Assembly (NCBI RefSeq): GCF_030718995.1
Contig: NZ_CP132204.1
Span: 930,001-994,000 of the forward strand
DNA: 64,000 nucleotides
From: Arthrobacter oryzae
GTDB taxonomy: Bacteria; Actinomycetota; Actinomycetes; Actinomycetales; Micrococcaceae
Reading direction: 5' to 3'
Every line of letters starts with the position of its first letter. Positions within the stretch are counted from its first letter, which is position 1. This document shows, piece after piece, positions 1-64,000 of this stretch. A program made the translations under genes and the position numbers. Under the pieces are notes generated by a model, which had not been told where the DNA came from, made no database searches, and was given only the letters and a program-made list of their open reading frames with translations.

Positions 1-112
1 AATCGAGTTGGCGCTGGACCTGGCTGTCAAGAATTTGAAGATCCTTGTCCTCAACTTTTGAAAGATCCTCCGGAAAATCATCTTCCGGGCTGAGATGCAG
101 CTTCTCTGACAT
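1..112 (-). CDS. Hypothetical protein, N-terminal fragment cut by the window edge
   Basis: The reverse strand opens with ATG at 110-112 after an AGAGG-like ribosome site and stays open to base 1, giving about 37 residues that begin MSEKLHLSPEDDF. The visible part is acidic and hydrophilic with no recognisable domain, membrane segment or signal peptide. The gene continues beyond the window. It is transcribed in the same direction as the two protease genes that lie upstream of it, but a palindromic element (253-317) separates it from them, so it probably has its own promoter. Function unknown. Confidence 0.5.
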   Translation of the reverse strand, partial: MSEKLHLSPEDDFPEDLSKVEDKDLQILDSQVQRQLD

Positions 113-252
113 GTCGCGCCTCTCTTGGCCAGGAACTGGGGTGCTGTACGGGCAGCATCCTGGCACGTCCCAGATTATCCGCGCCCGCCACCCGGCGGAA
201 GACCAGACGGAAGGCTATTGGCCTTTCCTCCGCCCCGCTGCCCTGCCGCTCC

Positions 253-317
253 GGAGTTTTTGTCCAGATAATGGCCGCTCAGGGGCATCCAGGTCCCGTT
301 ATCTGGACAAAAACTCC
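253..317. repeat. Palindromic repeat element, copy 1
   Basis: A 19-bp arm, GGAGTTTTTGTCCAGATAA at 253-271, is exactly inverted at 299-317 around a 27-base spacer. The same 19-bp right arm recurs at 39863-39881 with a 14-bp inverted partner (copy 2). The right arm reaches into the end of the CPBP protease gene and encodes its last codons and stop. It may act as a terminator hairpin, a REP-like dispersed element, or both. The arms and the second copy are seen directly; the role is inferred. Confidence 0.8.
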
Positions 318-1144
318 TTGCGCACAGCGGATCGGGACCTCACCGCGAAGTACCCGGCGACAGCCGCCGTCAGCACCGCCACTGCCGGAATGAACTGCCA
401 CCAGTCCACCGTGTCCATGCCCTGGGATGCATTCATGGACCCGTGCAGGAGCCCCAGGATCAGGATGCTCCCGCCGGTTCCGACAAAGACCATACCCAGT
501 AGGTAACGGGCCAGGAAGGCGAACCCGAAGAGGACTCCCCAGGAAAGGGCCACGTCCGTCCAGGGCGTGGCCGTGAACCCGCGTTCGGCAAAGGCCTGGG
601 GCAGATGGATCAGCGCGAACGGAACGGCCGTCAGGACTGAGCCCGCGAGCACGCCCTTACGGTCCATCAGCCGCCGCTGGACCACTCCCGCCCAGGCCAG
701 CTCCTCCCAGACGTTGCCCAGCAGGGCACCGACGACAACAGCTTTCAGCAGGTATACCCCTGCGGTGGCCGCCCACCCGCTGGCCGGCTCTCGGAGCGTG
801 CCGGTCACGACGGCGGTCAGCAGGGTCAGGAGCGGCAGCGCCAGCAGCGCCATGGCGTACCAGCCGGCGCCCACCCGCCAGCGGACCACGCCGCTGAACA
901 GCCGCCGGACGCCGGCACGGCCTTCAGCCGCTGCCGTCACGAGGACCGCGGCCCCCAGCAGGACCAGGAGTTCCACCAGGAGCCCGGGAGTGACGTCCTG
1001 CAACAAGACGATGGCAAGGCACTGGGCCAGCCAGGCCGGCGGGATGGCAAGGATCAGAAAAGCGGCAACGGGGTGCGCGGCAATCCGGTCCCTAATCCGG
1101 GCGCGGATGCCTCCGCCGGTGTTCGGAGCTGGGTCAACGCTCAT
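299..1144 (-). CDS. CPBP (CAAX/Abi-type) intramembrane metalloprotease
   Basis: Predicted 281-residue polytopic membrane protein of the CPBP (Abi/CAAX-type) glutamic intramembrane protease family. The family motifs are present: EE at residues 147-148 in NVWEELAWAG, His180 in FALIHLP, and His234 with Asn238 in LLHGSMN. The ATG at 1144 is preceded by a CGAGG ribosome site; a GTG one codon earlier is possible. A longer reading frame runs upstream but overlaps the subtilase end and lacks a start signal. The gene lies 31 bases after the subtilase on the same strand, so the two may be co-transcribed. The last residues, KEFLSR, are encoded by one arm of the palindromic repeat, suggesting that insertion of the element set the present C-terminus. 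Substrate unknown. Confidence 0.85.
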   Translation of the reverse strand: MSVDPAPNTGGGIRARIRDRIAAHPVAAFLILAIPPAWLAQCLAIVLLQDVTPGLLVELLVLLGAAVLVTAAAEGRAGVRRLFSGVVRWRVGAGWYAMALLALPLLTLLTAVVTGTLREPASGWAATAGVYLLKAVVVGALLGNVWEELAWAGVVQRRLMDRKGVLAGSVLTAVPFALIHLPQAFAERGFTATPWTDVALSWGVLFGFAFLARYLLGMVFVGTGGSILILGLLHGSMNASQGMDTVDWWQFIPAVAVLTAAVAGYFAVRSRSAVRKEFLSR

Positions 1145-1175
1145 CACGTGCCTCGGTTCAGGCGTTATGCCACCC

Positions 1176-3269
1176 TTAGGACAGCCGCCACACGTAGGCG
1201 TAGGGCTGCGGGAACTGCGTGATCCGGAATGCACGGACCGTGATCCTGGCCTGGCCCGGCGGGATGCCCGTCCAGTGGACCTGTTCAACGTTGTTCCGGT
1301 GATCGAAGCCGGCGGTGGCTCCGGAATTTCCGTGCCGCTCGCTACCGTCGGCCGCCACCACGATGAGGTCGAGGTCGTTCTGCAGCTGAGGGCCGGGCGG
1401 ATCGGACCATACAAGGGTGATCTTCAGGGTCACCCCGGCGGCGGTGGGTTCCGGGTCCCCGGCCGGACCCCGGTGCCGCCTTCCTTTGGGAGCAACCTTG
1501 GGGACCTCTTCGGGGATGTCGATAACGAAGGAGTCCTCCTCCCCCTGCTCCAGGGGGCCTCCTTCGCCCAGGCCCGCATTGCCGGGCTGCCCGGGAAGGA
1601 CCACGGACCGGGCCAGGTTGACCCTGCCCCAGCCGGAGTTCCCGTTGGGTGATTCGCCGGCTTCGCTGGGGTTGTACTGTCCCGGCAGCTCGTCGGCGCC
1701 GTTGATCAGGAGGGCTTTGACCAGGGCGGCGCTGGGTGTTCCGAGTCCGTTTTTCACCAGGGTTTCGCGCAGCACCGCGGCGCAGCCGGCAACAAGCGGG
1801 GTTGCCATCGAGGTGCCAGAGTCGAAGAAGAACAGCGGGTCGGTGGAGGTGCCGAACGTGTTGCCCATCGGGGCGTTCCGCGAGAGGGCCGATAGGATGC
1901 TGGTCCCCGGGGCCACGACGTCGGGCTTGATGCGGCCCTCCTTGGTGGGCCCGCGGCTGGAGAAGGCCACCATCCCGTCCGGGTTGTTGGCCTGTTTGTC
2001 CCGCTTGACGGGGTTCGCAGGGAAGTCCCCCGGCCAATACGTGCCGTAGGACGGCGCGAATTCCTTGCGGAGGCTCTCGCTGGCGCCCACGGTGATGCAG
2101 TTCTTGGCCGCGGACTGCGATCCGATGGAATTCGAGTCCACCGTGCCGTCGCTGTTGCCGTCCACGCCGTCGTTTCCGGCGGCAAAGCAGATGACCTGGT
2201 CCGGGTGGTTCCACACGAACTCGTCGATCTCCCGGGAACTCGCGTCATAGGGGAGGTTGAGTCCGGGCACGCCCCAGGAGTTTGTGTGGACGCGGGCGCC
2301 GTCGTCGTAGGTCTTTTGGAAGAGGTCGTTGAGGTTGACCGGAATGCCGCCCAGGCCGCCGTTGGCGTCCAGGAGGCTCTGCAGGATCAGCAGGGCCTCC
2401 GGCGCCGTGCCCTCAATGTCACCGCCCATGGTGGCCGAGTTTCCCCGGCCCAGGACGGAGCCGGCCACGTGGGTGCCGTGGCCGTGCGGATCGTCCGCCT
2501 TGTCCGGCGCCGTGCGGCCCAGCGCATAGAGCGTCTGGACCCGTCCGGTGAACGCCGGATGCGGACTGGCGGCGTCGCCGGTGTCGAATCCGGTGTCCGC
2601 CACGGCCACCACTTCGCCGTCGCCCCGGTACGTGGTCCCGTTGAGCTGCACCCCGGCATTCAGGATCTGCCGGGCAACGTTGTTGAACAGCTGGCGATCG
2701 CGCACCGGATGGATCTCGCGGATCTCGTCGATGGCGGCCAGTTCCGGGAGCTGGCCCACCGAGGTGGTGATGCGCAGCTTTCCCGGGGTCACCGCCACGG
2801 CGTCGGGCTCCACCCGGGCCGCCACGGCAACCCGGGCGATCAGGTCCGGGCTGGCCTCCACGCCAGGGTGCAGGAGCAGGTCCACCCGTTCCAGCCGGCG
2901 GTCCGGGTGCGGCTCGTGGTCCGCCAGCGACCGGACATTCGCCGCATCGGCGCTGCGCGGCAGCAGCGGCGGCGGGATTTTGAAGACACGGGAGTAGACG
3001 TCGGCCCAGCTCACGAACGGCAGGGCGCGCACCCGGTCCAGGTCTGCCGGCGGGAACGCTGCCAGGTAGGTGTTGTCCGAGACGTATTCCTGCATTTCGA
3101 CGTCGATGCCGGCAAGTTCCGCACGCTGTTCCGCCGTCAGCGGCTCCGCGGTCTGGATGAGGATGTGGTCCGATTCCGAGGCGTCCTCGGCGACCAGCCC
3201 GGCGTCACGCAGGGCACGGTTCTGTTTGATCGGATCGATGGTGATGCCGTTGATGGTGATGTCAGACAT
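1176..3269 (-). CDS. S8 family serine peptidase (subtilase, KP-43-like layout)
   Basis: Subtilisin-family endopeptidase of 697 residues. The triad is intact: Asp225 in VADTGFDTG, His264 in GHGTHVAG and Ser487 in SGTSMATPL, with oxyanion Asn366 in FAAGNDG. About 200 residues precede the catalytic domain, and residues roughly 560-697 are beta-rich with an NDLDLIV stretch, as in the C-terminal jelly-roll of KP-43/kumamolisin-type subtilases. No signal peptide or membrane segment is seen at the N-terminus (MSDITINGITIDP), so export is not explained unless an unusual route is used. The ATG is preceded by AGGGGG. The gene sits just upstream of the CPBP protease. Peptidase activity is secure from the triad; location and substrate are open. 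Confidence 0.93.
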   Translation of the reverse strand: MSDITINGITIDPIKQNRALRDAGLVAEDASESDHILIQTAEPLTAEQRAELAGIDVEMQEYVSDNTYLAAFPPADLDRVRALPFVSWADVYSRVFKIPPPLLPRSADAANVRSLADHEPHPDRRLERVDLLLHPGVEASPDLIARVAVAARVEPDAVAVTPGKLRITTSVGQLPELAAIDEIREIHPVRDRQLFNNVARQILNAGVQLNGTTYRGDGEVVAVADTGFDTGDAASPHPAFTGRVQTLYALGRTAPDKADDPHGHGTHVAGSVLGRGNSATMGGDIEGTAPEALLILQSLLDANGGLGGIPVNLNDLFQKTYDDGARVHTNSWGVPGLNLPYDASSREIDEFVWNHPDQVICFAAGNDGVDGNSDGTVDSNSIGSQSAAKNCITVGASESLRKEFAPSYGTYWPGDFPANPVKRDKQANNPDGMVAFSSRGPTKEGRIKPDVVAPGTSILSALSRNAPMGNTFGTSTDPLFFFDSGTSMATPLVAGCAAVLRETLVKNGLGTPSAALVKALLINGADELPGQYNPSEAGESPNGNSGWGRVNLARSVVLPGQPGNAGLGEGGPLEQGEEDSFVIDIPEEVPKVAPKGRRHRGPAGDPEPTAAGVTLKITLVWSDPPGPQLQNDLDLIVVAADGSERHGNSGATAGFDHRNNVEQVHWTGIPPGQARITVRAFRITQFPQPYAYVWRLS

Positions 3270-3399
3270 GAAATTGTGCCCCCTGGCGATCCGCCGGAAA
3301 CAGCCTCGGCACCCGGCGGCCGCATGCGTTCTAGAAGGAGACCTGGGTCCCCGCCGAGCGGAGGCCCCGGAAGGTGAGCGTCAGCATACGCTCGGCACC

Positions 3400-5280
3400 C
3401 TAGGCGGTCAACGGCGCGCCGGTAGCCGGCATCGGGGCGGACCCCGCAGCCGCCGCCGCCCCAGGCACAGAGTCAGTCACCTCAGCGGGCAGCGTCCCGT
3501 CGTCCTCGTACGCGCCGGCCCCGGCGAGGTCGCGGCCGGCGATGTAGCCGAAGGTGAGGGCCGGTCCCAGATTGATGCCGCCGGCGGGGTAATGGCCGCC
3601 CATCACATTGGCCTGGTCGTTGCCTGCAACGTAGAGCCCGTCAATCGGCCGGCCGTGGTTGTCCAGCACGCGTGAACGGCCGTCGGCGTCGAGCCCGGCG
3701 AAGGTGCCGAAGCTGCCGGGAACCACGCGCACCGCGTAGAAAGGTCCTTTCTCGAGCGGGCCCAGCGAGGGGTTGGGCCGGTTCGCGGCGTCGCCGCCGT
3801 ACCGGTTGAAGGCCGTCTCACCGCGGCCGAAGTCCGGGTCCACGCCGTCGCGGGCGTTGCGGTTGAACTCCTCCACGGTGGCTTTGAGGCCCGCGGGGTC
3901 GATTCCGCAGTTGGCCGCGAGCTCCTCGAGGGTCCGGCCCTTCTTCAGGTAGCCGGAACGGAGGTACGGGAACAGCGGGACCGGCAGCGGCTTGGCCATG
4001 CCCAGCGGGAACCTCCGGACGAACCTGCTGTCGGCGATCTGCCATGATTCCGCGGTGCCGCCCTCGGGGGTGGCGGCCATCAGCGCGGCAACGTAGTCGT
4101 AGTAGCCGTTGGCCTCGTTGACGAACCGCTTCCCGGAGCGCAGGACGCCGATGCTGCCCGGCTTGGCGCGGTCCATGATGTGCGGGAACGTGCCGGTGCG
4201 GCCGTCGCGGTACGGCACCAGGGAAACGGGGCACCACGCCGCGGCGGACTTCACATCGGTCTTGAACCGGGCGCCCACGGCCTGGGCCAGGCTGATGCCG
4301 TCGCCGCTGGTTTCCCGCGGCGCCAGTGTCCAGTGTTCCCGGCCCGTGGGAGTGTGCGGGAAAAGTTCCTTCCGGCGCTGGACGTCATGGGGGAAGCCTC
4401 CGGCGGCGAGAACGACGCCGCATGCTGCGTTGATCTGCAGCCCGCCTTCGGGGGACTCGACGACGGCGCCGGTCACCTTGCCGGCGTCGTCGGTAAGCAG
4501 CCTCCGGGCAGGCGTGGAAACGCGGATGTCCACACCGAGGTCGTCGGCTGACTTCATCAGGCGTCCGGTCAAGGCGGTCCCGTTGACCAGTTGCATGTTG
4601 CGGCGGTGAACCATCAGGTCCAGGAGGTGGCGGCCCAGGCGCCAGCCTGCGTGCACGATGCCTTGGGGGTTGCCCTGCGAGGCGGAGAGGAACTTGGTAA
4701 GGTCCGGTCCGGCCATGATGCCCATCCCCAGGAAGGACGTTTCGTAAAGCTGGTGGCGCATCTTGGCGCGGAGTTCCGGACGGATGCGCCGGGCATTGAT
4801 CGGCCTGGGACCCACCGAGCGGTTGCCGGTGCCTGCACCCGGTATCTTGCCGTAGATGTCGTTGATCCTGGTGCCGGGAACAAACTGGAGCGATGTCTTG
4901 TCCTGGAAGAAACCCACCATGTGCGGCACGGCCTCGAGGAAGGCGTCCACCCTGTCCGCCTGGTACTCCTCCCGCAGGGTGTGGCGCAGGTAGGTCCGGA
5001 AGGTTTCCTTGTCCTCGTTCACGCCGGCGGCACTGGCCAGCGGGTTGCCGGGCGTCCAGGCCCAGCCGCCGGACCAGGACGTGGCACCCCCGCAGACTTC
5101 GGCCTTTTCCACCACGATGACCTTGAGTCCGTGGTAGGCAGCGGTGACGGCTGCGGACAATCCGCCGGCGCCGGATCCGACCACCAGGACGTCACAGTCC
5201 AGGGTTGGAAGGCGGCGTTCCTGCCCAGCGGAGGCCGGGGCCGGTGTCGAGTCCGGCGTGGGGTCGGTGTTCGCGTTCAT
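3400..5280 (-). CDS. FAD-dependent oxidoreductase (fumarate reductase/3-ketosteroid dehydrogenase-like)
   Basis: Flavoprotein of about 626 residues with an FAD dinucleotide-binding motif VVGSGAGGLSAAV near the N-terminus and the C-terminal FAD loop (YPAGGINLGPALTFGYIAGRDLAG) typical of the FAD_binding_2 family (fumarate reductase, 3-ketosteroid-1-dehydrogenase, urocanate reductase). The ATG at 5280 follows GGAG with ideal spacing; an ATG at 5292 would add MENP. It is the last gene of a minus-strand set that includes an aldo/keto reductase, TIM-barrel protein, OYE-type reductase, Gfo/Idh/MocA dehydrogenase and MHS transporter. A related flavoprotein lies at 15263-16939. The likely role is desaturation or reduction of a C=C bond in the imported substrate; the substrate cannot be named. 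Confidence 0.88.
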   Translation of the reverse strand: MNANTDPTPDSTPAPASAGQERRLPTLDCDVLVVGSGAGGLSAAVTAAYHGLKVIVVEKAEVCGGATSWSGGWAWTPGNPLASAAGVNEDKETFRTYLRHTLREEYQADRVDAFLEAVPHMVGFFQDKTSLQFVPGTRINDIYGKIPGAGTGNRSVGPRPINARRIRPELRAKMRHQLYETSFLGMGIMAGPDLTKFLSASQGNPQGIVHAGWRLGRHLLDLMVHRRNMQLVNGTALTGRLMKSADDLGVDIRVSTPARRLLTDDAGKVTGAVVESPEGGLQINAACGVVLAAGGFPHDVQRRKELFPHTPTGREHWTLAPRETSGDGISLAQAVGARFKTDVKSAAAWCPVSLVPYRDGRTGTFPHIMDRAKPGSIGVLRSGKRFVNEANGYYDYVAALMAATPEGGTAESWQIADSRFVRRFPLGMAKPLPVPLFPYLRSGYLKKGRTLEELAANCGIDPAGLKATVEEFNRNARDGVDPDFGRGETAFNRYGGDAANRPNPSLGPLEKGPFYAVRVVPGSFGTFAGLDADGRSRVLDNHGRPIDGLYVAGNDQANVMGGHYPAGGINLGPALTFGYIAGRDLAGAGAYEDDGTLPAEVTDSVPGAAAAAGSAPMPATGAPLTA

Positions 5281-5328
5281 GGGGTTCTCCATTGTGGTTC
5301 TCTCGGTGTCTCTTAGTGTCCGAAGCTC

Positions 5329-6153
5329 TTAGTGGCCGAAGGTGTCTGAATCGAGGCGCGGCGGGGCGCCGGTTTCCAAGGCGCTGATGGCCGCCAGCTG
5401 GTCCGGTGTCAGCTCGAAGCCGAAGACGTCCAGGTTCTGCCGCTGCCGGGCGTCGCTGGCGGACTTCGGCATGGCGATGCGGCCCTGCTGGACATGCCAG
5501 CGGAGCACGATCTGCCCGGGCGTTGTGCCCAGTTCGGCTGCCGGTGCGGTGATGGCCGGGCTGGCCAGGAAATCGCCGTTGCGGCCGAGCGGGCTGTACG
5601 CCCCGGTGGCGATGCCGTGCTCGCGGTGGAACGCCAGCTGGCCCGGCTGCCCGTGGGCGGGGTCCACCTGCACCTGGTTGACCGGCACGGTGAGTCCGGC
5701 GCCCAGGACCTGGCGGAGGTGGGCGGGCTTGAAGTTGGACACTCCCCAGGCGCGGATGGCGCCGTCGTTCGCCAGCTGCTGGAGGCCTTCGCAGGCTTCG
5801 ACGAACCTGCCCTGCGCCGGGTTGGGCCAGTGGACCAGGAACAGGTCCAGGTAGTCCACGCCCAGCCTGCGCGCCGAGTGTTCGAATGCGGTCCGGACGC
5901 CGTCCCGGCTGTGCCAATCCCGGTTGAACTTGGTGGTGATGAAGATGTCCTGCCGGGCGATGCCGCTGCGCCGGATGCCCTCCCCCACGGCCTCTTCATT
6001 GCCGTAGTTCTCGGCCGTATCGATGTGCCGGTAGCCGTTGGCGATGGCGCGGTTCACGGCATCCGCGGCTTCCTCTCCCGCCATCGGCCAGGTGCCCAGC
6101 CCGATCAGCGGAACGTGGACGCCGGGGGCAAGTTCCGTCGTCGTGCTTTCCAC
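5329..6153 (-). CDS. Aldo/keto reductase
   Basis: NADPH-dependent aldo/keto reductase of 274 residues, full length for the family. The catalytic tetrad is visible: Asp45 and Tyr50 in HIDTAENYGNEE, Lys75 in TTKF and His108 in LVHWP. It resembles the bacterial 2,5-diketo-D-gluconate reductase group (AKR5). The start is a GTG preceded by AGGGGCCAA. Its first 49 bases overlap the end of the TIM-barrel gene upstream, showing tight translational coupling within the cluster. It would reduce a ketone or aldehyde intermediate of the cluster's unknown pathway. Confidence 0.92.
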   Translation of the reverse strand: MESTTTELAPGVHVPLIGLGTWPMAGEEAADAVNRAIANGYRHIDTAENYGNEEAVGEGIRRSGIARQDIFITTKFNRDWHSRDGVRTAFEHSARRLGVDYLDLFLVHWPNPAQGRFVEACEGLQQLANDGAIRAWGVSNFKPAHLRQVLGAGLTVPVNQVQVDPAHGQPGQLAFHREHGIATGAYSPLGRNGDFLASPAITAPAAELGTTPGQIVLRWHVQQGRIAMPKSASDARQRQNLDVFGFELTPDQLAAISALETGAPPRLDSDTFGH

Positions 6154-6986
6154 TTGGCCCCTGCTTTCTGGAGGTTCTCCGCTGCCGCCAGGACGGCGTC
6201 GGCGGCGGCCCTAAGGGTGCGGGCCCAGCCCGGCCCGCCGAGCTGGGCAACGCGCCGGTCCGACGGCGTTTCCACGCTGACGGGCGTCGTGGCGGGGAAG
6301 GCGGCCACCAGCGCTGCGAGATCGAATCCGCCTTCGCCGGGGACGCCGCGCTCGGAGCGGGACTCAGTCACCAGGTCCTCACGGCTGGCGGGCCGCTGCG
6401 TTGGGCCGTCGCACAGCTGCAGCAGCGGGACGAGGTCCGCGCCGGCTGCGAGTTGCTCGAACGTTCCGCCGAAGCGGTTGAAGTGCAGGGCGTCCACCAC
6501 GACCTTGCAGCCGGCGGCCCGGGCCAGGTCCACCGCGGCGGGGATGGAATGCACCGCCTGGTAGGAGATCGGTTCCAGCGTGGGCACGATGCCGAAGCCC
6601 CGGCCATCGGCTGTCATCCGGGCCAGGGTGTCCCCCAGCCGGGCGGTGTCCGGATCGGCGCCGGCCACGGTCAGCGAGCCGGCGCCCAGCGCCTGACCGG
6701 CTTCCATCATCCGCAGCCAGGCCTCGCGCTGATCACTGCCGTCCAGCAGCAGGAACTCGATGTCCTTCACGGCCACCCCGGTGTCCCGCATCCGGGCCAG
6801 GGTTTCCTTCAGCATGGGCGAGCCGGGCTGCAGGTCGTAGGCGCGTTCGGTGGCGGTGACCGGCCGGACGCGGGCGCCGATGAAGTCGAAGCCCGCCTCG
6901 GCTGCGATGGCCACGAGGTCCGGGGGTGCGGTTCCCACGAGGGACAGCTGGGCCAGGCCCACCTGGCGGCGTGACGGGATGGTCAT
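6105..6986 (-). CDS. Sugar phosphate isomerase/epimerase-like TIM-barrel protein
   Basis: A 293-residue protein of the xylose-isomerase-like TIM-barrel superfamily (AP_endonuc_2), judged from the opening strand VGLAQLSLVG, AIAAEAGFDFIGAR, the LTVAG and VVVDALHFNRFGG segments and the acidic/His residues near strand ends (TLEPI, LQLCDG, SVETPS). Members include sugar isomerases, epimerases and 3-dehydroshikimate dehydratases, so the exact reaction is not decided. The ATG at 6986 overlaps the preceding OYE-type gene by four bases (ATGA). Its 3' end overlaps the aldo/keto reductase by 49 bases. In context it probably isomerises or dehydrates a polyhydroxy intermediate. Confidence 0.85.
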   Translation of the reverse strand: MTIPSRRQVGLAQLSLVGTAPPDLVAIAAEAGFDFIGARVRPVTATERAYDLQPGSPMLKETLARMRDTGVAVKDIEFLLLDGSDQREAWLRMMEAGQALGAGSLTVAGADPDTARLGDTLARMTADGRGFGIVPTLEPISYQAVHSIPAAVDLARAAGCKVVVDALHFNRFGGTFEQLAAGADLVPLLQLCDGPTQRPASREDLVTESRSERGVPGEGGFDLAALVAAFPATTPVSVETPSDRRVAQLGGPGWARTLRAAADAVLAAAENLQKAGAKWKARRRNLPPASTFR

Positions 6987-9028
6987 GATGCTGCTCCGTT
7001 CAGGCTCAGTTCGCTCATGGCAGAGGAGTCCGCGGCCAGTGCGGCCGCCACGCGCTGGGCGGCGTCGTACCCGCTCTTCACGGCGTTGGAGGCGATGGCC
7101 GGGGTCTGGTCCACCACCGAGCCGGCAAGGGTCACGGGAACCCCGGCCACGAAGCTGAGCGCCGCGTCGCGTTCCCTGGCCGGCACGGAGCCGTCCAGCG
7201 GGGCCACCGAGCGGGAGACCAGCAGCGGCCCTGGAGCGTCCAGCCACTCGCCGCTGCCCAGCCGCACCCGGGTGCCGTCGTATTCCTCGATGGTGGCGCC
7301 CAGCCGGATCCGGACCCGCGGATTCTGCTCCAGCCTGGGCACGGCCAGGATCTTGGCGCGGCGGCCGGATTCCGGCGCGATGACCTCCTGCGGCCCCACC
7401 AGCAGCACGGCGGTGCCGCGGTCCGCCAGGGTGTCCGCCACGCTCATGGCCACCGAGTCGGCGCCCCAGATGGTCACGGCCGCGGGGACTTCGCCATCGG
7501 AAGCACCGCTGTCCAGAACGCCGGGACGGGTGGCGAGCCACTCACGCACGTCCTGGACGTTCGGGGAGTCCGCGCCGGGGAACCCGGCGTCCGGGCGTAA
7601 ACCGCCCGTGGCCAGCACGACGGCGTCGGCACCGGTTCTGCGGGCCAGTGCGGCGACGTCGCTGGTATCCACGCGTGTTCCAAGCCGGATGTCGATGCCG
7701 AGCCGGGTGTTCTCCGCCGCGGACCATTCGGCGAAGCGGTGGAAGTCCGGGGTGGACTTCATCCGTTCCGCCAGGGCGAACTGCCCGCCGGGGCGGGCGC
7801 CGTCGTCGAGCACGGTCACCTGCGCACCGGCTTCGGCGAGTTCACGGGCGGCGGTGAGGCCTGCTGGGCCGGCGCCCACCACCACAACGCGGGAGCCCTC
7901 CCGGACGGCGGGCGTGGGCACAGGGACGCGGGAGCGTCCCACGGCCGGGTTTACCGTGCAGGTCACCTGGCCGAGGCCCAGGTTGTCGATGCAGACGTTG
8001 CAAGCGATGCACGGGCGGTACCGCCCGCCGTGCAGGACGCCGCCCACAAAGGCAGGGTCGGCATGGATGGCGCGGGCCAGGCTGACAAAGTCGCAGGTGC
8101 CTTCGTCGAGGACCTCTTCGATGATGGCCGCGGAGTTCAGCCGGCCGGCCATGCCCAGCGGAAGGCCGAACCGGCGGTAGGCCCTGGCGTACTCGGACAG
8201 GACGCCGGGCTTCCATTCTCCGGACTGGACAATCCATTCGCCGGCCTCGTAGCTGCCGGCGGAGATGTCCAGGAAGTCGAGTTTCTCAAGGTGTGCCTTG
8301 CCGATGATGGCCAGCTGCTGCTCTGCCGTGATGCCGTCCGCCGGGCCCTCCACCACGGAGACGCGCATGCCGATGATGGCATCTGGCGCGGCCTGCCGGA
8401 CTTCGTCGATCACCAGGTTCATGAAGCGTTCGGGGGCGGCGAATTCGTCAGTGCGGTGGTTGGAGATGGGGGACATGAACTGGTGGATCAGGTAGCCGTG
8501 GGCGCCGTGGATGTTGATGACGTCGAAGCCCGCGTCCACCGCACGGCGGGCGGCCTGGCCGTACGCTTCCGCGAGGTCGTGGCATCCCCCGACGGTGAGT
8601 TCCCGCGGCACCTCGCCCCCAGCCACCGCACACGGGACCGGCGACGGCGCCAGGTTCTTGCGGCCGGACACTGCTGCCTGCGCGGTGCGGCCGCCGTGGT
8701 TAAGTTCGACGGCGGCGAGCGCACCTTCGGCGTGCAGGGCATCCGTGAGTTTGCGCAGGCCCGGGACCGTGGCGTCGCTGTGCAGGCCCAGCTGGTGGGT
8801 GCGGCCCTTGCCGTCGGCGCGGACATAGGTGGCTTCGGTGGTTACCAGCGCCAGTCCGGCCTTGGCCCGGGTGACCAGGTAGTCGATGTATTGCTCGGTG
8901 ATGCGGCCGTCCGTGGTGCCGTAGTTGCGTTCCATCGGGGCGGAGGCGAGGCGGTTGCGGAGTGTCCGCGGGGTGCGGCCGTTGCGGCCGAGGGTCAGCG
9001 GCAGGGCCGCGTGGCTTTCGGTGGTCAT
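6983..9028 (-). CDS. Fe-S/FMN/FAD oxidoreductase of the old yellow enzyme family (TMADH/2,4-dienoyl-CoA reductase-like)
   Basis: A 681-residue three-part redox enzyme. Residues about 10-330 form the FMN-binding old-yellow-enzyme barrel (INIHGAHGYLIHQFMSP, FVSLARAIHADP). Cys340, 343, 346 and 357 (CIACNVC then TC) would hold a [4Fe-4S] cluster. From about residue 380 there is an FAD/NAD(P) domain with VVVGAGPAGLTAARELAEAG. The cysteine spacing C-x2-C-x2-C-x10-C is closer to trimethylamine dehydrogenase than to E. coli 2,4-dienoyl-CoA reductase. ATG with a GGGAAG ribosome site; the stop overlaps the next start. It is likely to reduce or oxidise an unsaturated or amine intermediate. Substrate unknown. 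Confidence 0.9.
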   Translation of the reverse strand: MTTESHAALPLTLGRNGRTPRTLRNRLASAPMERNYGTTDGRITEQYIDYLVTRAKAGLALVTTEATYVRADGKGRTHQLGLHSDATVPGLRKLTDALHAEGALAAVELNHGGRTAQAAVSGRKNLAPSPVPCAVAGGEVPRELTVGGCHDLAEAYGQAARRAVDAGFDVINIHGAHGYLIHQFMSPISNHRTDEFAAPERFMNLVIDEVRQAAPDAIIGMRVSVVEGPADGITAEQQLAIIGKAHLEKLDFLDISAGSYEAGEWIVQSGEWKPGVLSEYARAYRRFGLPLGMAGRLNSAAIIEEVLDEGTCDFVSLARAIHADPAFVGGVLHGGRYRPCIACNVCIDNLGLGQVTCTVNPAVGRSRVPVPTPAVREGSRVVVVGAGPAGLTAARELAEAGAQVTVLDDGARPGGQFALAERMKSTPDFHRFAEWSAAENTRLGIDIRLGTRVDTSDVAALARRTGADAVVLATGGLRPDAGFPGADSPNVQDVREWLATRPGVLDSGASDGEVPAAVTIWGADSVAMSVADTLADRGTAVLLVGPQEVIAPESGRRAKILAVPRLEQNPRVRIRLGATIEEYDGTRVRLGSGEWLDAPGPLLVSRSVAPLDGSVPARERDAALSFVAGVPVTLAGSVVDQTPAIASNAVKSGYDAAQRVAAALAADSSAMSELSLNGAAS

Positions 9029-9037
9029 TCGTCTTCC

Positions 9038-10207
9038 CTAACGTGCTGCCGGAATACGGGTGGCGAGGTCGGCTGCCGGGGCTTCCGGCGGGGAGTGCTG
9101 GCCGGTGACGTCCAGCTGGTCCACCGCGGCGAAGCGGACCGGGACGCCGGTGCGGGAGGACTCGTAGACGGCAAGCAGGATGCGCAGCGCCCTGGTGGCG
9201 TCCTCGCCGGTGATGGCCGGGTCGGTGCCGTTCTCCAGTGCGGCCACGAAGTCGCGGACCTGGCTGGTGTGGTGCGGGATGAGCTGGCCGTTGATGGTGG
9301 CCAGGTCCGCATTGGGCCGGATGCCCGCCGGGTGGACGGCTTCGGTGGTGATGGTTTCGCCGACGGCCCACAGGTCCACCCGGCCGTCGCTGCCCTCCGG
9401 GAACTCGGTGAGGGAGGCCGAGGCGCCGGTCTCGCCGGTGATCCGGATCTGCACGCCCAGGCTGGGCGAGACCGCCGTCGAGGCCTCCAGCGTGGCCATG
9501 GCTCCGGAGGTGAAGGTCAGGACGGCCGTGGCGGAGTCCTCCACCTCGATGTTGGCGCCGTGCTTGTAGGTGTTGATTTTCCCGTAGACCTCGGCGATGT
9601 CCCCCATGAACCACTGCAGCAGGTCGATGTAGTGGATGGCCTGCGTCATGAGCACGCCGCCGCCGTCGTTGGCCCACGTTCCCCGCCAGGCGTCCTTGGA
9701 GTAGTACTCGGGTTCGCGGTGCAGCATCACCGAGCACTGGCCCATCACCGGGCGGCCCAGGGTGCCGTCGTCGATCGCCGCCCGGATCCGCTGGGCGCCC
9801 GGCCAGAAGCGGCGCTGGAAGAGCACGCCCAGCTTCACCCCGGCGCCGGCGCAGGCCGCCGCCATCCGTTCGGCGGAGGGCAGGTCCGTGGAGATGGGCT
9901 TCTCGCAGAGGACGTGGACGCCCGCCGCGGCCGACTGCAGCACCACGTCCTCATGGGTGGGGTGCGGCGTGCAGACCGAGATGATGTCCACCCCGAGGCC
10001 CAGCAGTTCGGCCACCGTGTCCACGGCGTGCGGCACACCCCAGGACTTGGCCGTGGCACGGGCCCGGTCCAGGTCGATGTCGCAGACCCCGACGATCCGG
10101 ACGTTGTCCAGGGCGCCGAAGGCCTCAAGGTGGTTGCGGGAGATGGCCCCGCAGCCGACGATGCCGACGCGGAAGGTACGGGCGGGTGCGGATGCTGATG
10201 ATGTCAC
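9038..10207 (-). CDS. Gfo/Idh/MocA family NAD(P)-dependent oxidoreductase
   Basis: A 389-residue dehydrogenase with the N-terminal Rossmann motif VGIVGCGAISRNH (residues 14-26), the family's catalytic-site signature CEKPIS with Lys103, and a C-terminal alpha/beta substrate domain containing GGGVLMTQAIHYIDLLQW, whose His and Asp are typical of the family. Members oxidise sugars, cyclitols and their derivatives. The start is GTG at 10207 with no strong ribosome site. It stands nine bases before the OYE-type gene and follows the MHS transporter after a short repeat-bearing gap. It probably performs the first dehydrogenation of the imported compound. Confidence 0.9.
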   Translation of the reverse strand: MTSSASAPARTFRVGIVGCGAISRNHLEAFGALDNVRIVGVCDIDLDRARATAKSWGVPHAVDTVAELLGLGVDIISVCTPHPTHEDVVLQSAAAGVHVLCEKPISTDLPSAERMAAACAGAGVKLGVLFQRRFWPGAQRIRAAIDDGTLGRPVMGQCSVMLHREPEYYSKDAWRGTWANDGGGVLMTQAIHYIDLLQWFMGDIAEVYGKINTYKHGANIEVEDSATAVLTFTSGAMATLEASTAVSPSLGVQIRITGETGASASLTEFPEGSDGRVDLWAVGETITTEAVHPAGIRPNADLATINGQLIPHHTSQVRDFVAALENGTDPAITGEDATRALRILLAVYESSRTGVPVRFAAVDQLDVTGQHSPPEAPAADLATRIPAAR

Positions 10208-10235
10208 GGGAGGATCAACTTTCTGGTGCGTGGGC

Positions 10236-10295
10236 GCGCTGGCCGGTGGTGCGCTGGCCGGCGGTGCCCTGGCTGGAGGGGCGCTAGGCGGAAAC
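10236..10295. repeat. Degenerate 15-bp tandem repeat, four units
   Basis: Units at 10236-10250 and 10251-10265 (GCGCTGGCCGGTGGT / GCGCTGGCCGGCGGT) differ by one base; two more diverged units follow at 10266-10280 and 10281-10295. The array covers the stop codon and last codons of the MHS transporter gene and most of the gap to the Gfo/Idh/MocA gene. It looks like a small minisatellite that could vary in copy number. Confidence 0.7.
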
Positions 10296-11660
10296 GCGGC
10301 GCTTGCGGGGCAGGCCGAGCTCTTCGAGCGGGGTCTTGTGGGTTTCCCTCGCCGTGGCGATGGCGATCGCGGAGACCGTCAGGCAGACCACCGTGAAGCT
10401 GGCCACCGGAATCCAGCCGCCGGGGCCGGGCCGGGCGAGCATGGTGGCAATGACGGGGGCGAACCCGGTGAGGATCAGGCCCACCTGGCTGCCGATGGCC
10501 ATGCCCGAGTAGCGGACCGGGGCGGGGAACATCTCGGGGAAGAAGACCGTCCAGACGCCGTTCCAGCAGGAGTAGAACACGCTCATGTTCAGGAACCCGA
10601 AGACGAAGATCAGCGGGACGTTGTGCTCGCTGATGGCCCAGAAGTAGCCGAATGAGGTGATGGCGCAACCGAGCGCGCCCACCAGGAGCACCTTCTTGCG
10701 GCCGAACCTGTCGGAGATGATGCCGGCCAGCGGGATGGTGAACATGGACAGGCCGATGGTGATGGCGTTGACGCTGAGCATCAGGGTCCGGTCCAGGCCG
10801 ATGGAGGGTCCGGTGGCGTAGGCCAGGGCGTAGACCGTGAAGGTGGTCTGCATGACGGAGAACAGCATGACCAGGGCGATGCGCAGGACGTCGCGCCACT
10901 GGGTCTTCAGTACCTCGGCCGCCGGGATGCCCTTGGGCTTCGTCGGGTCCACGGCCTCTTCAAAGACCGGCGGTTCCTCCAGGCGCGTGCGGATCCAGTA
11001 GGCGACGCCCAGGACCACCACGGACATCCAGAACGGTACGCGCCAGCCCCAGCTGAGCAGCTGGTCTTCGGGCAGGGCGGCCAGCGGAATGAAGACCACG
11101 GTGGAGAGCACCATGCCGGAGGCGTAGCCGGTCATCACGAAGCTGGTGAAGAAGCCGCGGCGGCCTTCCGGGGAGTGCTCCATGGTGAGCGTTGATGCTC
11201 CGGCGGCTTCGGCGCCGGCGGAGAAGCCCTGCGCCAGGCGGCCGACGAGCAGCAGCGCCGTGGCCCAGTAGCCGATCTGGCCGTACGTGGGCAGGAAGCC
11301 GATGCCGATGGAGGCGACGCCCATGATGACCAGCGTGATCATGAGGGCCTGCTTGCGGCCCACCTTGTCACCGAAGTGGCTCATCACGATGCCGCCCAGC
11401 GGCCGGGCGAGGTACCCGACGCCGAAGGTGGCCATCGCCCCGAGCAGCGCCACCACGGGGTCGCCGCCGGGGAAGAAGATCTTGGGGAAGACCAGCGCCG
11501 CGGCGGTGCCGTAAATGAAGAAGTCGTAGTACTCCAGGGTGGATCCCAGGAAGGACGCGAGCGCAGCCTTCTTTGGCATCTTGGCCGGGCGGGTTTCCGC
11601 CGGCGCCGGGGCGTCAGTTGCCAGGGCATCTATTGCCGGGGGTTGCTGGACAGGTCCCAT
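10284..11660 (-). CDS. MHS-family MFS transporter (proton symporter)
   Basis: A 458-residue inner-membrane transporter of the major facilitator superfamily, metabolite:H+ symporter group (ShiA, ProP, KgtP). Diagnostic features are LGSTLEYYDFFIYGTAA near the N-terminus, GDKVGRKQALMITL between helices 2 and 3, and SPEGRRGFFTSF after helix 4. The ATG at 11660 follows GGAG. It is the first structural gene after the IclR regulator in the minus-strand cluster and would import the substrate handled by the oxidoreductases. It is clearly paralogous to the transporter at 28915-30243. Substrates of such proteins are organic acids, betaines or hydroaromatics; this one cannot be assigned. Confidence 0.9.
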   Translation of the reverse strand: MGPVQQPPAIDALATDAPAPAETRPAKMPKKAALASFLGSTLEYYDFFIYGTAAALVFPKIFFPGGDPVVALLGAMATFGVGYLARPLGGIVMSHFGDKVGRKQALMITLVIMGVASIGIGFLPTYGQIGYWATALLLVGRLAQGFSAGAEAAGASTLTMEHSPEGRRGFFTSFVMTGYASGMVLSTVVFIPLAALPEDQLLSWGWRVPFWMSVVVLGVAYWIRTRLEEPPVFEEAVDPTKPKGIPAAEVLKTQWRDVLRIALVMLFSVMQTTFTVYALAYATGPSIGLDRTLMLSVNAITIGLSMFTIPLAGIISDRFGRKKVLLVGALGCAITSFGYFWAISEHNVPLIFVFGFLNMSVFYSCWNGVWTVFFPEMFPAPVRYSGMAIGSQVGLILTGFAPVIATMLARPGPGGWIPVASFTVVCLTVSAIAIATARETHKTPLEELGLPRKRRVSA

Positions 11661-11872
11661 AGTGTCTCCTCGTCGAGTGTCACGGGTTAGGGGTGGTGGA
11701 GGGCCGCCGCCACGTTGCGGTGGCACGTTCCGTAAGCGTTTTTGGGGGCCAGGACCGTCCGCCGGCTGGCGGGCGGTGGCGTGGTTCCCTGAAGAAAAAC
11801 TGTATGAGGGGCATCACAGAACTCAGCGGCAGATCCCATTCAACGGGACGGCATCGATAGAGCGGGCGCAGC
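11661..11872 (-). promoter_or_regulatory. Intergenic control region before the oxidoreductase cluster
   Basis: This 212-base gap lies between the IclR regulator's stop and the MHS transporter start, so it should hold the cluster promoter. A small hairpin, GCCAC/GTGGC at 11709-11724, and a weak dyad TCCC/GGGA around 11834-11848 are visible. No convincing -35/-10 pair was picked out. Regulatory role inferred from position. Confidence 0.3.
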
Positions 11873-12703
11873 CTAGATCTTCGCGTCCCGGCCGCCGGCA
11901 GCCTGGCGGCCCGGCTCCAGCCAAGGCCGGGTGCCGTACGGCCGGCGCTCCGCGCCCATGGTCCGGGAGAGGCCGCGGCCGGCAGCCACCAGCACCGGCA
12001 GGATCAGTTGTGGCTTCTCGTCCGCGGTGGGAACGACGACGGCGATCGCACCGATGACGCTGTTGCCCTCGCCGAACACGGGCACGGAGTAGGCGGTGTT
12101 TTCCGGGACCAGGACGCCGGCCAGCCGGACATAGCCCCGTTCCCGGATCAACGCCAGGTGCGCGCGGATCTTCACGGGGTCCGTCTCCGTGTTGGGCGTG
12201 GTCTTCTCCAGCGGGCCTGCCAGGAAACGCTCCTGGATGTGGCGCGGCATGTGGGCCATCATGGCGAGGCCCGAGGACGTGTTGTGGATGTCCAGCCGGC
12301 CGGCGACGTCGGCAAGGTTCAACACCGTGCCGTGCCGGTCCAGGCGTTCAAGGTAGAGGACGCTGCCGGATTCGACGTCGGGGACGGACAGGGAGACGTT
12401 CTCGCGGACGGCCGCGTGGACGCCTTCCAGGAAGGGAAGCCCGCGGCGCCGGAACTCTTCGAGGGGGTTGCTGCGCGAGGCAAGTTCCCACATTTTGACG
12501 CCCACGCCGTAGTCCCCCGAGTCGCCGCGGTTGAGCAGCCCGCTGTCCACGAGGTCCTTGGCCAGGCGGTGGGCAGTGCTGCTGGACATGCCGGTGATGC
12601 GGACCAGGTCGGCAAGGGTCAGCCGGGGGTGCCCCTTGGAGAAGGCATCCAGGATCTTCACCACGCGCTGGATGACGGACTCCCCCGATGCGGAGTTCGC
12701 CAT
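11873..12703 (-). CDS. IclR-family transcriptional regulator
   Basis: A 276-residue regulator with an N-terminal winged helix (residues about 9-70; LTLADLVRITGMSSSTAHRLAKDL is the recognition helix region) and the C-terminal IclR effector domain (ENVSLSVPD, VLYLERLDRHG, GYVRLAG). ATG at 12703 with GGGAGG. It is upstream of and co-directional with the MHS/oxidoreductase set and divergent from the LysR gene, 89 bases apart. IclR proteins usually sense an aromatic or organic acid and control the adjacent catabolic operon, so it is the likely controller of 3400-11660. Confidence 0.92.
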   Translation of the reverse strand: MANSASGESVIQRVVKILDAFSKGHPRLTLADLVRITGMSSSTAHRLAKDLVDSGLLNRGDSGDYGVGVKMWELASRSNPLEEFRRRGLPFLEGVHAAVRENVSLSVPDVESGSVLYLERLDRHGTVLNLADVAGRLDIHNTSSGLAMMAHMPRHIQERFLAGPLEKTTPNTETDPVKIRAHLALIRERGYVRLAGVLVPENTAYSVPVFGEGNSVIGAIAVVVPTADEKPQLILPVLVAAGRGLSRTMGAERRPYGTRPWLEPGRQAAGGRDAKI

Positions 12704-12792
12704 GGTTCCTCCCGGGTTGTCGCCTGTGTCTTTCCTGCCAATATAGCCTTGGCGTGACAACACCTGAGCAAGGAACCAGCGGAAGGAACCAC
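12704..12792. promoter_or_regulatory. Divergent promoter region between iclR- and lysR-type genes
   Basis: The 89-base gap must carry both promoters. It contains an inverted pair GTTGTC (12716-12721) and GACAAC (12756-12761), with GCC/GGC next to them, that could be a shared regulator site. Direct evidence is only the dyad and the divergent arrangement. Confidence 0.35.
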
Positions 12793-13689
12793 GTGGAGCT
12801 GCGGCAGATCGAGGCTTTCCTTGCCGTGGCCGAGGAATTGCATTTTGGCCGCGCCGCCCACCGGCTTCGCATGGCGCAGTCCCCGCTGAGCCAAACCATC
12901 AAGAAGCTGGAAAGAAGCCTCGGAACGGACCTCTTCGAGAGGAACACCAGGGCGGTCTCGCTGACGACGGCCGGTATCGCGTTCCTTCCCCACGCGCGGA
13001 AAATCGTGGAGGAACTGGACCTGGCGCGCCGGGCCGCCACCGCGGACAGCGGCGAAGTCTACGGCCGGCTCAGCATCGGATTTTCCGGAGCCCTCAACCA
13101 CAGGACGCTCCCGCCGCTCACGCGGGCCCTGCGCAACAACTACCCGCATCTGGACCTCACCCTCAGCGGAGGGCTGCTGACGCAGGACGCCCTCGACCAG
13201 CTGCGCAACGGTTCCCTGGACCTGTCCTTCATCGGGCTACCGGTGGATGCTCCTTCCCTGGCCACGCGGCGCATCGCCGTGGAGCCGCTGGGCGCTGCCG
13301 TTCCGGTGGACCATCCCCTGGCCGGCCGGCCCTCCATCGCATTGGCCGACCTGGCGGCCGATGGCTTCGTCACCATGCCGGCAGCGCAGGGGTCCACGCT
13401 GCGGGAGGCCACTTTCTCGGCGTGCACCGCCGCCGGTTTCCGGCCGCGCATTGCGCAGGAGGTATCCGATCCCTATACGGCCCTTTCACTGGTGGCCGGC
13501 GGGGTAGGCGTCAGCCTGATGCCCGACTCCATGGCCGGCATCATGCCGGGCGGAACGGTGTTCATCCCGCTCTCCGGCGAGGTCCCGCTGCTGGACTCCG
13601 GAATCGCATGGAATCCGGCCCTCGTGTCACCCGCCCTCAAGCTGGCCCTTGAGCTGGCCGATACGGTCCTGCCCACGCCGCCGAGCTGA
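12793..13689 (+). CDS. LysR-family transcriptional regulator
   Basis: A 298-residue LysR regulator. The first 65 residues, MELRQIEAFLAVAEELHFGRAAHRLRMAQSPLS in outline, are the winged helix-turn-helix, and from about residue 90 onward the periplasmic-binding-protein-like effector domain follows. The start is a GTG at 12793 behind GGAAGGAACC. The next genes on the same strand (YCII protein, Zn-alcohol dehydrogenase, flavoprotein) are separated by 162 bases that include a perfect 11-bp inverted repeat, the likely target site. Probably a substrate-responsive activator of 13852-16939. Confidence 0.92.
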   Translation: MELRQIEAFLAVAEELHFGRAAHRLRMAQSPLSQTIKKLERSLGTDLFERNTRAVSLTTAGIAFLPHARKIVEELDLARRAATADSGEVYGRLSIGFSGALNHRTLPPLTRALRNNYPHLDLTLSGGLLTQDALDQLRNGSLDLSFIGLPVDAPSLATRRIAVEPLGAAVPVDHPLAGRPSIALADLAADGFVTMPAAQGSTLREATFSACTAAGFRPRIAQEVSDPYTALSLVAGGVGVSLMPDSMAGIMPGGTVFIPLSGEVPLLDSGIAWNPALVSPALKLALELADTVLPTPPS

Positions 13690-13734
13690 TCCCTTCGAAC
13701 CGCTGCCCCTCCGAACCAGAGCCGCCATGTTGGG

Positions 13735-13763
13735 TTGACTATGTGTTTTCAGCACATAGTCAA
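13735..13763. promoter_or_regulatory. Perfect 11-bp inverted repeat, operator candidate
   Basis: TTGACTATGTG (13735-13745) and CACATAGTCAA (13753-13763) are exact reverse complements separated by seven bases. The left arm contains TTGACT, which could be a -35 box. The core fits a LysR-type T-N11-A dyad, and the lysR-type gene ends 45 bases upstream. It lies 88 bases before the YCII start. Confidence 0.6.
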
Positions 13764-13851
13764 AGACCAAGTAAGTGTTGGACGCGTCTCAATCCTGCAC
13801 CCACTATTGAATGACATCCCACCAGCGCTCAATGAAGAGGACACCGCACCC

Positions 13852-14154
13852 ATGGCAACTTTCGCCGTCACCTATGCCTACACCGACGCCACCGCCGGAC
13901 GCCGCGATGAGCACCGCCCCCGCCACGTGGAATTCCTGAAAACGCTGTTCGACGGCGGCAGGCTGATCACCAGCGGGCCCTTCGGTTCCGGGGAGGCCCC
14001 CGGCGCCCTGCTGATCCTCAAGGGCGAATCCAAGGCAGACGTCGAAGCACTGATGAACCAGGATCCGTTCTTCAGCAACAACCTCATCGAGGAGCGGACC
14101 ATCCGCCAGTGGAACATCTTCTTCGGCGCCGAACGCGTGGACGCGGCATGCTGA
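13852..14154 (+). CDS. YCII-related (YciI-like) protein
   Basis: A 100-residue protein with the dimeric alpha+beta barrel fold of the YCII family, seen from FAVTYAYTDA, the conserved DEHRPRHVEFLKTL with its central His, and LLILKGESKADVEALMNQDPFF. Family members are small enzymes or chaperone-like partners in catabolic operons, for example chlorohydroquinone-type lyases. The ATG at 13852 follows AGAGGA; the stop overlaps the alcohol dehydrogenase start by seven bases, so both are translated together. The specific reaction is unknown. Confidence 0.85.
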   Translation: MATFAVTYAYTDATAGRRDEHRPRHVEFLKTLFDGGRLITSGPFGSGEAPGALLILKGESKADVEALMNQDPFFSNNLIEERTIRQWNIFFGAERVDAAC

Positions 14155-15266
14155 CCGCACGCACCGTTGCCAGGGAGACCATCAGCTACGAGGACGTGGC
14201 CGAGCCCGTCCTTGAACCGGGCCACGCTTTGGTCCGGGTCCACCACGTGACGCTCTGCGGCACGGACCTGCATATCTGGGAGGACGACTACCCCACCGAA
14301 CTGCCCATCGTCCAGGGCCACGAGTTCTCCGGCGTCGTCGAGGCAATCGGCGATCACAACTCCGACAACACTGCCGGAATCCGGACCGGCGACAGGGTTG
14401 CCGTCAGCCCCATGACCTACTGCGGAACATGCCGGCCGTGCCTTCAGGGCAGGTTCAATGTGTGCCGGAATATCAGTTGCATCGGCTGCTATTCCGACGG
14501 CGCCCTGGTGGAAGTGCTCAGCGTCCCGGTGGAAAAGCTGTGCCCGGTTCCTCAGGGCCTCGCGCTGGATCTCGCCGCCATGGCCGAACCGGCATCCATC
14601 GCCATGCAGGCCGTGAACCGGGGCCGTCCCGAACCAGGGGAAACCGCCCTGGTCCTGGGCAGCGGACCCATCGGGCTGCTTGCCACCCTCTACCTGACTG
14701 ATCTGGGGGTTGACGTCGTCTGCGCCGATACGGAGGCTGACCGCCTGGCGCTGGCACGCACCTTCGGCGCGGTGGACACCCTGCTGGTCGACCCCGCCTG
14801 CTTCCCCGGCAATGAGCAGTCCGCGCGGCTGGGCCGCCTGACCGACGGCTACGGCCCCGGCCTGGTCCTCGAGGCCACCGGCGTACCCTCTTCCCTGGAG
14901 AACGCCATCCGCCTCGTGGCAAGCGCCGGCCGCATCGTCCAGGTGGGCATCTCACCGCGCACGGCCGCGGTCTCCATGAAGGACATCCCCTTCAAGGAAT
15001 TGGACCTGCTGGGCAGCCGGAACAGCCTCAACCTGATCCCGGACGGACTGGACCTGCTGGCCCGCCATCCTGAGCGCGCCCGGGCCCTGATGACCCACCG
15101 CTTCGGCTTCGCGGAGCTGCAGCAGGCCTATGAGCTGATGCGCAACCGCACAGAGAAAGTGGGAAAGATCGTCATCGAGATGCCGGCGGCCGGAATCGCC
15201 GGATCACCCGCCGGACCAGCCGCGGCATTCGCAGGGGCACTCACCCCGGCGGGAGGCCGGCCATGA
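14148..15266 (+). CDS. Zinc-dependent alcohol dehydrogenase
   Basis: A 372-residue medium-chain dehydrogenase. Catalytic zinc ligands Cys37, His58 and Glu59 (LCGTDLH, GHEFSG) and the structural zinc cysteines 92, 95, 98 and 106 (YCGTCRPCLQGRFNVC) are all present; GSGPIG marks the nucleotide fold. It resembles the threonine/sorbitol dehydrogenase group. ATG at 14148 overlaps the YCII gene; its end overlaps the flavoprotein start by ATGA. The C-terminus ends in an Ala/Gly/Pro-rich tail of about 25 residues beyond the usual family end. It should oxidise a secondary alcohol made or used by the neighbouring flavoprotein. Confidence 0.93.
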   Translation: MLTARTVARETISYEDVAEPVLEPGHALVRVHHVTLCGTDLHIWEDDYPTELPIVQGHEFSGVVEAIGDHNSDNTAGIRTGDRVAVSPMTYCGTCRPCLQGRFNVCRNISCIGCYSDGALVEVLSVPVEKLCPVPQGLALDLAAMAEPASIAMQAVNRGRPEPGETALVLGSGPIGLLATLYLTDLGVDVVCADTEADRLALARTFGAVDTLLVDPACFPGNEQSARLGRLTDGYGPGLVLEATGVPSSLENAIRLVASAGRIVQVGISPRTAAVSMKDIPFKELDLLGSRNSLNLIPDGLDLLARHPERARALMTHRFGFAELQQAYELMRNRTEKVGKIVIEMPAAGIAGSPAGPAAAFAGALTPAGGRP

Positions 15267-16939
15267 GCACGGGCCTACGCACCGGCGCAAGCACAGGCGC
15301 TACCCGCACCGTGCTGACGCCGGCCGGGGAGCTCGCTGCCGCGTACGACGTTGTAGTGGCCGGCAGCGGCGCGGCCGGCCTGGTGGCCGCAGTCCGCGCG
15401 GCAGACGCCGGGCTGAGCGTGCTGGTGGCCGAGAAGGCGGCGCTGCTGGGCGGGACCACCGCCGCCGGCGGCGGGGTGATGTGGGCGCCGAACAACCACC
15501 TTGCCAGCGGGGCCGGCTTCAGCGACAGCCATGACCGCGCCGTCGCCTACCTCACGGAAGCAGCCGGGCACGTCCTCTCGGCGGCGGAAATCGACTGGTA
15601 CGTCCGCACTGCACCCCGCGCCGTCGAGTACCTGACCGGGAACACCCGGGTGTCCATGACCCCCATCGCCCGCCCCGACTACCACCTGGAATGGAACGGA
15701 GCGGCCGACGGCGGGCGCGGCCTGGACAACGACGCTTTCGATCCGTCGGATTACCCGGGGCTGGCGGAGGCCATCCGGCCGTCGTCGTACTTTCCGCTCC
15801 TGACCATGACCGAGCGGGACGAGCTCAACGGCCGCGCCGCGGATCCCGGACTGCTCGCGAAGCGGGCGGCGACCGGGGTGCGCACCATGGGCGGGGCGCT
15901 GGTGGGCCGGCTGCTCGCGAGCGCCCTGGACAGGGGTGTCCGGATAGTCGCCGAAGCCCCCGTGGAGGACCTGGTCCGTTCGGAAAGCGGCTGGAGTGTC
16001 ACGATCGGCAGCGGCGCACCTGGTGCTGGCAGCAGGACCGTGGCGGCTGCCGCCGTCGTGCTGGCCTCCGGCGGGTTCGAATGGAATCCACGGCTGCGCC
16101 AGGCGTTCCTGCCCTTCCCGGTGACGCCCATCAGCGCGCCCTCCAATGAGGGCGACGGGCTGGAACTGGGCCTTAAGGCCGGGGCCGCGGTGGCCGACAT
16201 GACCGCCATCTGGGGCGTTCCCGTGATCTCCGCACCGGCGCATCAGTACGACGGCCGCCAGTCCGGCCGGATGGGCAACGTGGAGATGACCCTGCCCGGT
16301 TCCATCACGGTGAACGCCGCAGGAAAGCGCTTTGTCAACGAAGCACTGAACTACCACGACGCCTGCCGCGTGTTTGCCTCGGTGGACCCGCACACCGGGC
16401 GGCAGCAGAACAACCCGGCGTGGCTGGTGTTCGACTCCGCCTACCTGTCCAAGTACCCGGTGGCCGGCTCAACGCCCGGGCGGCCGGCCGAATGGATGAC
16501 GTCCGCCGGGACCCTGGCGGAACTGGCCGAAAAGCTGGGGATCGACCCCGCCGGGCTCTGTGCAACTGTGGCCCGCTTCAATGCCGACGCTGCGGCAGGC
16601 ACCGACACCGAGTTCCACCGCGGCGCCACAGCCCAGGACCGTTTCCTGGGCGATGCCGGCAACACCCCCAACCCGTGCCTGGCCCCGCTGGCCACCGGCC
16701 CGTTCCACGCGGTGCCCGTTTCGGCGGGCGTCCTGGGAACCTCCGGCGGCCTGGACACCGACTTCGACGGCCGGGTGCTGGACCGCCGCCGCCAGCCGAT
16801 CCCCGGCCTGTACGCCGCGGGGAACGTGGCTGCCGGCGTGTTCCGGAACAACTACCCCGGCGGCGGCGCCACGCTGGGATCCGCCATCACGCGGGCCTTC
16901 GCGGTGGGCGAGCACCTGGCGGCGAGCCCACGGCACTAA
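15263..16939 (+). CDS. FAD-dependent oxidoreductase (3-ketosteroid dehydrogenase/fumarate reductase-like), second copy
   Basis: A 558-residue FAD_binding_2 flavoprotein: FAD motif VVAGSGAAGLVAAVRAADAG near residue 30, AEKAALLGGTTAAGGGVMWAPNNHL, and the C-terminal loop PGLYAAGNVAAGVFRNNYPGGGATLGSA. It clearly belongs to the same family as the protein at 3400-5280; several segments align (for example GPFHAVPV with GPFYAVRV). It is the last gene of the LysR-linked set, coupled by ATGA to the alcohol dehydrogenase, and is followed by a strong terminator hairpin. A desaturase or ene-reductase role on a cyclic ketone is plausible; substrate unknown. Confidence 0.88.
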   Translation: MSTGLRTGASTGATRTVLTPAGELAAAYDVVVAGSGAAGLVAAVRAADAGLSVLVAEKAALLGGTTAAGGGVMWAPNNHLASGAGFSDSHDRAVAYLTEAAGHVLSAAEIDWYVRTAPRAVEYLTGNTRVSMTPIARPDYHLEWNGAADGGRGLDNDAFDPSDYPGLAEAIRPSSYFPLLTMTERDELNGRAADPGLLAKRAATGVRTMGGALVGRLLASALDRGVRIVAEAPVEDLVRSESGWSVTIGSGAPGAGSRTVAAAAVVLASGGFEWNPRLRQAFLPFPVTPISAPSNEGDGLELGLKAGAAVADMTAIWGVPVISAPAHQYDGRQSGRMGNVEMTLPGSITVNAAGKRFVNEALNYHDACRVFASVDPHTGRQQNNPAWLVFDSAYLSKYPVAGSTPGRPAEWMTSAGTLAELAEKLGIDPAGLCATVARFNADAAAGTDTEFHRGATAQDRFLGDAGNTPNPCLAPLATGPFHAVPVSAGVLGTSGGLDTDFDGRVLDRRRQPIPGLYAAGNVAAGVFRNNYPGGGATLGSAITRAFAVGEHLAASPRH

Positions 16940-16950
16940 AGGTCACCACA

Positions 16951-17000
16951 AAAGGCAAGGGGCCGACGGCGGAGGGTACCGCCGTTGACCCCTTGCCTTT
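16951..17000 (+). terminator. Intrinsic terminator after the LysR-linked operon
   Basis: AAAGGCAAGGGG (16951-16962) pairs exactly with CCCCTTGCCTTT (16989-17000), and an inner GACGGCGG/CCGCCGTT lengthens the stem. It starts 12 bases after the flavoprotein stop. Confidence 0.85.
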
Positions 17001-17261
17001 GGCGTGTGATGCGGGACACAAAAGAAATTCCACCGAAGTGATTGCCTTGGGGCCGGTCGGTCGGCCACACTTAGGGTGGATCCGCAGGAGCGGCAAGACG
17101 TTCCCGATCCTCCCGCCGGACGCATGGAGCCGGCCCCGCCCCATCTCAGAATGCCGGGCCTTTTCGAATCACCTTCAGCTCGAATCATTTTCTGCCGTTA
17201 CCGGCACCCCTTTTGCCCTCCCCGGATTCCACCGCCCCGCCACCGCGAAAGAGAGCACCCC
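17001..17261 (+). promoter_or_regulatory. Intergenic region before a small hypothetical gene
   Basis: The gap from the flavoprotein stop to the next gene is 322 bases. After the terminator it holds TGTGA-N6-ACACA at 17005-17020, which resembles a CRP/GlxR half-site pair with one changed base. No gene, RNA or clear promoter was recognised in the rest. Confidence 0.3.
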
Positions 17262-17492
17262 ATGATCAAGCACCACTCAGACATCCTGCTGGAAATCGTT
17301 GCCCACGATCCCGCCACCATCGAACACGACCTCAACAGTGCAGTGGACATCGCCCGCCGGCACGCCATCCAGGAACAGCGGCACGGAGTGCTGGTCACCC
17401 AAACGGGATTCTCCACCTACACCGTGGCCGTGAGCCGCGAGGTGCCCTACGGCGAGACCCGGGAGCTGCGGCAGTGGGCTTCCACGGCGTAG
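17262..17492 (+). CDS. Small hypothetical protein (76 aa)
   Basis: ATG at 17262 after a GAGAG-type ribosome site; 76 residues beginning MIKHHSDILLEIVAHDP. The sequence suggests an alpha/beta fold with a helix (HDLNSAVDIARRHAIQEQ) and strands (HGVLVTQTGFSTYTVAVSREV). No signal peptide or membrane segment. Codon use is typical of the window. It has no recognised family and no clear operon partner. Confidence 0.7.
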   Translation: MIKHHSDILLEIVAHDPATIEHDLNSAVDIARRHAIQEQRHGVLVTQTGFSTYTVAVSREVPYGETRELRQWASTA

Positions 17493-17565
17493 CACCGCGC
17501 CGAACCTGTACGGACCCCCGCCCCGCCTGTAGCGTGAAACCATACCGCGAGATCAGGAGCAGTCC

Positions 17566-17811
17566 ATGAGCACCGAACATAAGCCCGAAGACATCGTGAA
17601 CGACGGCGTCGAGGACCAGTCAAGCCCGGTGCCCCGGGACAAGCCGGCAGCCCAGGCATCCGGCCGCCACGCCGGCCCCGGCCCTGTTGATGGCAAGCCG
17701 GACCGTCCGGACGCAGCAGACGGCACCCAACCGCCGGGGCCCGCCGAAGAACAGAACCGCAAAACCGCGGACCACCGCGGCCTCACCACCGAACCCGGCT
17801 CGAGCGACTGA
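17566..17811 (+). CDS. Small disordered hypothetical protein (81 aa)
   Basis: ATG at 17566 preceded by AGGAGC; 81 residues rich in Pro, Asp, Glu, Gly and Lys, with no hydrophobic core, so probably intrinsically disordered. It is followed 14 bases later by a strong hairpin terminator, which supports a real transcript. Function unknown. Confidence 0.6.
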   Translation: MSTEHKPEDIVNDGVEDQSSPVPRDKPAAQASGRHAGPGPVDGKPDRPDAADGTQPPGPAEEQNRKTADHRGLTTEPGSSD

Positions 17812-17824
17812 ACCGACACGCAAC

Positions 17825-17866
17825 AGAGGGGCCCGACGGCGGCAATCGCCGCCATCGGGCCCCTCT
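17825..17866. terminator. Hairpin terminator between convergent genes
   Basis: AGAGGGGCCCGA (17825-17836) is exactly complementary to TCGGGCCCCTCT (17855-17866), with inner GGCGG/CCGCC pairing. It lies after the small gene and before the end of the oppositely transcribed DJ-1/PfpI gene. Confidence 0.85.
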
Positions 17867-17868
17867 TC

Positions 17869-17916
17869 TTTGCGTTGTGCCGGCTTTGCGTTGCGCCGGC
17901 TTTGCGTCGTGCCGGC
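17869..17916. repeat. Three tandem copies of a 16-bp unit
   Basis: TTTGCGTTGTGCCGGC, TTTGCGTTGCGCCGGC and TTTGCGTCGTGCCGGC stand head to tail at 17869-17884, 17885-17900 and 17901-17916. They begin directly after the terminator and end 12 bases before the stop of the DJ-1/PfpI gene. Confidence 0.8.
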
Positions 17917-17928
17917 TGCTGCAGCCGG

Positions 17929-18495
17929 TCAGGCAGTCTGGCCGGCGTGCTCGCCCTCTTCGATCTCTTCAAGCAGTTTGTCGTTGAAGGCCTTGAGGTC
18001 CCCGGGGTGCCTGCTGGTCACGAAGCCCTGGTCCACCACCACTTCCTGGTCACTCCAGTCCGCGCCGGCGTTCTTCAGGTCGGTCTGGAGCGTGTGGTAC
18101 GAGGTCAGCTTGCGGCCGCGGACCACGCCGGCGTCGATGAGCAGCCACGGCCCGTGGCAGATGGAGGCCACCGGCTTGTGCTGCTCGAAGAAGCTCCGGG
18201 CGAAGGCCTGGGCGTCCTTGTCCACGCGGAGGTGGTCCGCGTTGACCACACCGCCGGGAATCACCAGCGCATGGAAATCTGCGGCGTTGGCCTCGGCCAC
18301 GGTGATGTCGACGTCGAACTTTTCGCCCTTTTCGGTGCCGTCGTAGCCCTGCAGCTTTCCGGCCTTCGGCGCCACCAGCGTGGGCTCGCCGCCGGCTTCC
18401 TTCACGGCGTTCCAGGGGCTGGTCAGCTCCACCTGCTCCACGCCGTCGGTCAGCAGGAACGCAACCTTCTTGCCTGCAATATTGTGCGCTGACAT
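17929..18495 (-). CDS. Type 1 glutamine amidotransferase-like protein, DJ-1/PfpI family
   Basis: A 188-residue DJ-1/PfpI protein. Nucleophile Cys113 with His114 lies in SICHGPWLL and Glu20 in DGVEQVEL, the usual Glu-Cys-His arrangement. Related proteins are stress-linked deglycase/glyoxalase-like or peptidase-like enzymes; which activity applies here is not determined. ATG at 18495 with a strong GAGGAGG site; longer upstream starts lack one. It is a single gene facing the small disordered-protein gene across a terminator. Confidence 0.92.
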   Translation of the reverse strand: MSAHNIAGKKVAFLLTDGVEQVELTSPWNAVKEAGGEPTLVAPKAGKLQGYDGTEKGEKFDVDITVAEANAADFHALVIPGGVVNADHLRVDKDAQAFARSFFEQHKPVASICHGPWLLIDAGVVRGRKLTSYHTLQTDLKNAGADWSDQEVVVDQGFVTSRHPGDLKAFNDKLLEEIEEGEHAGQTA

Positions 18496-18739
18496 ATGTC
18501 CTCCTCTTGACGGATGCCTTACGCGTTTAACACTAGGAACCCCGGAAATAATAAGCAAGCTGATAATCCTGCCGCCCCGATCAGACAGCCCCGATCAACC
18601 CGTGCGATCAAAACCGTGCCCATCAAACCGTGCTAGCACGGAAGTCAGCGACACCGCCCCGCGCGCACCATGGAACCACGGTCTCAGGAAAGGATTCCTG
18701 GCCGAAACCACCATCACCGCAACAGGAGCAAGAAGAAAA

Positions 18740-19234
18740 ATGTCCATGACCGACGGAACAACGAAGTCCCGCCCCTCCCGCGCCAAGATCGCACTCGTTT
18801 CAGCAATGACGCTGGGACTTGCTGCGGGCGGCGTCGCCCTCGCCGCGCCCGCCCAGGCCGCCACCACCAACTACGCCTGCACCGTCACCCCGCTGAAGCC
18901 CGTCTTTGCCGGCTTCAATTCCTCGGGGACCAAGCTGGTGGACTACCAGATCCAGGTCCGCTGCTACAACGACCGTTCCGTCTACATTGAGCAGCAGCGC
19001 TGGGAAAGTGACGACTGGCCCAACGGCGACGACCACCTCGGCAACTCCAGCTTCAGCCGCTCGCTCGGCTACTACAGCGGAACGGTCACCATCCACAATG
19101 TCCGCACGCTGACCAACACCGAGATCGGCAACGAGGAGGTGTACCACAAGGTCCGCCACCAGGAAGGGACCGGCGGCGTCTGGTCGCCGTTCACCGGCTG
19201 GAAGGGCAGCGGCACCACGTCCATGTCGAATTAG
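18740..19234 (+). CDS. Small exported hypothetical protein
   Basis: A 164-residue protein with a clear Sec signal peptide: basic start SRPSRAK, hydrophobic core IALVSAMTLGLAAGGVALA, and likely cleavage after APAQA near residue 41. The mature part is about 120 residues, rich in Tyr, Trp, Ser and Thr, with two cysteines (YACTVTP, VRCYND) that may form one disulfide; it looks like a small beta-sandwich. ATG at 18740 follows an A-rich stretch with AGGAG further upstream. No family recognised. A bidirectional terminator follows. Confidence 0.8.
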   Translation: MSMTDGTTKSRPSRAKIALVSAMTLGLAAGGVALAAPAQAATTNYACTVTPLKPVFAGFNSSGTKLVDYQIQVRCYNDRSVYIEQQRWESDDWPNGDDHLGNSSFSRSLGYYSGTVTIHNVRTLTNTEIGNEEVYHKVRHQEGTGGVWSPFTGWKGSGTTSMSN

Positions 19235-19280
19235 CGCAGGTCCAACTAGCGCGCCCCATCCTCCGTCCGAACAACAGCGA

Positions 19281-19313
19281 ACCGGCGGCCGTCCCCACGG
19301 GACGGCCGCCGGT
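19281..19313. terminator. Bidirectional hairpin terminator
   Basis: ACCGGCGGCCGTCCC (19281-19295) and GGGACGGCCGCCGGT (19299-19313) are perfect 15-bp inverted arms with a 3-base loop, placed between the exported-protein gene and the convergent response regulator. Confidence 0.85.
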
Positions 19314-19316
19314 CTG

Positions 19317-19973
19317 CTACTGCTGGCGCAGGTAGGTGAGCACGGCGAGGACGCGGCGGTGGTCCTCGGGCTCCGGCCGCAGCCCCAGCTTCAGGAAGAT
19401 ACTCCGGATGTGCGCCTCCACGGTCCGCTCCCCCAGGAACAGGGTCTTCCCGATCGCCTGGTTGGTCCGTCCCTCGGCCATCAGCTCCAGGACATCCCGC
19501 TCCCGGCTGCTGAGCTCATCTTCCCGGTGGTGTCCGTTGTGCGGCCGGGACACCATCCGGGCCACCAGTTCAGGATCGACGGCGGTCCCGCCGGCCGCCA
19601 CCCGGTGCAGCGCGTCGATGAAGTCGTCGATGTCCGAGACCCGCTCCTTCAGGAGGTAGCCCAGCCCCTTTGCCCCGTTGCCGAACAGCGACATCGCGTT
19701 CTCCGTCTCCACGTATTGGGACAACAGGAGGACCCCCGTGCCGGGCTGGTCCCGCCGGATGGCCGTGGCAGCCTGGATGCCCTCCGTGGTGAATGTGGGC
19801 GGCATGCGGATATCGACGACGGCAACGTCGGGCTGCAGGGCAGCAACACACCCCAGCAGTTCCCGGGCATCCACTGCCTCGCAGACCACCTCCAGGCCCT
19901 CGGAACTGAGCAGCGCGGCCAGGCCGCGGCGGAGCAGCGCCGAGTCGTCCGCGATGGCTACGCGCAGGGTCAT
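19317..19973 (-). CDS. NarL/LuxR-type response regulator (pair 1)
   Basis: A 218-residue regulator: receiver domain residues 1-120 with acidic Asp9/Asp10, phospho-acceptor Asp54 in [10 protein letters not shown] and Lys in GYLLKE; LuxR helix-turn-helix in residues about 150-215 ([25 protein letters not shown]). The start overlaps the kinase gene by four bases (ATGA), fixing it as that kinase's partner. It is the last gene of a four-gene two-component set (22548-23927, 21875-22585, 19970-21811, then this one). Target genes are unknown. Confidence 0.93.
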
Positions 19974-21811
19974 GGCATGTCCTCCGTTGGATCGGCCGAG
20001 AATGGCAGGGTTGCCGCCACGGTTGTTCCGCGGCCTTCCGGGCTGGTGACTGTCAGCGAGCCGCCCAGGGCGGCGGCCCGGTCGGCCAGCCCCAGCAGGC
20101 CGCCGTCGGAACCGGACGTCGCCCCGCCGATCCCGTTATCCGTGACGCTGAGAGTGAGTCCGGTGTCCGTGCCCCTGACGCCGATCCGAAGGTTCGAGGC
20201 CCGGGCATGTTTGGCCGCATTGGTCACGGCTTCGGCACAGATGAAGTAGGCGGCGAGTTCCACCGGCGGCGGGGGCCTGTGCGGCAGGTCAACGTCCAGC
20301 TCGACGGGCAGCGCGGAGCGCTCCGCGAGCGCCGTGAGGGAGCCGCCGAGTCCCCGTTCCTGCAGCGACGGCGGGTAGACGCCCCTGGCGAGCTCACGCA
20401 GTTCCGCCAGCGCAACGGCAAGTTCCTCGCTGGCCTGCTCCACAAGTTCCTTCATCTCCGCAGGGTCCGGGGCACGGCGGGCCCTGGCCAGGTCCATGGA
20501 CACGGCCACCAGGCGCTGCTGTGCACCGTCATGAAGGTCCCGTTCCAGCTCACGGCGCCGGGCGTCCCCGGCGGTGACAATACGTTCCCGGGAGCGGCGC
20601 ACCTCGACCAGCTGGTCCCGCAGCTGCTGTTCCATGTTCTGGTTGTCCAGGGCCAGGGACGTGGCGCTCTGGACGGCGGCGAGCAGCTGGGGCTGGTCCC
20701 GGAGTGCTTCGTCGAAGACCAAGGCCCCGACGGGGACGCCGTTGCGCTCGAGCACCATGGCCGCCCTCCCGGAACCGTCCTCCGGAATGGCACGGGGCAC
20801 GCCGTCGTCGTCCACGAATCCGGACAGCGCAGGGGACCACCGCCACAGGCTGAGGGTGGGGTCCCGGACCGACCTGCGCAGGGCGCGGACCAGCCGGTCG
20901 CTGACCGGCGCCGTGCCGATCTCCACCATCAAGTCGCTCAGGGCGCCGCGGGCAAACCTGTAACGCCACAGCCCCAGCAACACTGCGAGCGGTACGATCG
21001 CCGTCGCCGGGTACTGCCACAGCAGGGCCTCGTTGGAGAGGGAGCCGGTCAGCTGCACCACGGCGAGGGACACCCAGACGGTGGATGCGGTCTTGATGAT
21101 CACTGCCAGCCACAGCGGCAGGAACGCCGCGCGGTACGCTGGCGAGCCGGCCCGCCAGCGGGAGACGAGCACTGCCATGATGGCCAGGCCGATGCCCACC
21201 TGGACAATCCGGGCGGCGTCCCCGATGGCACTGGTGAGCTGCGGGCTGTCCCGGAGGAGGAGCAGGTTCCGGGACGTGGACTCCCCTGCGGCGATGTGCA
21301 GCCGCGGATCAAAGAACGCCCAGCTGGCCACCGCGATGACCGCCCAGGCGGCAAAAAAGAAGACGACCGCCGCCCGTTCCGCACGCGAACGCAGGACTCC
21401 CGACGGAAAGCTCAAGGCCAGCTGCAGCAGCGGCGGCTGGTACATAAGCGTCAGACCCACCCCCACCGTGAACAGGACGGGATCGCTGGACCGCCGCACC
21501 CCGGCAGCCAGCCACAGCAGGCCCGCGAGCACCAGCAGCAGCCCGGGGTTCCGGTTCGGCCGGGTCTGCCACGCCGCCACGCCGGCCAGGACGAAGGCGA
21601 GCCCCACGGCAATGAACAGGGAGAGCTCGGTCACCGTAAACGGTGCCCGTGTCGGGTTCTCGCCCCAGCGGATGACCCCCTGGGCGTTGAGGACTCCGAG
21701 GGTCCGGGCGGGATCCTGCAGGGCCGCCGGCCGCCAGTCAATCGAGATCAGCACCAGGGCCAGGACGCCCACGGTGGCAGCCACTACCAGTACCAGTTGC
21801 TTGGGAGTCAC
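19970..21811 (-). CDS. Membrane sensor histidine kinase (pair 1)
   Basis: About 613 residues. Residues 1-290 hold many hydrophobic helices and act as the membrane sensor; a cytoplasmic linker follows; the HisKA_3 dimerisation helix carries His427 in [19 protein letters not shown], and the ATPase domain includes AVTNAAKHA and DNGIGG. This is the NarX/DesK-type (HPK7) kinase layout. GTG at 21811 is chosen because GGAGGG lies seven bases upstream; an in-frame GTG at 21844 has no such site. Coupled to the response regulator at 19317-19973. Signal unknown. Confidence 0.9.
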
Positions 21812-21874
21812 ACTGCTTCCCTCCGCCAAGCTTAAGAATCCCACGCAGCCGGGCGGCGGGCCAGACCCGCGTAG

Positions 21875-22585
21875 CTAACCCAACAGCCGCCGTTCGTAGG
21901 CAAAGGCAACGAGCTGGAGCCTGGTGCGGAGCCCCAGCTTGTCCAGCACGCTGCGCAGGTGCGTCTTGATGGTGGCCTCGGACACGAACAGGCTGTCAGC
22001 CATTTCGGCGTTGGCCAGCCCCTTGGCCGCCAGCAGGAAGACATCGCGTTCACGCGCGGACAGCACCTCAAGGACGGAGAGGTCCGGCCCCGCGGAAGGC
22101 AAAGTGCGGGCTGCATGCTGAAAAAGCTCATGGACGGAGCCGGGCGCAATCACGGAGTAGCCCGAATGGACGGTGCGGATGGCCGCCAGGAGGAACTCGG
22201 GTTCCGCGCTCTTGAGGAGGTATCCGCTGGCGCCGGCCTGAACAGCCTCCACCACCGCCTGGTCGCGGTTGAAGGTGGTCAGGGCGATGATCTTTGGTTT
22301 GCTCCAGCCCTCGCAATCCGCCTGCTGCAGGATCAGCCGGGTGGCGGCGACGCCGTCGAGCACCGGCATCCGGAGGTCCATCAGCATCACATCAGGGGTC
22401 AGGTCCGCGGCGAGCGCCACTGCCTGTCCGCCGTCGCCCGCCTCCCCCGATAGCTCCATGTCCGGCTGGCTCTCGATGAGCATCCGGATGCCGGAACGGA
22501 AGAGCGGCTGGTCGTCCACGAGCGCCACCGAGATGCGCCCTCCGGCATCAACCACGGACGGCCGCTTCCGGGCGGGCTTCCCCAT
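21875..22585 (-). CDS. NarL/LuxR-type response regulator (pair 2)
   Basis: A 236-residue regulator with the receiver at residues 17-135 (Asp24/Asp25, phospho-acceptor Asp70 in VMLMDLRMP, Lys in GYLLKS) and a C-terminal LuxR helix-turn-helix (LSARERDVFLLAAKGLANAEMADSL). The start at 22585 overlaps the end of kinase 2 by 38 bases; a GTG at 22555 is an alternative that trims ten residues. It follows kinase 2 and precedes kinase 1, so two complete systems are in one run of genes and cross-talk is possible. Confidence 0.92.
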   Translation of the reverse strand: MGKPARKRPSVVDAGGRISVALVDDQPLFRSGIRMLIESQPDMELSGEAGDGGQAVALAADLTPDVMLMDLRMPVLDGVAATRLILQQADCEGWSKPKIIALTTFNRDQAVVEAVQAGASGYLLKSAEPEFLLAAIRTVHSGYSVIAPGSVHELFQHAARTLPSAGPDLSVLEVLSARERDVFLLAAKGLANAEMADSLFVSEATIKTHLRSVLDKLGLRTRLQLVAFAYERRLLG

Positions 22586-23927
22586 GCGGCGCCGCTTCCA
22601 GTTCCGCCGGCGCCTGTCCTCCTGCAGCCAGGCCAGTGTTTGTTCCGGCGGCGGATGTTTCCCCGGCCGCTGTAACTTCGCCCGCGGCGGCCTGCAGCCC
22701 GTACGGCACGAACGCTGTCACCCGGAACTGTTCGCCGTCCGGCCCGGCCGTCACCCAGCCTCCCGCCAGGTGCGCCCGCTCGCGCATACCGGGTATGCCC
22801 CGCCCCACCCGAAAACCGCCGTCGGTTTCCGCCGCGGCTCCCCGGTCGGCGGCCATCGCTGACGCGACGTGCAGCGCGAGCCCGGGCCCGCTCCAGTCAA
22901 AGTGCAGACGCACCGCGGTGCCCCGTCCGCCGTGCTTGAGGGCATTGGTGAGGCACTCCTGGACAATGCGGAACACGGCCAGCTCCTGGCCGGTGGTCAG
23001 GGGCGCCGGAGTGCCCGATTCGCTGCGGTCGATGGCCAGGCTGCCCTGCCGCATCCTCTCCACGAGCGGGGCGACATCACTGAGCCGGGGCTGGGGCGCG
23101 ACCATGCCGTCGTCGCGGACTCCCTCGATGACGCGTTGCGCGTCCACCAGGGCACTCCGGGCGGAGCTGGCGATATTTTCAAGGGCGTTGAGCACGGCCT
23201 TGGGCTGGTCCGAACTCAGGTAGCGGGTGCCGTCCGCCTGCGCCGCGATGACTGCCAGGGAATGAGCCAGGACATCATGCAGGTCCCGGGCAATGCGCGT
23301 TCGTTCCTGCTCCACGATGAGGTCGACCTCTGCCTCCTTCAGGCCGGCCTGGGCAATGTTCCGTGCGTGGAACAGGCTGCCGCGTTCCTGATAGAGCTTC
23401 AATGCGAGCCCGACGGCGGCGCAGCCGGCGGCGATCAGTGTCAGGACGGAGAAGAGCTGCCAGCCGTGGACCTGCAAGGCCAAGCGGTCACCGCCGTACA
23501 ACGGACGGAACCAGCCCACTCCGTAGCTGTACCGCCAGGAGATCATCAGGAACGTCATGGCCACGATGAAGACCGCGTTGGCCGAAACGGCCACCACCGC
23601 AGTCCGCCTGGCCGCGGTCCACAGGATGAACGCCAGGGCGATGAACGATCCGATGTAGATGGGCCAGTGGTTCGAGTACATGGCCGGGATGACGTAGAGG
23701 AACTGGCCCGCCAGCAGGATCGCCGTCAGGGCGAGCGAAACGATCGGCTGCCACACCGACACGGCGATGGCCGCCGTCATCAGAACCAGCGGGACCGTTC
23801 CCGGCCAGACGTTGAGTCCGGGCCACGGCCCCATCCTTCCTGCTTCGCCCACGCACCACAGCGCGAAGAAAAGAACGGCCGCCACGGGGGCGCCCCAATG
23901 CCGCATGAATTTCAGAAGTGGTTCCAT
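22548..23927 (-). CDS. Membrane sensor histidine kinase (pair 2)
   Basis: A 459-residue kinase with about six predicted membrane helices in residues 10-180, a HisKA_3 helix with His217 in RIARDLHDVLAHSLAVIAAQ, and an ATPase domain (ECLTNALKHG, VGRGIPGMRERA). The C-terminal 40 residues are Ala/Gly/Thr-rich. ATG at 23927 (MEPLLKFMRHW) is preferred over a longer start because hydrophobic residues begin soon after and AGG precedes it. Coupled by overlap to the response regulator at 21875-22585. Signal unknown. Confidence 0.9.
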   Translation of the reverse strand: MEPLLKFMRHWGAPVAAVLFFALWCVGEAGRMGPWPGLNVWPGTVPLVLMTAAIAVSVWQPIVSLALTAILLAGQFLYVIPAMYSNHWPIYIGSFIALAFILWTAARRTAVVAVSANAVFIVAMTFLMISWRYSYGVGWFRPLYGGDRLALQVHGWQLFSVLTLIAAGCAAVGLALKLYQERGSLFHARNIAQAGLKEAEVDLIVEQERTRIARDLHDVLAHSLAVIAAQADGTRYLSSDQPKAVLNALENIASSARSALVDAQRVIEGVRDDGMVAPQPRLSDVAPLVERMRQGSLAIDRSESGTPAPLTTGQELAVFRIVQECLTNALKHGGRGTAVRLHFDWSGPGLALHVASAMAADRGAAAETDGGFRVGRGIPGMRERAHLAGGWVTAGPDGEQFRVTAFVPYGLQAAAGEVTAAGETSAAGTNTGLAAGGQAPAELEAAPHGEARPEAAVRG

Positions 23928-24172
23928 GCCTGTCACCCTATCCACGCGCGCAGGCGCTCCTGTGACAACGACGGCCAATTCCGCCTGAGCTCCACCGCGA
24001 AGCCAGCAGATTCATCCTTCCAGCCAGGCATGCCGCGGAACTTGAGCCAAAATTGCATCAATGCCGCGTTATTCCTGATTCCCCCGGTTCACCCTTGAGT
24101 CATAACATCCAGGCGGGAACCCAGCACCCGCGAGAAGAAAGCATCACAGGCTGCAAGGAAGCAGGACCGGCC

Positions 24173-24646
24173 ATGAAAAAGGCTCCAGCGGTCAACGAGG
24201 TCGCCGCGATCCACGGCGTCATTACCGACCAGGCTCCGGTGGATTTTCATGCCCTGGGGCTCGCCGGCTGCATCGACCGGCTCGCCGCGCCGCTGCGGGA
24301 GCAGGGAACCAGGATCCGGTGGGAGACGCCGCACCACGGCATCGAGATACCGGCCGGAAGCGCCGGGCTGCTGTACCACGCCGCCCAGGAGGCCCTGAGC
24401 AACGCCTTCAAATTCGCCGCTGCCACCGAACTGACCGTCCGGCTCGCAGCAGTGCATCACGGGATACGGCTGACGGTAGCCGACAACGGCACCGGCTTTG
24501 ACCGCCACGATCACCACGGGAACCGCCCGCAGGGATTCGGACTGCTCCTGATGTCCATCGCGGTCCACGAAGCCGGCGGCACTGCAACCATCGACACCGC
24601 TCCCGGCAAGGGCACCTGCGTCACGGTCACGCTTCCGTTGGACTGA
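24173..24646 (+). CDS. Stand-alone histidine-kinase-type ATPase domain protein
   Basis: A 157-residue protein made almost only of a HATPase_c domain: N box QEALSNAFKFAA at about residues 84-95, G1 box DNGTGFD, and G2-like GFGLLLMSIAVHEAGG with GKGTCVTVTLP. Upstream residues (VDFHALGLAGCIDRLAAPL) look like the tail of a HisKA_3 kinase, but the phospho-accepting His helix and any sensor are missing. ATG at 24173 follows GGAAGCAGGA. It points away from the two-component genes. It may be a decayed kinase, or a working ATPase or phosphatase-like partner. Function uncertain. Confidence 0.7.
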   Translation: MKKAPAVNEVAAIHGVITDQAPVDFHALGLAGCIDRLAAPLREQGTRIRWETPHHGIEIPAGSAGLLYHAAQEALSNAFKFAAATELTVRLAAVHHGIRLTVADNGTGFDRHDHHGNRPQGFGLLLMSIAVHEAGGTATIDTAPGKGTCVTVTLPLD

Positions 24647-24758
24647 CCGCACGCTTCCACTGCAATGACCACATGATTCTCTGGGGGGATCGCCATGCAT
24701 CTCAGCCCGGGCCGCTGTGCCCACGGAACCATCCGCCGGCTCCAGTATCATTTTGCCC

Positions 24759-26075
24759 ATGACCAGGCCTGCGGTGAGGGTCCCTGTCACGGGAGTAGCC
24801 CGCGAAGCCCTCGATACCGTCTGGGACCGGATCTTCTTCCTCATCGGTGGTGTCGCCGCCGCCTGGCTGACGTACCTTCTCCTTGAGCTCAGCTTCCAGT
24901 GGGGCTGGGGCCAGCTATGGTTCACCTTCGTCTTCTGGGCCATGCTCGCCTACCTCGTCCTGCCCAGGCTCCACTCAATCCTGACCCGCGTGTATGTGCC
25001 GGATTACTTCATCGGGCGCGCCCGCACCAGCGACGGCCTGCTCGGTGGTCCGGTGAATGTTGCCCTGCTGGGCTCCGAAGCCCAGCTCCACCACGTGATG
25101 CGCAGGGCCGGCTGGACCATCGCCGACGACGTGACCTTGGCCAGCAGCTGGCGGATCATCACCTCCACCGTGTTGCGCCGCAGCTACCTCGAGGCCCCTG
25201 TCAGCCCGCTCTTCCTGTTCGGCCGGCAGCAGGATTTCGCGTACCAGCAGGAAGTGGACGGAAATCCCGGCAAGCGCCACCACGTCCGCTTCTGGCGGTG
25301 TCCGCCCGGCTGGCTGCTCCCCGGCGGCGTGTCCGCTGACTGGCTGGCTGCCGGCACCTATGACAGAAGTGTCGGCTTCTCGTTGTTCACCCTCCAGGTC
25401 ACGCACAAGATCGACGAACACACGGACGATGAGCGGGACCATATCGTCAGGTCCATGTCCGACGCCGAACCGTCCGCCGCCGTCCGGGTGATCCGGGACT
25501 TTTCCACCGGCTACCACACCCGCAACGGCGGGGGCGATGAAATTGCCACCGACGGCGACCTGCCCATCGTTGACTTGCGGGCAACGCCGGTGTCCGGCGT
25601 TGCCGTGGCACGGCTCCCGAGCGACAGCCGGAACAGGCGACCCGCCCCCACGATCATCGGGGCGGCCCTCGTCGCCGGCCGTGCATTGGCAGCCGCGGCA
25701 CTGGCGGTGTCCATCCTGCTCTTCCCCGCCGAGCACCTGAGCGCGGACCAGTCCCAGCTGGTGCTTTACCTTGGCCTGGCAGTGGTGGTCCTGTTTGCCC
25801 TCGCAGAACTGCTGCTTGCCTGGTTCGTCTTCCTGGGCCGCAACTGGGCGCGCACGCTCACCATGGCCGTGAGTGCGGCCGCGATCGGCCTGCAGGTCAT
25901 CGATGTGGTCAACGGAGGCCCCGGAATCACGCTGCAGACCAACCTTCCGGGCCTCACCCTGGACATCCTGTTGATCCTCGCCCTGTCCAGCGAGCGGTCC
26001 CGCGTCTACGCCCGCCGCGACCGCAAGGAACCAAAACGGATCGCTGCCCGGCCCGGCGGCCGCGCAGCCATCTGA
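24759..26075 (+). CDS. LssY C-terminal domain-like membrane protein
   Basis: About 438 residues. Two hydrophobic helices lie near residues 25-80 (IFFLIGGVAAAWLTYLLL, LWFTFVFWAMLAYLVL); a soluble part follows with the LssY-C pattern (GGPVNVALLGSEAQLHHVMRRAGWTIADDV, later DRSVGFSLFTLQVTHKIDEHTDDERDHIV), then about four C-terminal membrane helices. LssY-C domains are found in membrane proteins of unclear biochemical role. ATG at 24759 is chosen, but neither it nor GTG at 24717 has a clear ribosome site. It ends three bases from the convergent PLP enzyme. Confidence 0.75.
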   Translation: MTRPAVRVPVTGVAREALDTVWDRIFFLIGGVAAAWLTYLLLELSFQWGWGQLWFTFVFWAMLAYLVLPRLHSILTRVYVPDYFIGRARTSDGLLGGPVNVALLGSEAQLHHVMRRAGWTIADDVTLASSWRIITSTVLRRSYLEAPVSPLFLFGRQQDFAYQQEVDGNPGKRHHVRFWRCPPGWLLPGGVSADWLAAGTYDRSVGFSLFTLQVTHKIDEHTDDERDHIVRSMSDAEPSAAVRVIRDFSTGYHTRNGGGDEIATDGDLPIVDLRATPVSGVAVARLPSDSRNRRPAPTIIGAALVAGRALAAAALAVSILLFPAEHLSADQSQLVLYLGLAVVVLFALAELLLAWFVFLGRNWARTLTMAVSAAAIGLQVIDVVNGGPGITLQTNLPGLTLDILLILALSSERSRVYARRDRKEPKRIAARPGGRAAI

Positions 26076-26078
26076 CGC

Positions 26079-27011
26079 TCAGACAGTTGCGGGGTCCGTA
26101 TTCGCGCCGCACAGGACCACGGCCACGCGTTCGCCATCCCCGGGAACATAGGCCCCGGAGGTCAGCGCCGCAAACGCGGCTGCCGCGCCGTGCTCCACCA
26201 CCATCCGGTAGTCGGCCCACAGCCGCGAGCGCGCGGTGACAATCTCGTCGTCGGACACCAGTACGCCCACCACACCGGTGCGGACTGCTACATCGAAGCC
26301 GATCCGTCCGATCCGGCGCGCGCCGAGGGAGTCCGCGGCGATTCCGGAGACCGGCACATCCACCGGTTCCCCCGCCTTGAGCGCGGCGTGCAGGGTGGGG
26401 GCGGTGGCGGGTTCCACGCCCACCACCCTGGCCACTCCTTCGACGGCGGCCGCGATTCCGGCCATCAGTCCCCCGCCGCCCACAGCCACCAGTACGGTGT
26501 CCACGCCGCCAAGCTGTTCCAGGAGTTCCGAGCCCACGGTGCCGGCGCCGGCGGCGATTTCGGGCTGGTCATAGGCGTGGCAGTACACGGCCCCGGTTTC
26601 GGCGGCGTACGCAATGGCCGCGTTATAGGCCACGGCGTACTCGGCGCCGCGCTGGATCACCGTGGCCCCGGATTCGCGGAGTTTCTTTACCTTCATGGCG
26701 GGGGCGGTCTCCGGGACAAAGACGGCCGCAGGAACCCCTGCCTGCGCCGCGGCATAAGCGTTCGCGAGGCCGGCGTTGCCGCCCGAGGCCACCACAATGC
26801 CCACGCCCTCTTTCAGCTCGCCCCGCTCACGGCAGGCCAGCACGCGGTTGAATGCGCCGCGTGCCTTGAACGTGCCGGTGTGCTGCATGAACTCGCACTT
26901 CAGCCAGATGGTCCCGGGAAAGCTCCCCTTGTCCGCTTCGATCACCGGGGTGCGGCGCACCAGCCCGGAAATCCTGGCAGCTGCTTCGTCGACGTCACGG
27001 CGAGTGATCAT
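26079..27011 (-). CDS. Threonine/serine dehydratase-like PLP enzyme
   Basis: A 310-residue fold-type II PLP enzyme of the threonine/serine dehydratase family: PLP lysine Lys49 in HTGTFKARGAFNR, phosphate-binding VAVGGGGLMAG, and substrate loop ASGGNAG. No C-terminal ACT regulatory domain, as in catabolic dehydratases. ATG at 27011 overlaps the IclR stop by four bases after GGGGGA. Its partners are an IclR regulator and a shikimate-dehydrogenase-like gene on the same strand. It would deaminate a hydroxy-amino acid to a keto acid and ammonia; why it is paired with a hydroaromatic enzyme is not evident. Confidence 0.88.
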   Translation of the reverse strand: MITRRDVDEAAARISGLVRRTPVIEADKGSFPGTIWLKCEFMQHTGTFKARGAFNRVLACRERGELKEGVGIVVASGGNAGLANAYAAAQAGVPAAVFVPETAPAMKVKKLRESGATVIQRGAEYAVAYNAAIAYAAETGAVYCHAYDQPEIAAGAGTVGSELLEQLGGVDTVLVAVGGGGLMAGIAAAVEGVARVVGVEPATAPTLHAALKAGEPVDVPVSGIAADSLGARRIGRIGFDVAVRTGVVGVLVSDDEIVTARSRLWADYRMVVEHGAAAAFAALTSGAYVPGDGERVAVVLCGANTDPATV

Positions 27012-27808
27012 GACATCCCCCGGGTAGCCGTACGGGGAAGGGTGGAGCGGCCGCCGTAGTCGTGGCCGATCTGGCGTGCGGCGTCCTGGAGGAGCGGAAC
27101 CACCGTCCTCTCGATGTCCTCCGCCGGCGCCCGGTGGGTCTGGAGGGACACATTCACGGCGGCCACCACGTCGTTGCCGTGCCAGACCGGAACGGCCACA
27201 CCGCGGAGGCCTTCCTCCAGTTCCTGGGAAACCATGGACCACCCCTTGGCGCGGGCCTGTTCCACCTCCGCCTGCAGCTGGTCCAGGCTGCCGATGGAGC
27301 GCTCGGTGAAGCGCTGCAGCTGGACGGAGTCGAAGTACGTCTTCAGCTCTGCGCCGGACAACGCCCCGAGCAGGACGCGCCCCATGGACGTGGCCCAGGC
27401 GGGGAACCTCGTGCCAACACTGATGGAGACGCTCAGGAGCCGGGGCGAGGGAACGCAGGCCACGTAAACGACATCGGTACCGTCAAGGATGCAGAGCGAT
27501 GTTGTTTCATTGAGTTCGGCCGCGAGCGATTTCAGGTGCTGCTCAGCGATTCTGGGGAGCGCCAGGTTTGCCAGGAAGGACTGGCCGATGTCCAGCGAGC
27601 GGGGAGTCAGCTCATAGTAGGGGCCGTCGGCCCGAAGGTAGCCCAGGTCGGTCAGCGTCATCAGGAACCTGCGGGCGGAAGCCCGGGTCATGTCCGATTT
27701 CACGGCGACCCGGGACACGGTCAGGCGGGGCTCATCCGGGGCGAAGGCGCGCAGTACGTCAAAGGCCTTCTCCACCGATTTCACGAAGTACGCGGGTTGC
27801 TCCGCCAT
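27008..27808 (-). CDS. IclR-family regulator (PcaR/PobR-like)
   Basis: A 266-residue IclR regulator: N-terminal winged helix (residues about 7-70; LTVSRVAVKSDMTRASARRFLMTLTDLGYL) and effector domain with ETTSLCILDGTDVVYVACVPS and AVPVWHGNDVVAAVNVS. The MTRASARRFL recognition helix is the form common in the aromatic-acid regulators PcaR and PcaU. ATG at 27808 follows GGGAGGG at long spacing. Lying between the aroE-like and dehydratase genes, it is the likely controller of this set and of the divergent MHS transporter. Confidence 0.92.
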   Translation of the reverse strand: MAEQPAYFVKSVEKAFDVLRAFAPDEPRLTVSRVAVKSDMTRASARRFLMTLTDLGYLRADGPYYELTPRSLDIGQSFLANLALPRIAEQHLKSLAAELNETTSLCILDGTDVVYVACVPSPRLLSVSISVGTRFPAWATSMGRVLLGALSGAELKTYFDSVQLQRFTERSIGSLDQLQAEVEQARAKGWSMVSQELEEGLRGVAVPVWHGNDVVAAVNVSLQTHRAPAEDIERTVVPLLQDAARQIGHDYGGRSTLPRTATRGMS

Positions 27809-27922
27809 GGAATGGTTTGCCCTCCCTGAAACTCATTGTTGGCGCCTGCAGGCGCGTGGCCGCAGGCTGGTTCCGATCATATCCGGATAACGCACGGCCG
27901 CCTCAGCAGGGCCAATTCCCGG

Positions 27923-28759
27923 TCAGCTCTCCACCCGGATGTCCGTGAGTGCCCGGCCCAGGAGTGCGCCAGTCTCGGGTGCCAGCCCGAGGATGGGAAT
28001 CATGGCCGCCGCCTGCGCCCGCAGGTGGTCCCAGCCGTCGGCGCATGGCAGGCCCCGGGCCCTCGCGCCGGCGATAGTGGCCGTCGTGTGGCCGGCGTAC
28101 ACGAAGTCGTACACGAAGGCGTCCGGGGAAAGCTCCGCCGGCCCCCAGGCAGGTTCATCACTGCGTCCCTTGCCGATCGGGGTGGCGTTGACGATCAGGG
28201 AGGCGCCAGGCGCATGGTCCCGGGCCTCTGCCCATGCCACGGCGGCGGCTTCCATGCCGAGGCCCGTGGCCAGGTCCACCAATTGCCGTGATGCCAGCGG
28301 ATCCTTGTCTGCCACGGTGATCCGGTCCGCCAGGCCTGCCAGCGCCACCAGGGCCGCACGGGCGGCTCCGCCCGCCCCGAGCATCAGCGCATGCCGCTGG
28401 TGCCGGCCGCCCAGGAGTTCGGCGACGGCGGTGATGTCCGTGTTGTGCGCAAGGAGCCTCCGGCCGTCCCGGACCAGCAGGTTGGAGGCACCGCTGAGCC
28501 GGACCTGTTCCGTGGCGGCGTCGGCTGTGCGCGCAGCCCACTGCTTGTGGGGCATGGTCACGTTCGCGGCCACGACGTCGGCCTCCAGCATCGCAGCGCG
28601 GACTCCGGACATGTCCTGTCCGGCCGGAACGTCCCAGGCCTCGTAGGTCCAGCTGTTTCCGAGCTGTTCCAGGACGGGGCTCCAGAGCCCGGGAGACATG
28701 GCGCTGGAGGCCTCGGAGCCGATGAGGAACAGCCGGTGGGCGGGCATTCGGTTTTCCAT
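27923..28759 (-). CDS. aroE: Shikimate dehydrogenase-like enzyme
   Basis: A 278-residue NAD(P)-dependent shikimate/quinate dehydrogenase family member. The substrate-site Lys72 (NVTMPHK) and Asp108 (AHNTD) are conserved, and the nucleotide motif GAGGAARAAL is at residues 128-137. The usual SLSP signature is altered to SAMSPGLWSP, so substrate preference may differ from biosynthetic AroE. The ATG at 28759 has AAAGGTG at good spacing; a start at 28774 is less likely. It faces a ShiA-like MHS transporter across a short regulatory region, which points to catabolic use of imported shikimate or quinate rather than biosynthesis. Confidence 0.82.
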   Translation of the reverse strand: MENRMPAHRLFLIGSEASSAMSPGLWSPVLEQLGNSWTYEAWDVPAGQDMSGVRAAMLEADVVAANVTMPHKQWAARTADAATEQVRLSGASNLLVRDGRRLLAHNTDITAVAELLGGRHQRHALMLGAGGAARAALVALAGLADRITVADKDPLASRQLVDLATGLGMEAAAVAWAEARDHAPGASLIVNATPIGKGRSDEPAWGPAELSPDAFVYDFVYAGHTTATIAGARARGLPCADGWDHLRAQAAAMIPILGLAPETGALLGRALTDIRVES

Positions 28760-28799
28760 GGTGACACCTTTCATTGCGGGCGCTCAGTCAGGAAGGTGT

Positions 28800-28815
28800 T
28801 GTGAGGCACCTCACC
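28800..28815. promoter_or_regulatory. CRP/GlxR-like site in the aroE/transporter promoter region
   Basis: TGTGAGGCACCTCACC has exact GTGA and TCAC half-sites six bases apart and differs from the CRP-family consensus TGTGA-N6-TCACA only in the last base. It sits between the divergent aroE-like and MHS transporter genes, fitting catabolite control. Confidence 0.5.
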
Positions 28816-28816
28816 C

Positions 28817-28848
28817 TGCGGTACTCTATTCCATAATCGCATACCGCA
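28817..28848. promoter_or_regulatory. Inverted repeat, possible IclR operator
   Basis: TGCGGTA (28817-28823) and TACCGCA (28842-28848) are exact inverted copies 18 bases apart, next to the CRP-like site and between divergent genes whose cluster encodes an IclR regulator. Assignment to that regulator is inferred from position. Confidence 0.45.
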
Positions 28849-28914
28849 CATCTGTTCGGAATGCGCACAAATCACAAACAAACAACCGTCTTTCAGCGCG
28901 GAAGGGCCAGCACC

Positions 28915-30243
28915 ATGACAAACACAGCTACGGGCGCCAGCATCGGAGCCGAGCAGCGCCAGCTCAAGCGGGCCAAGAAGGCAGCCCTCGCCGCGTTCCT
29001 CGGCGGCGCCCTTGAGTACTACGACTTCTTCATCTACGCCACTGCGGCGTCGCTGGTCTTCTCCAAGATCTTCTTCCCCGCCGGGGATCCCACCATCGCC
29101 CTGCTGGCCTCCTTCGCCACGTTCGGCGTCGCGTACGTCGCACGCCCCTTCGGCGCCGTGGTCTTCGGCCACCTGGGCGACAAGATCGGGCGGAAGAACA
29201 CCCTGGTGATGACGCTGGTCCTGATGGGATCGGCCACGTTCCTCATCGGCGTGCTGCCCGACTTCAACACCGCCGGCTACTGGGCACCGGCCCTGCTGGT
29301 GCTCCTGCGCCTCATGCAGGGCCTCTCCGCCGGCGCTGAAACGGCCGGCGCGTCGGCGCTGTCCACCGAGGAAGCCCCCGAAGGCCGGCGCGGCTTCTTC
29401 GCCAGCTTTGCCATGAGCGGCATTTCCGCGGGCATCGTCCTGGCCTCCCTGGCCTTCCTTCCGGTGGCTGCCATGAGCGAAGCCGACCGCCTGGCCTGGG
29501 GCTGGCGCATCCCGTTCTGGGGATCCATCCTCGTGCTGATCGTGGCATACCTGGTGCGGCGCTCGTTGGAGGAGCCGGAGGTCTTCGAGGAAAAGCATGA
29601 CCACGGCGAACTGGTGAAGCTCCCCTTCGCCAAGATGTTCAAGACCCACCCGGCCCAGTTCTTCCAGGTTGCACTGATGTCCTTCGAAACCGTCACGAAC
29701 ACCTTCATGCAGTCCTTCGGCCTGGCCTACGCCGTGTCCGTGGGCGTACCGGCCTCCACCATGCTCTGGGTCAGCATCACCGGCAACATCCTGGCCGTGG
29801 GAACCCAGCCGCTCATGGCGTGGCTCTCCGACAAGTTCGGCCGCCGCCCGGTCTTCATCACCGGCGTCCTCGGTTCCGGTGCCATGATCTTCGTGTACTT
29901 CTCGGTGATTTCCACGGGCAACGTCCCCATGATCTTCCTGACCAGCACCCTGATCACCGCCGGCACCTACGCCATGTCCAACGCCATCTACCCGGCCTGG
30001 TTCTCGGAGCTGTTCAATGTCAAGGTCCGCTATTCCGGTATGGCCATCGGCCTGCAGATCGGCATCCTGTGCGCCGGCTTCACCCCGCTGCTCGGCACCG
30101 CCCTCGTCGGTGCGGACAAGGCAAACTGGGGCCCCGCAGCCTGGATCGTGGCTGCATCATCCATCCTGGCCGTGGCCGGTGCCTTCTGGGCCCGCGAGAC
30201 CAGCAAGACCCCGCTGCGGGAACTGGGCAACCCCGTCCGCTGA
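28915..30243 (+). CDS. MHS-family MFS transporter (ShiA-like)
   Basis: A 442-residue inner-membrane proton symporter of the metabolite:H+ symporter group. Visible signatures are LGGALEYYDFFIYATAASLVF, GDKIGRKNTLVMTL, the SAGAETAGASAL motif and APEGRRGFFASF. ATG at 28915 with GGAAGGG upstream; an in-frame ATG at 28861 would add 18 polar residues without a ribosome site. It is divergent from the shikimate-dehydrogenase-like gene, so shikimate or a related hydroaromatic acid is the leading substrate guess. Many positions match the paralogue at 10284-11660. Unlinked substrates such as alpha-ketoglutarate or betaines cannot be excluded. Confidence 0.9.
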   Translation: MTNTATGASIGAEQRQLKRAKKAALAAFLGGALEYYDFFIYATAASLVFSKIFFPAGDPTIALLASFATFGVAYVARPFGAVVFGHLGDKIGRKNTLVMTLVLMGSATFLIGVLPDFNTAGYWAPALLVLLRLMQGLSAGAETAGASALSTEEAPEGRRGFFASFAMSGISAGIVLASLAFLPVAAMSEADRLAWGWRIPFWGSILVLIVAYLVRRSLEEPEVFEEKHDHGELVKLPFAKMFKTHPAQFFQVALMSFETVTNTFMQSFGLAYAVSVGVPASTMLWVSITGNILAVGTQPLMAWLSDKFGRRPVFITGVLGSGAMIFVYFSVISTGNVPMIFLTSTLITAGTYAMSNAIYPAWFSELFNVKVRYSGMAIGLQIGILCAGFTPLLGTALVGADKANWGPAAWIVAASSILAVAGAFWARETSKTPLRELGNPVR

Positions 30244-30246
30244 CCG

Positions 30247-30675
30247 CTACGCCGCCGCCGGCTGCTGCGCCCGCCGGAGCCGGGCCAGCAGCGTGGCGGC
30301 GAGGAGTGCCGTCGTAATTTCCAGGACGATGACGGCCAGCAATGCTTCGGCCGGCGTGCCGGCGGCCCCTGCCGCCGGCACGTGGACCGCCGCGTGGCCG
30401 TGGCCGGACACCGGCGAACCGGGGGCACCGCCCAGCAACAGGACGGCATGCAGCGCTGTCATTGCCAGCGCGCACGCCATCACCTGGCGCAGGGACCCGG
30501 GCCGGCCGCCGCGCCAGATGTGCACGGCGCACGGCAGGCAGACCCCCACCATGGCCAGCATCAGCAGGTTCAGCCACAGGCCGTGGTGATTCCCCAGGAC
30601 AAGCCAGAGATGCACCATGCCGGACCCCGCAGTTGCCGCTGCGACGATGCGCGGGTGCAGTCCCGGGCCAGTCAC
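30247..30675 (-). CDS. Small multi-pass membrane protein next to the amine oxidase
   Basis: A 142-residue hydrophobic protein with about four predicted helices (GSGMVHLWLVLG, LWLNLLMLAMVGVCLPCAVHIW, MACALAMTALHAVLLLGG, AEALLAVIVLEITTALLAATLLA) and a His-containing loop VSGHGHAAVHVPAAG. The GTG at 30675 lies nine bases after the copper amine oxidase stop, suggesting co-expression. His and Cys residues near the membrane (HLW, CLPC, HGHAAVH) could bind copper, but this is a guess from composition and context. No family recognised. Confidence 0.65.
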   Translation of the reverse strand: MTGPGLHPRIVAAATAGSGMVHLWLVLGNHHGLWLNLLMLAMVGVCLPCAVHIWRGGRPGSLRQVMACALAMTALHAVLLLGGAPGSPVSGHGHAAVHVPAAGAAGTPAEALLAVIVLEITTALLAATLLARLRRAQQPAAA

Positions 30676-30684
30676 GGCAGCTGC

Positions 30685-32610
30685 CTAGCCGTGGCAGTGC
30701 CCGCCGGCGGCGGGCGTGGTGTTCGGGTTGGCCGGCACATCCAGTACCGGACTGCGGTCAAAGAACCCCTCCGGGCGCAGTTTGAAGCCCACAGTATCCA
30801 CGGGCATGATGGGCCAGTCCTCAATCCGGGGGAAGTGGGTCAGCCCGAAGGTGTGCCACACCACGATGTCCTGGCCGTCGATCCCGCGGTCCTGGGCAAT
30901 GTATTCAGGCAGGCCCGCTCCCCCGGCGTGCTGGTTCACGAAGTCGCCCGTGGGGTACCGTTCGTCCTCGGCGAACCGGGTAACCCAGAGATCCTTGGTG
31001 GCGAATGCCGCCCGGCGGGCAATGGAGGAATCCGGGTCGGCGAGGAGCGTGGGCTGGCCCTGGGCATGCAGCTTGTAGCCCACGGGTTCGCCCAGGCGGT
31101 TGCGCGATTCCGGGTTGGAGATGATCCAGGTCCGGCCGCTGCGGGCGTCCGCTTCCCGGGCGGCTTCGGACTCCCTGCGCAAGACGGTCCGCTTCCGGGA
31201 GAAAGCGTTGCCGCGTTCGTTGCCTTCGCCCATGGGCTGCCGCACCACATCCTCTTCCTCCACCCGATTGGTGAAGCCGTCGATGGCCATGTCCAGGCGG
31301 GCGCTGAAGAGGTGCTGGTGGAAAGGTGCGCCGAGGCCGGGAGCGAGTTGGGAGATGTTGTCCGAGCCGCCCTCCGGGAAGGCGCTGGTGAACACAACAC
31401 CGGTGGCCTTGGCTTCGAATTCGATGGTGCCGTCCAGGTACAGGTACCAGTAGAAGCCGTAGTCGTAGTTGCCGATGGTGGTGAAGAAGGAGATGACCAG
31501 GCGGCGGTTGCGGCGCGTGTAGTTGATGCCCGTCCAGAGGTCGCTGTGCTTGGCCAGGATGCCCCAGTCCTCCTCGTGCATGCAGATGCCGTTGCGGATT
31601 TCGCGGGGGTTGCCGAAGGCGTCGCTGATCACCGGGCTGAGGTAGGTGATCTCGCCGAGGCAGTCGCAGCCCAGTTCGAGCGAGTTGGCGTACTGGCCCA
31701 CCAGGTATTCGCCGGTGTCGAAGTAGTTCTGCCAGGACCGGATCGGGGACGGGTCGCCGTACGGGACCACCATCTCGGCGATGGAGGCACGGTTGATGAT
31801 GGGGCGCTTCCGCTCCCCGTCCTGGAAGGCCAGGTTGTGCAGCACCACGCCCTCGCGGACATCGAAGCCGACGTCGACGCTCCACTTTTCCCACTCGACA
31901 TGGTTTCCGCCGGTGACCGTGAAACTGGGCCCCTCGGGCTGGGTGATGTGGAGCGGCTTCTGCGTGGTGCGGAGCGGGCCGGTGAGCTCGGGGTCGGTGT
32001 AATTTCCGTGTTCCGCCGGAATCGGGACAACTCCCAGGTCCAGGACCTGCGTGACTTCCTTGCTGACGACGTCCACGTAGGCCACCAGGCCGTCGACGGG
32101 GTGCGCCCAGGCGCTGTCCTCCGGAAAATCCTGCACGAACGCCAGGCCGCGGAGGATGCGCCGCCCCTTCTCCTCCGGGTATTCGAAGACGCCCGCGGAC
32201 AGTGGCGCAACACGGACTTTACCGACGTCGAGCCCACGGTCCGCCAGGGCCTTCAGCCACCGCCCGTCGGAGGCCAGGAGTTCCTCAACCACCTCGAATT
32301 CCTCTTCCAGCACCGGAAGTTCGCCGGTGACGGCGGTGTCCAGTTCGACGGCGGAAGTCACCCCGCCGCCCGCGAGGGAGACCGTCACGTCGAGGGGGCG
32401 GCCGCCGGAAACATCATGGATGAACACCCTGAAGCGCCGTTCGCCGGAGTCCTTCGGCTGGTCGCGGGCGGGGTCCAGCAGGCCGAGGTAGGCGATCCGC
32501 TTCCCGGGGCCAAGAAGTCCACCGGCGGCGAGGATGCCTTGGACTTCGGTGATTTCCGCGCCGGTCGCCAGGCGGTACGGGGCGGCCGTGTCAGTTGGTG
32601 CAAGTGTCAT
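30685..32610 (-). CDS. Copper amine oxidase (phenethylamine/tyramine oxidase type)
   Basis: A 641-residue copper- and topaquinone-dependent primary-amine oxidase, which turns an amine, oxygen and water into an aldehyde, ammonia and hydrogen peroxide. Key residues fall at the same numbers as in the well-studied A. globiformis phenylethylamine oxidase: Tyr382 in NYDYGFYWY (topaquinone precursor), copper ligands His431, His433 (FHQHLF) and His592 (GLTHFP), and catalytic base Asp298 (NYFDTG). N-terminal N2/N3 domains are present; there is no signal peptide. ATG with AAAGG upstream. It is divergent from a TetR regulator and near a FeaR-like activator, an amine permease and an aldehyde dehydrogenase, so aromatic amines are likely substrates. 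Confidence 0.96.
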
Positions 32611-32656
32611 GAGCGCTGCCTTTGTCCGGGACCGTGGTGGGGTCGGAATTTTTATT

Positions 32657-32674
32657 TTCTATAGGTGTAGAGAA
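32657..32674. promoter_or_regulatory. Imperfect palindrome between amine oxidase and TetR genes
   Basis: TTCTATAGGTGTAGAGAA pairs in six of eight positions per arm and lies in the 125-base AT-rich gap between the divergent amine oxidase and tetR-type genes, the usual place for a TetR operator. Confidence 0.4.
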
Positions 32675-32735
32675 TAACGGTACGTAAGATGGGTCACAAG
32701 GGTTTGAGACAAGAAAGTTCCGGGGGATCACCAGC

Positions 32736-33332
32736 GTGCCAAAGATTGTTGACCATGATGCACGGCGCCTGGAACTGGTGGATGCGACCTGGCGGATCAT
32801 CGCCAAGCTGGGCATCGAGGGCGCCACCATGCGCGAGATCGCCCTTGAGGCCGGCTTCGCCAACGGCGCATTGAAACCGTACTTCCCCACCAAGGACACG
32901 CTCCTGACCTTCGCCTTCCGGCACGTTTTCAACCGGACCAATGAGCGGATCCGGGAAGTGACCGCGGGGAAGGCGGGGATCCCGGCCCTCCGGGCCTTTT
33001 GCATTGAAGTGCTGCCGCTGGACTCCGAGCGCGTCAATGAGGCGCGGATCGTGGTCCCGTTCTGGCAGAAGGCGATCAACGATCCGGACAAGGCTGCCAT
33101 CCATCGCGAGTCCATGGAACAGTGGCATGCCGCCATCCTGGAGTACCTGTCACAGGCGCGCGGCCAGGGGGACGTACGCGCCGCCGTCGACGATTCGGCA
33201 GTTGCCGGCCACCTGCTGAACATGCTGCTGGGCGCGCAGATCGCCGCAGCCCTTGCCCCCGGCAGCCAGGCGGACGCCGGCCTGGCCGGCCAGCTGGAAG
33301 CCTTCCTGACCTTGCTGCAGGCGGGTTCGTAA
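32736..33332 (+). CDS. TetR-family regulator (BetI-like)
   Basis: A 198-residue TetR protein: N-terminal helix-turn-helix (RRLELVDATWRIIAKLGIEGATMREIALEAGFANGALKPYFPTKDTLL in outline, residues about 8-55) followed by a helical ligand domain of the BetI type (LPLDSERVNEARIVVPFWQKA). GTG at 32736 behind GGGGGA. It is divergent from the copper amine oxidase, so it probably represses that gene and itself and is released by an amine or aldehyde. Confidence 0.92.
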   Translation: MPKIVDHDARRLELVDATWRIIAKLGIEGATMREIALEAGFANGALKPYFPTKDTLLTFAFRHVFNRTNERIREVTAGKAGIPALRAFCIEVLPLDSERVNEARIVVPFWQKAINDPDKAAIHRESMEQWHAAILEYLSQARGQGDVRAAVDDSAVAGHLLNMLLGAQIAAALAPGSQADAGLAGQLEAFLTLLQAGS

Positions 33333-33362
33333 TCTTTTTTTCCACACTTGTCGAAAAAAGAT
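33332..33362. terminator. AT-rich inverted repeat after the tetR-type gene
   Basis: ATCTTTTTT (33332-33340) and AAAAAAGAT (33354-33362) are exact inverted arms around a 13-base loop, beginning at the TAA stop of the TetR gene. It could be a weak bidirectional terminator or a protein site for the following AraC gene; it stands out in this GC-rich DNA. Confidence 0.45.
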
Positions 33363-33462
33363 GACATCGCAGCACCACGGCGCTACCCTGAAATGACTGT
33401 GTCGCAGGACACAGTGCTTGGGGGACCGCTCTTCAGATGGCTATCCGGCGTCAGGAACATCC

Positions 33463-34422
33463 ATGACTGCAATTTCAGCCCGCCCCGCGGGCCAGGACCT
33501 CATCTCCAGCACGGCCACGTCGTTTGACCACTGGCGGCACCTCGTGGCGGCGTCCTTTGTGCCGCTGGCCGCCGAAACGGATCATCCCGACACCTTCCGC
33601 GGCCGGATGCGCTCCAGGGTCCTGGACCGTCTGTGCATCGTGGAGGTTTCCGCCTCGGGCCACAGCGTCCACCGCACGCCGGCACTGGTGGCACAGCCCG
33701 GCCAGCGGTACTTCAAGCTCAACCTCCAGCTGGAGGGCACCGGGCTCCTGATCCAAGACAACCGCGAGGCAGTGCTGCGCCCCGGCGACCTCGCCATCTA
33801 CGACACAAACCGCCCGTACACGCTGGCCTTCGAAGAGCAGGCCCGGGTCATGGTGGTCATGTTCCCGCACGACTCATTGACGCTGCCTTCGGACTACGTG
33901 GGCCAGCTCTCGGCGGTCCGGCTGGCAGGCGGGCACGGGCTGACCGGCATCGTGGGACCATTCATTGCCCGGCTGGCGGAAAACCTCGATGCCCTGAGCG
34001 GACCCAGCGGATCACGGCTGGCCGCCAACGCCCTGGACCTCGTGTCCACCATGCTGCACTCGGAACTGGACATGGCGCGGGACACCATGAAGCCGCAGGT
34101 GCTGCTGGCAACGTCGGTGCGCGAATACATTGAGGCCAACCTCGCGGATCCGCAGCTTTCGCCGGCCAGCATCGCTACGGCGCACTTCATCTCCACGCGC
34201 CACCTGCACAACATCTTCCACGAATCCGGATCCACGGTTGCCAGCTGGATCCGGAGCCAGCGGCTGGAGCGCATCCGCCGCGACCTGAGGGATCCGCTGC
34301 TCAACGGCACCTCCGTGGGCGCCGTGGCCGCCCGGTGGGGGTTCCTGGACGCAGCACATTTCAGCCGCACGTTCCGGGACGCCTACGGGGAATCCCCCAG
34401 CGACTGGCGGCGCGGTGCCTAA
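33463..34422 (+). CDS. AraC-family regulator (FeaR-like)
   Basis: A 319-residue regulator. Residues about 30-200 form an AraC_binding_2 sensor domain (FRGRMRSRVLDRLCIVEVSASGH, RPYTLAF); residues about 215-319 hold two helix-turn-helix motifs ending in the AraC signature (GAVAARWGFLDAAHFSRTFRDAYGESPSDWR). ATG at 33463 with AGGAAC. FeaR of E. coli, with the same domain order, activates the amine oxidase gene tynA and the phenylacetaldehyde dehydrogenase gene, so with the amine oxidase close by this is probably the inducer-responsive activator of the amine pathway. Confidence 0.9.
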   Translation: MTAISARPAGQDLISSTATSFDHWRHLVAASFVPLAAETDHPDTFRGRMRSRVLDRLCIVEVSASGHSVHRTPALVAQPGQRYFKLNLQLEGTGLLIQDNREAVLRPGDLAIYDTNRPYTLAFEEQARVMVVMFPHDSLTLPSDYVGQLSAVRLAGGHGLTGIVGPFIARLAENLDALSGPSGSRLAANALDLVSTMLHSELDMARDTMKPQVLLATSVREYIEANLADPQLSPASIATAHFISTRHLHNIFHESGSTVASWIRSQRLERIRRDLRDPLLNGTSVGAVAARWGFLDAAHFSRTFRDAYGESPSDWRRGA

Positions 34423-34440
34423 CCGGCGCCTAAGCGGGGC

Positions 34441-35853
<1,413 letters not shown>

Positions 35854-35985
35854 TCAACATACCCAATTGTGACTGCACGGGCCACGCATGGCCAATCGAT
35901 GTTCCACTAACCTCCGTATTGTGACATTCAATTTCCATGAAACGAAAATAGTGGGTTCGGTTCGGGGTCCGGCGGGGGGCTTCTG

Positions 35986-36687
35986 ATGGCCCACATTTGC
36001 CTGCTGCTCTCCGGAGCCGCGCTGCTGCTCAACGGCCTCGCGGCGCTGGATCTTCTCCCCCGCCGGGACGCTGCCGTGTTCAGCCTGGTCATCGGCAGCA
36101 CCCAACTGGCCCTCGGCGTTGCATTCCTGGGCACTGCCCCTGCGGGGGCTTTACCGGGGAAGGCGAGCGACGGCGGCCCGCACTTACTGCTGGGAGCAGC
36201 CGGAATGTTCCTATTCGGGCTGACCTACGTCTACGTTGGGTTGGATTTCCTGCTGGGACTAGGTTCGCGGGGCCTCGGCTGGTTCTGCGGGATGGTGGCC
36301 GTGTGCGGCCTCCTGCTCGCCGCGACCTGGGCCGGGGCGGATCCGCTTTTGGCCGTTCTCTGGCTCTGCTGGACCTACCTGTGGCTGCTGTTCTTTCTCC
36401 AGTTGGCACTGGGTTTTTCGGGTCTGAAGCCGCTGATCGGCTGGTCCCTTGTCCTCACCAGCGCGGCGTCGGCCACGGTTCCGGCGTTCCTGGGCATCAC
36501 GGGGCAGTGGCCCGACGGTCCCGAAGCGGCACCGTCGGCGGCCGCGGGAGCCTCAGTCCTTGCATTTCTCCTGCTGCTGGCCGCCGGATTCACCTGGCGC
36601 GGGCGGCGCGGGGGGCCAACCGCCCCCCGCGCCGCCGCCGTCGTTGTTCCCGTCGAAAGTCCGCTATCCGGCGAACTCAAGCTCTGA
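35986..36687 (+). CDS. AmiS/UreI-family channel-like protein
   Basis: A 233-residue membrane protein with about seven hydrophobic segments: ICLLLSGAALLLNGLAAL at the start, then VFSLVIGSTQLALGVAFLG, LLLGAAGMFLFGLTYVYVGLD, WFCGMVAVCGLLLAATW and LLAVLWLCWTYLWLLFFLQLALG. These match the AmiS/UreI family of urea, short-chain amide or ammonium-linked channels (NGL...LDLL...VFSLVIGS and WLCWTYLW are typical). ATG preceded by GGGGGG. It is divergent from gdhA across 207 bases and its end overlaps the convergent permease by 24 bases. Likely passes urea, amide or amine-like solutes. Confidence 0.8.
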   Translation: MAHICLLLSGAALLLNGLAALDLLPRRDAAVFSLVIGSTQLALGVAFLGTAPAGALPGKASDGGPHLLLGAAGMFLFGLTYVYVGLDFLLGLGSRGLGWFCGMVAVCGLLLAATWAGADPLLAVLWLCWTYLWLLFFLQLALGFSGLKPLIGWSLVLTSAASATVPAFLGITGQWPDGPEAAPSAAAGASVLAFLLLLAAGFTWRGRRGGPTAPRAAAVVVPVESPLSGELKL

Positions 36688-38139
36688 GGCCCGCACCCGC
36701 TTCTCCACCCGGAGCTCCACGAGGACTCCGGCCAGGAACAGTGCGGGGACGGCCACCAGCAGTCCGGTGGCCGTTTCGACGCTGCCTCCGATGAGGGACG
36801 TGAAGTTGCTGACCACCAGGTACAGCACCCACGCCAGCAGGGCGGACGCGAGCAGCGGGGCGATGAACGTCTGCCATTGCTGGCCGGCCACCCGTTCCCT
36901 GCGGAAATAGGCGACGACGGCCAGGGAACACAGCATGTACAGCACCAGCAGGGCGGCAACGGCGAGGCCGCTGAACCACGAGAACAGCGTCAGCACCGGG
37001 TCAAGTCCCAGCAGCGCGAACGGTGCCACCAGCAGGACGGCCACCGCGGTCTGGATCCAGGCAGCGGCGGCCGGCGCACGGTGCTTGTTGGTGCGGGCAA
37101 CAACTGCCGGCAGGGAACCGCGCAGGGCCAGCGAGTGCAGGTAGCGGTTGATGCCGTTGTGGAAGGCGATGATGCCTGCCAGCAACGAGGTCACCAGCAG
37201 GACGCCGGTGGTGATCCCGGCCCAGGGCCCGAACATCTCGACGATGGGGCCGATCACGAACGAGGTGGCGTCCCCGGATTCCAGGGCGGCGCCGGCGGCA
37301 CCGACGACGTGTGACGGCCCGTAGAAGCTGACCAGCATCCAGGTGATGAAGGAGAAGAACACGGCGATGATGCCCACGGAGAGATATGTGGCCCGCGCAA
37401 CGGTCCGGTGCGGGTCTTTGGCCTCGGCGGAGTAGATGGCCGTGGATTCGAAGCCGAACATGGAGGCCACCGCGAACATGATGGCGACGCCGGGAGCTCC
37501 GCTGGCGATGGCTGCCGGCGCGAAGGAGGCGGCGATATCAAGGCCTTCGGGGCCGCCGCCCTTGAACAGCACGGAGAATCCGAACATCAGGAGGATGGCC
37601 ACTTCCAGGCCCACCAGGACCGCCAGGACACGGGCGCCGAGCTCGATGTTCATGGAGCCCAGGACCTGGACCCCGGCCATGGTGACCACAGCCAGCAGCC
37701 ACCACGGAACAGGTAACCCGGCAGAGGCCAGCAGGCCGGAAAACGCCGCTCCGTACAGTCCGTACATTGCCGCCTGCACCGTGCTGTAGGCCAGGAGGGC
37801 AAGCCATGCCGCCCCGGCGCCCACCCTGCGCCCGAACGCGGCGGTCACATAGGCGTAAAAGGCGCCGTTGGTCTGCACCTTCCGACTCATGGCCACGAAC
37901 CCCACGGCGAAAATGACAATAACGATGCCGACGACTAGGTAGGCCCCCGGGGCGCCGGCCCCGTTGCCGAGCGCGGCCGCGAGCGGTGCCGCGCCCACGA
38001 TGCCGGTCAGCGGGGCCTGCGCTGACAGGACAAAGAACAGGATGCCCAGGACGCCGATGCTGCCTGCGCGCAGGGCGGTGGAGTGTTCCTGGCGGGAACC
38101 GGGCTCTGCGGTCCGGGATTCGGGATTCGAAATACTCAT
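36664..38139 (-). CDS. APC-superfamily amino acid/amine permease
   Basis: A 491-residue polytopic transporter with about 12-13 helices. APC signatures include ILFFVLSAQAPLTGIVGAAPLAAALGNG near helix 1, AMSRKVQTNGAFYAYVTAAFGRRVG, and SMFGFESTAIYSAEAKDPHRTVARATY at helix 6, where FESTAIY matches the substrate-site helix of this group. ATG at 38139 with AGAAGGA. It is divergent from the aldehyde dehydrogenase, separated by 264 bases. Given the neighbouring amine oxidase and dehydrogenase, import of an aromatic amine or its amino acid is a reasonable guess. Confidence 0.92.
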   Translation of the reverse strand: MSISNPESRTAEPGSRQEHSTALRAGSIGVLGILFFVLSAQAPLTGIVGAAPLAAALGNGAGAPGAYLVVGIVIVIFAVGFVAMSRKVQTNGAFYAYVTAAFGRRVGAGAAWLALLAYSTVQAAMYGLYGAAFSGLLASAGLPVPWWLLAVVTMAGVQVLGSMNIELGARVLAVLVGLEVAILLMFGFSVLFKGGGPEGLDIAASFAPAAIASGAPGVAIMFAVASMFGFESTAIYSAEAKDPHRTVARATYLSVGIIAVFFSFITWMLVSFYGPSHVVGAAGAALESGDATSFVIGPIVEMFGPWAGITTGVLLVTSLLAGIIAFHNGINRYLHSLALRGSLPAVVARTNKHRAPAAAAWIQTAVAVLLVAPFALLGLDPVLTLFSWFSGLAVAALLVLYMLCSLAVVAYFRRERVAGQQWQTFIAPLLASALLAWVLYLVVSNFTSLIGGSVETATGLLVAVPALFLAGVLVELRVEKRVRASELEFAG

Positions 38140-38403
38140 TTGATCCTTCTAACGGTCATGAGTGCTGGGGGGAGTGAAATCCAGCATGGCAGTCGCCGCC
38201 CGAGGCGGCTTGTCTGGCAGCGATCAGTTGTTGTTCCTGAGCGCACGCGAGGCATCCAGTGCGGCCCCCTCCGGGGCTGTTCGCTCCCGCACAACAGCTC
38301 TTCGCGGATAGACAAGACGTCCCGCGGGCGGGCGGGCAGACTCGAGACAAGGCCCCGGGCCATGTCGGCCGGTGCGCATTGCCTACTCGAAGTGGAGTAC
38401 CCC

Positions 38404-39813
38404 ATGGAAACTTACGACGCCCTGCTGGCCTCGATCACCCCGGACGCCGGCGAAACCCGGGCCATCCTCGACCCGGCCACCGGCACGCTCGTGGGCACCG
38501 CCCCCGTCCATACCGTCCAGGACCTCGAGGCGGCCGTTGCCGCCGCGGCCGCGGCCCAGCCCGCGTGGGCAGCCCTGGGCCACGGCGCCCGGTCCGCCGC
38601 GCTCCTCAAAGCAGCCGACGCCGTCGAACGCTCCGCCGAAGAACTCGCCCGTCTGCTCTCCCGCGAGCAGGGCAAACCGCTGAACGGCCCCAACGCCCGC
38701 TTCGAGGTCGGCGCCTGCGCGGCCTGGCTGCGCGTCGCCGCCGGCACGCCGCTGGACCCGGAAACCGTGGTGGACGACGGCGAAACCCGTGCCGAACTGC
38801 ACTACCGGCCCATCGGCGTCGTGGGAGCGATCGGCCCGTGGAACTGGCCCATGATGATCACCGTCTGGCAGATCGCCCCCGCCCTGCGGATGGGCAACGC
38901 CGTGGTGGTCAAGCCCTCGGAATACACGCCGCTCTCCGTCCTGGCCCTGGCCAAGGTCCTCAACGAGGAACTCCCCGAAGGCCTCCTGACCGTTGTCAGC
39001 GGCGGCCGCGACGTCGGCGCCCGGCTGGCCGAACACCCCGCCATCGGCAAGGTCATGTTCACCGGCTCCACCGCCACCGGCAAGGCGATCATCAAGTCCT
39101 CCGCGGAGACGGTGAAGCGCCTCACCCTGGAACTCGGCGGGAACGACGCCGGCATCGTCCTGCCCGACGCCGACCCCAAAGCCATCGCCGAGGGCCTCTT
39201 CTGGGGCGCCTTCATCAACACCGGCCAGACCTGCGCGGCGCTCAAGCGCCTGTACGTCCACGACTCGCTGTATGAGGCCGTTTGCGCGGAACTCACGGCG
39301 GTGGCCGCCGCGATGCCCATGGGCGTCGGGCTGGACGAGAACAACGTCCTCGGCCCGCTCCAGAACAGAGCCCAGTACGACATCGTGGCCGGGCTCGTGG
39401 AAACCGCCCGGGACTCCGGCGCCCGGATCCTGACCGGCGGCAACCCGGACCCGGACCAGCCCGGCCACTTCTACCCCGCCACCCTCGTGGCCGACATCGA
39501 CAACAGCAACCCGCTGGTGGCCGAGGAACAGTTCGGCCCGGCCCTGCCGATCATCCGCTACGGAACCGTCGACGAGGCTGTAGCGATGGCGAACGCGCTC
39601 GACGTCGGGCTCGGAGCCTCCGTCTGGTCCTCGGATCCGGCTCGGGCCCGCGAGGTGGCCGCCCGGCTCGAGGCCGGCACCGTCTGGATCAACAAACACG
39701 GCGCCGTGGACCCCCGCATTCCCTTCGGCGGCGCCAAGCAGTCCGGCTACGGCCTGGAGTTCGGCGTCGAAGGCCTCAAAGCCCTGGGTGTTCCGCAGGT
39801 GATCAACGGCTAG
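38404..39813 (+). CDS. NAD(P)-dependent aldehyde dehydrogenase
   Basis: A 469-residue aldehyde dehydrogenase with catalytic Cys277 (NTGQTCAALKR), general base Glu243 (LELGGND), oxyanion Asn147 (PWNWP) and the PFGGAKQSGYG end motif. ATG at 38404 behind GGAG; the open frame extends upstream but without start signals. It is divergent from the permease and ends at palindromic element copy 2. With the amine oxidase about 6 kb away, the product aldehyde (phenylacetaldehyde or 4-hydroxyphenylacetaldehyde) is a likely substrate, but family similarity alone does not define it. Confidence 0.93.
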   Translation: METYDALLASITPDAGETRAILDPATGTLVGTAPVHTVQDLEAAVAAAAAAQPAWAALGHGARSAALLKAADAVERSAEELARLLSREQGKPLNGPNARFEVGACAAWLRVAAGTPLDPETVVDDGETRAELHYRPIGVVGAIGPWNWPMMITVWQIAPALRMGNAVVVKPSEYTPLSVLALAKVLNEELPEGLLTVVSGGRDVGARLAEHPAIGKVMFTGSTATGKAIIKSSAETVKRLTLELGGNDAGIVLPDADPKAIAEGLFWGAFINTGQTCAALKRLYVHDSLYEAVCAELTAVAAAMPMGVGLDENNVLGPLQNRAQYDIVAGLVETARDSGARILTGGNPDPDQPGHFYPATLVADIDNSNPLVAEEQFGPALPIIRYGTVDEAVAMANALDVGLGASVWSSDPARAREVAARLEAGTVWINKHGAVDPRIPFGGAKQSGYGLEFGVEGLKALGVPQVING

Positions 39814-39816
39814 GAA

Positions 39817-39881
39817 GGAGTTTTTGTCCACTTAGAGGGACTTCAGCCCCGGTTTGCGCCCATTATCTGGACAAAAACTCC
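39817..39881. repeat. Palindromic repeat element, copy 2, between convergent genes
   Basis: GGAGTTTTTGTCCA (39817-39830) and TGGACAAAAACTCC (39868-39881) are exact inverted arms. The right arm, extended to 39863, is identical to the 19-bp arm of copy 1. It starts three bases after the aldehyde dehydrogenase stop and includes the last base of the nagB stop, so it can serve as a bidirectional terminator. Confidence 0.8.
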
Positions 39882-40690
39882 TAGACTGCCGGCTGCCGCA
39901 TCCACGGCCTGGTGGGCGTCTGGCCCAGCTGGTCGTTGAACTCCTGGGCTTCGCGGTAATACTCCAGCATGGAGAGCCGGGACGCGGCCGCCGGATCCAG
40001 GATCACCACGGCCCGGCGGTGCATCTGCAGCACCGAGGCGGGGCAATGGGCGCTGACCGGGCCTTCCACCATGGCCTGGACGGCATCAGCCTTGTTCTCC
40101 CCGATGGCCACCAGCACCGCCAGCCTGGCTTCGCGGATGGTCCCCAGTCCCTGGGTCAGGCACAGCCTTGGAACGTCGCCCGCCGGGAAGAACCGGGCGT
40201 TGTCCGCACGGGTGGCTCCTGCCAGGGTCTTTACCCGGGTGCGGGACACCAGCGACGAGGTGGGCTCGTTGAACCCGATATGGCCGTTGGCGCCGATTCC
40301 GAGGATCTGGATGTCCACACCGCCGGCGGCCGTGATGGCGGCGTCGTAACGGTCGGCCTCGGCAACGAGGTCCGGGGCGTCGCCCTGCGGCGTGAAGAGC
40401 TGCCCGGGCGGCAGGTCCACGTGGCCAACGAATTCCCGCCGGATGGTGGAGTGGTAGCTCTGTTCGTGCTCCGGCGGCAGCCCGGCGTATTCGTCCAGGG
40501 TGAAGGCCGTGACCCGGCTGAAGCTGAGCTGTTCGTCGCGGTGCCGGCGGATCAGCTCCTGGTACGTGGACCTCGGCGAACCGCCCGTGGCGAGCCCGAG
40601 GACGGCCGGGCCCTGCCTCACCCGGGCCTCGATGATGTCCGCGGCCCTGCCGCCTACGTGTTCTGCGGACTCACACAGAATGATCTGCAC
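39881..40690 (-). CDS. nagB: Glucosamine-6-phosphate deaminase
   Basis: A 269-residue NagB that converts glucosamine 6-phosphate to fructose 6-phosphate and ammonia. Catalytic Asp66 (FTLDEYAGL), His137 in GIGANGHIGFNEP and the phosphate-binding GLATGGSPRSTY are seen. The start overlaps the nagA end by 20 bases, so it is the last gene of the EIIC-nagA-nagB operon. Its stop codon abuts palindromic element copy 2. Length matches the family. Confidence 0.96.
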   Translation of the reverse strand: MQIILCESAEHVGGRAADIIEARVRQGPAVLGLATGGSPRSTYQELIRRHRDEQLSFSRVTAFTLDEYAGLPPEHEQSYHSTIRREFVGHVDLPPGQLFTPQGDAPDLVAEADRYDAAITAAGGVDIQILGIGANGHIGFNEPTSSLVSRTRVKTLAGATRADNARFFPAGDVPRLCLTQGLGTIREARLAVLVAIGENKADAVQAMVEGPVSAHCPASVLQMHRRAVVILDPAAASRLSMLEYYREAQEFNDQLGQTPTRPWMRQPAV

Positions 40691-41942
40691 GCGTATTCCT
40701 TTCCTGCAGTAGTGGTGTGCCGGCCCGGTAGACCTGCACCAGTTCGAGTTCTTCGGTGGCCACCAGTACGTCGGCCCGTTTCCCCGCGGCGAGGGAGCCC
40801 AGGGGCGTGGAACCAGGTTGGCTGGCGTCCGTGTGGTCCAGGCCCATCAGGCGGGCCGGAGTGGCTGAGGCCGCCGTGACGGCATCGGCCAGGGGCACGC
40901 CCCACCCGACGCAGCGTTGGACGTTTTCCAGCAGAAGGCTTGTTGCCCCGGCGATCGCCCCGGGACGGCCATCGTCCGCGGAAACCAGCCTGGCCACCCG
41001 GTCCTGGACCAGCACGTCCAGGCTGCCGAGCGTGTACAGGCCGTCGGTCATCCCGGCCGCCGCCATCGCATCGGTAATCAGCGCTATCGACCCCGGCCCC
41101 ACCAGGCTGAAGACCATGCGGACAATCTCCGGGTCCAGATGGACGCCGTCGGCAATCAGCTCCAGGACCATCCGGTCCGGCGACTGCCGCGCGGCCTGCA
41201 GGAGGACAGGGATAGGCCCCGGCGCCCGGTGGCCCAGCGGAGGCATCCGGTTGAACAGGTGGGTGGCGGACCACGGCCCGTCCCCTCCCCCGAGCACTTC
41301 CCGCGTCCGGGCCGCCGTGGCGTCCGTGTGGCCGATCGACGGCACCACCCGGTAGTCCCGGCACAGGGCCACCAGCTCAGCAAAGTGAGCGGTTTCCGGT
41401 GCCAGCGTGAGGGAGCGGACCGTGCCCTGTCCCGCTTCGAGCCATTCCTTCAGGAGTCCGGGGTCGCCGTCGATGATGGCCGCCGGGTCCTGGGCCCCGC
41501 ACATGCTCCTGGTGATGAAGGGGCCTTCCAGGTGCAGGCCGGCCAATGTGCCGTCCTGCACCAGCGCCCGCAGCACTTCGATCTGCCCGAGCAGCACGTC
41601 CGGGTGGGCCGAAACGAGCGAGCCGAGAACCGACGTCGTTCCCTGCGCCGCGTAGTAACCCGCCGCGAGGCGGGCGCCCTCCGCATCCGCGGAGAAGGTG
41701 TGCCCGACGGCGCCGTGGCAGTGGACGTCCACCAGGCCGGGCAGGATGAGCGGAACCTGTGTTGTTTCGACGTCGACGCCGGCGGGCAGCTCCGCCGTCG
41801 GCCCGGCCCATACGATGCTGCCCCCGGCGATCACCACGGTGCCGTCGTCGATCATTCCGTCGCCGCTCCGGCCGGTGACGAGGCGCCCCCGCAGCCCCAG
41901 GTCGATGTCGCCTTTCCCCGGCAGCGTCAAGTCAGCTCGCAT
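40671..41942 (-). CDS. nagA: N-acetylglucosamine-6-phosphate deacetylase
   Basis: A 423-residue amidohydrolase removing acetate from N-acetylglucosamine 6-phosphate. The metal and catalytic positions are visible: VDVHCHG (His74, His76), Glu139 in HLEGPFI, His205 in SIGHTDAT, His228 in ATHLFNRM and Asp in LITDAMAAAG. The ATG overlaps the EIIC stop by 11 bases and its own end overlaps nagB by 20, giving a tightly coupled operon for sugar uptake, deacetylation and deamination. Confidence 0.96.
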   Translation of the reverse strand: MRADLTLPGKGDIDLGLRGRLVTGRSGDGMIDDGTVVIAGGSIVWAGPTAELPAGVDVETTQVPLILPGLVDVHCHGAVGHTFSADAEGARLAAGYYAAQGTTSVLGSLVSAHPDVLLGQIEVLRALVQDGTLAGLHLEGPFITRSMCGAQDPAAIIDGDPGLLKEWLEAGQGTVRSLTLAPETAHFAELVALCRDYRVVPSIGHTDATAARTREVLGGGDGPWSATHLFNRMPPLGHRAPGPIPVLLQAARQSPDRMVLELIADGVHLDPEIVRMVFSLVGPGSIALITDAMAAAGMTDGLYTLGSLDVLVQDRVARLVSADDGRPGAIAGATSLLLENVQRCVGWGVPLADAVTAASATPARLMGLDHTDASQPGSTPLGSLAAGKRADVLVATEELELVQVYRAGTPLLQERNTRADHSV

Positions 41943-43206
41943 CGGCCTTGGCCATTGAACCGTTCTCGTCGGTCTCGTCTTCGCGGCCCATGGTGCGCAG
42001 GTTCCAGCGCCGGATCACGAAGCGGAACGTCACGTAATACACGGCCGCGTAGCCCAGGCCGATGGGGACCAGCCAGAGCGGATTCTGGGCGATCCCGAAG
42101 TTCAGCAGGTAGTCGATGGCTCCGGCGGAGAAGCCGAACCCGTGGTGGATGCCCAGGAAGTTGACCAGCATCATGGAGGTTCCGGTCAGGACGGCGTGGA
42201 CGAGGTAGAGCGGCCAGGCCACGAACATGAAGGAGAATTCCAGCGGTTCGGTGATGCCGGTGAGGAACGCCGTAAGGCCGGTGGAGAGCATGACGCCGCC
42301 GACGATCTTCTTCTGGGACGGCTTGGCCTCGTGCCAGATGGCGAGGGCCGCAGCCGGCAGGGCAAACATCATGATGGGGAAGAACCCGGTCATGAACACG
42401 CCTGCTGAGGGGTCGCCGGCGAAGAACCGGTTCAGGTCGCCGTGCGTGCCGTTGTAGTCGCCGATGATGAACCAGACGATCGAGTTCAGGATGTGGTGCA
42501 GGCCCAGCGGGATGAGCAGCCGGTTGAGCGTGCCGTAGATTCCGCTGCCCACCACGGTGTTGTCCGCCACCGTGTTGCCGACCGCCGTCAGCCCGGAATT
42601 GAAGAGGGGGTAGATGAGTGCCATGACCACGCCGATCACGATCGCGGCGAAGGAGGTCAGGATGGGCACCAGCCGGCGGCCGGCGAAGAATCCAAGCCAG
42701 TCCGGCAGGGTGGTCCGGTGGAACTTCTGCCACAGCCATGCGGTGGTCAGGCCCATTACGATGCCGGCCAGCACGCCGTAGTTGATGACGGGATCCTTGC
42801 CGCCCTCCGGGGCGGCGCCCAGCACCAGCGGTGCCATGACTTTGAAAACGTTGGTCAGGACCAGGAAGCCGACGACGGCGGCCAGCGCCGTGGACCCGTC
42901 GCCCTTCTTGGCGAAGCCGAAGGAAATGCCGACGGCGAAGAGCAGGGGCAGGTTCTCAAACAGGGCCCCGCCGGCCGCGCCGATCACCTGGGCAACGGTA
43001 GACAGGCCTTCGAACCTGCCCAGCAGGTCGTCCTGGCCCAGCCGCAGGAGGAGTGCGGCGGCGGGAAGTGCTGCGATGGGGAGCATGAGGCTGCGGCCGA
43101 AGCGCTGCATGTTCTGCAGCGCTTTGCCGCTGCCTTTGGCCTTTCCCGGCGCCGGCGAGGCCAGCGGGCCGGCCCCGGCGGAAGCGGAGGGGTTTTCCGT
43201 GGACAT
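41932..43206 (-). CDS. PTS transporter subunit EIIC, N-acetylglucosamine type
   Basis: A 424-residue membrane permease of the glucose/GlcNAc PTS group, with about ten hydrophobic segments: QRFGRSLMLPIAALPAAALLLRLG, LLFAVGISFGFAKK, and the GITEPLEFSFMFVAP-like motif (LTGITEPLEFSFMFVAW) conserved in GlcNAc EIIC proteins. It lacks EIIB and EIIA domains; these are separate genes on the other strand (43391-44154). It is the first gene of the nagA/nagB operon and starts beside the dre-like palindrome. Substrate GlcNAc is inferred from the operon. Confidence 0.93.
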   Translation of the reverse strand: MSTENPSASAGAGPLASPAPGKAKGSGKALQNMQRFGRSLMLPIAALPAAALLLRLGQDDLLGRFEGLSTVAQVIGAAGGALFENLPLLFAVGISFGFAKKGDGSTALAAVVGFLVLTNVFKVMAPLVLGAAPEGGKDPVINYGVLAGIVMGLTTAWLWQKFHRTTLPDWLGFFAGRRLVPILTSFAAIVIGVVMALIYPLFNSGLTAVGNTVADNTVVGSGIYGTLNRLLIPLGLHHILNSIVWFIIGDYNGTHGDLNRFFAGDPSAGVFMTGFFPIMMFALPAAALAIWHEAKPSQKKIVGGVMLSTGLTAFLTGITEPLEFSFMFVAWPLYLVHAVLTGTSMMLVNFLGIHHGFGFSAGAIDYLLNFGIAQNPLWLVPIGLGYAAVYYVTFRFVIRRWNLRTMGREDETDENGSMAKADAS

Positions 43207-43268
43207 GTGGTTCCTCGTTTCGAAAAGGGTGCTTGTGCGGGGATGCGGGATTCAGTAGAGTTTTGCTA

Positions 43269-43284
43269 ACTGGTTATAACCAGT
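43269..43284. promoter_or_regulatory. dre-like palindromic operator (DasR/NagR type)
   Basis: ACTGGTTATAACCAGT is a perfect 16-bp palindrome between the divergent EIIC and EIIB genes. Its outer ACTGGT/ACCAGT fits the DasR response-element pattern (ACTGGTCTAGACCACT-like) with an altered centre. The DasR/NagR-type regulator is encoded at 44159. Confidence 0.8.
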
Positions 43285-43298
43285 GACAATCATCACTG
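43281..43298. promoter_or_regulatory. CRP/GlxR-like site overlapping the dre-like operator
   Basis: CAGTGA-N6-TCACTG is an exact 6-bp inverted repeat with the GTGA/TCAC core and six-base spacing of the CRP family. Its first four bases overlap the end of the dre-like palindrome, suggesting competition or joint control. Confidence 0.5.
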
Positions 43299-43390
43299 TG
43301 AAGTGCACCGGGCTTAGTTGTCAACCTCAGGCAGGAAAAAAGAACTTCCGGCCCGCCGGCCTTCACCGCGAACCATCAACAGGAGTGGAC

Positions 43391-43621
43391 ATGTCCAAAG
43401 CAGAGATCATCCTTGCCGCGCTGGGCGGCGCCGACAACGTGGAAGAAATTGAAGGGTGCATCACCCGCCTGCGCACCGAAGTGGTGGACGCTGCCCGCGT
43501 GGACGAGGCCGCCCTCAAGGCCGCGGGCGCCCACGGCGTCATGATGTCCGGCACGGTGGTCCAGGTTGTGGTGGGTCCCGAGGCCGAGAGCCTGGCTGAA
43601 GACATCCAGGACCTGATGTGA
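43391..43621 (+). CDS. PTS EIIB domain protein, glucose/GlcNAc type
   Basis: A 76-residue free-standing EIIB. The phosphorylated cysteine is Cys23 in EEIEGCITRLRTEV, a standard EIIB-Glc sequence. ATG at 43391 with AGGAG at good spacing. It passes phosphate from EIIA (next gene, overlapping by four bases) to sugar at the EIIC encoded divergently. Full length for the domain. Confidence 0.95.
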   Translation: MSKAEIILAALGGADNVEEIEGCITRLRTEVVDAARVDEAALKAAGAHGVMMSGTVVQVVVGPEAESLAEDIQDLM

Positions 43622-44154
43622 GCACGCCTGACGTGAGCACCGCAGGTACCGGCACGGCAGAAGCAGGCGGGCAGGCCACGCCCATCAGCGTGGCCTCGCC
43701 CCTGCCCGGCTGGCTCATCCCGCTGGGCGAGGTACCGGACCCGGTGTTCGCCAAAGGCCTTGTGGGCGGAGGCGCCGCCGTCATCCCGGACGACGACGCC
43801 GGTGTGCTCACCGCCGTCGCGCCACTGGACGGCCGCGTCATCAAGGTCATGCCGCACGCCTACATCGTCCAGCACGCCTCCGGGCCCGCAGTCCTGGTCC
43901 ACGTGGGCATCGACACGGTGGGCCTGAAGGGCGAGGGCTTCAGCGTGCTGGCGCAGAAGGGCGACCATGTCCGGGCCGGCGATCCGATGATCAGCGTTGA
44001 TGTCAGCTTTGTCCGGTCAAAAAACCTCAGCATGTGCAGCCCCGTGGTGATCCTGGACAGCGCACCGGACGCAATTGAACCTCCTGCCTCCGGCGGCCGC
44101 GTGGAAGCCGGCGGGCACCTGTTCGACCTGCCGGGACAACTTCCGGAAAAATAG
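43618..44154 (+). CDS. PTS EIIA domain protein, glucose type
   Basis: A 178-residue EIIA of the glucose-specific (Crr-like) family with the two active-site histidines His80 (VMPHAYIV) and His95 (LVHVGIDTVGLKGEGF), the latter being the phospho-acceptor. GTG start at 43618 overlaps the EIIB stop (GTGA). It has a low-complexity N-terminal extension of about 25 residues. It would also be the natural point for PTS-linked signalling in this locus. Confidence 0.94.
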   Translation: MSTPDVSTAGTGTAEAGGQATPISVASPLPGWLIPLGEVPDPVFAKGLVGGGAAVIPDDDAGVLTAVAPLDGRVIKVMPHAYIVQHASGPAVLVHVGIDTVGLKGEGFSVLAQKGDHVRAGDPMISVDVSFVRSKNLSMCSPVVILDSAPDAIEPPASGGRVEAGGHLFDLPGQLPEK

Positions 44155-44158
44155 ACGG

Positions 44159-44878
44159 ATGGATACCGCAGGGGAACTAAAACACGTCTGGGTGCGCCGG
44201 CAGCTCCAGGACCTCGTCGCCACCACGCTGCGACCCGGGGACGCGCTGCTGGGCGAACGCCAACTGGAGGAGCAGTTCGGCGTCTCCCGCATTACGGTGC
44301 GCCGGGCGATTTCGGACCTCGTCCAGGACGGTGCCCTGGTGCGGATCAAGGGCAAGGGGACCTTTGTGTCCCACGGACTGGTGCGCTCAACCCTGCATCT
44401 GGCCTCCTTCAATGAGGACATGCGGGCGGCCGGCTTCGAACCCAGCACCCGGGTCATCACTGCCACAACGGCGGAACCGGCCGCCGCCGCGGCCGAGCAT
44501 TTGGGACTGGCTCCGGGGCAGGACGCCTACCAGGTCCGCAGGCTGCGCCTGGCCAACGGCGCGCCCGTCAGCGTGGACGAATCCTGGCTGCCTCCCCGGC
44601 TCCTGCCGGACCTGCTCTCGGAGGACCTGACCGGTTCCCTCTACCGGGTGCTCGCTGCCTCCGGGCATCCGGTGCAGCATGTGGAGCAGACGGTGGAGGC
44701 CGCTGCCGCTCCGGAGGAAACCGCGGCCCTGCTCGACATCGAGCCCGGCGCGCCCGTGCTGCTTTTCCGGCGTCGGTCATTCACCGGGGAGGACGATCCG
44801 GGCACGCCCATCGAATACTCCATTTCGACCTACCGCTCGGACCGGTACCAGGTGTCGATGCGGCTGGCGCTGGGCTGA
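44159..44878 (+). CDS. GntR/UTRA-family regulator (DasR/NagR-like)
   Basis: A 239-residue GntR regulator of the HutC/UTRA type: winged helix in residues about 8-75 (GDALLGERQLEEQFGVSRITVRRAISDLVQDGALVRIKGKGTFV) and a UTRA ligand domain (HLASFNEDMRAAGFEPSTRVI, LRRLRLANGAPVSVDESWLP, PIEYSISTYRSDRY-like end). ATG at 44159, four bases after EIIA. It matches DasR/NagR, which bind dre sites and respond to aminosugar phosphates; the perfect palindrome at 43269-43284 is its likely operator. Confidence 0.93.
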   Translation: MDTAGELKHVWVRRQLQDLVATTLRPGDALLGERQLEEQFGVSRITVRRAISDLVQDGALVRIKGKGTFVSHGLVRSTLHLASFNEDMRAAGFEPSTRVITATTAEPAAAAAEHLGLAPGQDAYQVRRLRLANGAPVSVDESWLPPRLLPDLLSEDLTGSLYRVLAASGHPVQHVEQTVEAAAAPEETAALLDIEPGAPVLLFRRRSFTGEDDPGTPIEYSISTYRSDRYQVSMRLALG

Positions 44879-44924
44879 GCCGTCCTGTCCGCATCCGGGC
44901 GCAGGTCGTGAAAGCATACGGATC

Positions 44925-45782
44925 GTGACCCAGAAAATTGCGTACCAGGGTGAGCCCGGCGCCAACTCAAATATCGCGTGCATGCAGATGTTCCCGGAAC
45001 TGGAAAGCGTTCCGTGTGCCAGCTTCGAGGATGCCTTTGAACTGGTGTCCACGGGTGCTGCCGAGTTCGCCATGATCCCGATCGAGAACTCGATCGCCGG
45101 CCGGGTGGCGGACATCCACATCCTGCTGCCGCAGTCCCGCCTGCAAATAGTGGGCGAGTACTTTCTTCCCATCCATTTCGACCTGCTGGGCATCCCCGGG
45201 AGCACCATCGAAGCGGCCACCGAGGTCCACAGCCACATCCACGCCCTGGGGCAGTGCCGGCGGCTCATCCGCGAGGCCGGGCTGCGCCCCGTCATTGCCG
45301 GCGACACCGCAGGTTCCGCCCGGGAAGTCCGGGAGTGGAACGATCCCCGGAAACTGTCACTCGCTCCCCCGCTCGCAGCAAGCATTTACGGCCTGGAAGT
45401 GCTGGCCTCCCGGGTTGAGGATGACCCGTCCAACACCACCCGCTTCGTGGTCCTGGCTCCTGAAAAGGAACTGCCGTCCCGGGAGGAGCTGCCCGGACCG
45501 GCAGTGACCAGCTTCCTGTTCCGGGTGCGCAACGTCCCGTCAGCACTCTTCAAGGCGCTGGGCGGGTTTGCCACCAACGGCGTGAACATGACACGGCTGG
45601 AAAGCTACATGGTGGGCAACGAGTTTGCCGCCACGATGTTCATGGCGGACGTCGAGGGCCACCCGGCGGACCTGCCGCTGAGGCTGGCCCTGGAGGAACT
45701 GGACTTCTTCACCACTGAGGTGCGCATCCTGGGCGTCTACGCAGCCGCAGACTTCCGGGCCGGGCAGACCGTCAGCAGCTGA
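44925..45782 (+). CDS. pheA: Prephenate dehydratase with ACT domain
   Basis: A 285-residue monofunctional prephenate dehydratase (phenylalanine pathway). The catalytic domain shows AYQGEPGANSNIA, FAMIPIENSIAGRV and the TTRFVVL motif; the C-terminal ACT domain follows from about residue 190. The ACT motif usually read as ESRP for phenylalanine binding is LESYMVG here, a form I associate with alphaproteobacterial enzymes. Start is a GTG at 44925 with a weak ribosome site. It stands alone between the nag genes and an aromatic catabolic region; no operon link is evident. A second copy elsewhere in the genome is possible. Confidence 0.92.
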   Translation: MTQKIAYQGEPGANSNIACMQMFPELESVPCASFEDAFELVSTGAAEFAMIPIENSIAGRVADIHILLPQSRLQIVGEYFLPIHFDLLGIPGSTIEAATEVHSHIHALGQCRRLIREAGLRPVIAGDTAGSAREVREWNDPRKLSLAPPLAASIYGLEVLASRVEDDPSNTTRFVVLAPEKELPSREELPGPAVTSFLFRVRNVPSALFKALGGFATNGVNMTRLESYMVGNEFAATMFMADVEGHPADLPLRLALEELDFFTTEVRILGVYAAADFRAGQTVSS

Positions 45783-45809
45783 CCCGAGAGTCCCCCCGGC
45801 GCTCATCCT

Positions 45810-47711
45810 CTAGGTGGTGGGGACCCGCTTGCGTCCTGCGAGGATCGGCGCGAAGAACGCGGCGAGCTCCTCCGTCGCTGTCAGGGGCAGGACGTTCGCC
45901 ACGTACTGGTCGGGGCGGACAACCACCATCACGCCGCCCCGGTCGATGCCGCGCAGTTCGAAAATGTCCGACGCCGGAATGGTGCCATAGACCTTTTCCA
46001 GGTAGGTGAGCTTGAACGGCCCCACCTGGGGCTTGAAGACCGCCGGAACCGCGTTGAGGTCGATGTTCGTGTGGTCCTGCTGGTAGATCACCTTCACGTC
46101 GAACCAGGCGTCCGGGTCGGCGTCCGACGGCGTTGCGGCCAGCGGGGAGTCGGGCGCGGTGGCCAGCCACTCGGCAAGGTCGGTGGTGGGCGACTCCTGC
46201 CCCGGCGCGGCCCCGTCGGCGAAGACATAGATGCGCCAGCGGCCGTCCGCCGAGGCCTGGTGGCCGAGTTGCAGCGGGTTCGTGTCGCAGACCCGCACCG
46301 CCGGCGCCGACTTGAAGCGCTTGCCGATGGTGAATCCGGCGGCCAGTTCCTGGTGCGCCGGCTCGCCGATCAGCATCGAAGGAACGTACTGCGTCATGAA
46401 GCCGGCGGGGAATTCGGCCGTACTGACGTAGAAGTCCTCGAGCTCCGAGGGGGACGCGAATTCCTCGGGCTTCTTCGCCATGAGCGTGGACCACTCCTTG
46501 TCGAAGTCGATGAGGTTCTTCGCAATGACCTGGCGTTCGGCGGAGTAGGTGGACAGGAGGGATTCGGGGCTGCGGCCCTCCAGCACGTGGCCCAGCTTCC
46601 AGCCGATGTTGAAGCCGTCCTGCATGGAGACGTTCATGCCCTGGCCGGCCTTGGCGCTGTGCGTGTGGCACGCGTCGCCGGTGATGAACACGCGGGGCGT
46701 GCGGGTACCGAGCTCCTCCGGGCGGACGTCGTCAAACCTGTCGGTGAGGCGGTGGCCCACCTCGTAGACGCTGTGCCAGGCAACGTTGCGGACGTCGACG
46801 GTGTACGGGTGGACGATCGCGTTGGCTTTGGCGATGATCTGTTCGATGGAGGTCTTGCGGACGGCCCCGCGGTCGTCCGCGGCCACTTCGCCGAGGTCCA
46901 CGTACATGCGGAAGAGATGCCCGCCCTCGCGCGGGATCAGCAGGATGCTGCCGCCGTCGTGGGACTGGATGGCGCACTTGAGGCGGATGTCCGGGAAGTC
47001 CGTATTGGCAAGCACGTCCATAACGCCCCAGGCGTGGTTGGCCTGGTCGCCGGCCATGGTGCAGCCGATCGAGTCCCGCACCTTGCTGCGGGCACCGTCC
47101 GCGCCCACGACGTACTTGGCCCGGACAATACGTTCCCGGCCTTCGTCGGCGCCGGAGGTGTGGGCCAGCGTCACTGCAACGGGGTACTCCCCCTCGCCGA
47201 CGTGGAGCCCGCGGAACTCGTAGCCGTAGTCCGGCGCCATGCGGGTGGGGGCGTTCGCCATGACGTCGGCGAAGTAGTCGAGGACGCGGGCCTGGTTGAC
47301 GATCAGGTGCGGGAACTCACTGATTCCGTGCGGGTCGTCCAGGGTGCGGGCCGCACGGACGATGTTCGCGGGATTCTGCGGGTCCGGCTTCCAGAACGCC
47401 ATTTCGGTGATCCGGTAGGCCTCGGCAATGATCCGCTCGGCGAAGCCGAAGGCCTGGAAGGTTTCTACGCTGCGCGCCTGGATGCCGTCGGCCTGGCCGA
47501 TCTCGAGCCGCCCGGGGCGGCGCTCCACGATGCGGGTGGTGATGCCGGGGAACTGGGACAGCTGCGCGGCGGTGAGCATGCCCGCGGGCCCGGTACCCAC
47601 AATGAGAACGTCCACTTCGTCGGGAAGCTGCTCGGGACGGTTGATGCCGACGCCGGCGGCCGGCTGGACTCGCGGGTCACCGGATACGTAGCCGTGGTGG
47701 TGGAAATGCAC
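45810..47711 (-). CDS. FAD-dependent aromatic hydroxylase (phenol 2-monooxygenase/3-hydroxybenzoate 4-monooxygenase type)
   Basis: About 633 residues, class A flavoprotein monooxygenase. FAD motif VDVLIVGTGPAGMLTAAQL near residue 35, the GADGARSKVRDSIG (DG) motif, and GDACHTHSAKAGQGMNVSMQDGFNIGWKL. The C-terminal 200 residues form the thioredoxin-like domain of phenol hydroxylases. GTG at 47711 behind GAGGA is preferred; a GTG at 47723 adds four residues. It is divergent from the homoprotocatechuate operon, which lacks the two-component HpaBC, so this may be its ring hydroxylase, acting on 4- or 3-hydroxyphenylacetate. Family assignment is firm; substrate is inferred. Confidence 0.88.
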   Translation of the reverse strand: MHFHHHGYVSGDPRVQPAAGVGINRPEQLPDEVDVLIVGTGPAGMLTAAQLSQFPGITTRIVERRPGRLEIGQADGIQARSVETFQAFGFAERIIAEAYRITEMAFWKPDPQNPANIVRAARTLDDPHGISEFPHLIVNQARVLDYFADVMANAPTRMAPDYGYEFRGLHVGEGEYPVAVTLAHTSGADEGRERIVRAKYVVGADGARSKVRDSIGCTMAGDQANHAWGVMDVLANTDFPDIRLKCAIQSHDGGSILLIPREGGHLFRMYVDLGEVAADDRGAVRKTSIEQIIAKANAIVHPYTVDVRNVAWHSVYEVGHRLTDRFDDVRPEELGTRTPRVFITGDACHTHSAKAGQGMNVSMQDGFNIGWKLGHVLEGRSPESLLSTYSAERQVIAKNLIDFDKEWSTLMAKKPEEFASPSELEDFYVSTAEFPAGFMTQYVPSMLIGEPAHQELAAGFTIGKRFKSAPAVRVCDTNPLQLGHQASADGRWRIYVFADGAAPGQESPTTDLAEWLATAPDSPLAATPSDADPDAWFDVKVIYQQDHTNIDLNAVPAVFKPQVGPFKLTYLEKVYGTIPASDIFELRGIDRGGVMVVVRPDQYVANVLPLTATEELAAFFAPILAGRKRVPTT

Positions 47712-47757
47712 GGGGTTCCTCACTTCGTTGTGTGGCTGTCTATGGCCGTCAAATGTG

Positions 47758-47784
47758 TTCGATATCAGAACTATTAGTTCGATA
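47758..47784. promoter_or_regulatory. Dyad and direct repeats upstream of the hydroxylase
   Basis: GAACTATTAGTTC (47768-47780) is a 6-bp dyad around one base, and TTCGATA occurs at 47758-47764 and 47778-47784. This AT-richer stretch about 50 bases before the hydroxylase start is a likely regulator site. Confidence 0.45.
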
Positions 47785-47819
47785 ATAGAATCTACTGCTC
47801 ATTCGAAACTGTACGCAGA

Positions 47820-47836
47820 TATGACCTGCGTTACAA
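47820..47836. promoter_or_regulatory. 17-bp motif shared with the gluconate locus
   Basis: TATGACCTGCGTTACAA here and TATGACCTGTGTTACAA at 59085-59101 differ in one base. Both lie in divergent catabolic intergenic regions about 110 bases from a downstream start. The spacing TATGA-N6-TTACA resembles a CRP/GlxR site with one changed base per half. Confidence 0.55.
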
Positions 47837-47897
47837 GGTTCCGCGAAAACTCCCGGAAAATCAGGGGTTGACGGCGGGAAGCTCCTAGGCAATAGTT

Positions 47898-47909
47898 ATC
47901 GTATACGAT
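47898..47909. promoter_or_regulatory. Perfect 12-bp palindrome, GntR/FCD operator candidate
   Basis: ATCGTATACGAT lies 24 bases before the TTG start of the homoprotocatechuate operon. The core TnGTATACnA fits operators of FadR-type GntR regulators, and one is encoded as the second gene of the operon. Confidence 0.6.
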
Positions 47910-47933
47910 TTCGTACTCGATGAGGAGTAACAC

Positions 47934-49448
47934 TTGGAACAGGTCACCGACCACATCCTGGCCGCGGCCCGCAAGGTCATCGCGGTGCACATCAACTACC
48001 CCAGCCGGGCAGCCCAGCGCGGCCGCACCCCGGAGCAGCCCTCCTACTTCCTGAAGCCTTCGTCCTCCCTGGCCCTTGGCCCGGCGGACGCCCCGTCCAC
48101 GGTTGAACGCCCGGCCGGCTGCGAACTCCTCGGCTTCGAAGGGGAGATCGCCCTGATCATCGGCAAGCCGGCCCGCCGCGTCGGCATGGCGGACGCCTGG
48201 AGCCACGTCGAATGGGTCACGGCCAGCAACGACCTCGGCGTCTACGACCTTCGCTACGCGGACAAGGGCTCCAACCTCCGGTCCAAGGGCGGCGACGGCT
48301 TCACCCCCGTGGGCCCCGGACTGATCGCGGCAGACGCCGTCGACCCCGCACAGCTCCGCGTCCGCACCTGGCACAACGGCGATCTGGTGCAGGACGACAC
48401 CACCGAAGACCTGCTGTTCCCATTCGCCCGGCTCGTGGCGGACCTGTCCCAGCTCCTCACCCTCGAAGAGGGCGACATTATCCTGACCGGCACCCCGGCC
48501 GGTGCCTCCGTGGCCAAGCCCGGCGACGTCGTCGAGGTTGAAGTCAGCACCAGTACGACGACGGCGGGCGGCACTGCCGCCGGACTCACCACCGGCCGGC
48601 TGGTCACCCGGGTGACGGAAGGCACGACGCCGTTCGCCGACTTCGGTGCCCGGCCCAGGACCGATGACCTCCAGCGGGAGGAGGCCTACGGATCGCGCGA
48701 AGCCGCGGGCCTGGCTCCGGCGGCGCCCGCGGAAGCGCCGGCGTCGGTCCTGACCCCGGAGCTGAAGGCGAAGCTCGAAAGTGTCTGCACCGCCACCCTG
48801 TCCTCCCAGCTGCGCAAGCGCGGCCTGAACAACGTCAGCATCGACGGCCTCACGTCCACCCGCCCGGACAAGCGGATTGTGGGCCTGGCCCGGACGCTGC
48901 GCTACGTTCCCAACCGCGAGGATCTCTTCAAGACCCACGGCGGCGGCTTCAACGCCCAGAAGAAGGCCATCGATTCCGTCAACGAGGGCGAGATCCTGGT
49001 GATGGAGGCCCGCGGTGAAAAGGGCACCGGCACCATCGGCGACATCCTGGCCCTCCGCGCCCAGGTCCGCGGTGCCGCAGCCGTCATCACCGACGGCGGG
49101 GTCCGCGACTTCTCCGCGGTGGCGGCCATGGACATGCCCACCTACTATTCCAATCCCCACCCCGCGGTCCTGGGCCGCCGGCACATCCCTTGGGACACCG
49201 ACATCACCATCGCCTGCGGCGGCACCACCGTGCAGCCAGGGGACATCATCGTGGCGGACTCCGACGGCATCCTGGTCATCCCGCCTGCCCTCGCCGACGA
49301 GCTCGCGGACGATTCCATTGCGCAGGAACGCGAGGAAGTGTTCATCGCCGAAATGGTGCAGCAGGGCCACAGCGTGGACGGCCTGTACCCGCTGAATGCC
49401 GAATGGCGTGCCAAGTATGAAACATGGGACGGCCCGGCCCATGACTGA
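47934..49448 (+). CDS. Fumarylacetoacetate hydrolase-RraA fusion (HpaG-like position)
   Basis: A 504-residue two-domain protein. Residues about 1-230 are a FAH domain with metal ligands Glu69, Glu71 and Asp100 (GFEGEIAL, TASNDLGVYD) and GDIILTGTPAG; after an Ala/Pro linker, residues about 272-500 are an RraA/HMG-aldolase-like domain with TIGDILALRA and the Arg391-Asp392 pair in ITDGGVRD. TTG start behind GAGGAG. In E. coli the corresponding HpaG is two FAH halves that decarboxylate and isomerise the ring-cleavage product; here an RraA domain replaces one half. Some RraA-like proteins decarboxylate oxaloacetate, so it may do the decarboxylation. Confidence 0.88.
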   Translation: MEQVTDHILAAARKVIAVHINYPSRAAQRGRTPEQPSYFLKPSSSLALGPADAPSTVERPAGCELLGFEGEIALIIGKPARRVGMADAWSHVEWVTASNDLGVYDLRYADKGSNLRSKGGDGFTPVGPGLIAADAVDPAQLRVRTWHNGDLVQDDTTEDLLFPFARLVADLSQLLTLEEGDIILTGTPAGASVAKPGDVVEVEVSTSTTTAGGTAAGLTTGRLVTRVTEGTTPFADFGARPRTDDLQREEAYGSREAAGLAPAAPAEAPASVLTPELKAKLESVCTATLSSQLRKRGLNNVSIDGLTSTRPDKRIVGLARTLRYVPNREDLFKTHGGGFNAQKKAIDSVNEGEILVMEARGEKGTGTIGDILALRAQVRGAAAVITDGGVRDFSAVAAMDMPTYYSNPHPAVLGRRHIPWDTDITIACGGTTVQPGDIIVADSDGILVIPPALADELADDSIAQEREEVFIAEMVQQGHSVDGLYPLNAEWRAKYETWDGPAHD

Positions 49449-50136
49449 AACAGTGATGGCCGGCAGCAAATCAGAGCAGGCCTACGCCGCCGTCAAGGCA
49501 CGGATCGTGGACGGGACCTACTCCCCCGGCTTCCGGCTGGTGCTGGCGAAGATCGCCGAAGACCTGGGGTTCAGCGTGGTTCCGGTCCGCGAAGCCATCC
49601 GCCGGCTCGAAGCCGAGGGACTGGTCAAGTTCGAACGGAACGTCGGTGCCACCGTGTCCGGCATCGACCCCACCGAATACCTCTACACGATGCAGACGCT
49701 GAGCATCGTGGAGGGTGCCGCCACGGCGTTGTCCGCACCCCTCATCGGCGAAGCGGACATTGCCCGGGCGCGTGCCGTGAACGAGGAAATGCGCGAATGC
49801 CTGCAGCACTTCGACCCCGTCCGCTTCACCGCGCTGAACCAGGACTTCCACAGCGTCCTGTTCGAGCACTGCCCCAACCCGCACATCCTGGACCTCGTCC
49901 ACCGCGGCTGGAACCGGCTCGCCTCGCTGCGGTCCTCCACCTTCCGCTTCGTCCCCGGCCGCGCCCATGACTCGGTGGACGAACACGAAGCCATCCTGAA
50001 ACTCATCGAAACCGGGGCCGGCGCAGACCAGATCGAACGGGCGGCCCGGCTCCACCGCAGCGCCACCCTGGACGCCTACCTGGCCCAGGCGGCCCGCACT
50101 GATCTCGCTCCATCCCCGCAGCCCTCCCAGCAGTAA
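49441..50136 (+). CDS. GntR-family regulator, FCD (FadR-like) type
   Basis: A 231-residue GntR regulator: winged helix in residues about 10-75 (AYAAVKARIVDGTYSPGFRLVLAKIAEDLGFSVVPVREAIRRLEAEGLV) and an all-helical FCD domain with the metal/ligand residues in ALNQDFHSVLFEHCPN and SVDEHEAIL. ATG at 49441 overlaps the fusion gene by eight bases, so it is within the operon and likely autoregulated, probably acting at the palindrome at 47898-47909 and responding to a pathway intermediate. Confidence 0.92.
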   Translation: MTETVMAGSKSEQAYAAVKARIVDGTYSPGFRLVLAKIAEDLGFSVVPVREAIRRLEAEGLVKFERNVGATVSGIDPTEYLYTMQTLSIVEGAATALSAPLIGEADIARARAVNEEMRECLQHFDPVRFTALNQDFHSVLFEHCPNPHILDLVHRGWNRLASLRSSTFRFVPGRAHDSVDEHEAILKLIETGAGADQIERAARLHRSATLDAYLAQAARTDLAPSPQPSQQ

Positions 50137-50146
50137 GGAAAAAACA

Positions 50147-51658
50147 ATGACGTTCACTGCCGCAGAAGCCACCCACTACGTTCCGCAGGACCTCCCCACC
50201 CACATCCAGCACTACATCAACGGCGAATTCGTTGACTCCGTGGGCGGCAAGACCTTCGACGTCCTGGACCCGGTGTCCAACACCAACTACGCCACCGCCG
50301 CCGCCGGCCAGAAAGAGGACATCGACCTCGCCGTTGCCGCCGCCCGCGAAGCCTTCAAGAACGGCCCGTGGCCGAAGATGAAGCCGCGCGAACGTGCCCG
50401 CATCCTGAACAGGATTGCGGACGCCGTCGAAGCTCAGGAGGAGCGCCTGGCCGAACTCGAAACCTTCGACACCGGCCTGCCGATCACCCAGGCCAAGGGC
50501 CAGGCCCTGCGTGCCGCCGAGAACTTCCGGTTCTTCGCGGACCTGATCGTGGCCCAGTTCGACGACGCCATGAAGGTCCCCGGCTCGCAGATCAACTACG
50601 TGAACCGCAAGCCGATCGGCGTCGCGGGCCTCATCACCCCGTGGAACACCCCGTTCATGCTGGAGTCCTGGAAGCTCGCTCCGGCCCTGGCCACCGGCAA
50701 CACCGTGGTCCTCAAACCGGCCGAGTTCACCCCGTTGTCCGCTTCCCTCTGGGCGACCATTTTCAAGGACGCCGGCCTGCCTGACGGTGTGTTCAACCTG
50801 GTCAACGGCCTCGGCGAGGAAGCCGGCGACGCCCTGGTCAAGCACCCGGACGTACCGCTGATCTCCTTCACCGGCGAAACCACCACCGGGCAGACGATCT
50901 TCCGCAACGCCGCGGCCAACCTCAAGGGCCTCTCCATGGAGCTCGGCGGCAAGTCCCCCTGCGTCGTGTTCGCCGACGCCGACCTCGACGCCGCTATCGA
51001 CTCCGCACTGTTCGGCGTCTTCTCGCTCAATGGCGAACGCTGCACGGCCGGCTCCCGCATCCTGGTGGAACGCGCCATCTACGACGAGTTCTGCGAAAAG
51101 TACGCCGCCCGCGCCAAAAACATCGTGGTGGGCGATCCGCACGACCCCAAGACCCAGGTGGGCGCACTGGTCCACCCGGAGCACTTCGCCAAGGTGGCCT
51201 CCTATGTGGAGATCGGCAAGTCCGAAGGACGGCTCCTCGCAGGCGGCGGCCGTCCGGAAGGCCTCCCGGACGGCAACTACATCGCCCCCACCGTCTTCGC
51301 CGACGTCGCCCCGGACGCGCGGATCTTCCAGGAGGAGATCTTCGGCCCCGTCGTCGCCATCACCCCGTTCGAGAACGACGACGAGGCGCTGGCTTTGGCG
51401 AACAACACCAGGTACGGCCTGGCGGCCTACATCTGGACCCAGAACCTGACCCGCGCGCACAACTTCTCCCAGAACGTGGAGGCGGGCATGGTGTGGCTGA
51501 ACAGCCACAACGTCCGCGACCTCCGCACCCCGTTCGGCGGTGTCAAGGCCTCCGGCCTGGGCCACGAGGGAGGCTACCGCTCCATCGACTTCTACACCGA
51601 CCAGCAGGCCGTGCACATCACCCTCGGCACCGTCCACACCCCCAAGTTCGGCGCCTGA
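50147..51658 (+). CDS. hpaE: 5-carboxymethyl-2-hydroxymuconate semialdehyde dehydrogenase
   Basis: A 503-residue NAD-dependent aldehyde dehydrogenase with Glu265 (MELGGK), Cys299 (NGERCTAGS) and Asn167 (PWNTPF). The NRKPIGVAGLITPWNTPFMLESWKLAPAL segment and the VHTPKFG end are typical of HpaE. It oxidises the semialdehyde formed by the dioxygenase encoded next. ATG 10 bases after the GntR stop, with AAGGAAAA upstream. Operon position among the fusion gene, dioxygenase, hydratase and aldolase supports the assignment. Confidence 0.94.
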   Translation: MTFTAAEATHYVPQDLPTHIQHYINGEFVDSVGGKTFDVLDPVSNTNYATAAAGQKEDIDLAVAAAREAFKNGPWPKMKPRERARILNRIADAVEAQEERLAELETFDTGLPITQAKGQALRAAENFRFFADLIVAQFDDAMKVPGSQINYVNRKPIGVAGLITPWNTPFMLESWKLAPALATGNTVVLKPAEFTPLSASLWATIFKDAGLPDGVFNLVNGLGEEAGDALVKHPDVPLISFTGETTTGQTIFRNAAANLKGLSMELGGKSPCVVFADADLDAAIDSALFGVFSLNGERCTAGSRILVERAIYDEFCEKYAARAKNIVVGDPHDPKTQVGALVHPEHFAKVASYVEIGKSEGRLLAGGGRPEGLPDGNYIAPTVFADVAPDARIFQEEIFGPVVAITPFENDDEALALANNTRYGLAAYIWTQNLTRAHNFSQNVEAGMVWLNSHNVRDLRTPFGGVKASGLGHEGGYRSIDFYTDQQAVHITLGTVHTPKFGA

Positions 51659-51708
51659 GTTTTTCGACCCAGCGCTCACCGGCCCCCTTTCAACGAAGAG
51701 AGAATCCC

Positions 51709-52812
51709 ATGAACAGCCAAGTTTCACAGCACAACTTCATCCCCACCCCCTCCGTCCCGGCACCGGACATCGTCCGCTGCGCCTACATGGAAATCGTGGT
51801 CACGGACCTCGCCAAGTCCCGCGAGTTCTACGTGGACATGCTCGGCCTGCACGTCACCGAAGAAGACGAAAACAACATCTACCTGCGCACCCTCGAAGAG
51901 TTCATCCACCACAACCTGGTGCTGCGCAAGGGCCCCATCGCCGCCGTCGCCGCCTTCGCTTACCGGGTGAAGTCCCCCGCCGAAGTGGACGCCGCCGAGG
52001 CCTATTACAAGGAACTGGGCTGCCGCACCGAACGCCGCAAGGAAGGCTTCACCAAGGGAGTGGGTGACTCCGTCCGCGTCGAGGACCCGCTGGGCTTCCC
52101 CTATGAGTTCTTCTACGACGTGGAGCACGTGGAACGCCTCACCCAGCGCTACGACCTCTACTCCGCCGGCGAGCTGGTGCGGCTTGACCACTTCAACCAG
52201 GTGACCCCGGATGTTCCCCGCGGCCGCAAGTACCTGGAGGACCTCGGCTTTCGCGTCTCCGAGGACATCCAGGACTCCGACGGCGTCACGTACGCGGCCT
52301 GGATGCACCGCAAGCAGACGGTCCACGACACTGCCCTGACCGGCGGCAACGGCCCGCGCATGCACCACGTCGCCTTCGCCACCCACGAAAAGCACAACAT
52401 CATCCAGATCTGCGACAAGATGGGCGCCCTGCGGATCAGCGACCGGATCGAACGCGGCCCCGGCCGGCACGGCGTGTCCAACGCCTTCTACCTCTACATC
52501 CTGGACCCGGACGGCCACCGCGTGGAGATCTACACCCAGGACTACTACACCGGCGACCCCGACAACCCCACCATCACCTGGGACGTCCACGACAACCAGC
52601 GCCGCGACTGGTGGGGCAACCCGGTGGTCCCGTCCTGGTACACCGAGGCCTCCCTGGTCCTGGACCTGGACGGCAACCCGCAGCCCGTCATCATCCGCGA
52701 GGAAAAGTCCGAGATGGCTGTGACGGTGGGCGCCGACGGCTTCTCCTACACCCGCAAGGACGGCTCTCCCGAGGGTGACCGGACCGGTTTCAAGCTCGGG
52801 GCGCAGCTCTAG
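51709..52812 (+). CDS. hpaD: 3,4-dihydroxyphenylacetate 2,3-dioxygenase (homoprotocatechuate dioxygenase)
   Basis: A 367-residue extradiol ring-cleavage enzyme of the vicinal oxygen chelate superfamily. Metal ligands are His161 (VRLDHFNQV), His219 (RMHHVAFAT) and Glu272 (HRVEIYTQDY), offset by 5-6 from the known Brevibacterium fuscum and A. globiformis enzymes (His155, His214, Glu267). Those relatives use iron or manganese, and the metal here cannot be told from sequence. ATG at 51709 with AGAGAG. It opens homoprotocatechuate between carbons 2 and 3 to 5-carboxymethyl-2-hydroxymuconate semialdehyde. Confidence 0.96.
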   Translation: MNSQVSQHNFIPTPSVPAPDIVRCAYMEIVVTDLAKSREFYVDMLGLHVTEEDENNIYLRTLEEFIHHNLVLRKGPIAAVAAFAYRVKSPAEVDAAEAYYKELGCRTERRKEGFTKGVGDSVRVEDPLGFPYEFFYDVEHVERLTQRYDLYSAGELVRLDHFNQVTPDVPRGRKYLEDLGFRVSEDIQDSDGVTYAAWMHRKQTVHDTALTGGNGPRMHHVAFATHEKHNIIQICDKMGALRISDRIERGPGRHGVSNAFYLYILDPDGHRVEIYTQDYYTGDPDNPTITWDVHDNQRRDWWGNPVVPSWYTEASLVLDLDGNPQPVIIREEKSEMAVTVGADGFSYTRKDGSPEGDRTGFKLGAQL

Positions 52813-52814
52813 CC

Positions 52815-53600
52815 ATGCTGGATGCCACGACGATCGAGGCCATCGCGGACGAGCTGCTCGAGGCGGGCCGGAACCGCAAGCCGGTGCCCCGGCTAACGTC
52901 CCGCTACCCGGACATGACGGTGGAGGATTCCTATGCCGTGCAGCAGCTGTGGCGGAACCGCAACGAGGACGCCGGGCGGAAGCTTGTGGGCCGCAAGATC
53001 GGCCTCACGTCCAAGGCCATGCAGGCGGCCACCGGCATCACCGAACCGGACTACGGCGCCATCTTCGACGACATGGTGCTCGAGACCGGCTGCTCGGTGC
53101 AATGGGACAAGTACACGCATCCGCGGGTGGAGGTGGAGCTCGCCTTTGTCCTGAAAGACGCGCTCAAGGGCCCCGGCTGCACCATCTTCGACGTCCTGAA
53201 CGCCACCGACTACGTGGTTCCGGCCCTCGAGATCCTGGACTCCCGGATCGAGATGGAGGGCCGGACCATCGTGGACACCATCGCGGACAACGCCGCGATG
53301 GGCGCCATGGTGGTGGGCGGCCGCCCGGTGAAGCCCGACGCGGTGGACCTCCGCTGGGTGTCGGCCATTCTCTATAAAAACCAGACCGTGGAAGAGACAG
53401 GCGTGGCGGCCGGGGTCCTGGACCACCCGGCCAACGGCGTGCACTGGCTGGCCAACAAGATCGCCGCGCACGGGGACGGCATGAAGGCCGGGGACATCAT
53501 CCTGGCCGGGTCCTTCACCCGGCCGCTGTGGGTGTACAAGGGCGACACCGTGCACGCCGACTACGGACCCCTGGGAGTTGTCACATGCCGCTTCGAGTAG
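52815..53600 (+). CDS. hpaH: 2-oxo-hept-3-ene-1,7-dioate hydratase
   Basis: A 261-residue hydratase of the HpaH/MhpD/4-oxalocrotonate decarboxylase family: GRKIGLTSKAMQAATGITEPDYGAIFDDM, metal-binding glutamates in VEVELAFVLKD and ALEILDSR, and GDIILAGSFTRP. It adds water to the 2-oxo-heptenedioate made by decarboxylation. ATG two bases after the dioxygenase stop; its end overlaps the aldolase start by 16 bases. Length is typical (about 260). Confidence 0.95.
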   Translation: MLDATTIEAIADELLEAGRNRKPVPRLTSRYPDMTVEDSYAVQQLWRNRNEDAGRKLVGRKIGLTSKAMQAATGITEPDYGAIFDDMVLETGCSVQWDKYTHPRVEVELAFVLKDALKGPGCTIFDVLNATDYVVPALEILDSRIEMEGRTIVDTIADNAAMGAMVVGGRPVKPDAVDLRWVSAILYKNQTVEETGVAAGVLDHPANGVHWLANKIAAHGDGMKAGDIILAGSFTRPLWVYKGDTVHADYGPLGVVTCRFE

Positions 53601-54415
53601 AAGACACGTTCCGCGACGCCCTGCACCACCAAACGGGCGCTGCCGGCCGTCCCCTGGCCGGGATGTGGGTGTGCTCCGGCAGCCCGCTCATCGCCGAACT
53701 CTGCGCAGGCGCCGGCCTGGACTGGCTCCTGGTCGACGCCGAACACAGCCCCAACGGCCTCGAATCGATCCTCGCCCAGCTCCAGGCAATCAACGGCTAC
53801 CCGGTCCACACCCTGGTCCGGCCGCCGGTCAACGACACTGTGGTGATCAAGCAGTACCTTGACCTGGGCGTGCAGAACCTGCTCATCCCCATGGTCAACT
53901 CGGCGGCCGAGGCCGAAGCTGCGGTGGCTGCCACCCGCTACCCGCCGCACGGCGTCCGCGGCGTCGGCTCGGCGCTGGCCCGTGCCGCCCGCTGGAACCG
54001 GACGCCTGACTACCTCGCCCGGGCATCCGAGACCATCAGCGTCACCGTCCAGATCGAATCCACTGCCGCCGTTGACGCTGTTGAGGAGATCCTGGCGGTG
54101 GACGGAGTGGACGCCATCTTCCTGGGCCCCTCGGACCTCGCCGCCTCGATGGGCCTGCTGGGCCAGCAGGAACACCCGGAGGTGCGCGCCGCCGTCGAAC
54201 GCTGCCTGGCAGCCGCCACAGCGGCAGGGAAGCCGGGCGGCGTCAACGCCTTCAACCCCGACACGGCGAAGCACTATCTGGACAGCGGCGCCAAGTTCAT
54301 CCTGGTGGGGGCCGACGTCGCCATCCTGGCGAGAGGCTCCGAAGCCCTCGCCTCCCAATACATCACCACCCACCACATCAAGCCCGCCGACGGCGGCACA
54401 CCGGCCAGCTACTGA
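53585..54415 (+). CDS. hpaI: 4-hydroxy-2-oxo-heptane-1,7-dioate aldolase
   Basis: A 276-residue class II pyruvate aldolase of the HpcH/HpaI family. His54 (VDAEHSPNG) and Arg79 (LVRPPVND) match the active-site pair of HpaI; metal-ligand motifs are VQIES and GPSDLAASMG. It splits the substrate into pyruvate and succinate semialdehyde, the latter taken up by the next gene product. ATG at 53585 lies inside the hydratase gene end. Confidence 0.95.
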   Translation: MPLRVEDTFRDALHHQTGAAGRPLAGMWVCSGSPLIAELCAGAGLDWLLVDAEHSPNGLESILAQLQAINGYPVHTLVRPPVNDTVVIKQYLDLGVQNLLIPMVNSAAEAEAAVAATRYPPHGVRGVGSALARAARWNRTPDYLARASETISVTVQIESTAAVDAVEEILAVDGVDAIFLGPSDLAASMGLLGQQEHPEVRAAVERCLAAATAAGKPGGVNAFNPDTAKHYLDSGAKFILVGADVAILARGSEALASQYITTHHIKPADGGTPASY

Positions 54416-54440
54416 CCCTCCCCTTGTTAAGGACTCTTCG

Positions 54441-55946
54441 ATGACAGTCACTTCTGCGCTGCCCCCTGCCCTTTCCCCGGAACGCGAAGCCGCGCTGATC
54501 GCTTCCGTCCCCACCGGCCTGCTGATCGGCGGGCACTGGGTGGAAGCGTCCGACGGCGGCACGTTCGACGTGCACGATCCCGCCACCGGGGAGGTGCTCG
54601 CCACCCTGGCGTCCGCCACCAGTGCGGACGCCGTCGCAGCGCTCGACGCAGCCGATGCCGCCCAGTCCTCCTGGGCGCGGACCGCGCCGCGGGTGCGGGC
54701 CGAAATCCTGCGCCGGGCCTTTGACCTGGTCACCGAACGCGCCGAGGACTTCGCCCTGCTGATGACCCTGGAAATGGGCAAGCCCCTGGCCGAAGCCCGC
54801 GGCGAGGTGAGCTACGGTGCCGAGTTCCTGCGCTGGTTCTCCGAGGAAACGGTCCGCGACTACGGCCGCTACCTCACCACCCCTGAGGGCAGGAACAAGA
54901 TCCTGGTCCAGCACAAGCCGGTGGGACCGTGCCTGCTCATCACGCCATGGAATTTCCCGCTGGCCATGGCCACCCGCAAGGTTGCCCCCGCCATCGCCGC
55001 GGGCTGCACCATGGTCCTCAAACCCGCCAAGCTCACCCCGCTCACCGCGCAGTACTTCGCACAGACCATGCTCGACGCCGGCCTGCCCGCCGGCGTCCTG
55101 AACGTCGTCTCCTCCGCCAGTGCCTCCGGGATCTCCGGTCCGCTGCTGGCAGACCCCCGCCTGCGGAAGGTCTCCTTTACCGGCTCCACCCCGGTGGGCA
55201 AGCGGCTCATGGCCGACGCCGCGCAGAACGTCCTGCGGACCTCGATGGAGCTCGGCGGCAACGCACCGTTCATCGTGTTCGAGGACGCGGACCTGGACAA
55301 GGCCGTTGAAGGTGCCATGGCGGCCAAGATGCGGAACATGGGCGAGGCCTGCACAGCCGCCAACCGGTTCCTGGTCCAGGAATCCGTCGCCGCCGAATTC
55401 ACGCAGAAGTTCGCCGCAGCCATGGGAGCCCTGGCCACCGGCCGCGGCACCGACCCCGCCACCCAGGTGGGACCGCTCATCGACGCCGGCGCCCGGGACG
55501 ACGTGCACGCGCTGGTGGCCGCCGCCGTCGACGCCGGAGCGGTTGCCGTGACCGGCGGCGCACCGGTGGACGGGCCCGGCTACTTCTACCCGCCCACGGT
55601 GCTGGGAAACGTCCCGAACGACGCCGACATCCTGGGCCAGGAAATCTTCGGGCCAGTCGCCCCGGTGACCACGTTCAGCACCGAGGAGGACGCGATCCGG
55701 CTGGCTAACGCCACCGAGTACGGCCTCGCCTCCTACCTCTACAGCCGCGACTTCAACCGGCTCCTGCGCGTGGCCGAGCAGATCGAATTCGGCATGGTGG
55801 GATTCAATGCCGGCATCATCTCCAACGCCGCAGCACCCTTCGGCGGTGTCAAACAGTCCGGGCTGGGCCGCGAAGGCGGCTCCGAAGGAATCGCCGAATA
55901 CACCACCACCCAGTACATCGGCATCGCGGACCCCTACGCCGGCTGA
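54441..55946 (+). CDS. gabD: Succinate-semialdehyde dehydrogenase
   Basis: A 501-residue NAD(P)-dependent aldehyde dehydrogenase resembling GabD: Glu270 (MELGGNAPF), Cys304 (GEACTAANRF), Asn171 (PWNFPLAM) and the TEYGLASYLYSRD and PFGGVKQSGLGREGG motifs. ATG behind TAAGGA, 25 bases after the aldolase stop. It ends the homoprotocatechuate operon by converting succinate semialdehyde to succinate. No terminator hairpin is obvious before the next gene. Confidence 0.94.
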   Translation: MTVTSALPPALSPEREAALIASVPTGLLIGGHWVEASDGGTFDVHDPATGEVLATLASATSADAVAALDAADAAQSSWARTAPRVRAEILRRAFDLVTERAEDFALLMTLEMGKPLAEARGEVSYGAEFLRWFSEETVRDYGRYLTTPEGRNKILVQHKPVGPCLLITPWNFPLAMATRKVAPAIAAGCTMVLKPAKLTPLTAQYFAQTMLDAGLPAGVLNVVSSASASGISGPLLADPRLRKVSFTGSTPVGKRLMADAAQNVLRTSMELGGNAPFIVFEDADLDKAVEGAMAAKMRNMGEACTAANRFLVQESVAAEFTQKFAAAMGALATGRGTDPATQVGPLIDAGARDDVHALVAAAVDAGAVAVTGGAPVDGPGYFYPPTVLGNVPNDADILGQEIFGPVAPVTTFSTEEDAIRLANATEYGLASYLYSRDFNRLLRVAEQIEFGMVGFNAGIISNAAAPFGGVKQSGLGREGGSEGIAEYTTTQYIGIADPYAG

Positions 55947-56091
55947 GCCGGCCGCCCGGCCGGGGTACCGCCGGAAACCCGACGGGGCGCCGCCGTCGCG
56001 CTCCGGCCGGCGGGTGGGCAGTTGGACTCTGGCTGGCGGGCGGCCGCCGGTCGTATTCTGGAATCACTGGCACGTTGATAGCTGGACACAA

Positions 56092-58263
56092 ATGGCACCG
56101 AAGAAGCGATGGGGTTCTCGTCTGGCCGCAGCCTTGGGAAGGCTCGTGGGATTTATTGCCGTGAGCGCCATCTGCGGCGTCCTGGCCGCCAGCCTGGTGG
56201 CACCCAGCGTGGCGGCCGCCGGGGTGACGGTCAGCAATTCGATCACGTTCTTCAACAACCTGCCGGGAGAACTCACGGTCGACACTCCGTCGCAGTCAAC
56301 AACCATGGTGACCGCCGACGGCCAGCCCATTGCCACGTTCTATATGGAGAACCGCGTGCGGGTCAGCCTCGACCAGATGTCGCCGTACATGAAGGACGCG
56401 ATCATCGCGATTGAAGACAGCCGCTTCTATGATCATGCCGGCATCGACCCGCAGGGCATCCTCCGGGCGCTGACGTACAACGTCACCCAGGGCGGCCGGC
56501 AGGGTGCGTCCACCCTGACCCAGCAGTACGTCACCAACGTCATCAACGAGTCCTACCTTTCCGCGGACCAGGGCGAAGAGGTCATCCTCAGCGGCCAGAA
56601 GAGCGTTGGCGACAAGCTGCGGGAGATGAAGCTCGCCATCGAGCTGGAGAAGAAATACACCAAGGACCAGATCCTCGAGGGCTACCTGAACATCGTGTTC
56701 TTCAACCGCGACGCCTATGGCATCGAGGCCGCTGCAAAGCACTTCTTCAGCACGTCCGCCAAAGACCTCACCTTGCCGCAGGCCGCGCTGCTGGCCGGGC
56801 TCGTGAACAGCCCCAGCTTCTATGACCCCGCCGCGAACCCGGAGAACTCGCTGCAGCGCCGCAACCAGGTCCTGGGCAGCATGCTGGAACTGGGAAAAAT
56901 TACCCAGGCCGAGCACGACGCCGCCGTGGCCACCGGAGTTGACCTGAAGATCACCCCGGGCAGGCAGGGTTGCGCCGCCGCCGTCATGGCAACGTACTTC
57001 TGCGATTATGTGTCCCATCTGATCCTTAACAACCCGGCTTACGGTGTGGAGCTCAAGGACCGGGAGCGGCTGCTGTACCGCGGCGGCCTGATCATCGTGA
57101 CCACGCTGGACAGCAGGCTGCAGGCCGTAGCACAGGCCCAGGTGGACGCCACCGCAGGAGCGAATCCGGACAAATGGGGTGCCGCCCTGGTCACGGTCCA
57201 GCCTGGTTCCGGCCGGATCCTTGCCATGGCGCAGAACACCGTGTTCCTGCCGGCGGAAGGGAAATTCGACACCCAGCTGAACTTCAACGTCGACTCCCGG
57301 GACGCCAACGGCAATGACCTCAACGGCGCCGGCGGGTTCCAGCCCGGGTCCACCATGAAGCCGTTCACGTTCGCGGAATGGCTGAACGAAGGCAAGCCCC
57401 TGAACGCGGTCATCGATGCGTCCCGGCGGACCTATCCGCTCGACTTCCCGTGGCGGTCCAGCTGCGGGAAGGTCCTGGGCGCCTACAGCACCGCCCAGAG
57501 GAACGAGGGTGCGGCGGACGATCTCCGGAACAACGACGAGGGCTACTACCGCCCCATGCCCATCAATTACGGCCTCTACAACTCGATCAACACGGCCACC
57601 TTCGCTTCCGCCACACAGCTGGATTTCTGCGGAATCCAGAAGATGGTGGATGCCGTGGGGATCCACAGCGGCCTGGACGGGGCGCAGGTGAACATGCACC
57701 AGCTCGGCAACCTGCTGGGCGCCATCGGCGTGGCTCCGCTCCACCTGGCCAATGCCTTCGCCACGTTCGCCAATGACGGCCGCTACTGCAGCCCCATCGC
57801 CATCGCGGACGTGAGTGACCCGGCAGGGCGGCACCTCCCGTCCGAGTCCTCCCAGTGCCGCAACGCCGTCAAGCCCGAGGTGGCCCGCGGCGTCAACGCA
57901 GTGCTCCAGGACGTGCTGAAGATGGGATCCGGCGTCTACATCAACCCGAAGGTCCAGAGCCGGGTGCCGGTCGCGGCCAAGACGGGAACGTCCAACAACA
58001 ACGGCGCCACCTGGGTGGCGGGCTACACGTCGGGCCTGGCCACCGCATCATTCTTCGGGGACACCCTGGAGGGGCAGAACCGGGCAGGCCAGAACATCAC
58101 CATCAACGGCACCTTCTACAAGGCGATCGACGGCTACATGCTGGCCGGGCCGCAGTGGGCCAACTACATGATGCAGGTTGCCGGGCTTTACCCCGCGGCG
58201 GCCTTCCCGCCGCCGCCGTCTTCCATGAGCACTCCGCAGCCGACGCCTGCCCCCTCCCGTTAG
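56092..58263 (+). CDS. Bifunctional penicillin-binding protein (class A: transglycosylase plus transpeptidase)
   Basis: A 723-residue cell-wall enzyme. After a basic start, one membrane anchor (about residues 17-45) precedes the GT51 glycosyltransferase domain with Glu108 in AIEDSRFYDHAGID and ASTLTQQYV. The transpeptidase domain has Ser420 and Lys423 in PGSTMKPF, SIN at 498-500 and KTG at 630-632. A Pro/Ser-rich tail ends the protein. ATG at 56092 has only a weak GGACA site; longer in-frame starts are unlikely. It polymerises and cross-links peptidoglycan outside the membrane. Not linked to the adjacent catabolic operon. Confidence 0.95.
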   Translation: MAPKKRWGSRLAAALGRLVGFIAVSAICGVLAASLVAPSVAAAGVTVSNSITFFNNLPGELTVDTPSQSTTMVTADGQPIATFYMENRVRVSLDQMSPYMKDAIIAIEDSRFYDHAGIDPQGILRALTYNVTQGGRQGASTLTQQYVTNVINESYLSADQGEEVILSGQKSVGDKLREMKLAIELEKKYTKDQILEGYLNIVFFNRDAYGIEAAAKHFFSTSAKDLTLPQAALLAGLVNSPSFYDPAANPENSLQRRNQVLGSMLELGKITQAEHDAAVATGVDLKITPGRQGCAAAVMATYFCDYVSHLILNNPAYGVELKDRERLLYRGGLIIVTTLDSRLQAVAQAQVDATAGANPDKWGAALVTVQPGSGRILAMAQNTVFLPAEGKFDTQLNFNVDSRDANGNDLNGAGGFQPGSTMKPFTFAEWLNEGKPLNAVIDASRRTYPLDFPWRSSCGKVLGAYSTAQRNEGAADDLRNNDEGYYRPMPINYGLYNSINTATFASATQLDFCGIQKMVDAVGIHSGLDGAQVNMHQLGNLLGAIGVAPLHLANAFATFANDGRYCSPIAIADVSDPAGRHLPSESSQCRNAVKPEVARGVNAVLQDVLKMGSGVYINPKVQSRVPVAAKTGTSNNNGATWVAGYTSGLATASFFGDTLEGQNRAGQNITINGTFYKAIDGYMLAGPQWANYMMQVAGLYPAAAFPPPPSSMSTPQPTPAPSR

Positions 58264-58286
58264 GCGGGCACCCTGCCGCCAGGGGC

Positions 58287-59021
58287 CTACGGCAGTCCCA
58301 TCGCGGTGCGGACCTCGTCCAGGATGTGGTGCATGGCGGTCTCCGCGGTACCGGCATCGCCCGCAGCAACCGCAGCTGCCACTGCCTCGTGGGCCGCGAG
58401 CGCTTCAGGGCGCGGCTTGAACGGCATCAGGCCCTGTTTGGTCCTGCTGGACAGGACCTCGGCCACCATGCCGTCCAGGGCCTTGAACATTTCGTTCCCG
58501 CAGCTGTGCAGGAGCAGGCTGTGAAAAGCGATGTCCGCCTTGAGGAATGCCTCCAGCTCCCCTGCTTCGCCCAGCCGCCTGAGTTCGGCGGCCAGCGCCG
58601 TCAGCTGGCGGCGCTCTGCTGCGCCCGCACGGCGGGCAGCACCCGCCGCGGCGATGGGTTCGACGGCGATCCGGAGTTCCGTGAGGCTGCTGTACTGCTC
58701 GGCACGGCGGCTGGACGCGAGCCGCCACCGCACCAGCTTGGGATCGAACACGTTCCACAGCTCGGGGTCCTGTACCACGATGCCTACCCGGCGGCGGGAG
58801 TACACCAGGTTCATTGATTCCAGGACGCGCATCGTGTCCCGTGCCAGGGTGCGCGACACGTTGTAGTGCTGCTGGAGGTCGTCCAGGGTGAGCCGCCTGC
58901 CGGGGGCCAGCTCGCCGGAGACGATTGCTTCGCCGAGCGCATCCAAGATGCGCAGGTGCAGGGCCGGTACCGACACATCCCCGTCGCTTGTCCCTGCCTG
59001 GTCCTCTGTCGCCGTCGACAT
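58287..59021 (-). CDS. GntR-family regulator, FCD type, of the gluconate genes
   Basis: A 244-residue FadR-type GntR regulator: winged helix (residues about 22-90; LAPGRRLTLDDLQQHYNVSRTLARDTMRVLESMNLV) and FCD domain with FLKADIAFHSLLLHSCGN and AHEAVAAAVAAGD. ATG at 59021 with GGGAGG upstream; a longer frame to 59081 has no site. Divergent from gluconokinase and the gluconate permease, it is probably their gluconate- or gluconate-6-phosphate-responsive repressor. Confidence 0.91.
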   Translation of the reverse strand: MSTATEDQAGTSDGDVSVPALHLRILDALGEAIVSGELAPGRRLTLDDLQQHYNVSRTLARDTMRVLESMNLVYSRRRVGIVVQDPELWNVFDPKLVRWRLASSRRAEQYSSLTELRIAVEPIAAAGAARRAGAAERRQLTALAAELRRLGEAGELEAFLKADIAFHSLLLHSCGNEMFKALDGMVAEVLSSRTKQGLMPFKPRPEALAAHEAVAAAVAAGDAGTAETAMHHILDEVRTAMGLP

Positions 59022-59084
59022 TCGTGAAGCCTCCCTCTGCGCCGTGGCGCTTGGCTTCCAGTTTAGGCCACAAGAAGGCAAAGG

Positions 59085-59101
59085 TATGACCTGTGTTACA
59101 A
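59085..59101. promoter_or_regulatory. 17-bp motif shared with the homoprotocatechuate region
   Basis: TATGACCTGTGTTACAA, 16 of 17 bases identical to 47820-47836. It lies 64 bases from the gntR-type start and 110 from gntK. It resembles a CRP/GlxR site; alternatively it serves the FadR-type regulators encoded beside both copies. Confidence 0.55.
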
Positions 59102-59211
59102 AAAGATGCTACTAATGCTGTTTAATGGTGCTATCTTATTTTCCTAACCAGCGTCTCTTGCTGGCCTGAGCTTCATCCGAAGCCAACGACGTCTTCTACG
59201 GAGGTAGAACA

Positions 59212-59757
59212 ATGAAGTTTCCTGCCATGCATTTGGTAGTCATGGGTGTCGCCGGAGCCGGCAAGTCCACCATTGCCGGAGCCCTCTCCCGCGATCTCGG
59301 GTGGGACATGGCAGAGGCCGACCAGTTCCACCCCGAAGCCAACATCGCCAAGATGAACGCCGGCACCCCGCTCCAGGACGAGGACCGCTGGCCCTGGCTC
59401 GAGTCCATCCGCGACTGGATGACCGCCCAGGCCACGGAAGGCAAGAGCACGGTCCTGACCTGTTCCGCCCTGAAGCACAGCTACCGGGAACTGCTTTCCG
59501 AGGCAGAGGGCAAGGTGGTGTTCATCCACCTCAACGGCGACCCCGCCCTGCTCGGCGAGCGCATGCGCGGACGCGAGGGCCACTTCATGCCGGTGACGCT
59601 GCTGCCCAGCCAGCTGGCCACCCTGGAACCATTGACACCGGAGGAACTCGCCGCCGGCAGCCTGCGGCTGGATATCACCCGCACCCCCGAGGACCTGGTG
59701 CAGGCCATCAAGGCCGCGCTTCACCTGCCGGCGGGCCACGCTCCCAGCGCTTCCTGA
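59212..59757 (+). CDS. gntK: Gluconokinase
   Basis: A 181-residue GntK-type kinase phosphorylating D-gluconate to 6-phosphogluconate. Walker A GVAGAGKST at residues 12-20; EADQFHPEANIAKMNAGTPLQDEDRWPWL is the gluconate-site signature, and CSALKHSYRELL and GHFMPVTLLPSQLATLE are typical of the family. ATG with a strong GGAGGT site. First gene of a two-gene operon with gntP. Confidence 0.96.
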   Translation: MKFPAMHLVVMGVAGAGKSTIAGALSRDLGWDMAEADQFHPEANIAKMNAGTPLQDEDRWPWLESIRDWMTAQATEGKSTVLTCSALKHSYRELLSEAEGKVVFIHLNGDPALLGERMRGREGHFMPVTLLPSQLATLEPLTPEELAAGSLRLDITRTPEDLVQAIKAALHLPAGHAPSAS

Positions 59758-59812
59758 TCCCTAACATCCTTTAGCTCCACAGCCCCCAACACACCCGCTT
59801 CAAAGGAGAACC

Positions 59813-61216
59813 ATGACCATCGAAGGATGGACTCAAACCCTCGGCGCAGGCCCCCTGCTGCTGATTGCCGGCGGCGCCATTCTGGTGCTGCTGTTCCTCA
59901 TCATCAAACTGCGCATGCACGCGCTTCTCGCCCTGATCCTGATCAGCCTGGCAACCGCCTTCGCCACCGGAATCCCGGCGGACAAGGTGGTTCCGGTGCT
60001 GGTCAACGGCTTCGGCAGCACGCTGGGCACAGTGGCCCTGCTGGTTGGCCTCGGCGCTATGCTCGGCCGCATCGTTGAGACCAGCGGCGGCGCCAAGGCG
60101 CTTGCCGACTACCTCATCAACCTCTTCGGCGAAAAGCGCGCACCCTTCGCGCTGGGCCTCGCCTCCCTGATCTTCGGCTTCCCCATCTTCTTCGATGCCG
60201 GCCTGGTGGTCATGCTTCCCGTGGTCTTCGCCGTGGCCCACCGCCTTGGCGGCGGCGTTCTGCGCTACGGCCTTCCCGCTGCAGGCGCCTTCTCCGTGAT
60301 GCACATCTTCCTGCCCCCGCACCCGGGCCCGGTCTCTGCCGCAACGTTCTTCGACGCCAACGTGGGCCTGGTCATGATCGCGGGCCTCATCACCGCGATC
60401 CCCACCTGGTACGTCACCGCCTACCTGTTCGGCCTGTGGACCGGCAAGAAGCTGGTGCTCCCGGTCCCGGAATTGCTGGGCCACGCCGACCCCGCCGCCG
60501 AGCAGAACCCGCCGCGCTTCCGCACCATCGTGGGTGTGCTGCTCCTCCCGCTGGTCCTCATCTTCCTCAACACCGGCCTGAACACCCTGGCTTCCGCCGG
60601 CGTCCTTCCCGCCTCGGCCAAGAACGAAGCCTGGTTCCAGATCCTGCGCACCCTCGGTGAAACTCCCGTGGCACTGCTGATCGCCGTACTGGTGGCCATG
60701 TTCGTGCTGGGCAGGCTGCGCGGTTCCCGCGGCGCCACCTTGGAGAAGCTGCTCGAATCCTCCCTCGGCCCGGTCTGCTCCGTCATCCTGATCACCGGCG
60801 CCGGCGGCATGTTCGGCGGCGTGCTGCGCACCTCCGGCATCGGTACTGCCCTGGCCGACGTGCTGGGCGACGTCGGCATTCCCCTGCTCCTGGCCGGCTT
60901 CCTGATCTCGGCCATCCTGCGCATCGCCCAGGGTTCGGCCACGGTGGCCCTGACCACCACGGCCGGCCTGATCGCTCCGGCCGTTGCCCTTGCGGGCATG
61001 AACGGCATGCAGGTGGCCGCCCTGGTCATCGCCGTGGCTGCCGGTTCCGTGGTGGTCTCGCACGTCAACGACTCCGGGTTCTGGCTGGTGGGCCGCTTCT
61101 TCGGCATGGACGTCAAGACCACCCTGAAGACCTGGACCGTGATGGAAACGCTCATCGGCGTCATGGGCTTCGCCATCGCTGCCGCCATCTTCGGCCTGGC
61201 AGGCCTGGCCGGGTAG
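59813..61216 (+). CDS. gntP: Gluconate:H+ symporter (GntP family)
   Basis: A 467-residue permease with about 12-14 helices. GntP-family features include the FGSTLGTVALLVGLGAMLGRIVETSGGA segment, PIFFDAGLVVMLPVVFAVA, HIFLPPHPGPVSAA, GGMFGGVLRTSGIG and HVNDSGFWLVGRFFGMD. ATG 55 bases after gntK behind AAAGGAG. It brings gluconate into the cell for gntK. A long perfect terminator hairpin follows. Confidence 0.95.
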   Translation: MTIEGWTQTLGAGPLLLIAGGAILVLLFLIIKLRMHALLALILISLATAFATGIPADKVVPVLVNGFGSTLGTVALLVGLGAMLGRIVETSGGAKALADYLINLFGEKRAPFALGLASLIFGFPIFFDAGLVVMLPVVFAVAHRLGGGVLRYGLPAAGAFSVMHIFLPPHPGPVSAATFFDANVGLVMIAGLITAIPTWYVTAYLFGLWTGKKLVLPVPELLGHADPAAEQNPPRFRTIVGVLLLPLVLIFLNTGLNTLASAGVLPASAKNEAWFQILRTLGETPVALLIAVLVAMFVLGRLRGSRGATLEKLLESSLGPVCSVILITGAGGMFGGVLRTSGIGTALADVLGDVGIPLLLAGFLISAILRIAQGSATVALTTTAGLIAPAVALAGMNGMQVAALVIAVAAGSVVVSHVNDSGFWLVGRFFGMDVKTTLKTWTVMETLIGVMGFAIAAAIFGLAGLAG

Positions 61217-61241
61217 CCGGTTTACGCACCCGGAACACAAC

Positions 61242-61285
61242 AAAAGCAGTACGACGGCGGGACGTCCCGCCGTCGTACTGCTTTT
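61242..61285 (+). terminator. Perfect 22-bp hairpin terminator after gntP
   Basis: Positions 61242-61263 and 61264-61285 are exact inverted arms beginning AAAAGCAGTACGACGG, with no spacer, ending in a T run. It is the strongest terminator-like structure in the window. Confidence 0.92.
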
Positions 61286-61409
61286 TAATGCGCGGCATTT
61301 TTTGCACGGCCAGGACACCTGCCTCCCAGCTCGGCCACAGTGAGCCGCCGTTCATCTTGCCGAAACGTACAGCACCGACCGCCCTCCGTCCCTCCCGTCA
61401 GGAGGCGTC

Positions 61410-61426
61410 GTTAACATTCCCGAAAC
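61410..61426 (+). promoter_or_regulatory. GlnR-like box 1 upstream of amt
   Basis: GTTAAC-ATTCCC-GAAAC contains TTAAC-N6-GAAAC, one base off the actinobacterial GlnR consensus GTnAC-N6-GAAAC. It lies about 155 bases before the ammonium transporter start, in a 365-base gap otherwise holding only the gntP terminator and the second box. Confidence 0.5.
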
Positions 61427-61463
61427 AAGCCGGTCACGTGATCTTCACGCAGACCGCGTTCCT

Positions 61464-61479
61464 GTAACGTCACCGCAAC
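61464..61479 (+). promoter_or_regulatory. GlnR-like box 2 upstream of amt
   Basis: GTAAC-GTCACC-GCAAC matches GTnAC-N6-GAAAC except for one base. Together with box 1 it suggests nitrogen-responsive control of the ammonium transporter. No other feature was recognised between it and the start codon. Confidence 0.5.
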
Positions 61480-61581
61480 TTTTCGCCCCATTGCCTGAAA
61501 CATGCTGCGTGAAACATTGAGCGGGGGCGCGGCCCGGAACACTCGAGGCCCCGTACAGACTTGATGAGAAGGGATACGCAG

Positions 61582-62943
61582 GTGGAAATCACTGCGGAAA
61601 ACGTCTGGGTGCTGGTGTCAACGGCCCTTGTGCTAATCATGACCCCCGGCCTCGGCCTCTTTTACGGCGGCATGACCCGCGCCAAGGCGGCGCTCAACAT
61701 GATCATGATGAGCTTCATCTCGGCCGGCATCGTCGGCGTCATCTGGGTGCTGTGGGGTTACTCGATGACCAGCGGGGAAGGCGTGCTGGGCATCTTCGGG
61801 AACCCCTTTGCCAGCTTCGGGCTCACCAACCTCATCGGTTCCCCCGACCTCATCAAGGCAGCCTACGCGGGAACGTTCGCCATGGTCACCGTCGCCCTCA
61901 TCAGCGGCGCCATCGCAGACCGCGCCAAGTTCAGCTCCTGGGCGCTCTTCGTGCCGATCTGGGTCACCCTGGTTTACTGCCCGCTGGCCTACATGGTCTG
62001 GGGCGGCGGCCTGCTGGGCGCCGACGGCGCCGTCACCTCCGTGTTCGGGCAGGTCATCGACTTCGCCGGCGGCACTGTGGTGGAGATCAGCTCCGGCGTC
62101 GCCGCGCTGGTCCTGGCCGTCATCGTGGGCAAACGCCAGGGCTTCGGAAAGGACCCCAACCACCGCCCGCACAACATCCCCTTCATCATGCTGGGTGCGG
62201 CGATCCTCTGGTTTGGCTGGTTCGGTTTCAACGGCGGCGCCGCCACCACCGCGGAGCAGGCCGGCCTGATCTGGATCAATACCCTGGTGGCACCGGCCGC
62301 GGCCATGCTGAGCTGGCTGGTCACGGAAAAGGTCCGCCACGGCCACCCCACCTCCCTGGGTGCCGCCTCGGGCGTGGTGGCAGGGCTGGTGGCCATCACC
62401 CCGTCCTGCGCCAACATCAGCCCGGTGGCCGCCATCGGCCTGGGCCTGGTGGCAGGCGCCCTCTGCGCGATCTTCGTGGACCTGAAGTACCGCTTCGGCC
62501 TGGACGACTCCCTCGACGTGGTGGGCGTGCACCTCGGCGGCGGCCTTATCGGCACGCTGGCACTGGGCTTCATCGCGCTGCCGGTGGACGGCCAGGGAGG
62601 CGGCCTCTTCTACGGCGGCGGGCTCCACCAGCTCGTGGCCCAGTCGGTGGCCGTGCTGGTAACCGTGCTGCTCTCCGGCCTGGTGACCGCCATCCTGGGC
62701 CTGGCCATCCACAAGACGCTCGGCTTCCGGGTCAGTGAGGAAGCGGAAAACGTCGGAGTGGACCTGTCCGAACACGCGGAAACCGCCTACGCCTTCGGCG
62801 AGCTGTCCCGCAGCCGGTTCAACCCCTTCCACCACCAGGTGGCCGCTCCGCTGACAGCCACCGAGGCAGCCACGGTGGATGCACCGGGAACAGTTCAGAC
62901 CCCGCAGGAAGCAGCCCACGAAAAGGAAGACAGCCTGGTGTAG
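61582..62943 (+). CDS. amt: Ammonium transporter (Amt family) with Glu in place of the first twin His
   Basis: A 453-residue Amt/MEP channel with about 11 helices: GLGLFYGGMTRAKAALNMIMMSF, Asp160 in IDFAGGTVVEISSG, PHNIPFIMLGAAILWFGWFGFNGG and VVGVHLGGGLIGTLALG. The pore twin-His pair is Glu168 and His317 instead of His and His. GTG at 61582 is chosen because GAAGGG precedes it; ATG at 61564 would add six residues. The C-terminus is an extended 60-residue tail. It imports ammonium, probably under GlnR control. Confidence 0.95.
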   Translation: MEITAENVWVLVSTALVLIMTPGLGLFYGGMTRAKAALNMIMMSFISAGIVGVIWVLWGYSMTSGEGVLGIFGNPFASFGLTNLIGSPDLIKAAYAGTFAMVTVALISGAIADRAKFSSWALFVPIWVTLVYCPLAYMVWGGGLLGADGAVTSVFGQVIDFAGGTVVEISSGVAALVLAVIVGKRQGFGKDPNHRPHNIPFIMLGAAILWFGWFGFNGGAATTAEQAGLIWINTLVAPAAAMLSWLVTEKVRHGHPTSLGAASGVVAGLVAITPSCANISPVAAIGLGLVAGALCAIFVDLKYRFGLDDSLDVVGVHLGGGLIGTLALGFIALPVDGQGGGLFYGGGLHQLVAQSVAVLVTVLLSGLVTAILGLAIHKTLGFRVSEEAENVGVDLSEHAETAYAFGELSRSRFNPFHHQVAAPLTATEAATVDAPGTVQTPQEAAHEKEDSLV

Positions 62944-63199
62944 CTGCCTTGGACGGTTATCAGGGTTGAGGGGCCGGCGGCGGTTTGGGAAGGCCCCCCG
63001 GACGTGCCGGGAGTCGTGCCGTCGGCCCTACTTCAATTCTAGGAAGCCGGGGCCCGCGGGACCATAGGCCGTTATGCCCTGCCTGGCACGGCGTCCTTAA
63101 TTAGGTCACACGTTTGGGTCTTTTTGATCCGGCCGGGCAGGCCTACCGTGGACACAGGGAGCCGCCCGCCCGGGCAGCCGAACCACGGAGGATCTTCCC

Positions 63200-63484
63200 A
63201 TGACAACGCACGTCGCAGACTGCAGTGTTTCCAACTGTTCCTTCAACGACCATTCGAATTGCAACGCCGCCGCCATCACCGTGGGCGGTAGCCAGGACCA
63301 TGCGTCCTGCGCCACGTTCATCGACACCGGAATGCACGGCGGCCTTCCAAAGGTCCTGGCCGACGTCGGGGCCTGCCAGCGCTCGGAATGCGTCCATAAC
63401 GACCATCTCATGTGCAAGGCGCCCGAAGTCCATGTGGGACCCGGCGCAGACAACGCGGACTGCCTCACCTACTCACACGCGTAG
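63200..63484 (+). CDS. Duplicated DUF1540 cysteine-rich protein
   Basis: A 94-residue protein with two similar cysteine motifs: Cys8, 13, 21, 37 and Cys59, 64, 72, 88 (C-x4-C-x7-C-x15-C in both), each with NDH between the second and third cysteine. This is the DUF1540 pattern, a small putative metal-binding unit seen in spore-formers and actinobacteria. ATG with GGAGGATC. It is a single gene followed by a hairpin terminator. Zinc or other metal binding is likely; role unknown. Confidence 0.88.
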   Translation: MTTHVADCSVSNCSFNDHSNCNAAAITVGGSQDHASCATFIDTGMHGGLPKVLADVGACQRSECVHNDHLMCKAPEVHVGPGADNADCLTYSHA

Positions 63485-63492
63485 CAGAAAGC

Positions 63493-63528
63493 AGCGGACG
63501 ACGGCGGGAGTTCCCGCCGTCGTCCGCT
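63493..63528 (+). terminator. Terminator after the DUF1540 gene
   Basis: AGCGGACGACGGCGGGA (63493-63509) is exactly inverted at 63512-63528 with a two-base loop, nine bases after the stop. Confidence 0.85.
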
Positions 63529-63538
63529 TGCGTCAGCG

Positions 63539-63564
63539 GCTGCCCGGCAGCGCTGCCGGGCAGC
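63539..63564 (-). terminator. Palindromic terminator for the last minus-strand gene
   Basis: GCTGCCCGGCAGC followed directly by its reverse complement GCTGCCGGGCAGC, 26 bases in all, 15 bases beyond the stop of the gene at 63580-63957. It may work in both directions. Confidence 0.7.
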
Positions 63565-63579
63565 TGAACGGTGGTCGTT

Positions 63580-63957
63580 TCAGTCATCGCGGGTGGCCGC
63601 CTCCGATTCGGATGTCTCCAGCCAGTTCACCACGCTGCTGCCGCCGTGCGCCCGGTTGAGCGTCTCCTGGAGGGCATCTGCCTCCTGTGCTGCGAGATCC
63701 AGTTCGGACACGGCAGTCATCACGCCGCGGGCGCTTTCGTTGTGCGGGCGTGAGTAATGCGTTCCTGCTGCCGCTGTCCTGTGCCATTGGGCCAGTTCGC
63801 GGATGGCCTGGGCGATGGAGCCCTGGGTTTCGGTGAGGCTGCGGAGGATTTCGTGGCTGTCCGAGGGAGTGTCCAGGTTCCTGGCGGCACGGGCCAAATA
63901 CCGGGCCGCCTCCTGCATCTGCTGCGCTGCGCGCCGTGGTCCGTTCGTCTCTGACAC
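63580..63957 (-). CDS. Hypothetical helical protein (125 aa)
   Basis: A 125-residue polar protein beginning with GTG at 63957 behind GGAGCAGGA. Composition and heptad-like spacing (AAQQMQEAARYLARAARNL, ETQGSIAQAIRELAQWHRTAA, AAQEADALQETLNRA) suggest a helical bundle or coiled coil. No signal peptide, membrane segment or known domain was seen. It converges on the DUF1540 gene across two terminators. Function unknown. Confidence 0.7.
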   Translation of the reverse strand: MSETNGPRRAAQQMQEAARYLARAARNLDTPSDSHEILRSLTETQGSIAQAIRELAQWHRTAAAGTHYSRPHNESARGVMTAVSELDLAAQEADALQETLNRAHGGSSVVNWLETSESEAATRDD

Positions 63958-64000
63958 TGTCCTGCTCCTTCGCTGGGCCGTCCTCCGATGGGACTTATTG

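Follow-up and report, generated by a model that had tools for sequence, protein, structure and literature searches.

A conserved FAH-RraA fusion protein in the HpaG position of actinomycete homoprotocatechuate operons, a candidate for the combined work of HpaF and HpaG

The window, that is the whole stretch of DNA analysed (64,000 nucleotides), comprises bases 930001-994000 of the Arthrobacter oryzae genome, a single contig of 4.65 Mb. At 47934..49448 on the forward strand lies one open frame of 504 codons (504 aa; TTG start, with a Shine-Dalgarno-like GAGGAG upstream) that carries two domains, FAH first and then RraA. Residues 14-209 (47973..48560) match Pfam PF01557 FAA_hydrolase (E 3e-46), residues 286-448 (48789..49277) match PF03737 RraA-like (E 1.1e-30), and the interval separating both Pfam matches is a linker of residues 210-285 (48561..48788). 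The NCBIfam model NF009399/PRK12764.1 spans residues 2-500 with 890 bits (cut-off 444), which places the fusion in this family as a full-length match over both domains, with nothing structurally different. The architecture is not new to databases, being already a curated NCBIfam family, one labelled generically as "fumarylacetoacetate hydrolase family protein" and given no function. In one further family membership comparison the fusion scored 82.9 of 179 and 76.1 of 304.5. An AlphaFold model built from 43 rows gave a mean pLDDT of 60.4, with residues 349-435 below 50. A frameshift or a chance joining of two genes was ruled out, since the fusion is one open frame in all 116 aligned rows and its FAH domain has a single clade of origin. 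The first-pass annotation had described one FAH domain and one RraA domain on a single chain, encoded by the first gene of an hpa operon, and this description is borne out by the open frame, Pfam and NCBIfam.

From the Pfam and NCBIfam matches, the genes that follow the fusion on the same strand encode, in order, GntR, HpaE, HpaD, HpaH, HpaI and SSADH. The GntR/FCD regulator (49441..50136) starts within the fusion gene, overlapping its stop by 8 bases. It is followed by HpaE, the CHMS dehydrogenase (50147..51658; TIGR02299, 669 bits, cut-off 638), HpaD, the homoprotocatechuate 2,3-dioxygenase (51709..52812; TIGR02295, 446 bits, cut-off 321), and HpaH, the hydratase of 2-oxohept-3-ene-1,7-dioate (OHED; 52815..53600; TIGR02312, 373 bits, cut-off 351.5). 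The last two assignments are to an HpaI-like aldolase (53585..54415), whose best match, TIGR02311 at 316 bits, lies below the cut-off of 369, and to a succinate-semialdehyde dehydrogenase-like protein (54441..55946, start codon picked by eye), whose best match, TIGR01780 at 553 bits, lies below the cut-off of 646. Diverging from the operon, in the place of HpaBC, is a gene on the reverse strand (45810..47723) for a phenol 2-monooxygenase-type single-component FAD monooxygenase (NF006144, 1056 bits, cut-off 560). This gene was matched in 60 of 83 fusion loci, and HpaB in none of them; the substrate of the monooxygenase may be 3- or 4-hydroxyphenylacetate. Ahead of the fusion lies the palindrome ATCGTATACGAT (47898..47909), a candidate operator. 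Exact 10-14 bp versions of it occur 82 times across 116 upstream regions, and 83 of these 116 related, non-independent sequences contain the central GTATAC (mononucleotide-shuffle mean 2.5). It is probably the operator of the adjacent FCD-type GntR regulator.

Relatives were found by scanning genome contigs with the fusion protein itself, and the best 80 of 179 were kept. Among these best 80, hpaE follows the fusion in every case, and HpaD, HpaH and HpaI are all present in 75; the other five have fetched stretches without at least one of the three, and in four of these five the contig is short or ends early. Since the query for this set had been the fusion, an independent sample was chosen via HpaD, which was detected in 32 of 394 Actinomycetes genomes. 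The fusion lies in the fetched stretch, beside hpaE/hpaD, in 31 of the 32. In the sole exception (locus L225, genome G681) the hpaE match does not begin until residue 171 and the 20 kb contain no fusion; this hpa locus looks cut or rearranged and is possibly decayed. A wider phylum sample of 396 genomes, which has seven genomes in common with the class sample, contained 13 with HpaD over the cut-off. The full fusion was found in eight genomes of this sample, beside HpaD in seven of them; in the eighth, G338, it lies on another contig, where its neighbour is an HpaE-like gene. Five HpaD genomes of the phylum sample have no fusion: four encode a single FAH of HpaG-C type without RraA, and in the fifth, G109, RraA is free-standing, shares 57% identity with that of the fusion and adjoins DapA-family and HpaD-like genes in a stretch with no labelled FAH. 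The fusion is also carried by a Rhodococcus plasmid, an Embleya plasmid and pTC2 of P. aurescens TC1. It is a conserved protein, and its association with hpa genes is more than chance. The HpaG position proposed for it by the first-pass annotation holds across Actinomycetes, and the search of actinobacterial HPA operons suggested there found the same architecture in both sets, among the HpaD genomes and beside hpaE among the best relatives.

HpaF, the isomerase acting before HpaG, had been overlooked in the first-pass annotation and is absent as well. A profile search with PF02962 found no HpaF in the A. oryzae genome, a result that can be trusted because the same model found it in all four proteobacterial plasmids with hpa operons used as positive control. 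At E 0.01, none of 83 fusion loci contained HpaF-like sequence, HpaF was present in six of six proteobacterial hpa loci (six of seven non-actinobacterial loci), and none was found at the Deinococcus hpa locus. Searched as whole genomes, the 13 with HpaD in the phylum sample gave no PF02962 match, and the 32 of the class sample gave one, a weak match of 40 bits on a different contig in G566. In the Nitratireductor hpa locus (L244), tblastn revealed a stretch resembling HpaF (51.6 bits) that carries no annotation. For HpaG, the best matches elsewhere in the A. oryzae genome were 179.8 bits for the HpaG-C half (TIGR02303, cut-off 276.4) and 108.6 bits for the HpaG-N half (TIGR02305, cut-off 228.65). 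A complete hpaG elsewhere in the genome, which the first-pass annotation had named as counting against its reading, was thus looked for and rejected, since no FAH reaches either cut-off. With neither HpaF nor HpaG halves, the conversion of 5-carboxymethyl-2-hydroxymuconate (CHM, the HpaE product) to OHED, the HpaH substrate, is left, as far as this operon goes, to the fusion, which probably covers it. The HpaF step may be served otherwise, because a 4-OT-type tautomerase gene at 2617677, far from the operon, could serve as HpaF, and because CHM is said, in excerpts of an Acinetobacter study (PMC12718150), to isomerise slowly unaided.

Catalytic residues were counted over 116 fusion proteins, one of which (L206) starts at a contig edge, leaving 115 for E69 and E71. 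These two glutamates are identical in 115 of 115, D100 and K118 in 116 of 116, and K41 is likewise invariant wherever covered; the ExE and Asp metal ligands and the conserved Lys make the domain a member of the FAH superfamily. In the second domain D370-x20-R391-D392 is identical in all 116 proteins, and this set, which we take to be the catalytic one of RraA-like class II aldolases/decarboxylases, assigns the domain to that group. D370 (49041-49043) and R391-D392 (49104-49109) were located by alignment to PDB 3noj. The earlier statement that the metal-site residues of both domains are intact is therefore confirmed wherever these are covered. The lid His of the H-x-x-E dyad, typical of hydrolase/decarboxylase-type FAHs, is lacking, R25 standing in its place in all 115 covering rows. 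Compared with HpaG-C, the FAH domain differs at two positions, with R25 for the lid His and Y104 for the Arg of "RD". Among 22 sister FAH rows, Arg stands at 25 and His at 104.

In a tree of 62 FAH domains, the 23 fusion rows form one clade (support 97/92) which adjoins free actinobacterial FAHs and lies outside both HpaG-C and HpaG-N; the 22 sister rows were picked by similarity search with NF009399, and the sister grouping may partly reflect this picking. From its position in the tree, the FAH domain is no HpaG half and belongs to another, actinobacterial FAH branch. The idea that it is an HpaG half which kept one partner is contradicted by this branch and by the altered catalytic positions. 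Free FAHs of the sister branch (L227-L240) cluster with HpaE-like dehydrogenases and have no RraA matches; one of these loci (L234) also encodes a protein remotely related to class III dioxygenases (TIGR02298, at 119.8 bits below the cut-off of 315.95). The candidate explanation that loss of the His and Arg means loss of decarboxylation is weakened by the 22 sister rows, which are alike and stand in other catabolic clusters without RraA matches. Excerpts on FAHD1 (PMC8398924) describe a His-Glu dyad that holds water, a Lys-Asp-Lys set that ketonises the bound enol, and Gln109 which, with Arg106, steers decarboxylation; its authors caution that structure is no proof of which residues are key. 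Fusion residues were mapped to FAHD1 numbers by motif and not by computed alignment.

The first-pass annotation took two FAH halves as the baseline, and this is not general. One FAH gene, HpaF and no RraA were found in the fetched stretches of the Aminobacter, Ruegeria, Rhizobium and Nitratireductor hpa clusters. The Deinococcus cluster has one FAH gene, no RraA in the fetched stretch and no detectable HpaF, and in four other actinobacterial genomes a single FAH of HpaG-C type occurs, RraA is missing from the stretch and HpaF from the whole genome. Because such clusters exist, an FAH is probably capable of decarboxylation by itself, RraA does not have to stand in for a missing half, and the notion that two halves are normal and one was lost is weakened. 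A different actinobacterial hpa cluster (L172-L175) was also observed, with HpaC, a DapA-family gene, a single HpaG-C-type FAH, HpaE, HpaB and HpaD; GntR is labelled in three of the four, and their stretches gave no match to HpaF, HpaH, HpaI or RraA.

Downstream of the fusion, the gene content varies. Among the 32 fusion loci of the HpaD genomes, 23 have HpaH and HpaI, nine (in eight genomes) have a DapA-family gene, and none has both. Of 31 fusion genomes, 8 have the DapA-family gene in the place of HpaH and HpaI (L207, L217-L224), as does the Embleya plasmid locus (L131), and G553 and G694, which belong to one genus, differ in this respect. NCBIfam names a DapA relative, TIGR02313, as an aldolase of the HpaI step. 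Against its cut-off of 396.7, the proteins of L217 (326.6 bits) and L176 (312 bits) fall below and that of L175 (405.8 bits) above; since each of the three exceeds the cut-off for ordinary dapA as well, the name is uncertain. The gene is likely to encode a hydratase-aldolase. If it acts on OHED as such, OHED would be the fusion product in both variants, and the observation that the downstream genes are swapped while the fusion stays fits this.

Several known systems offer comparisons. HpaG/HpcE of E. coli (PDB 1gtt, 1i7o), the bifunctional OPET decarboxylase/HHDD isomerase, shares with the fusion its pathway and operon place, the FAH fold and a two-domain chain. The fusion differs in having only one FAH, from another branch, an RraA second domain and no HpaF beside it. 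It falls below all HpaG profiles (TIGR02303, 136.4 of 276.4; TIGR02305, 89 of 228.65; PRK15203, 116 of 811 bits) and, with a single FAA_hydrolase match, it does not have the two FAH halves, fused or side by side, of an HpaG. The HMG/CHA aldolase and oxaloacetate decarboxylase of P. putida F1 (PDB 3noj) shares by alignment the RraA fold and the D-x20-R-D set, R391-D392 aligning with its Arg-Asp and R391 being the counterpart of its Arg123; the fusion differs in lying below the NF006731 and TIGR02798 cut-offs, in being fused and in its predicted substrate. According to excerpts of PMC5065237, this aldolase decarboxylates oxaloacetate, and R123K cuts kcat 181-fold. FlDet of Flavobacterium, as described in excerpts of PMC8563752, is an RraA-family dehydratase/decarboxylase whose substrate, a 2-keto-3-deoxy sugar diacid, loses water and CO2, the enzyme likewise taking the distal carboxylate off a 2-oxo acid, and is not affected by EDTA. 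It is likened to the fusion by description and not by sequence, and differs in its sugar diacid substrate and in being free-standing. These two enzymes supply precedent for the earlier remark that RraA-like enzymes can decarboxylate keto acids. Among sequences with a deposited structure, the RraA domain matches best (E 3.8e-35) to RraAS2 of Streptomyces coelicolor (PDB 5x15), which is free-standing, deposited as a putative transferase and, going by the title of a paper, studied as an RNase E inhibitor relative. Taken together, the idea of a domain swap stands as regards position, metal sites and the lack of an HpaG half elsewhere, and falls short in that RraA is not simply the missing half and HpaF is absent too.

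The place of the fusion in the middle of the HPA pathway we regard as highly probable. CHM to OPET and HHDD to OHED both ketonise a 2-hydroxy-2,4-dienoate to a 2-oxo-3-enoate, and OPET to HHDD is a vinylogous decarboxylation. Since two of the steps share the same chemistry, one tautomerase and one decarboxylase suffice. From the observed architecture, conservation, operon position and absence of HpaF and HpaG halves we infer domain roles and catalytic steps, in which the fusion would take CHM to OHED and so combine the functions of HpaF and HpaG, two domains serving three steps. The FAH domain, with the Mg and Lys-Asp-Lys set kept and the lid His and RD Arg lost, would be the tautomerase. In the RraA domain, the D-x20-R-D Mg site would hold OPET by its 2-oxo acid end, and the carboxylate at C5 would be lost in a decarboxylation of the vinylogous beta-keto acid type. 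Decarboxylation is given to RraA because the FAH residues are altered and the RraA family offers decarboxylase precedents; this division of labour is tentative, with a chance a little short of even, and which domain decarboxylates is more than sequence can settle. Several findings count against it: FAHs seem to be sufficient by themselves in other clusters, the altered FAH residues are common to sister FAHs near HpaE-like dehydrogenases without RraA match, and FlDet is indifferent to EDTA. HpaF is also lacking where RraA occurs, a pattern equally in keeping with RraA standing in for HpaF.

The roles may be reversed, FAH decarboxylating OPET as the HpaG C-terminal half does and RraA acting as the tautomerase in place of HpaF and the HpaG-N half. 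HpaF is absent wherever the fusion is and present in the six proteobacterial loci, which have no RraA; the FAH metal ligands are kept, the fusion FAH scores higher against HpaG-C than against HpaG-N (136 versus 89 bits), and the N half of E. coli HpaG has no ExE pair. The HMG/CHA aldolase, moreover, exchanges pyruvate methyl protons quickly, an enolisation (excerpts of PMC5065237). We nevertheless consider this reversal rather unlikely, as the FAH lies outside the HpaG-C branch and has lost its His and Arg, no RraA-family tautomerase was found in the literature examined, and clusters with neither HpaF nor RraA show that HpaF loss needs no substitute.

It is also conceivable, and in our judgement unlikely, that FAH alone does the HpaG work and that RraA performs a side reaction, such as oxaloacetate decarboxylation or aldol cleavage of a by-product, and was fused for flux or assembly. 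The single-FAH clusters elsewhere would agree with this, as would free relatives of the same subfamily in sugar-acid-like clusters (L190; PRK08245, 342 bits) and the RraA relatives that are aldolases with side decarboxylase activity (excerpts of PMC5065237). A mere side reaction sits poorly with a fusion kept in nearly all HpaD-bearing Actinomycetes genomes and an RraA catalytic set that never varies, and the operon already holds an aldolase gene. Finally, RraA could be a structural or regulatory remnant beside an FAH half that does everything. Regulatory RraA-fold proteins exist, going by the titles of papers, and the structure model is shallow. The RNase E inhibitor RraA has no known catalysis. 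D370, R391 and D392 are nevertheless unchanged throughout, and RNase regulators need not keep this set, which makes a remnant very improbable.

In excerpts of PMC3534580, Arthrobacter sp. Rue61a is reported to grow on 4-hydroxyphenylacetate and homoprotocatechuate, and P. aurescens TC1, which carries the fusion operon, is named as its closest sequenced relative. The C. aurimucosum cluster has the same gene order (hpaGLEDHI plus gabD2), its first gene being called hpaG and the hpaF function being placed elsewhere in the chromosome (excerpts of PMC2830990). In the open-licence literature, we found no paper joining FAH with RraA and none joining 4-hydroxyphenylacetate with RraA. For HpaG itself, the Acinetobacter pathway study (JBC 2025; excerpts of PMC12718150) calls the division of work between the two domains still ambiguous; it also reports a complex of OPETD with HHDDI. 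A natural partner swap to an unrelated fold, combined with HpaF loss, offers a clean handle on this ambiguity, each domain being assayable alone.

We hold it possible, with appreciable doubt, that non-orthologous parts joined in one chimera have taken over from both HpaF and HpaG: a Mg enzyme of RraA fold as the OPET decarboxylase, and an FAH domain, re-tooled and without the canonical His/Arg, as the tautomerase of CHM and HHDD, giving a four-protein route. If true, this actinomycete route, in the variant without HpaH and HpaI, would consist of HpaD, HpaE, the fusion and a DapA-type hydratase-aldolase. The result would give a name to an NCBIfam family of generic label found across Actinomycetes, and would correct the annotations "dimethylmenaquinone methyltransferase" (P. 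aurescens TC1 plasmid record) and "RraA regulator". For homoprotocatechuate, a tyrosine-derived aromatic acid, it would mean one two-part enzyme where other bacteria use two or three.
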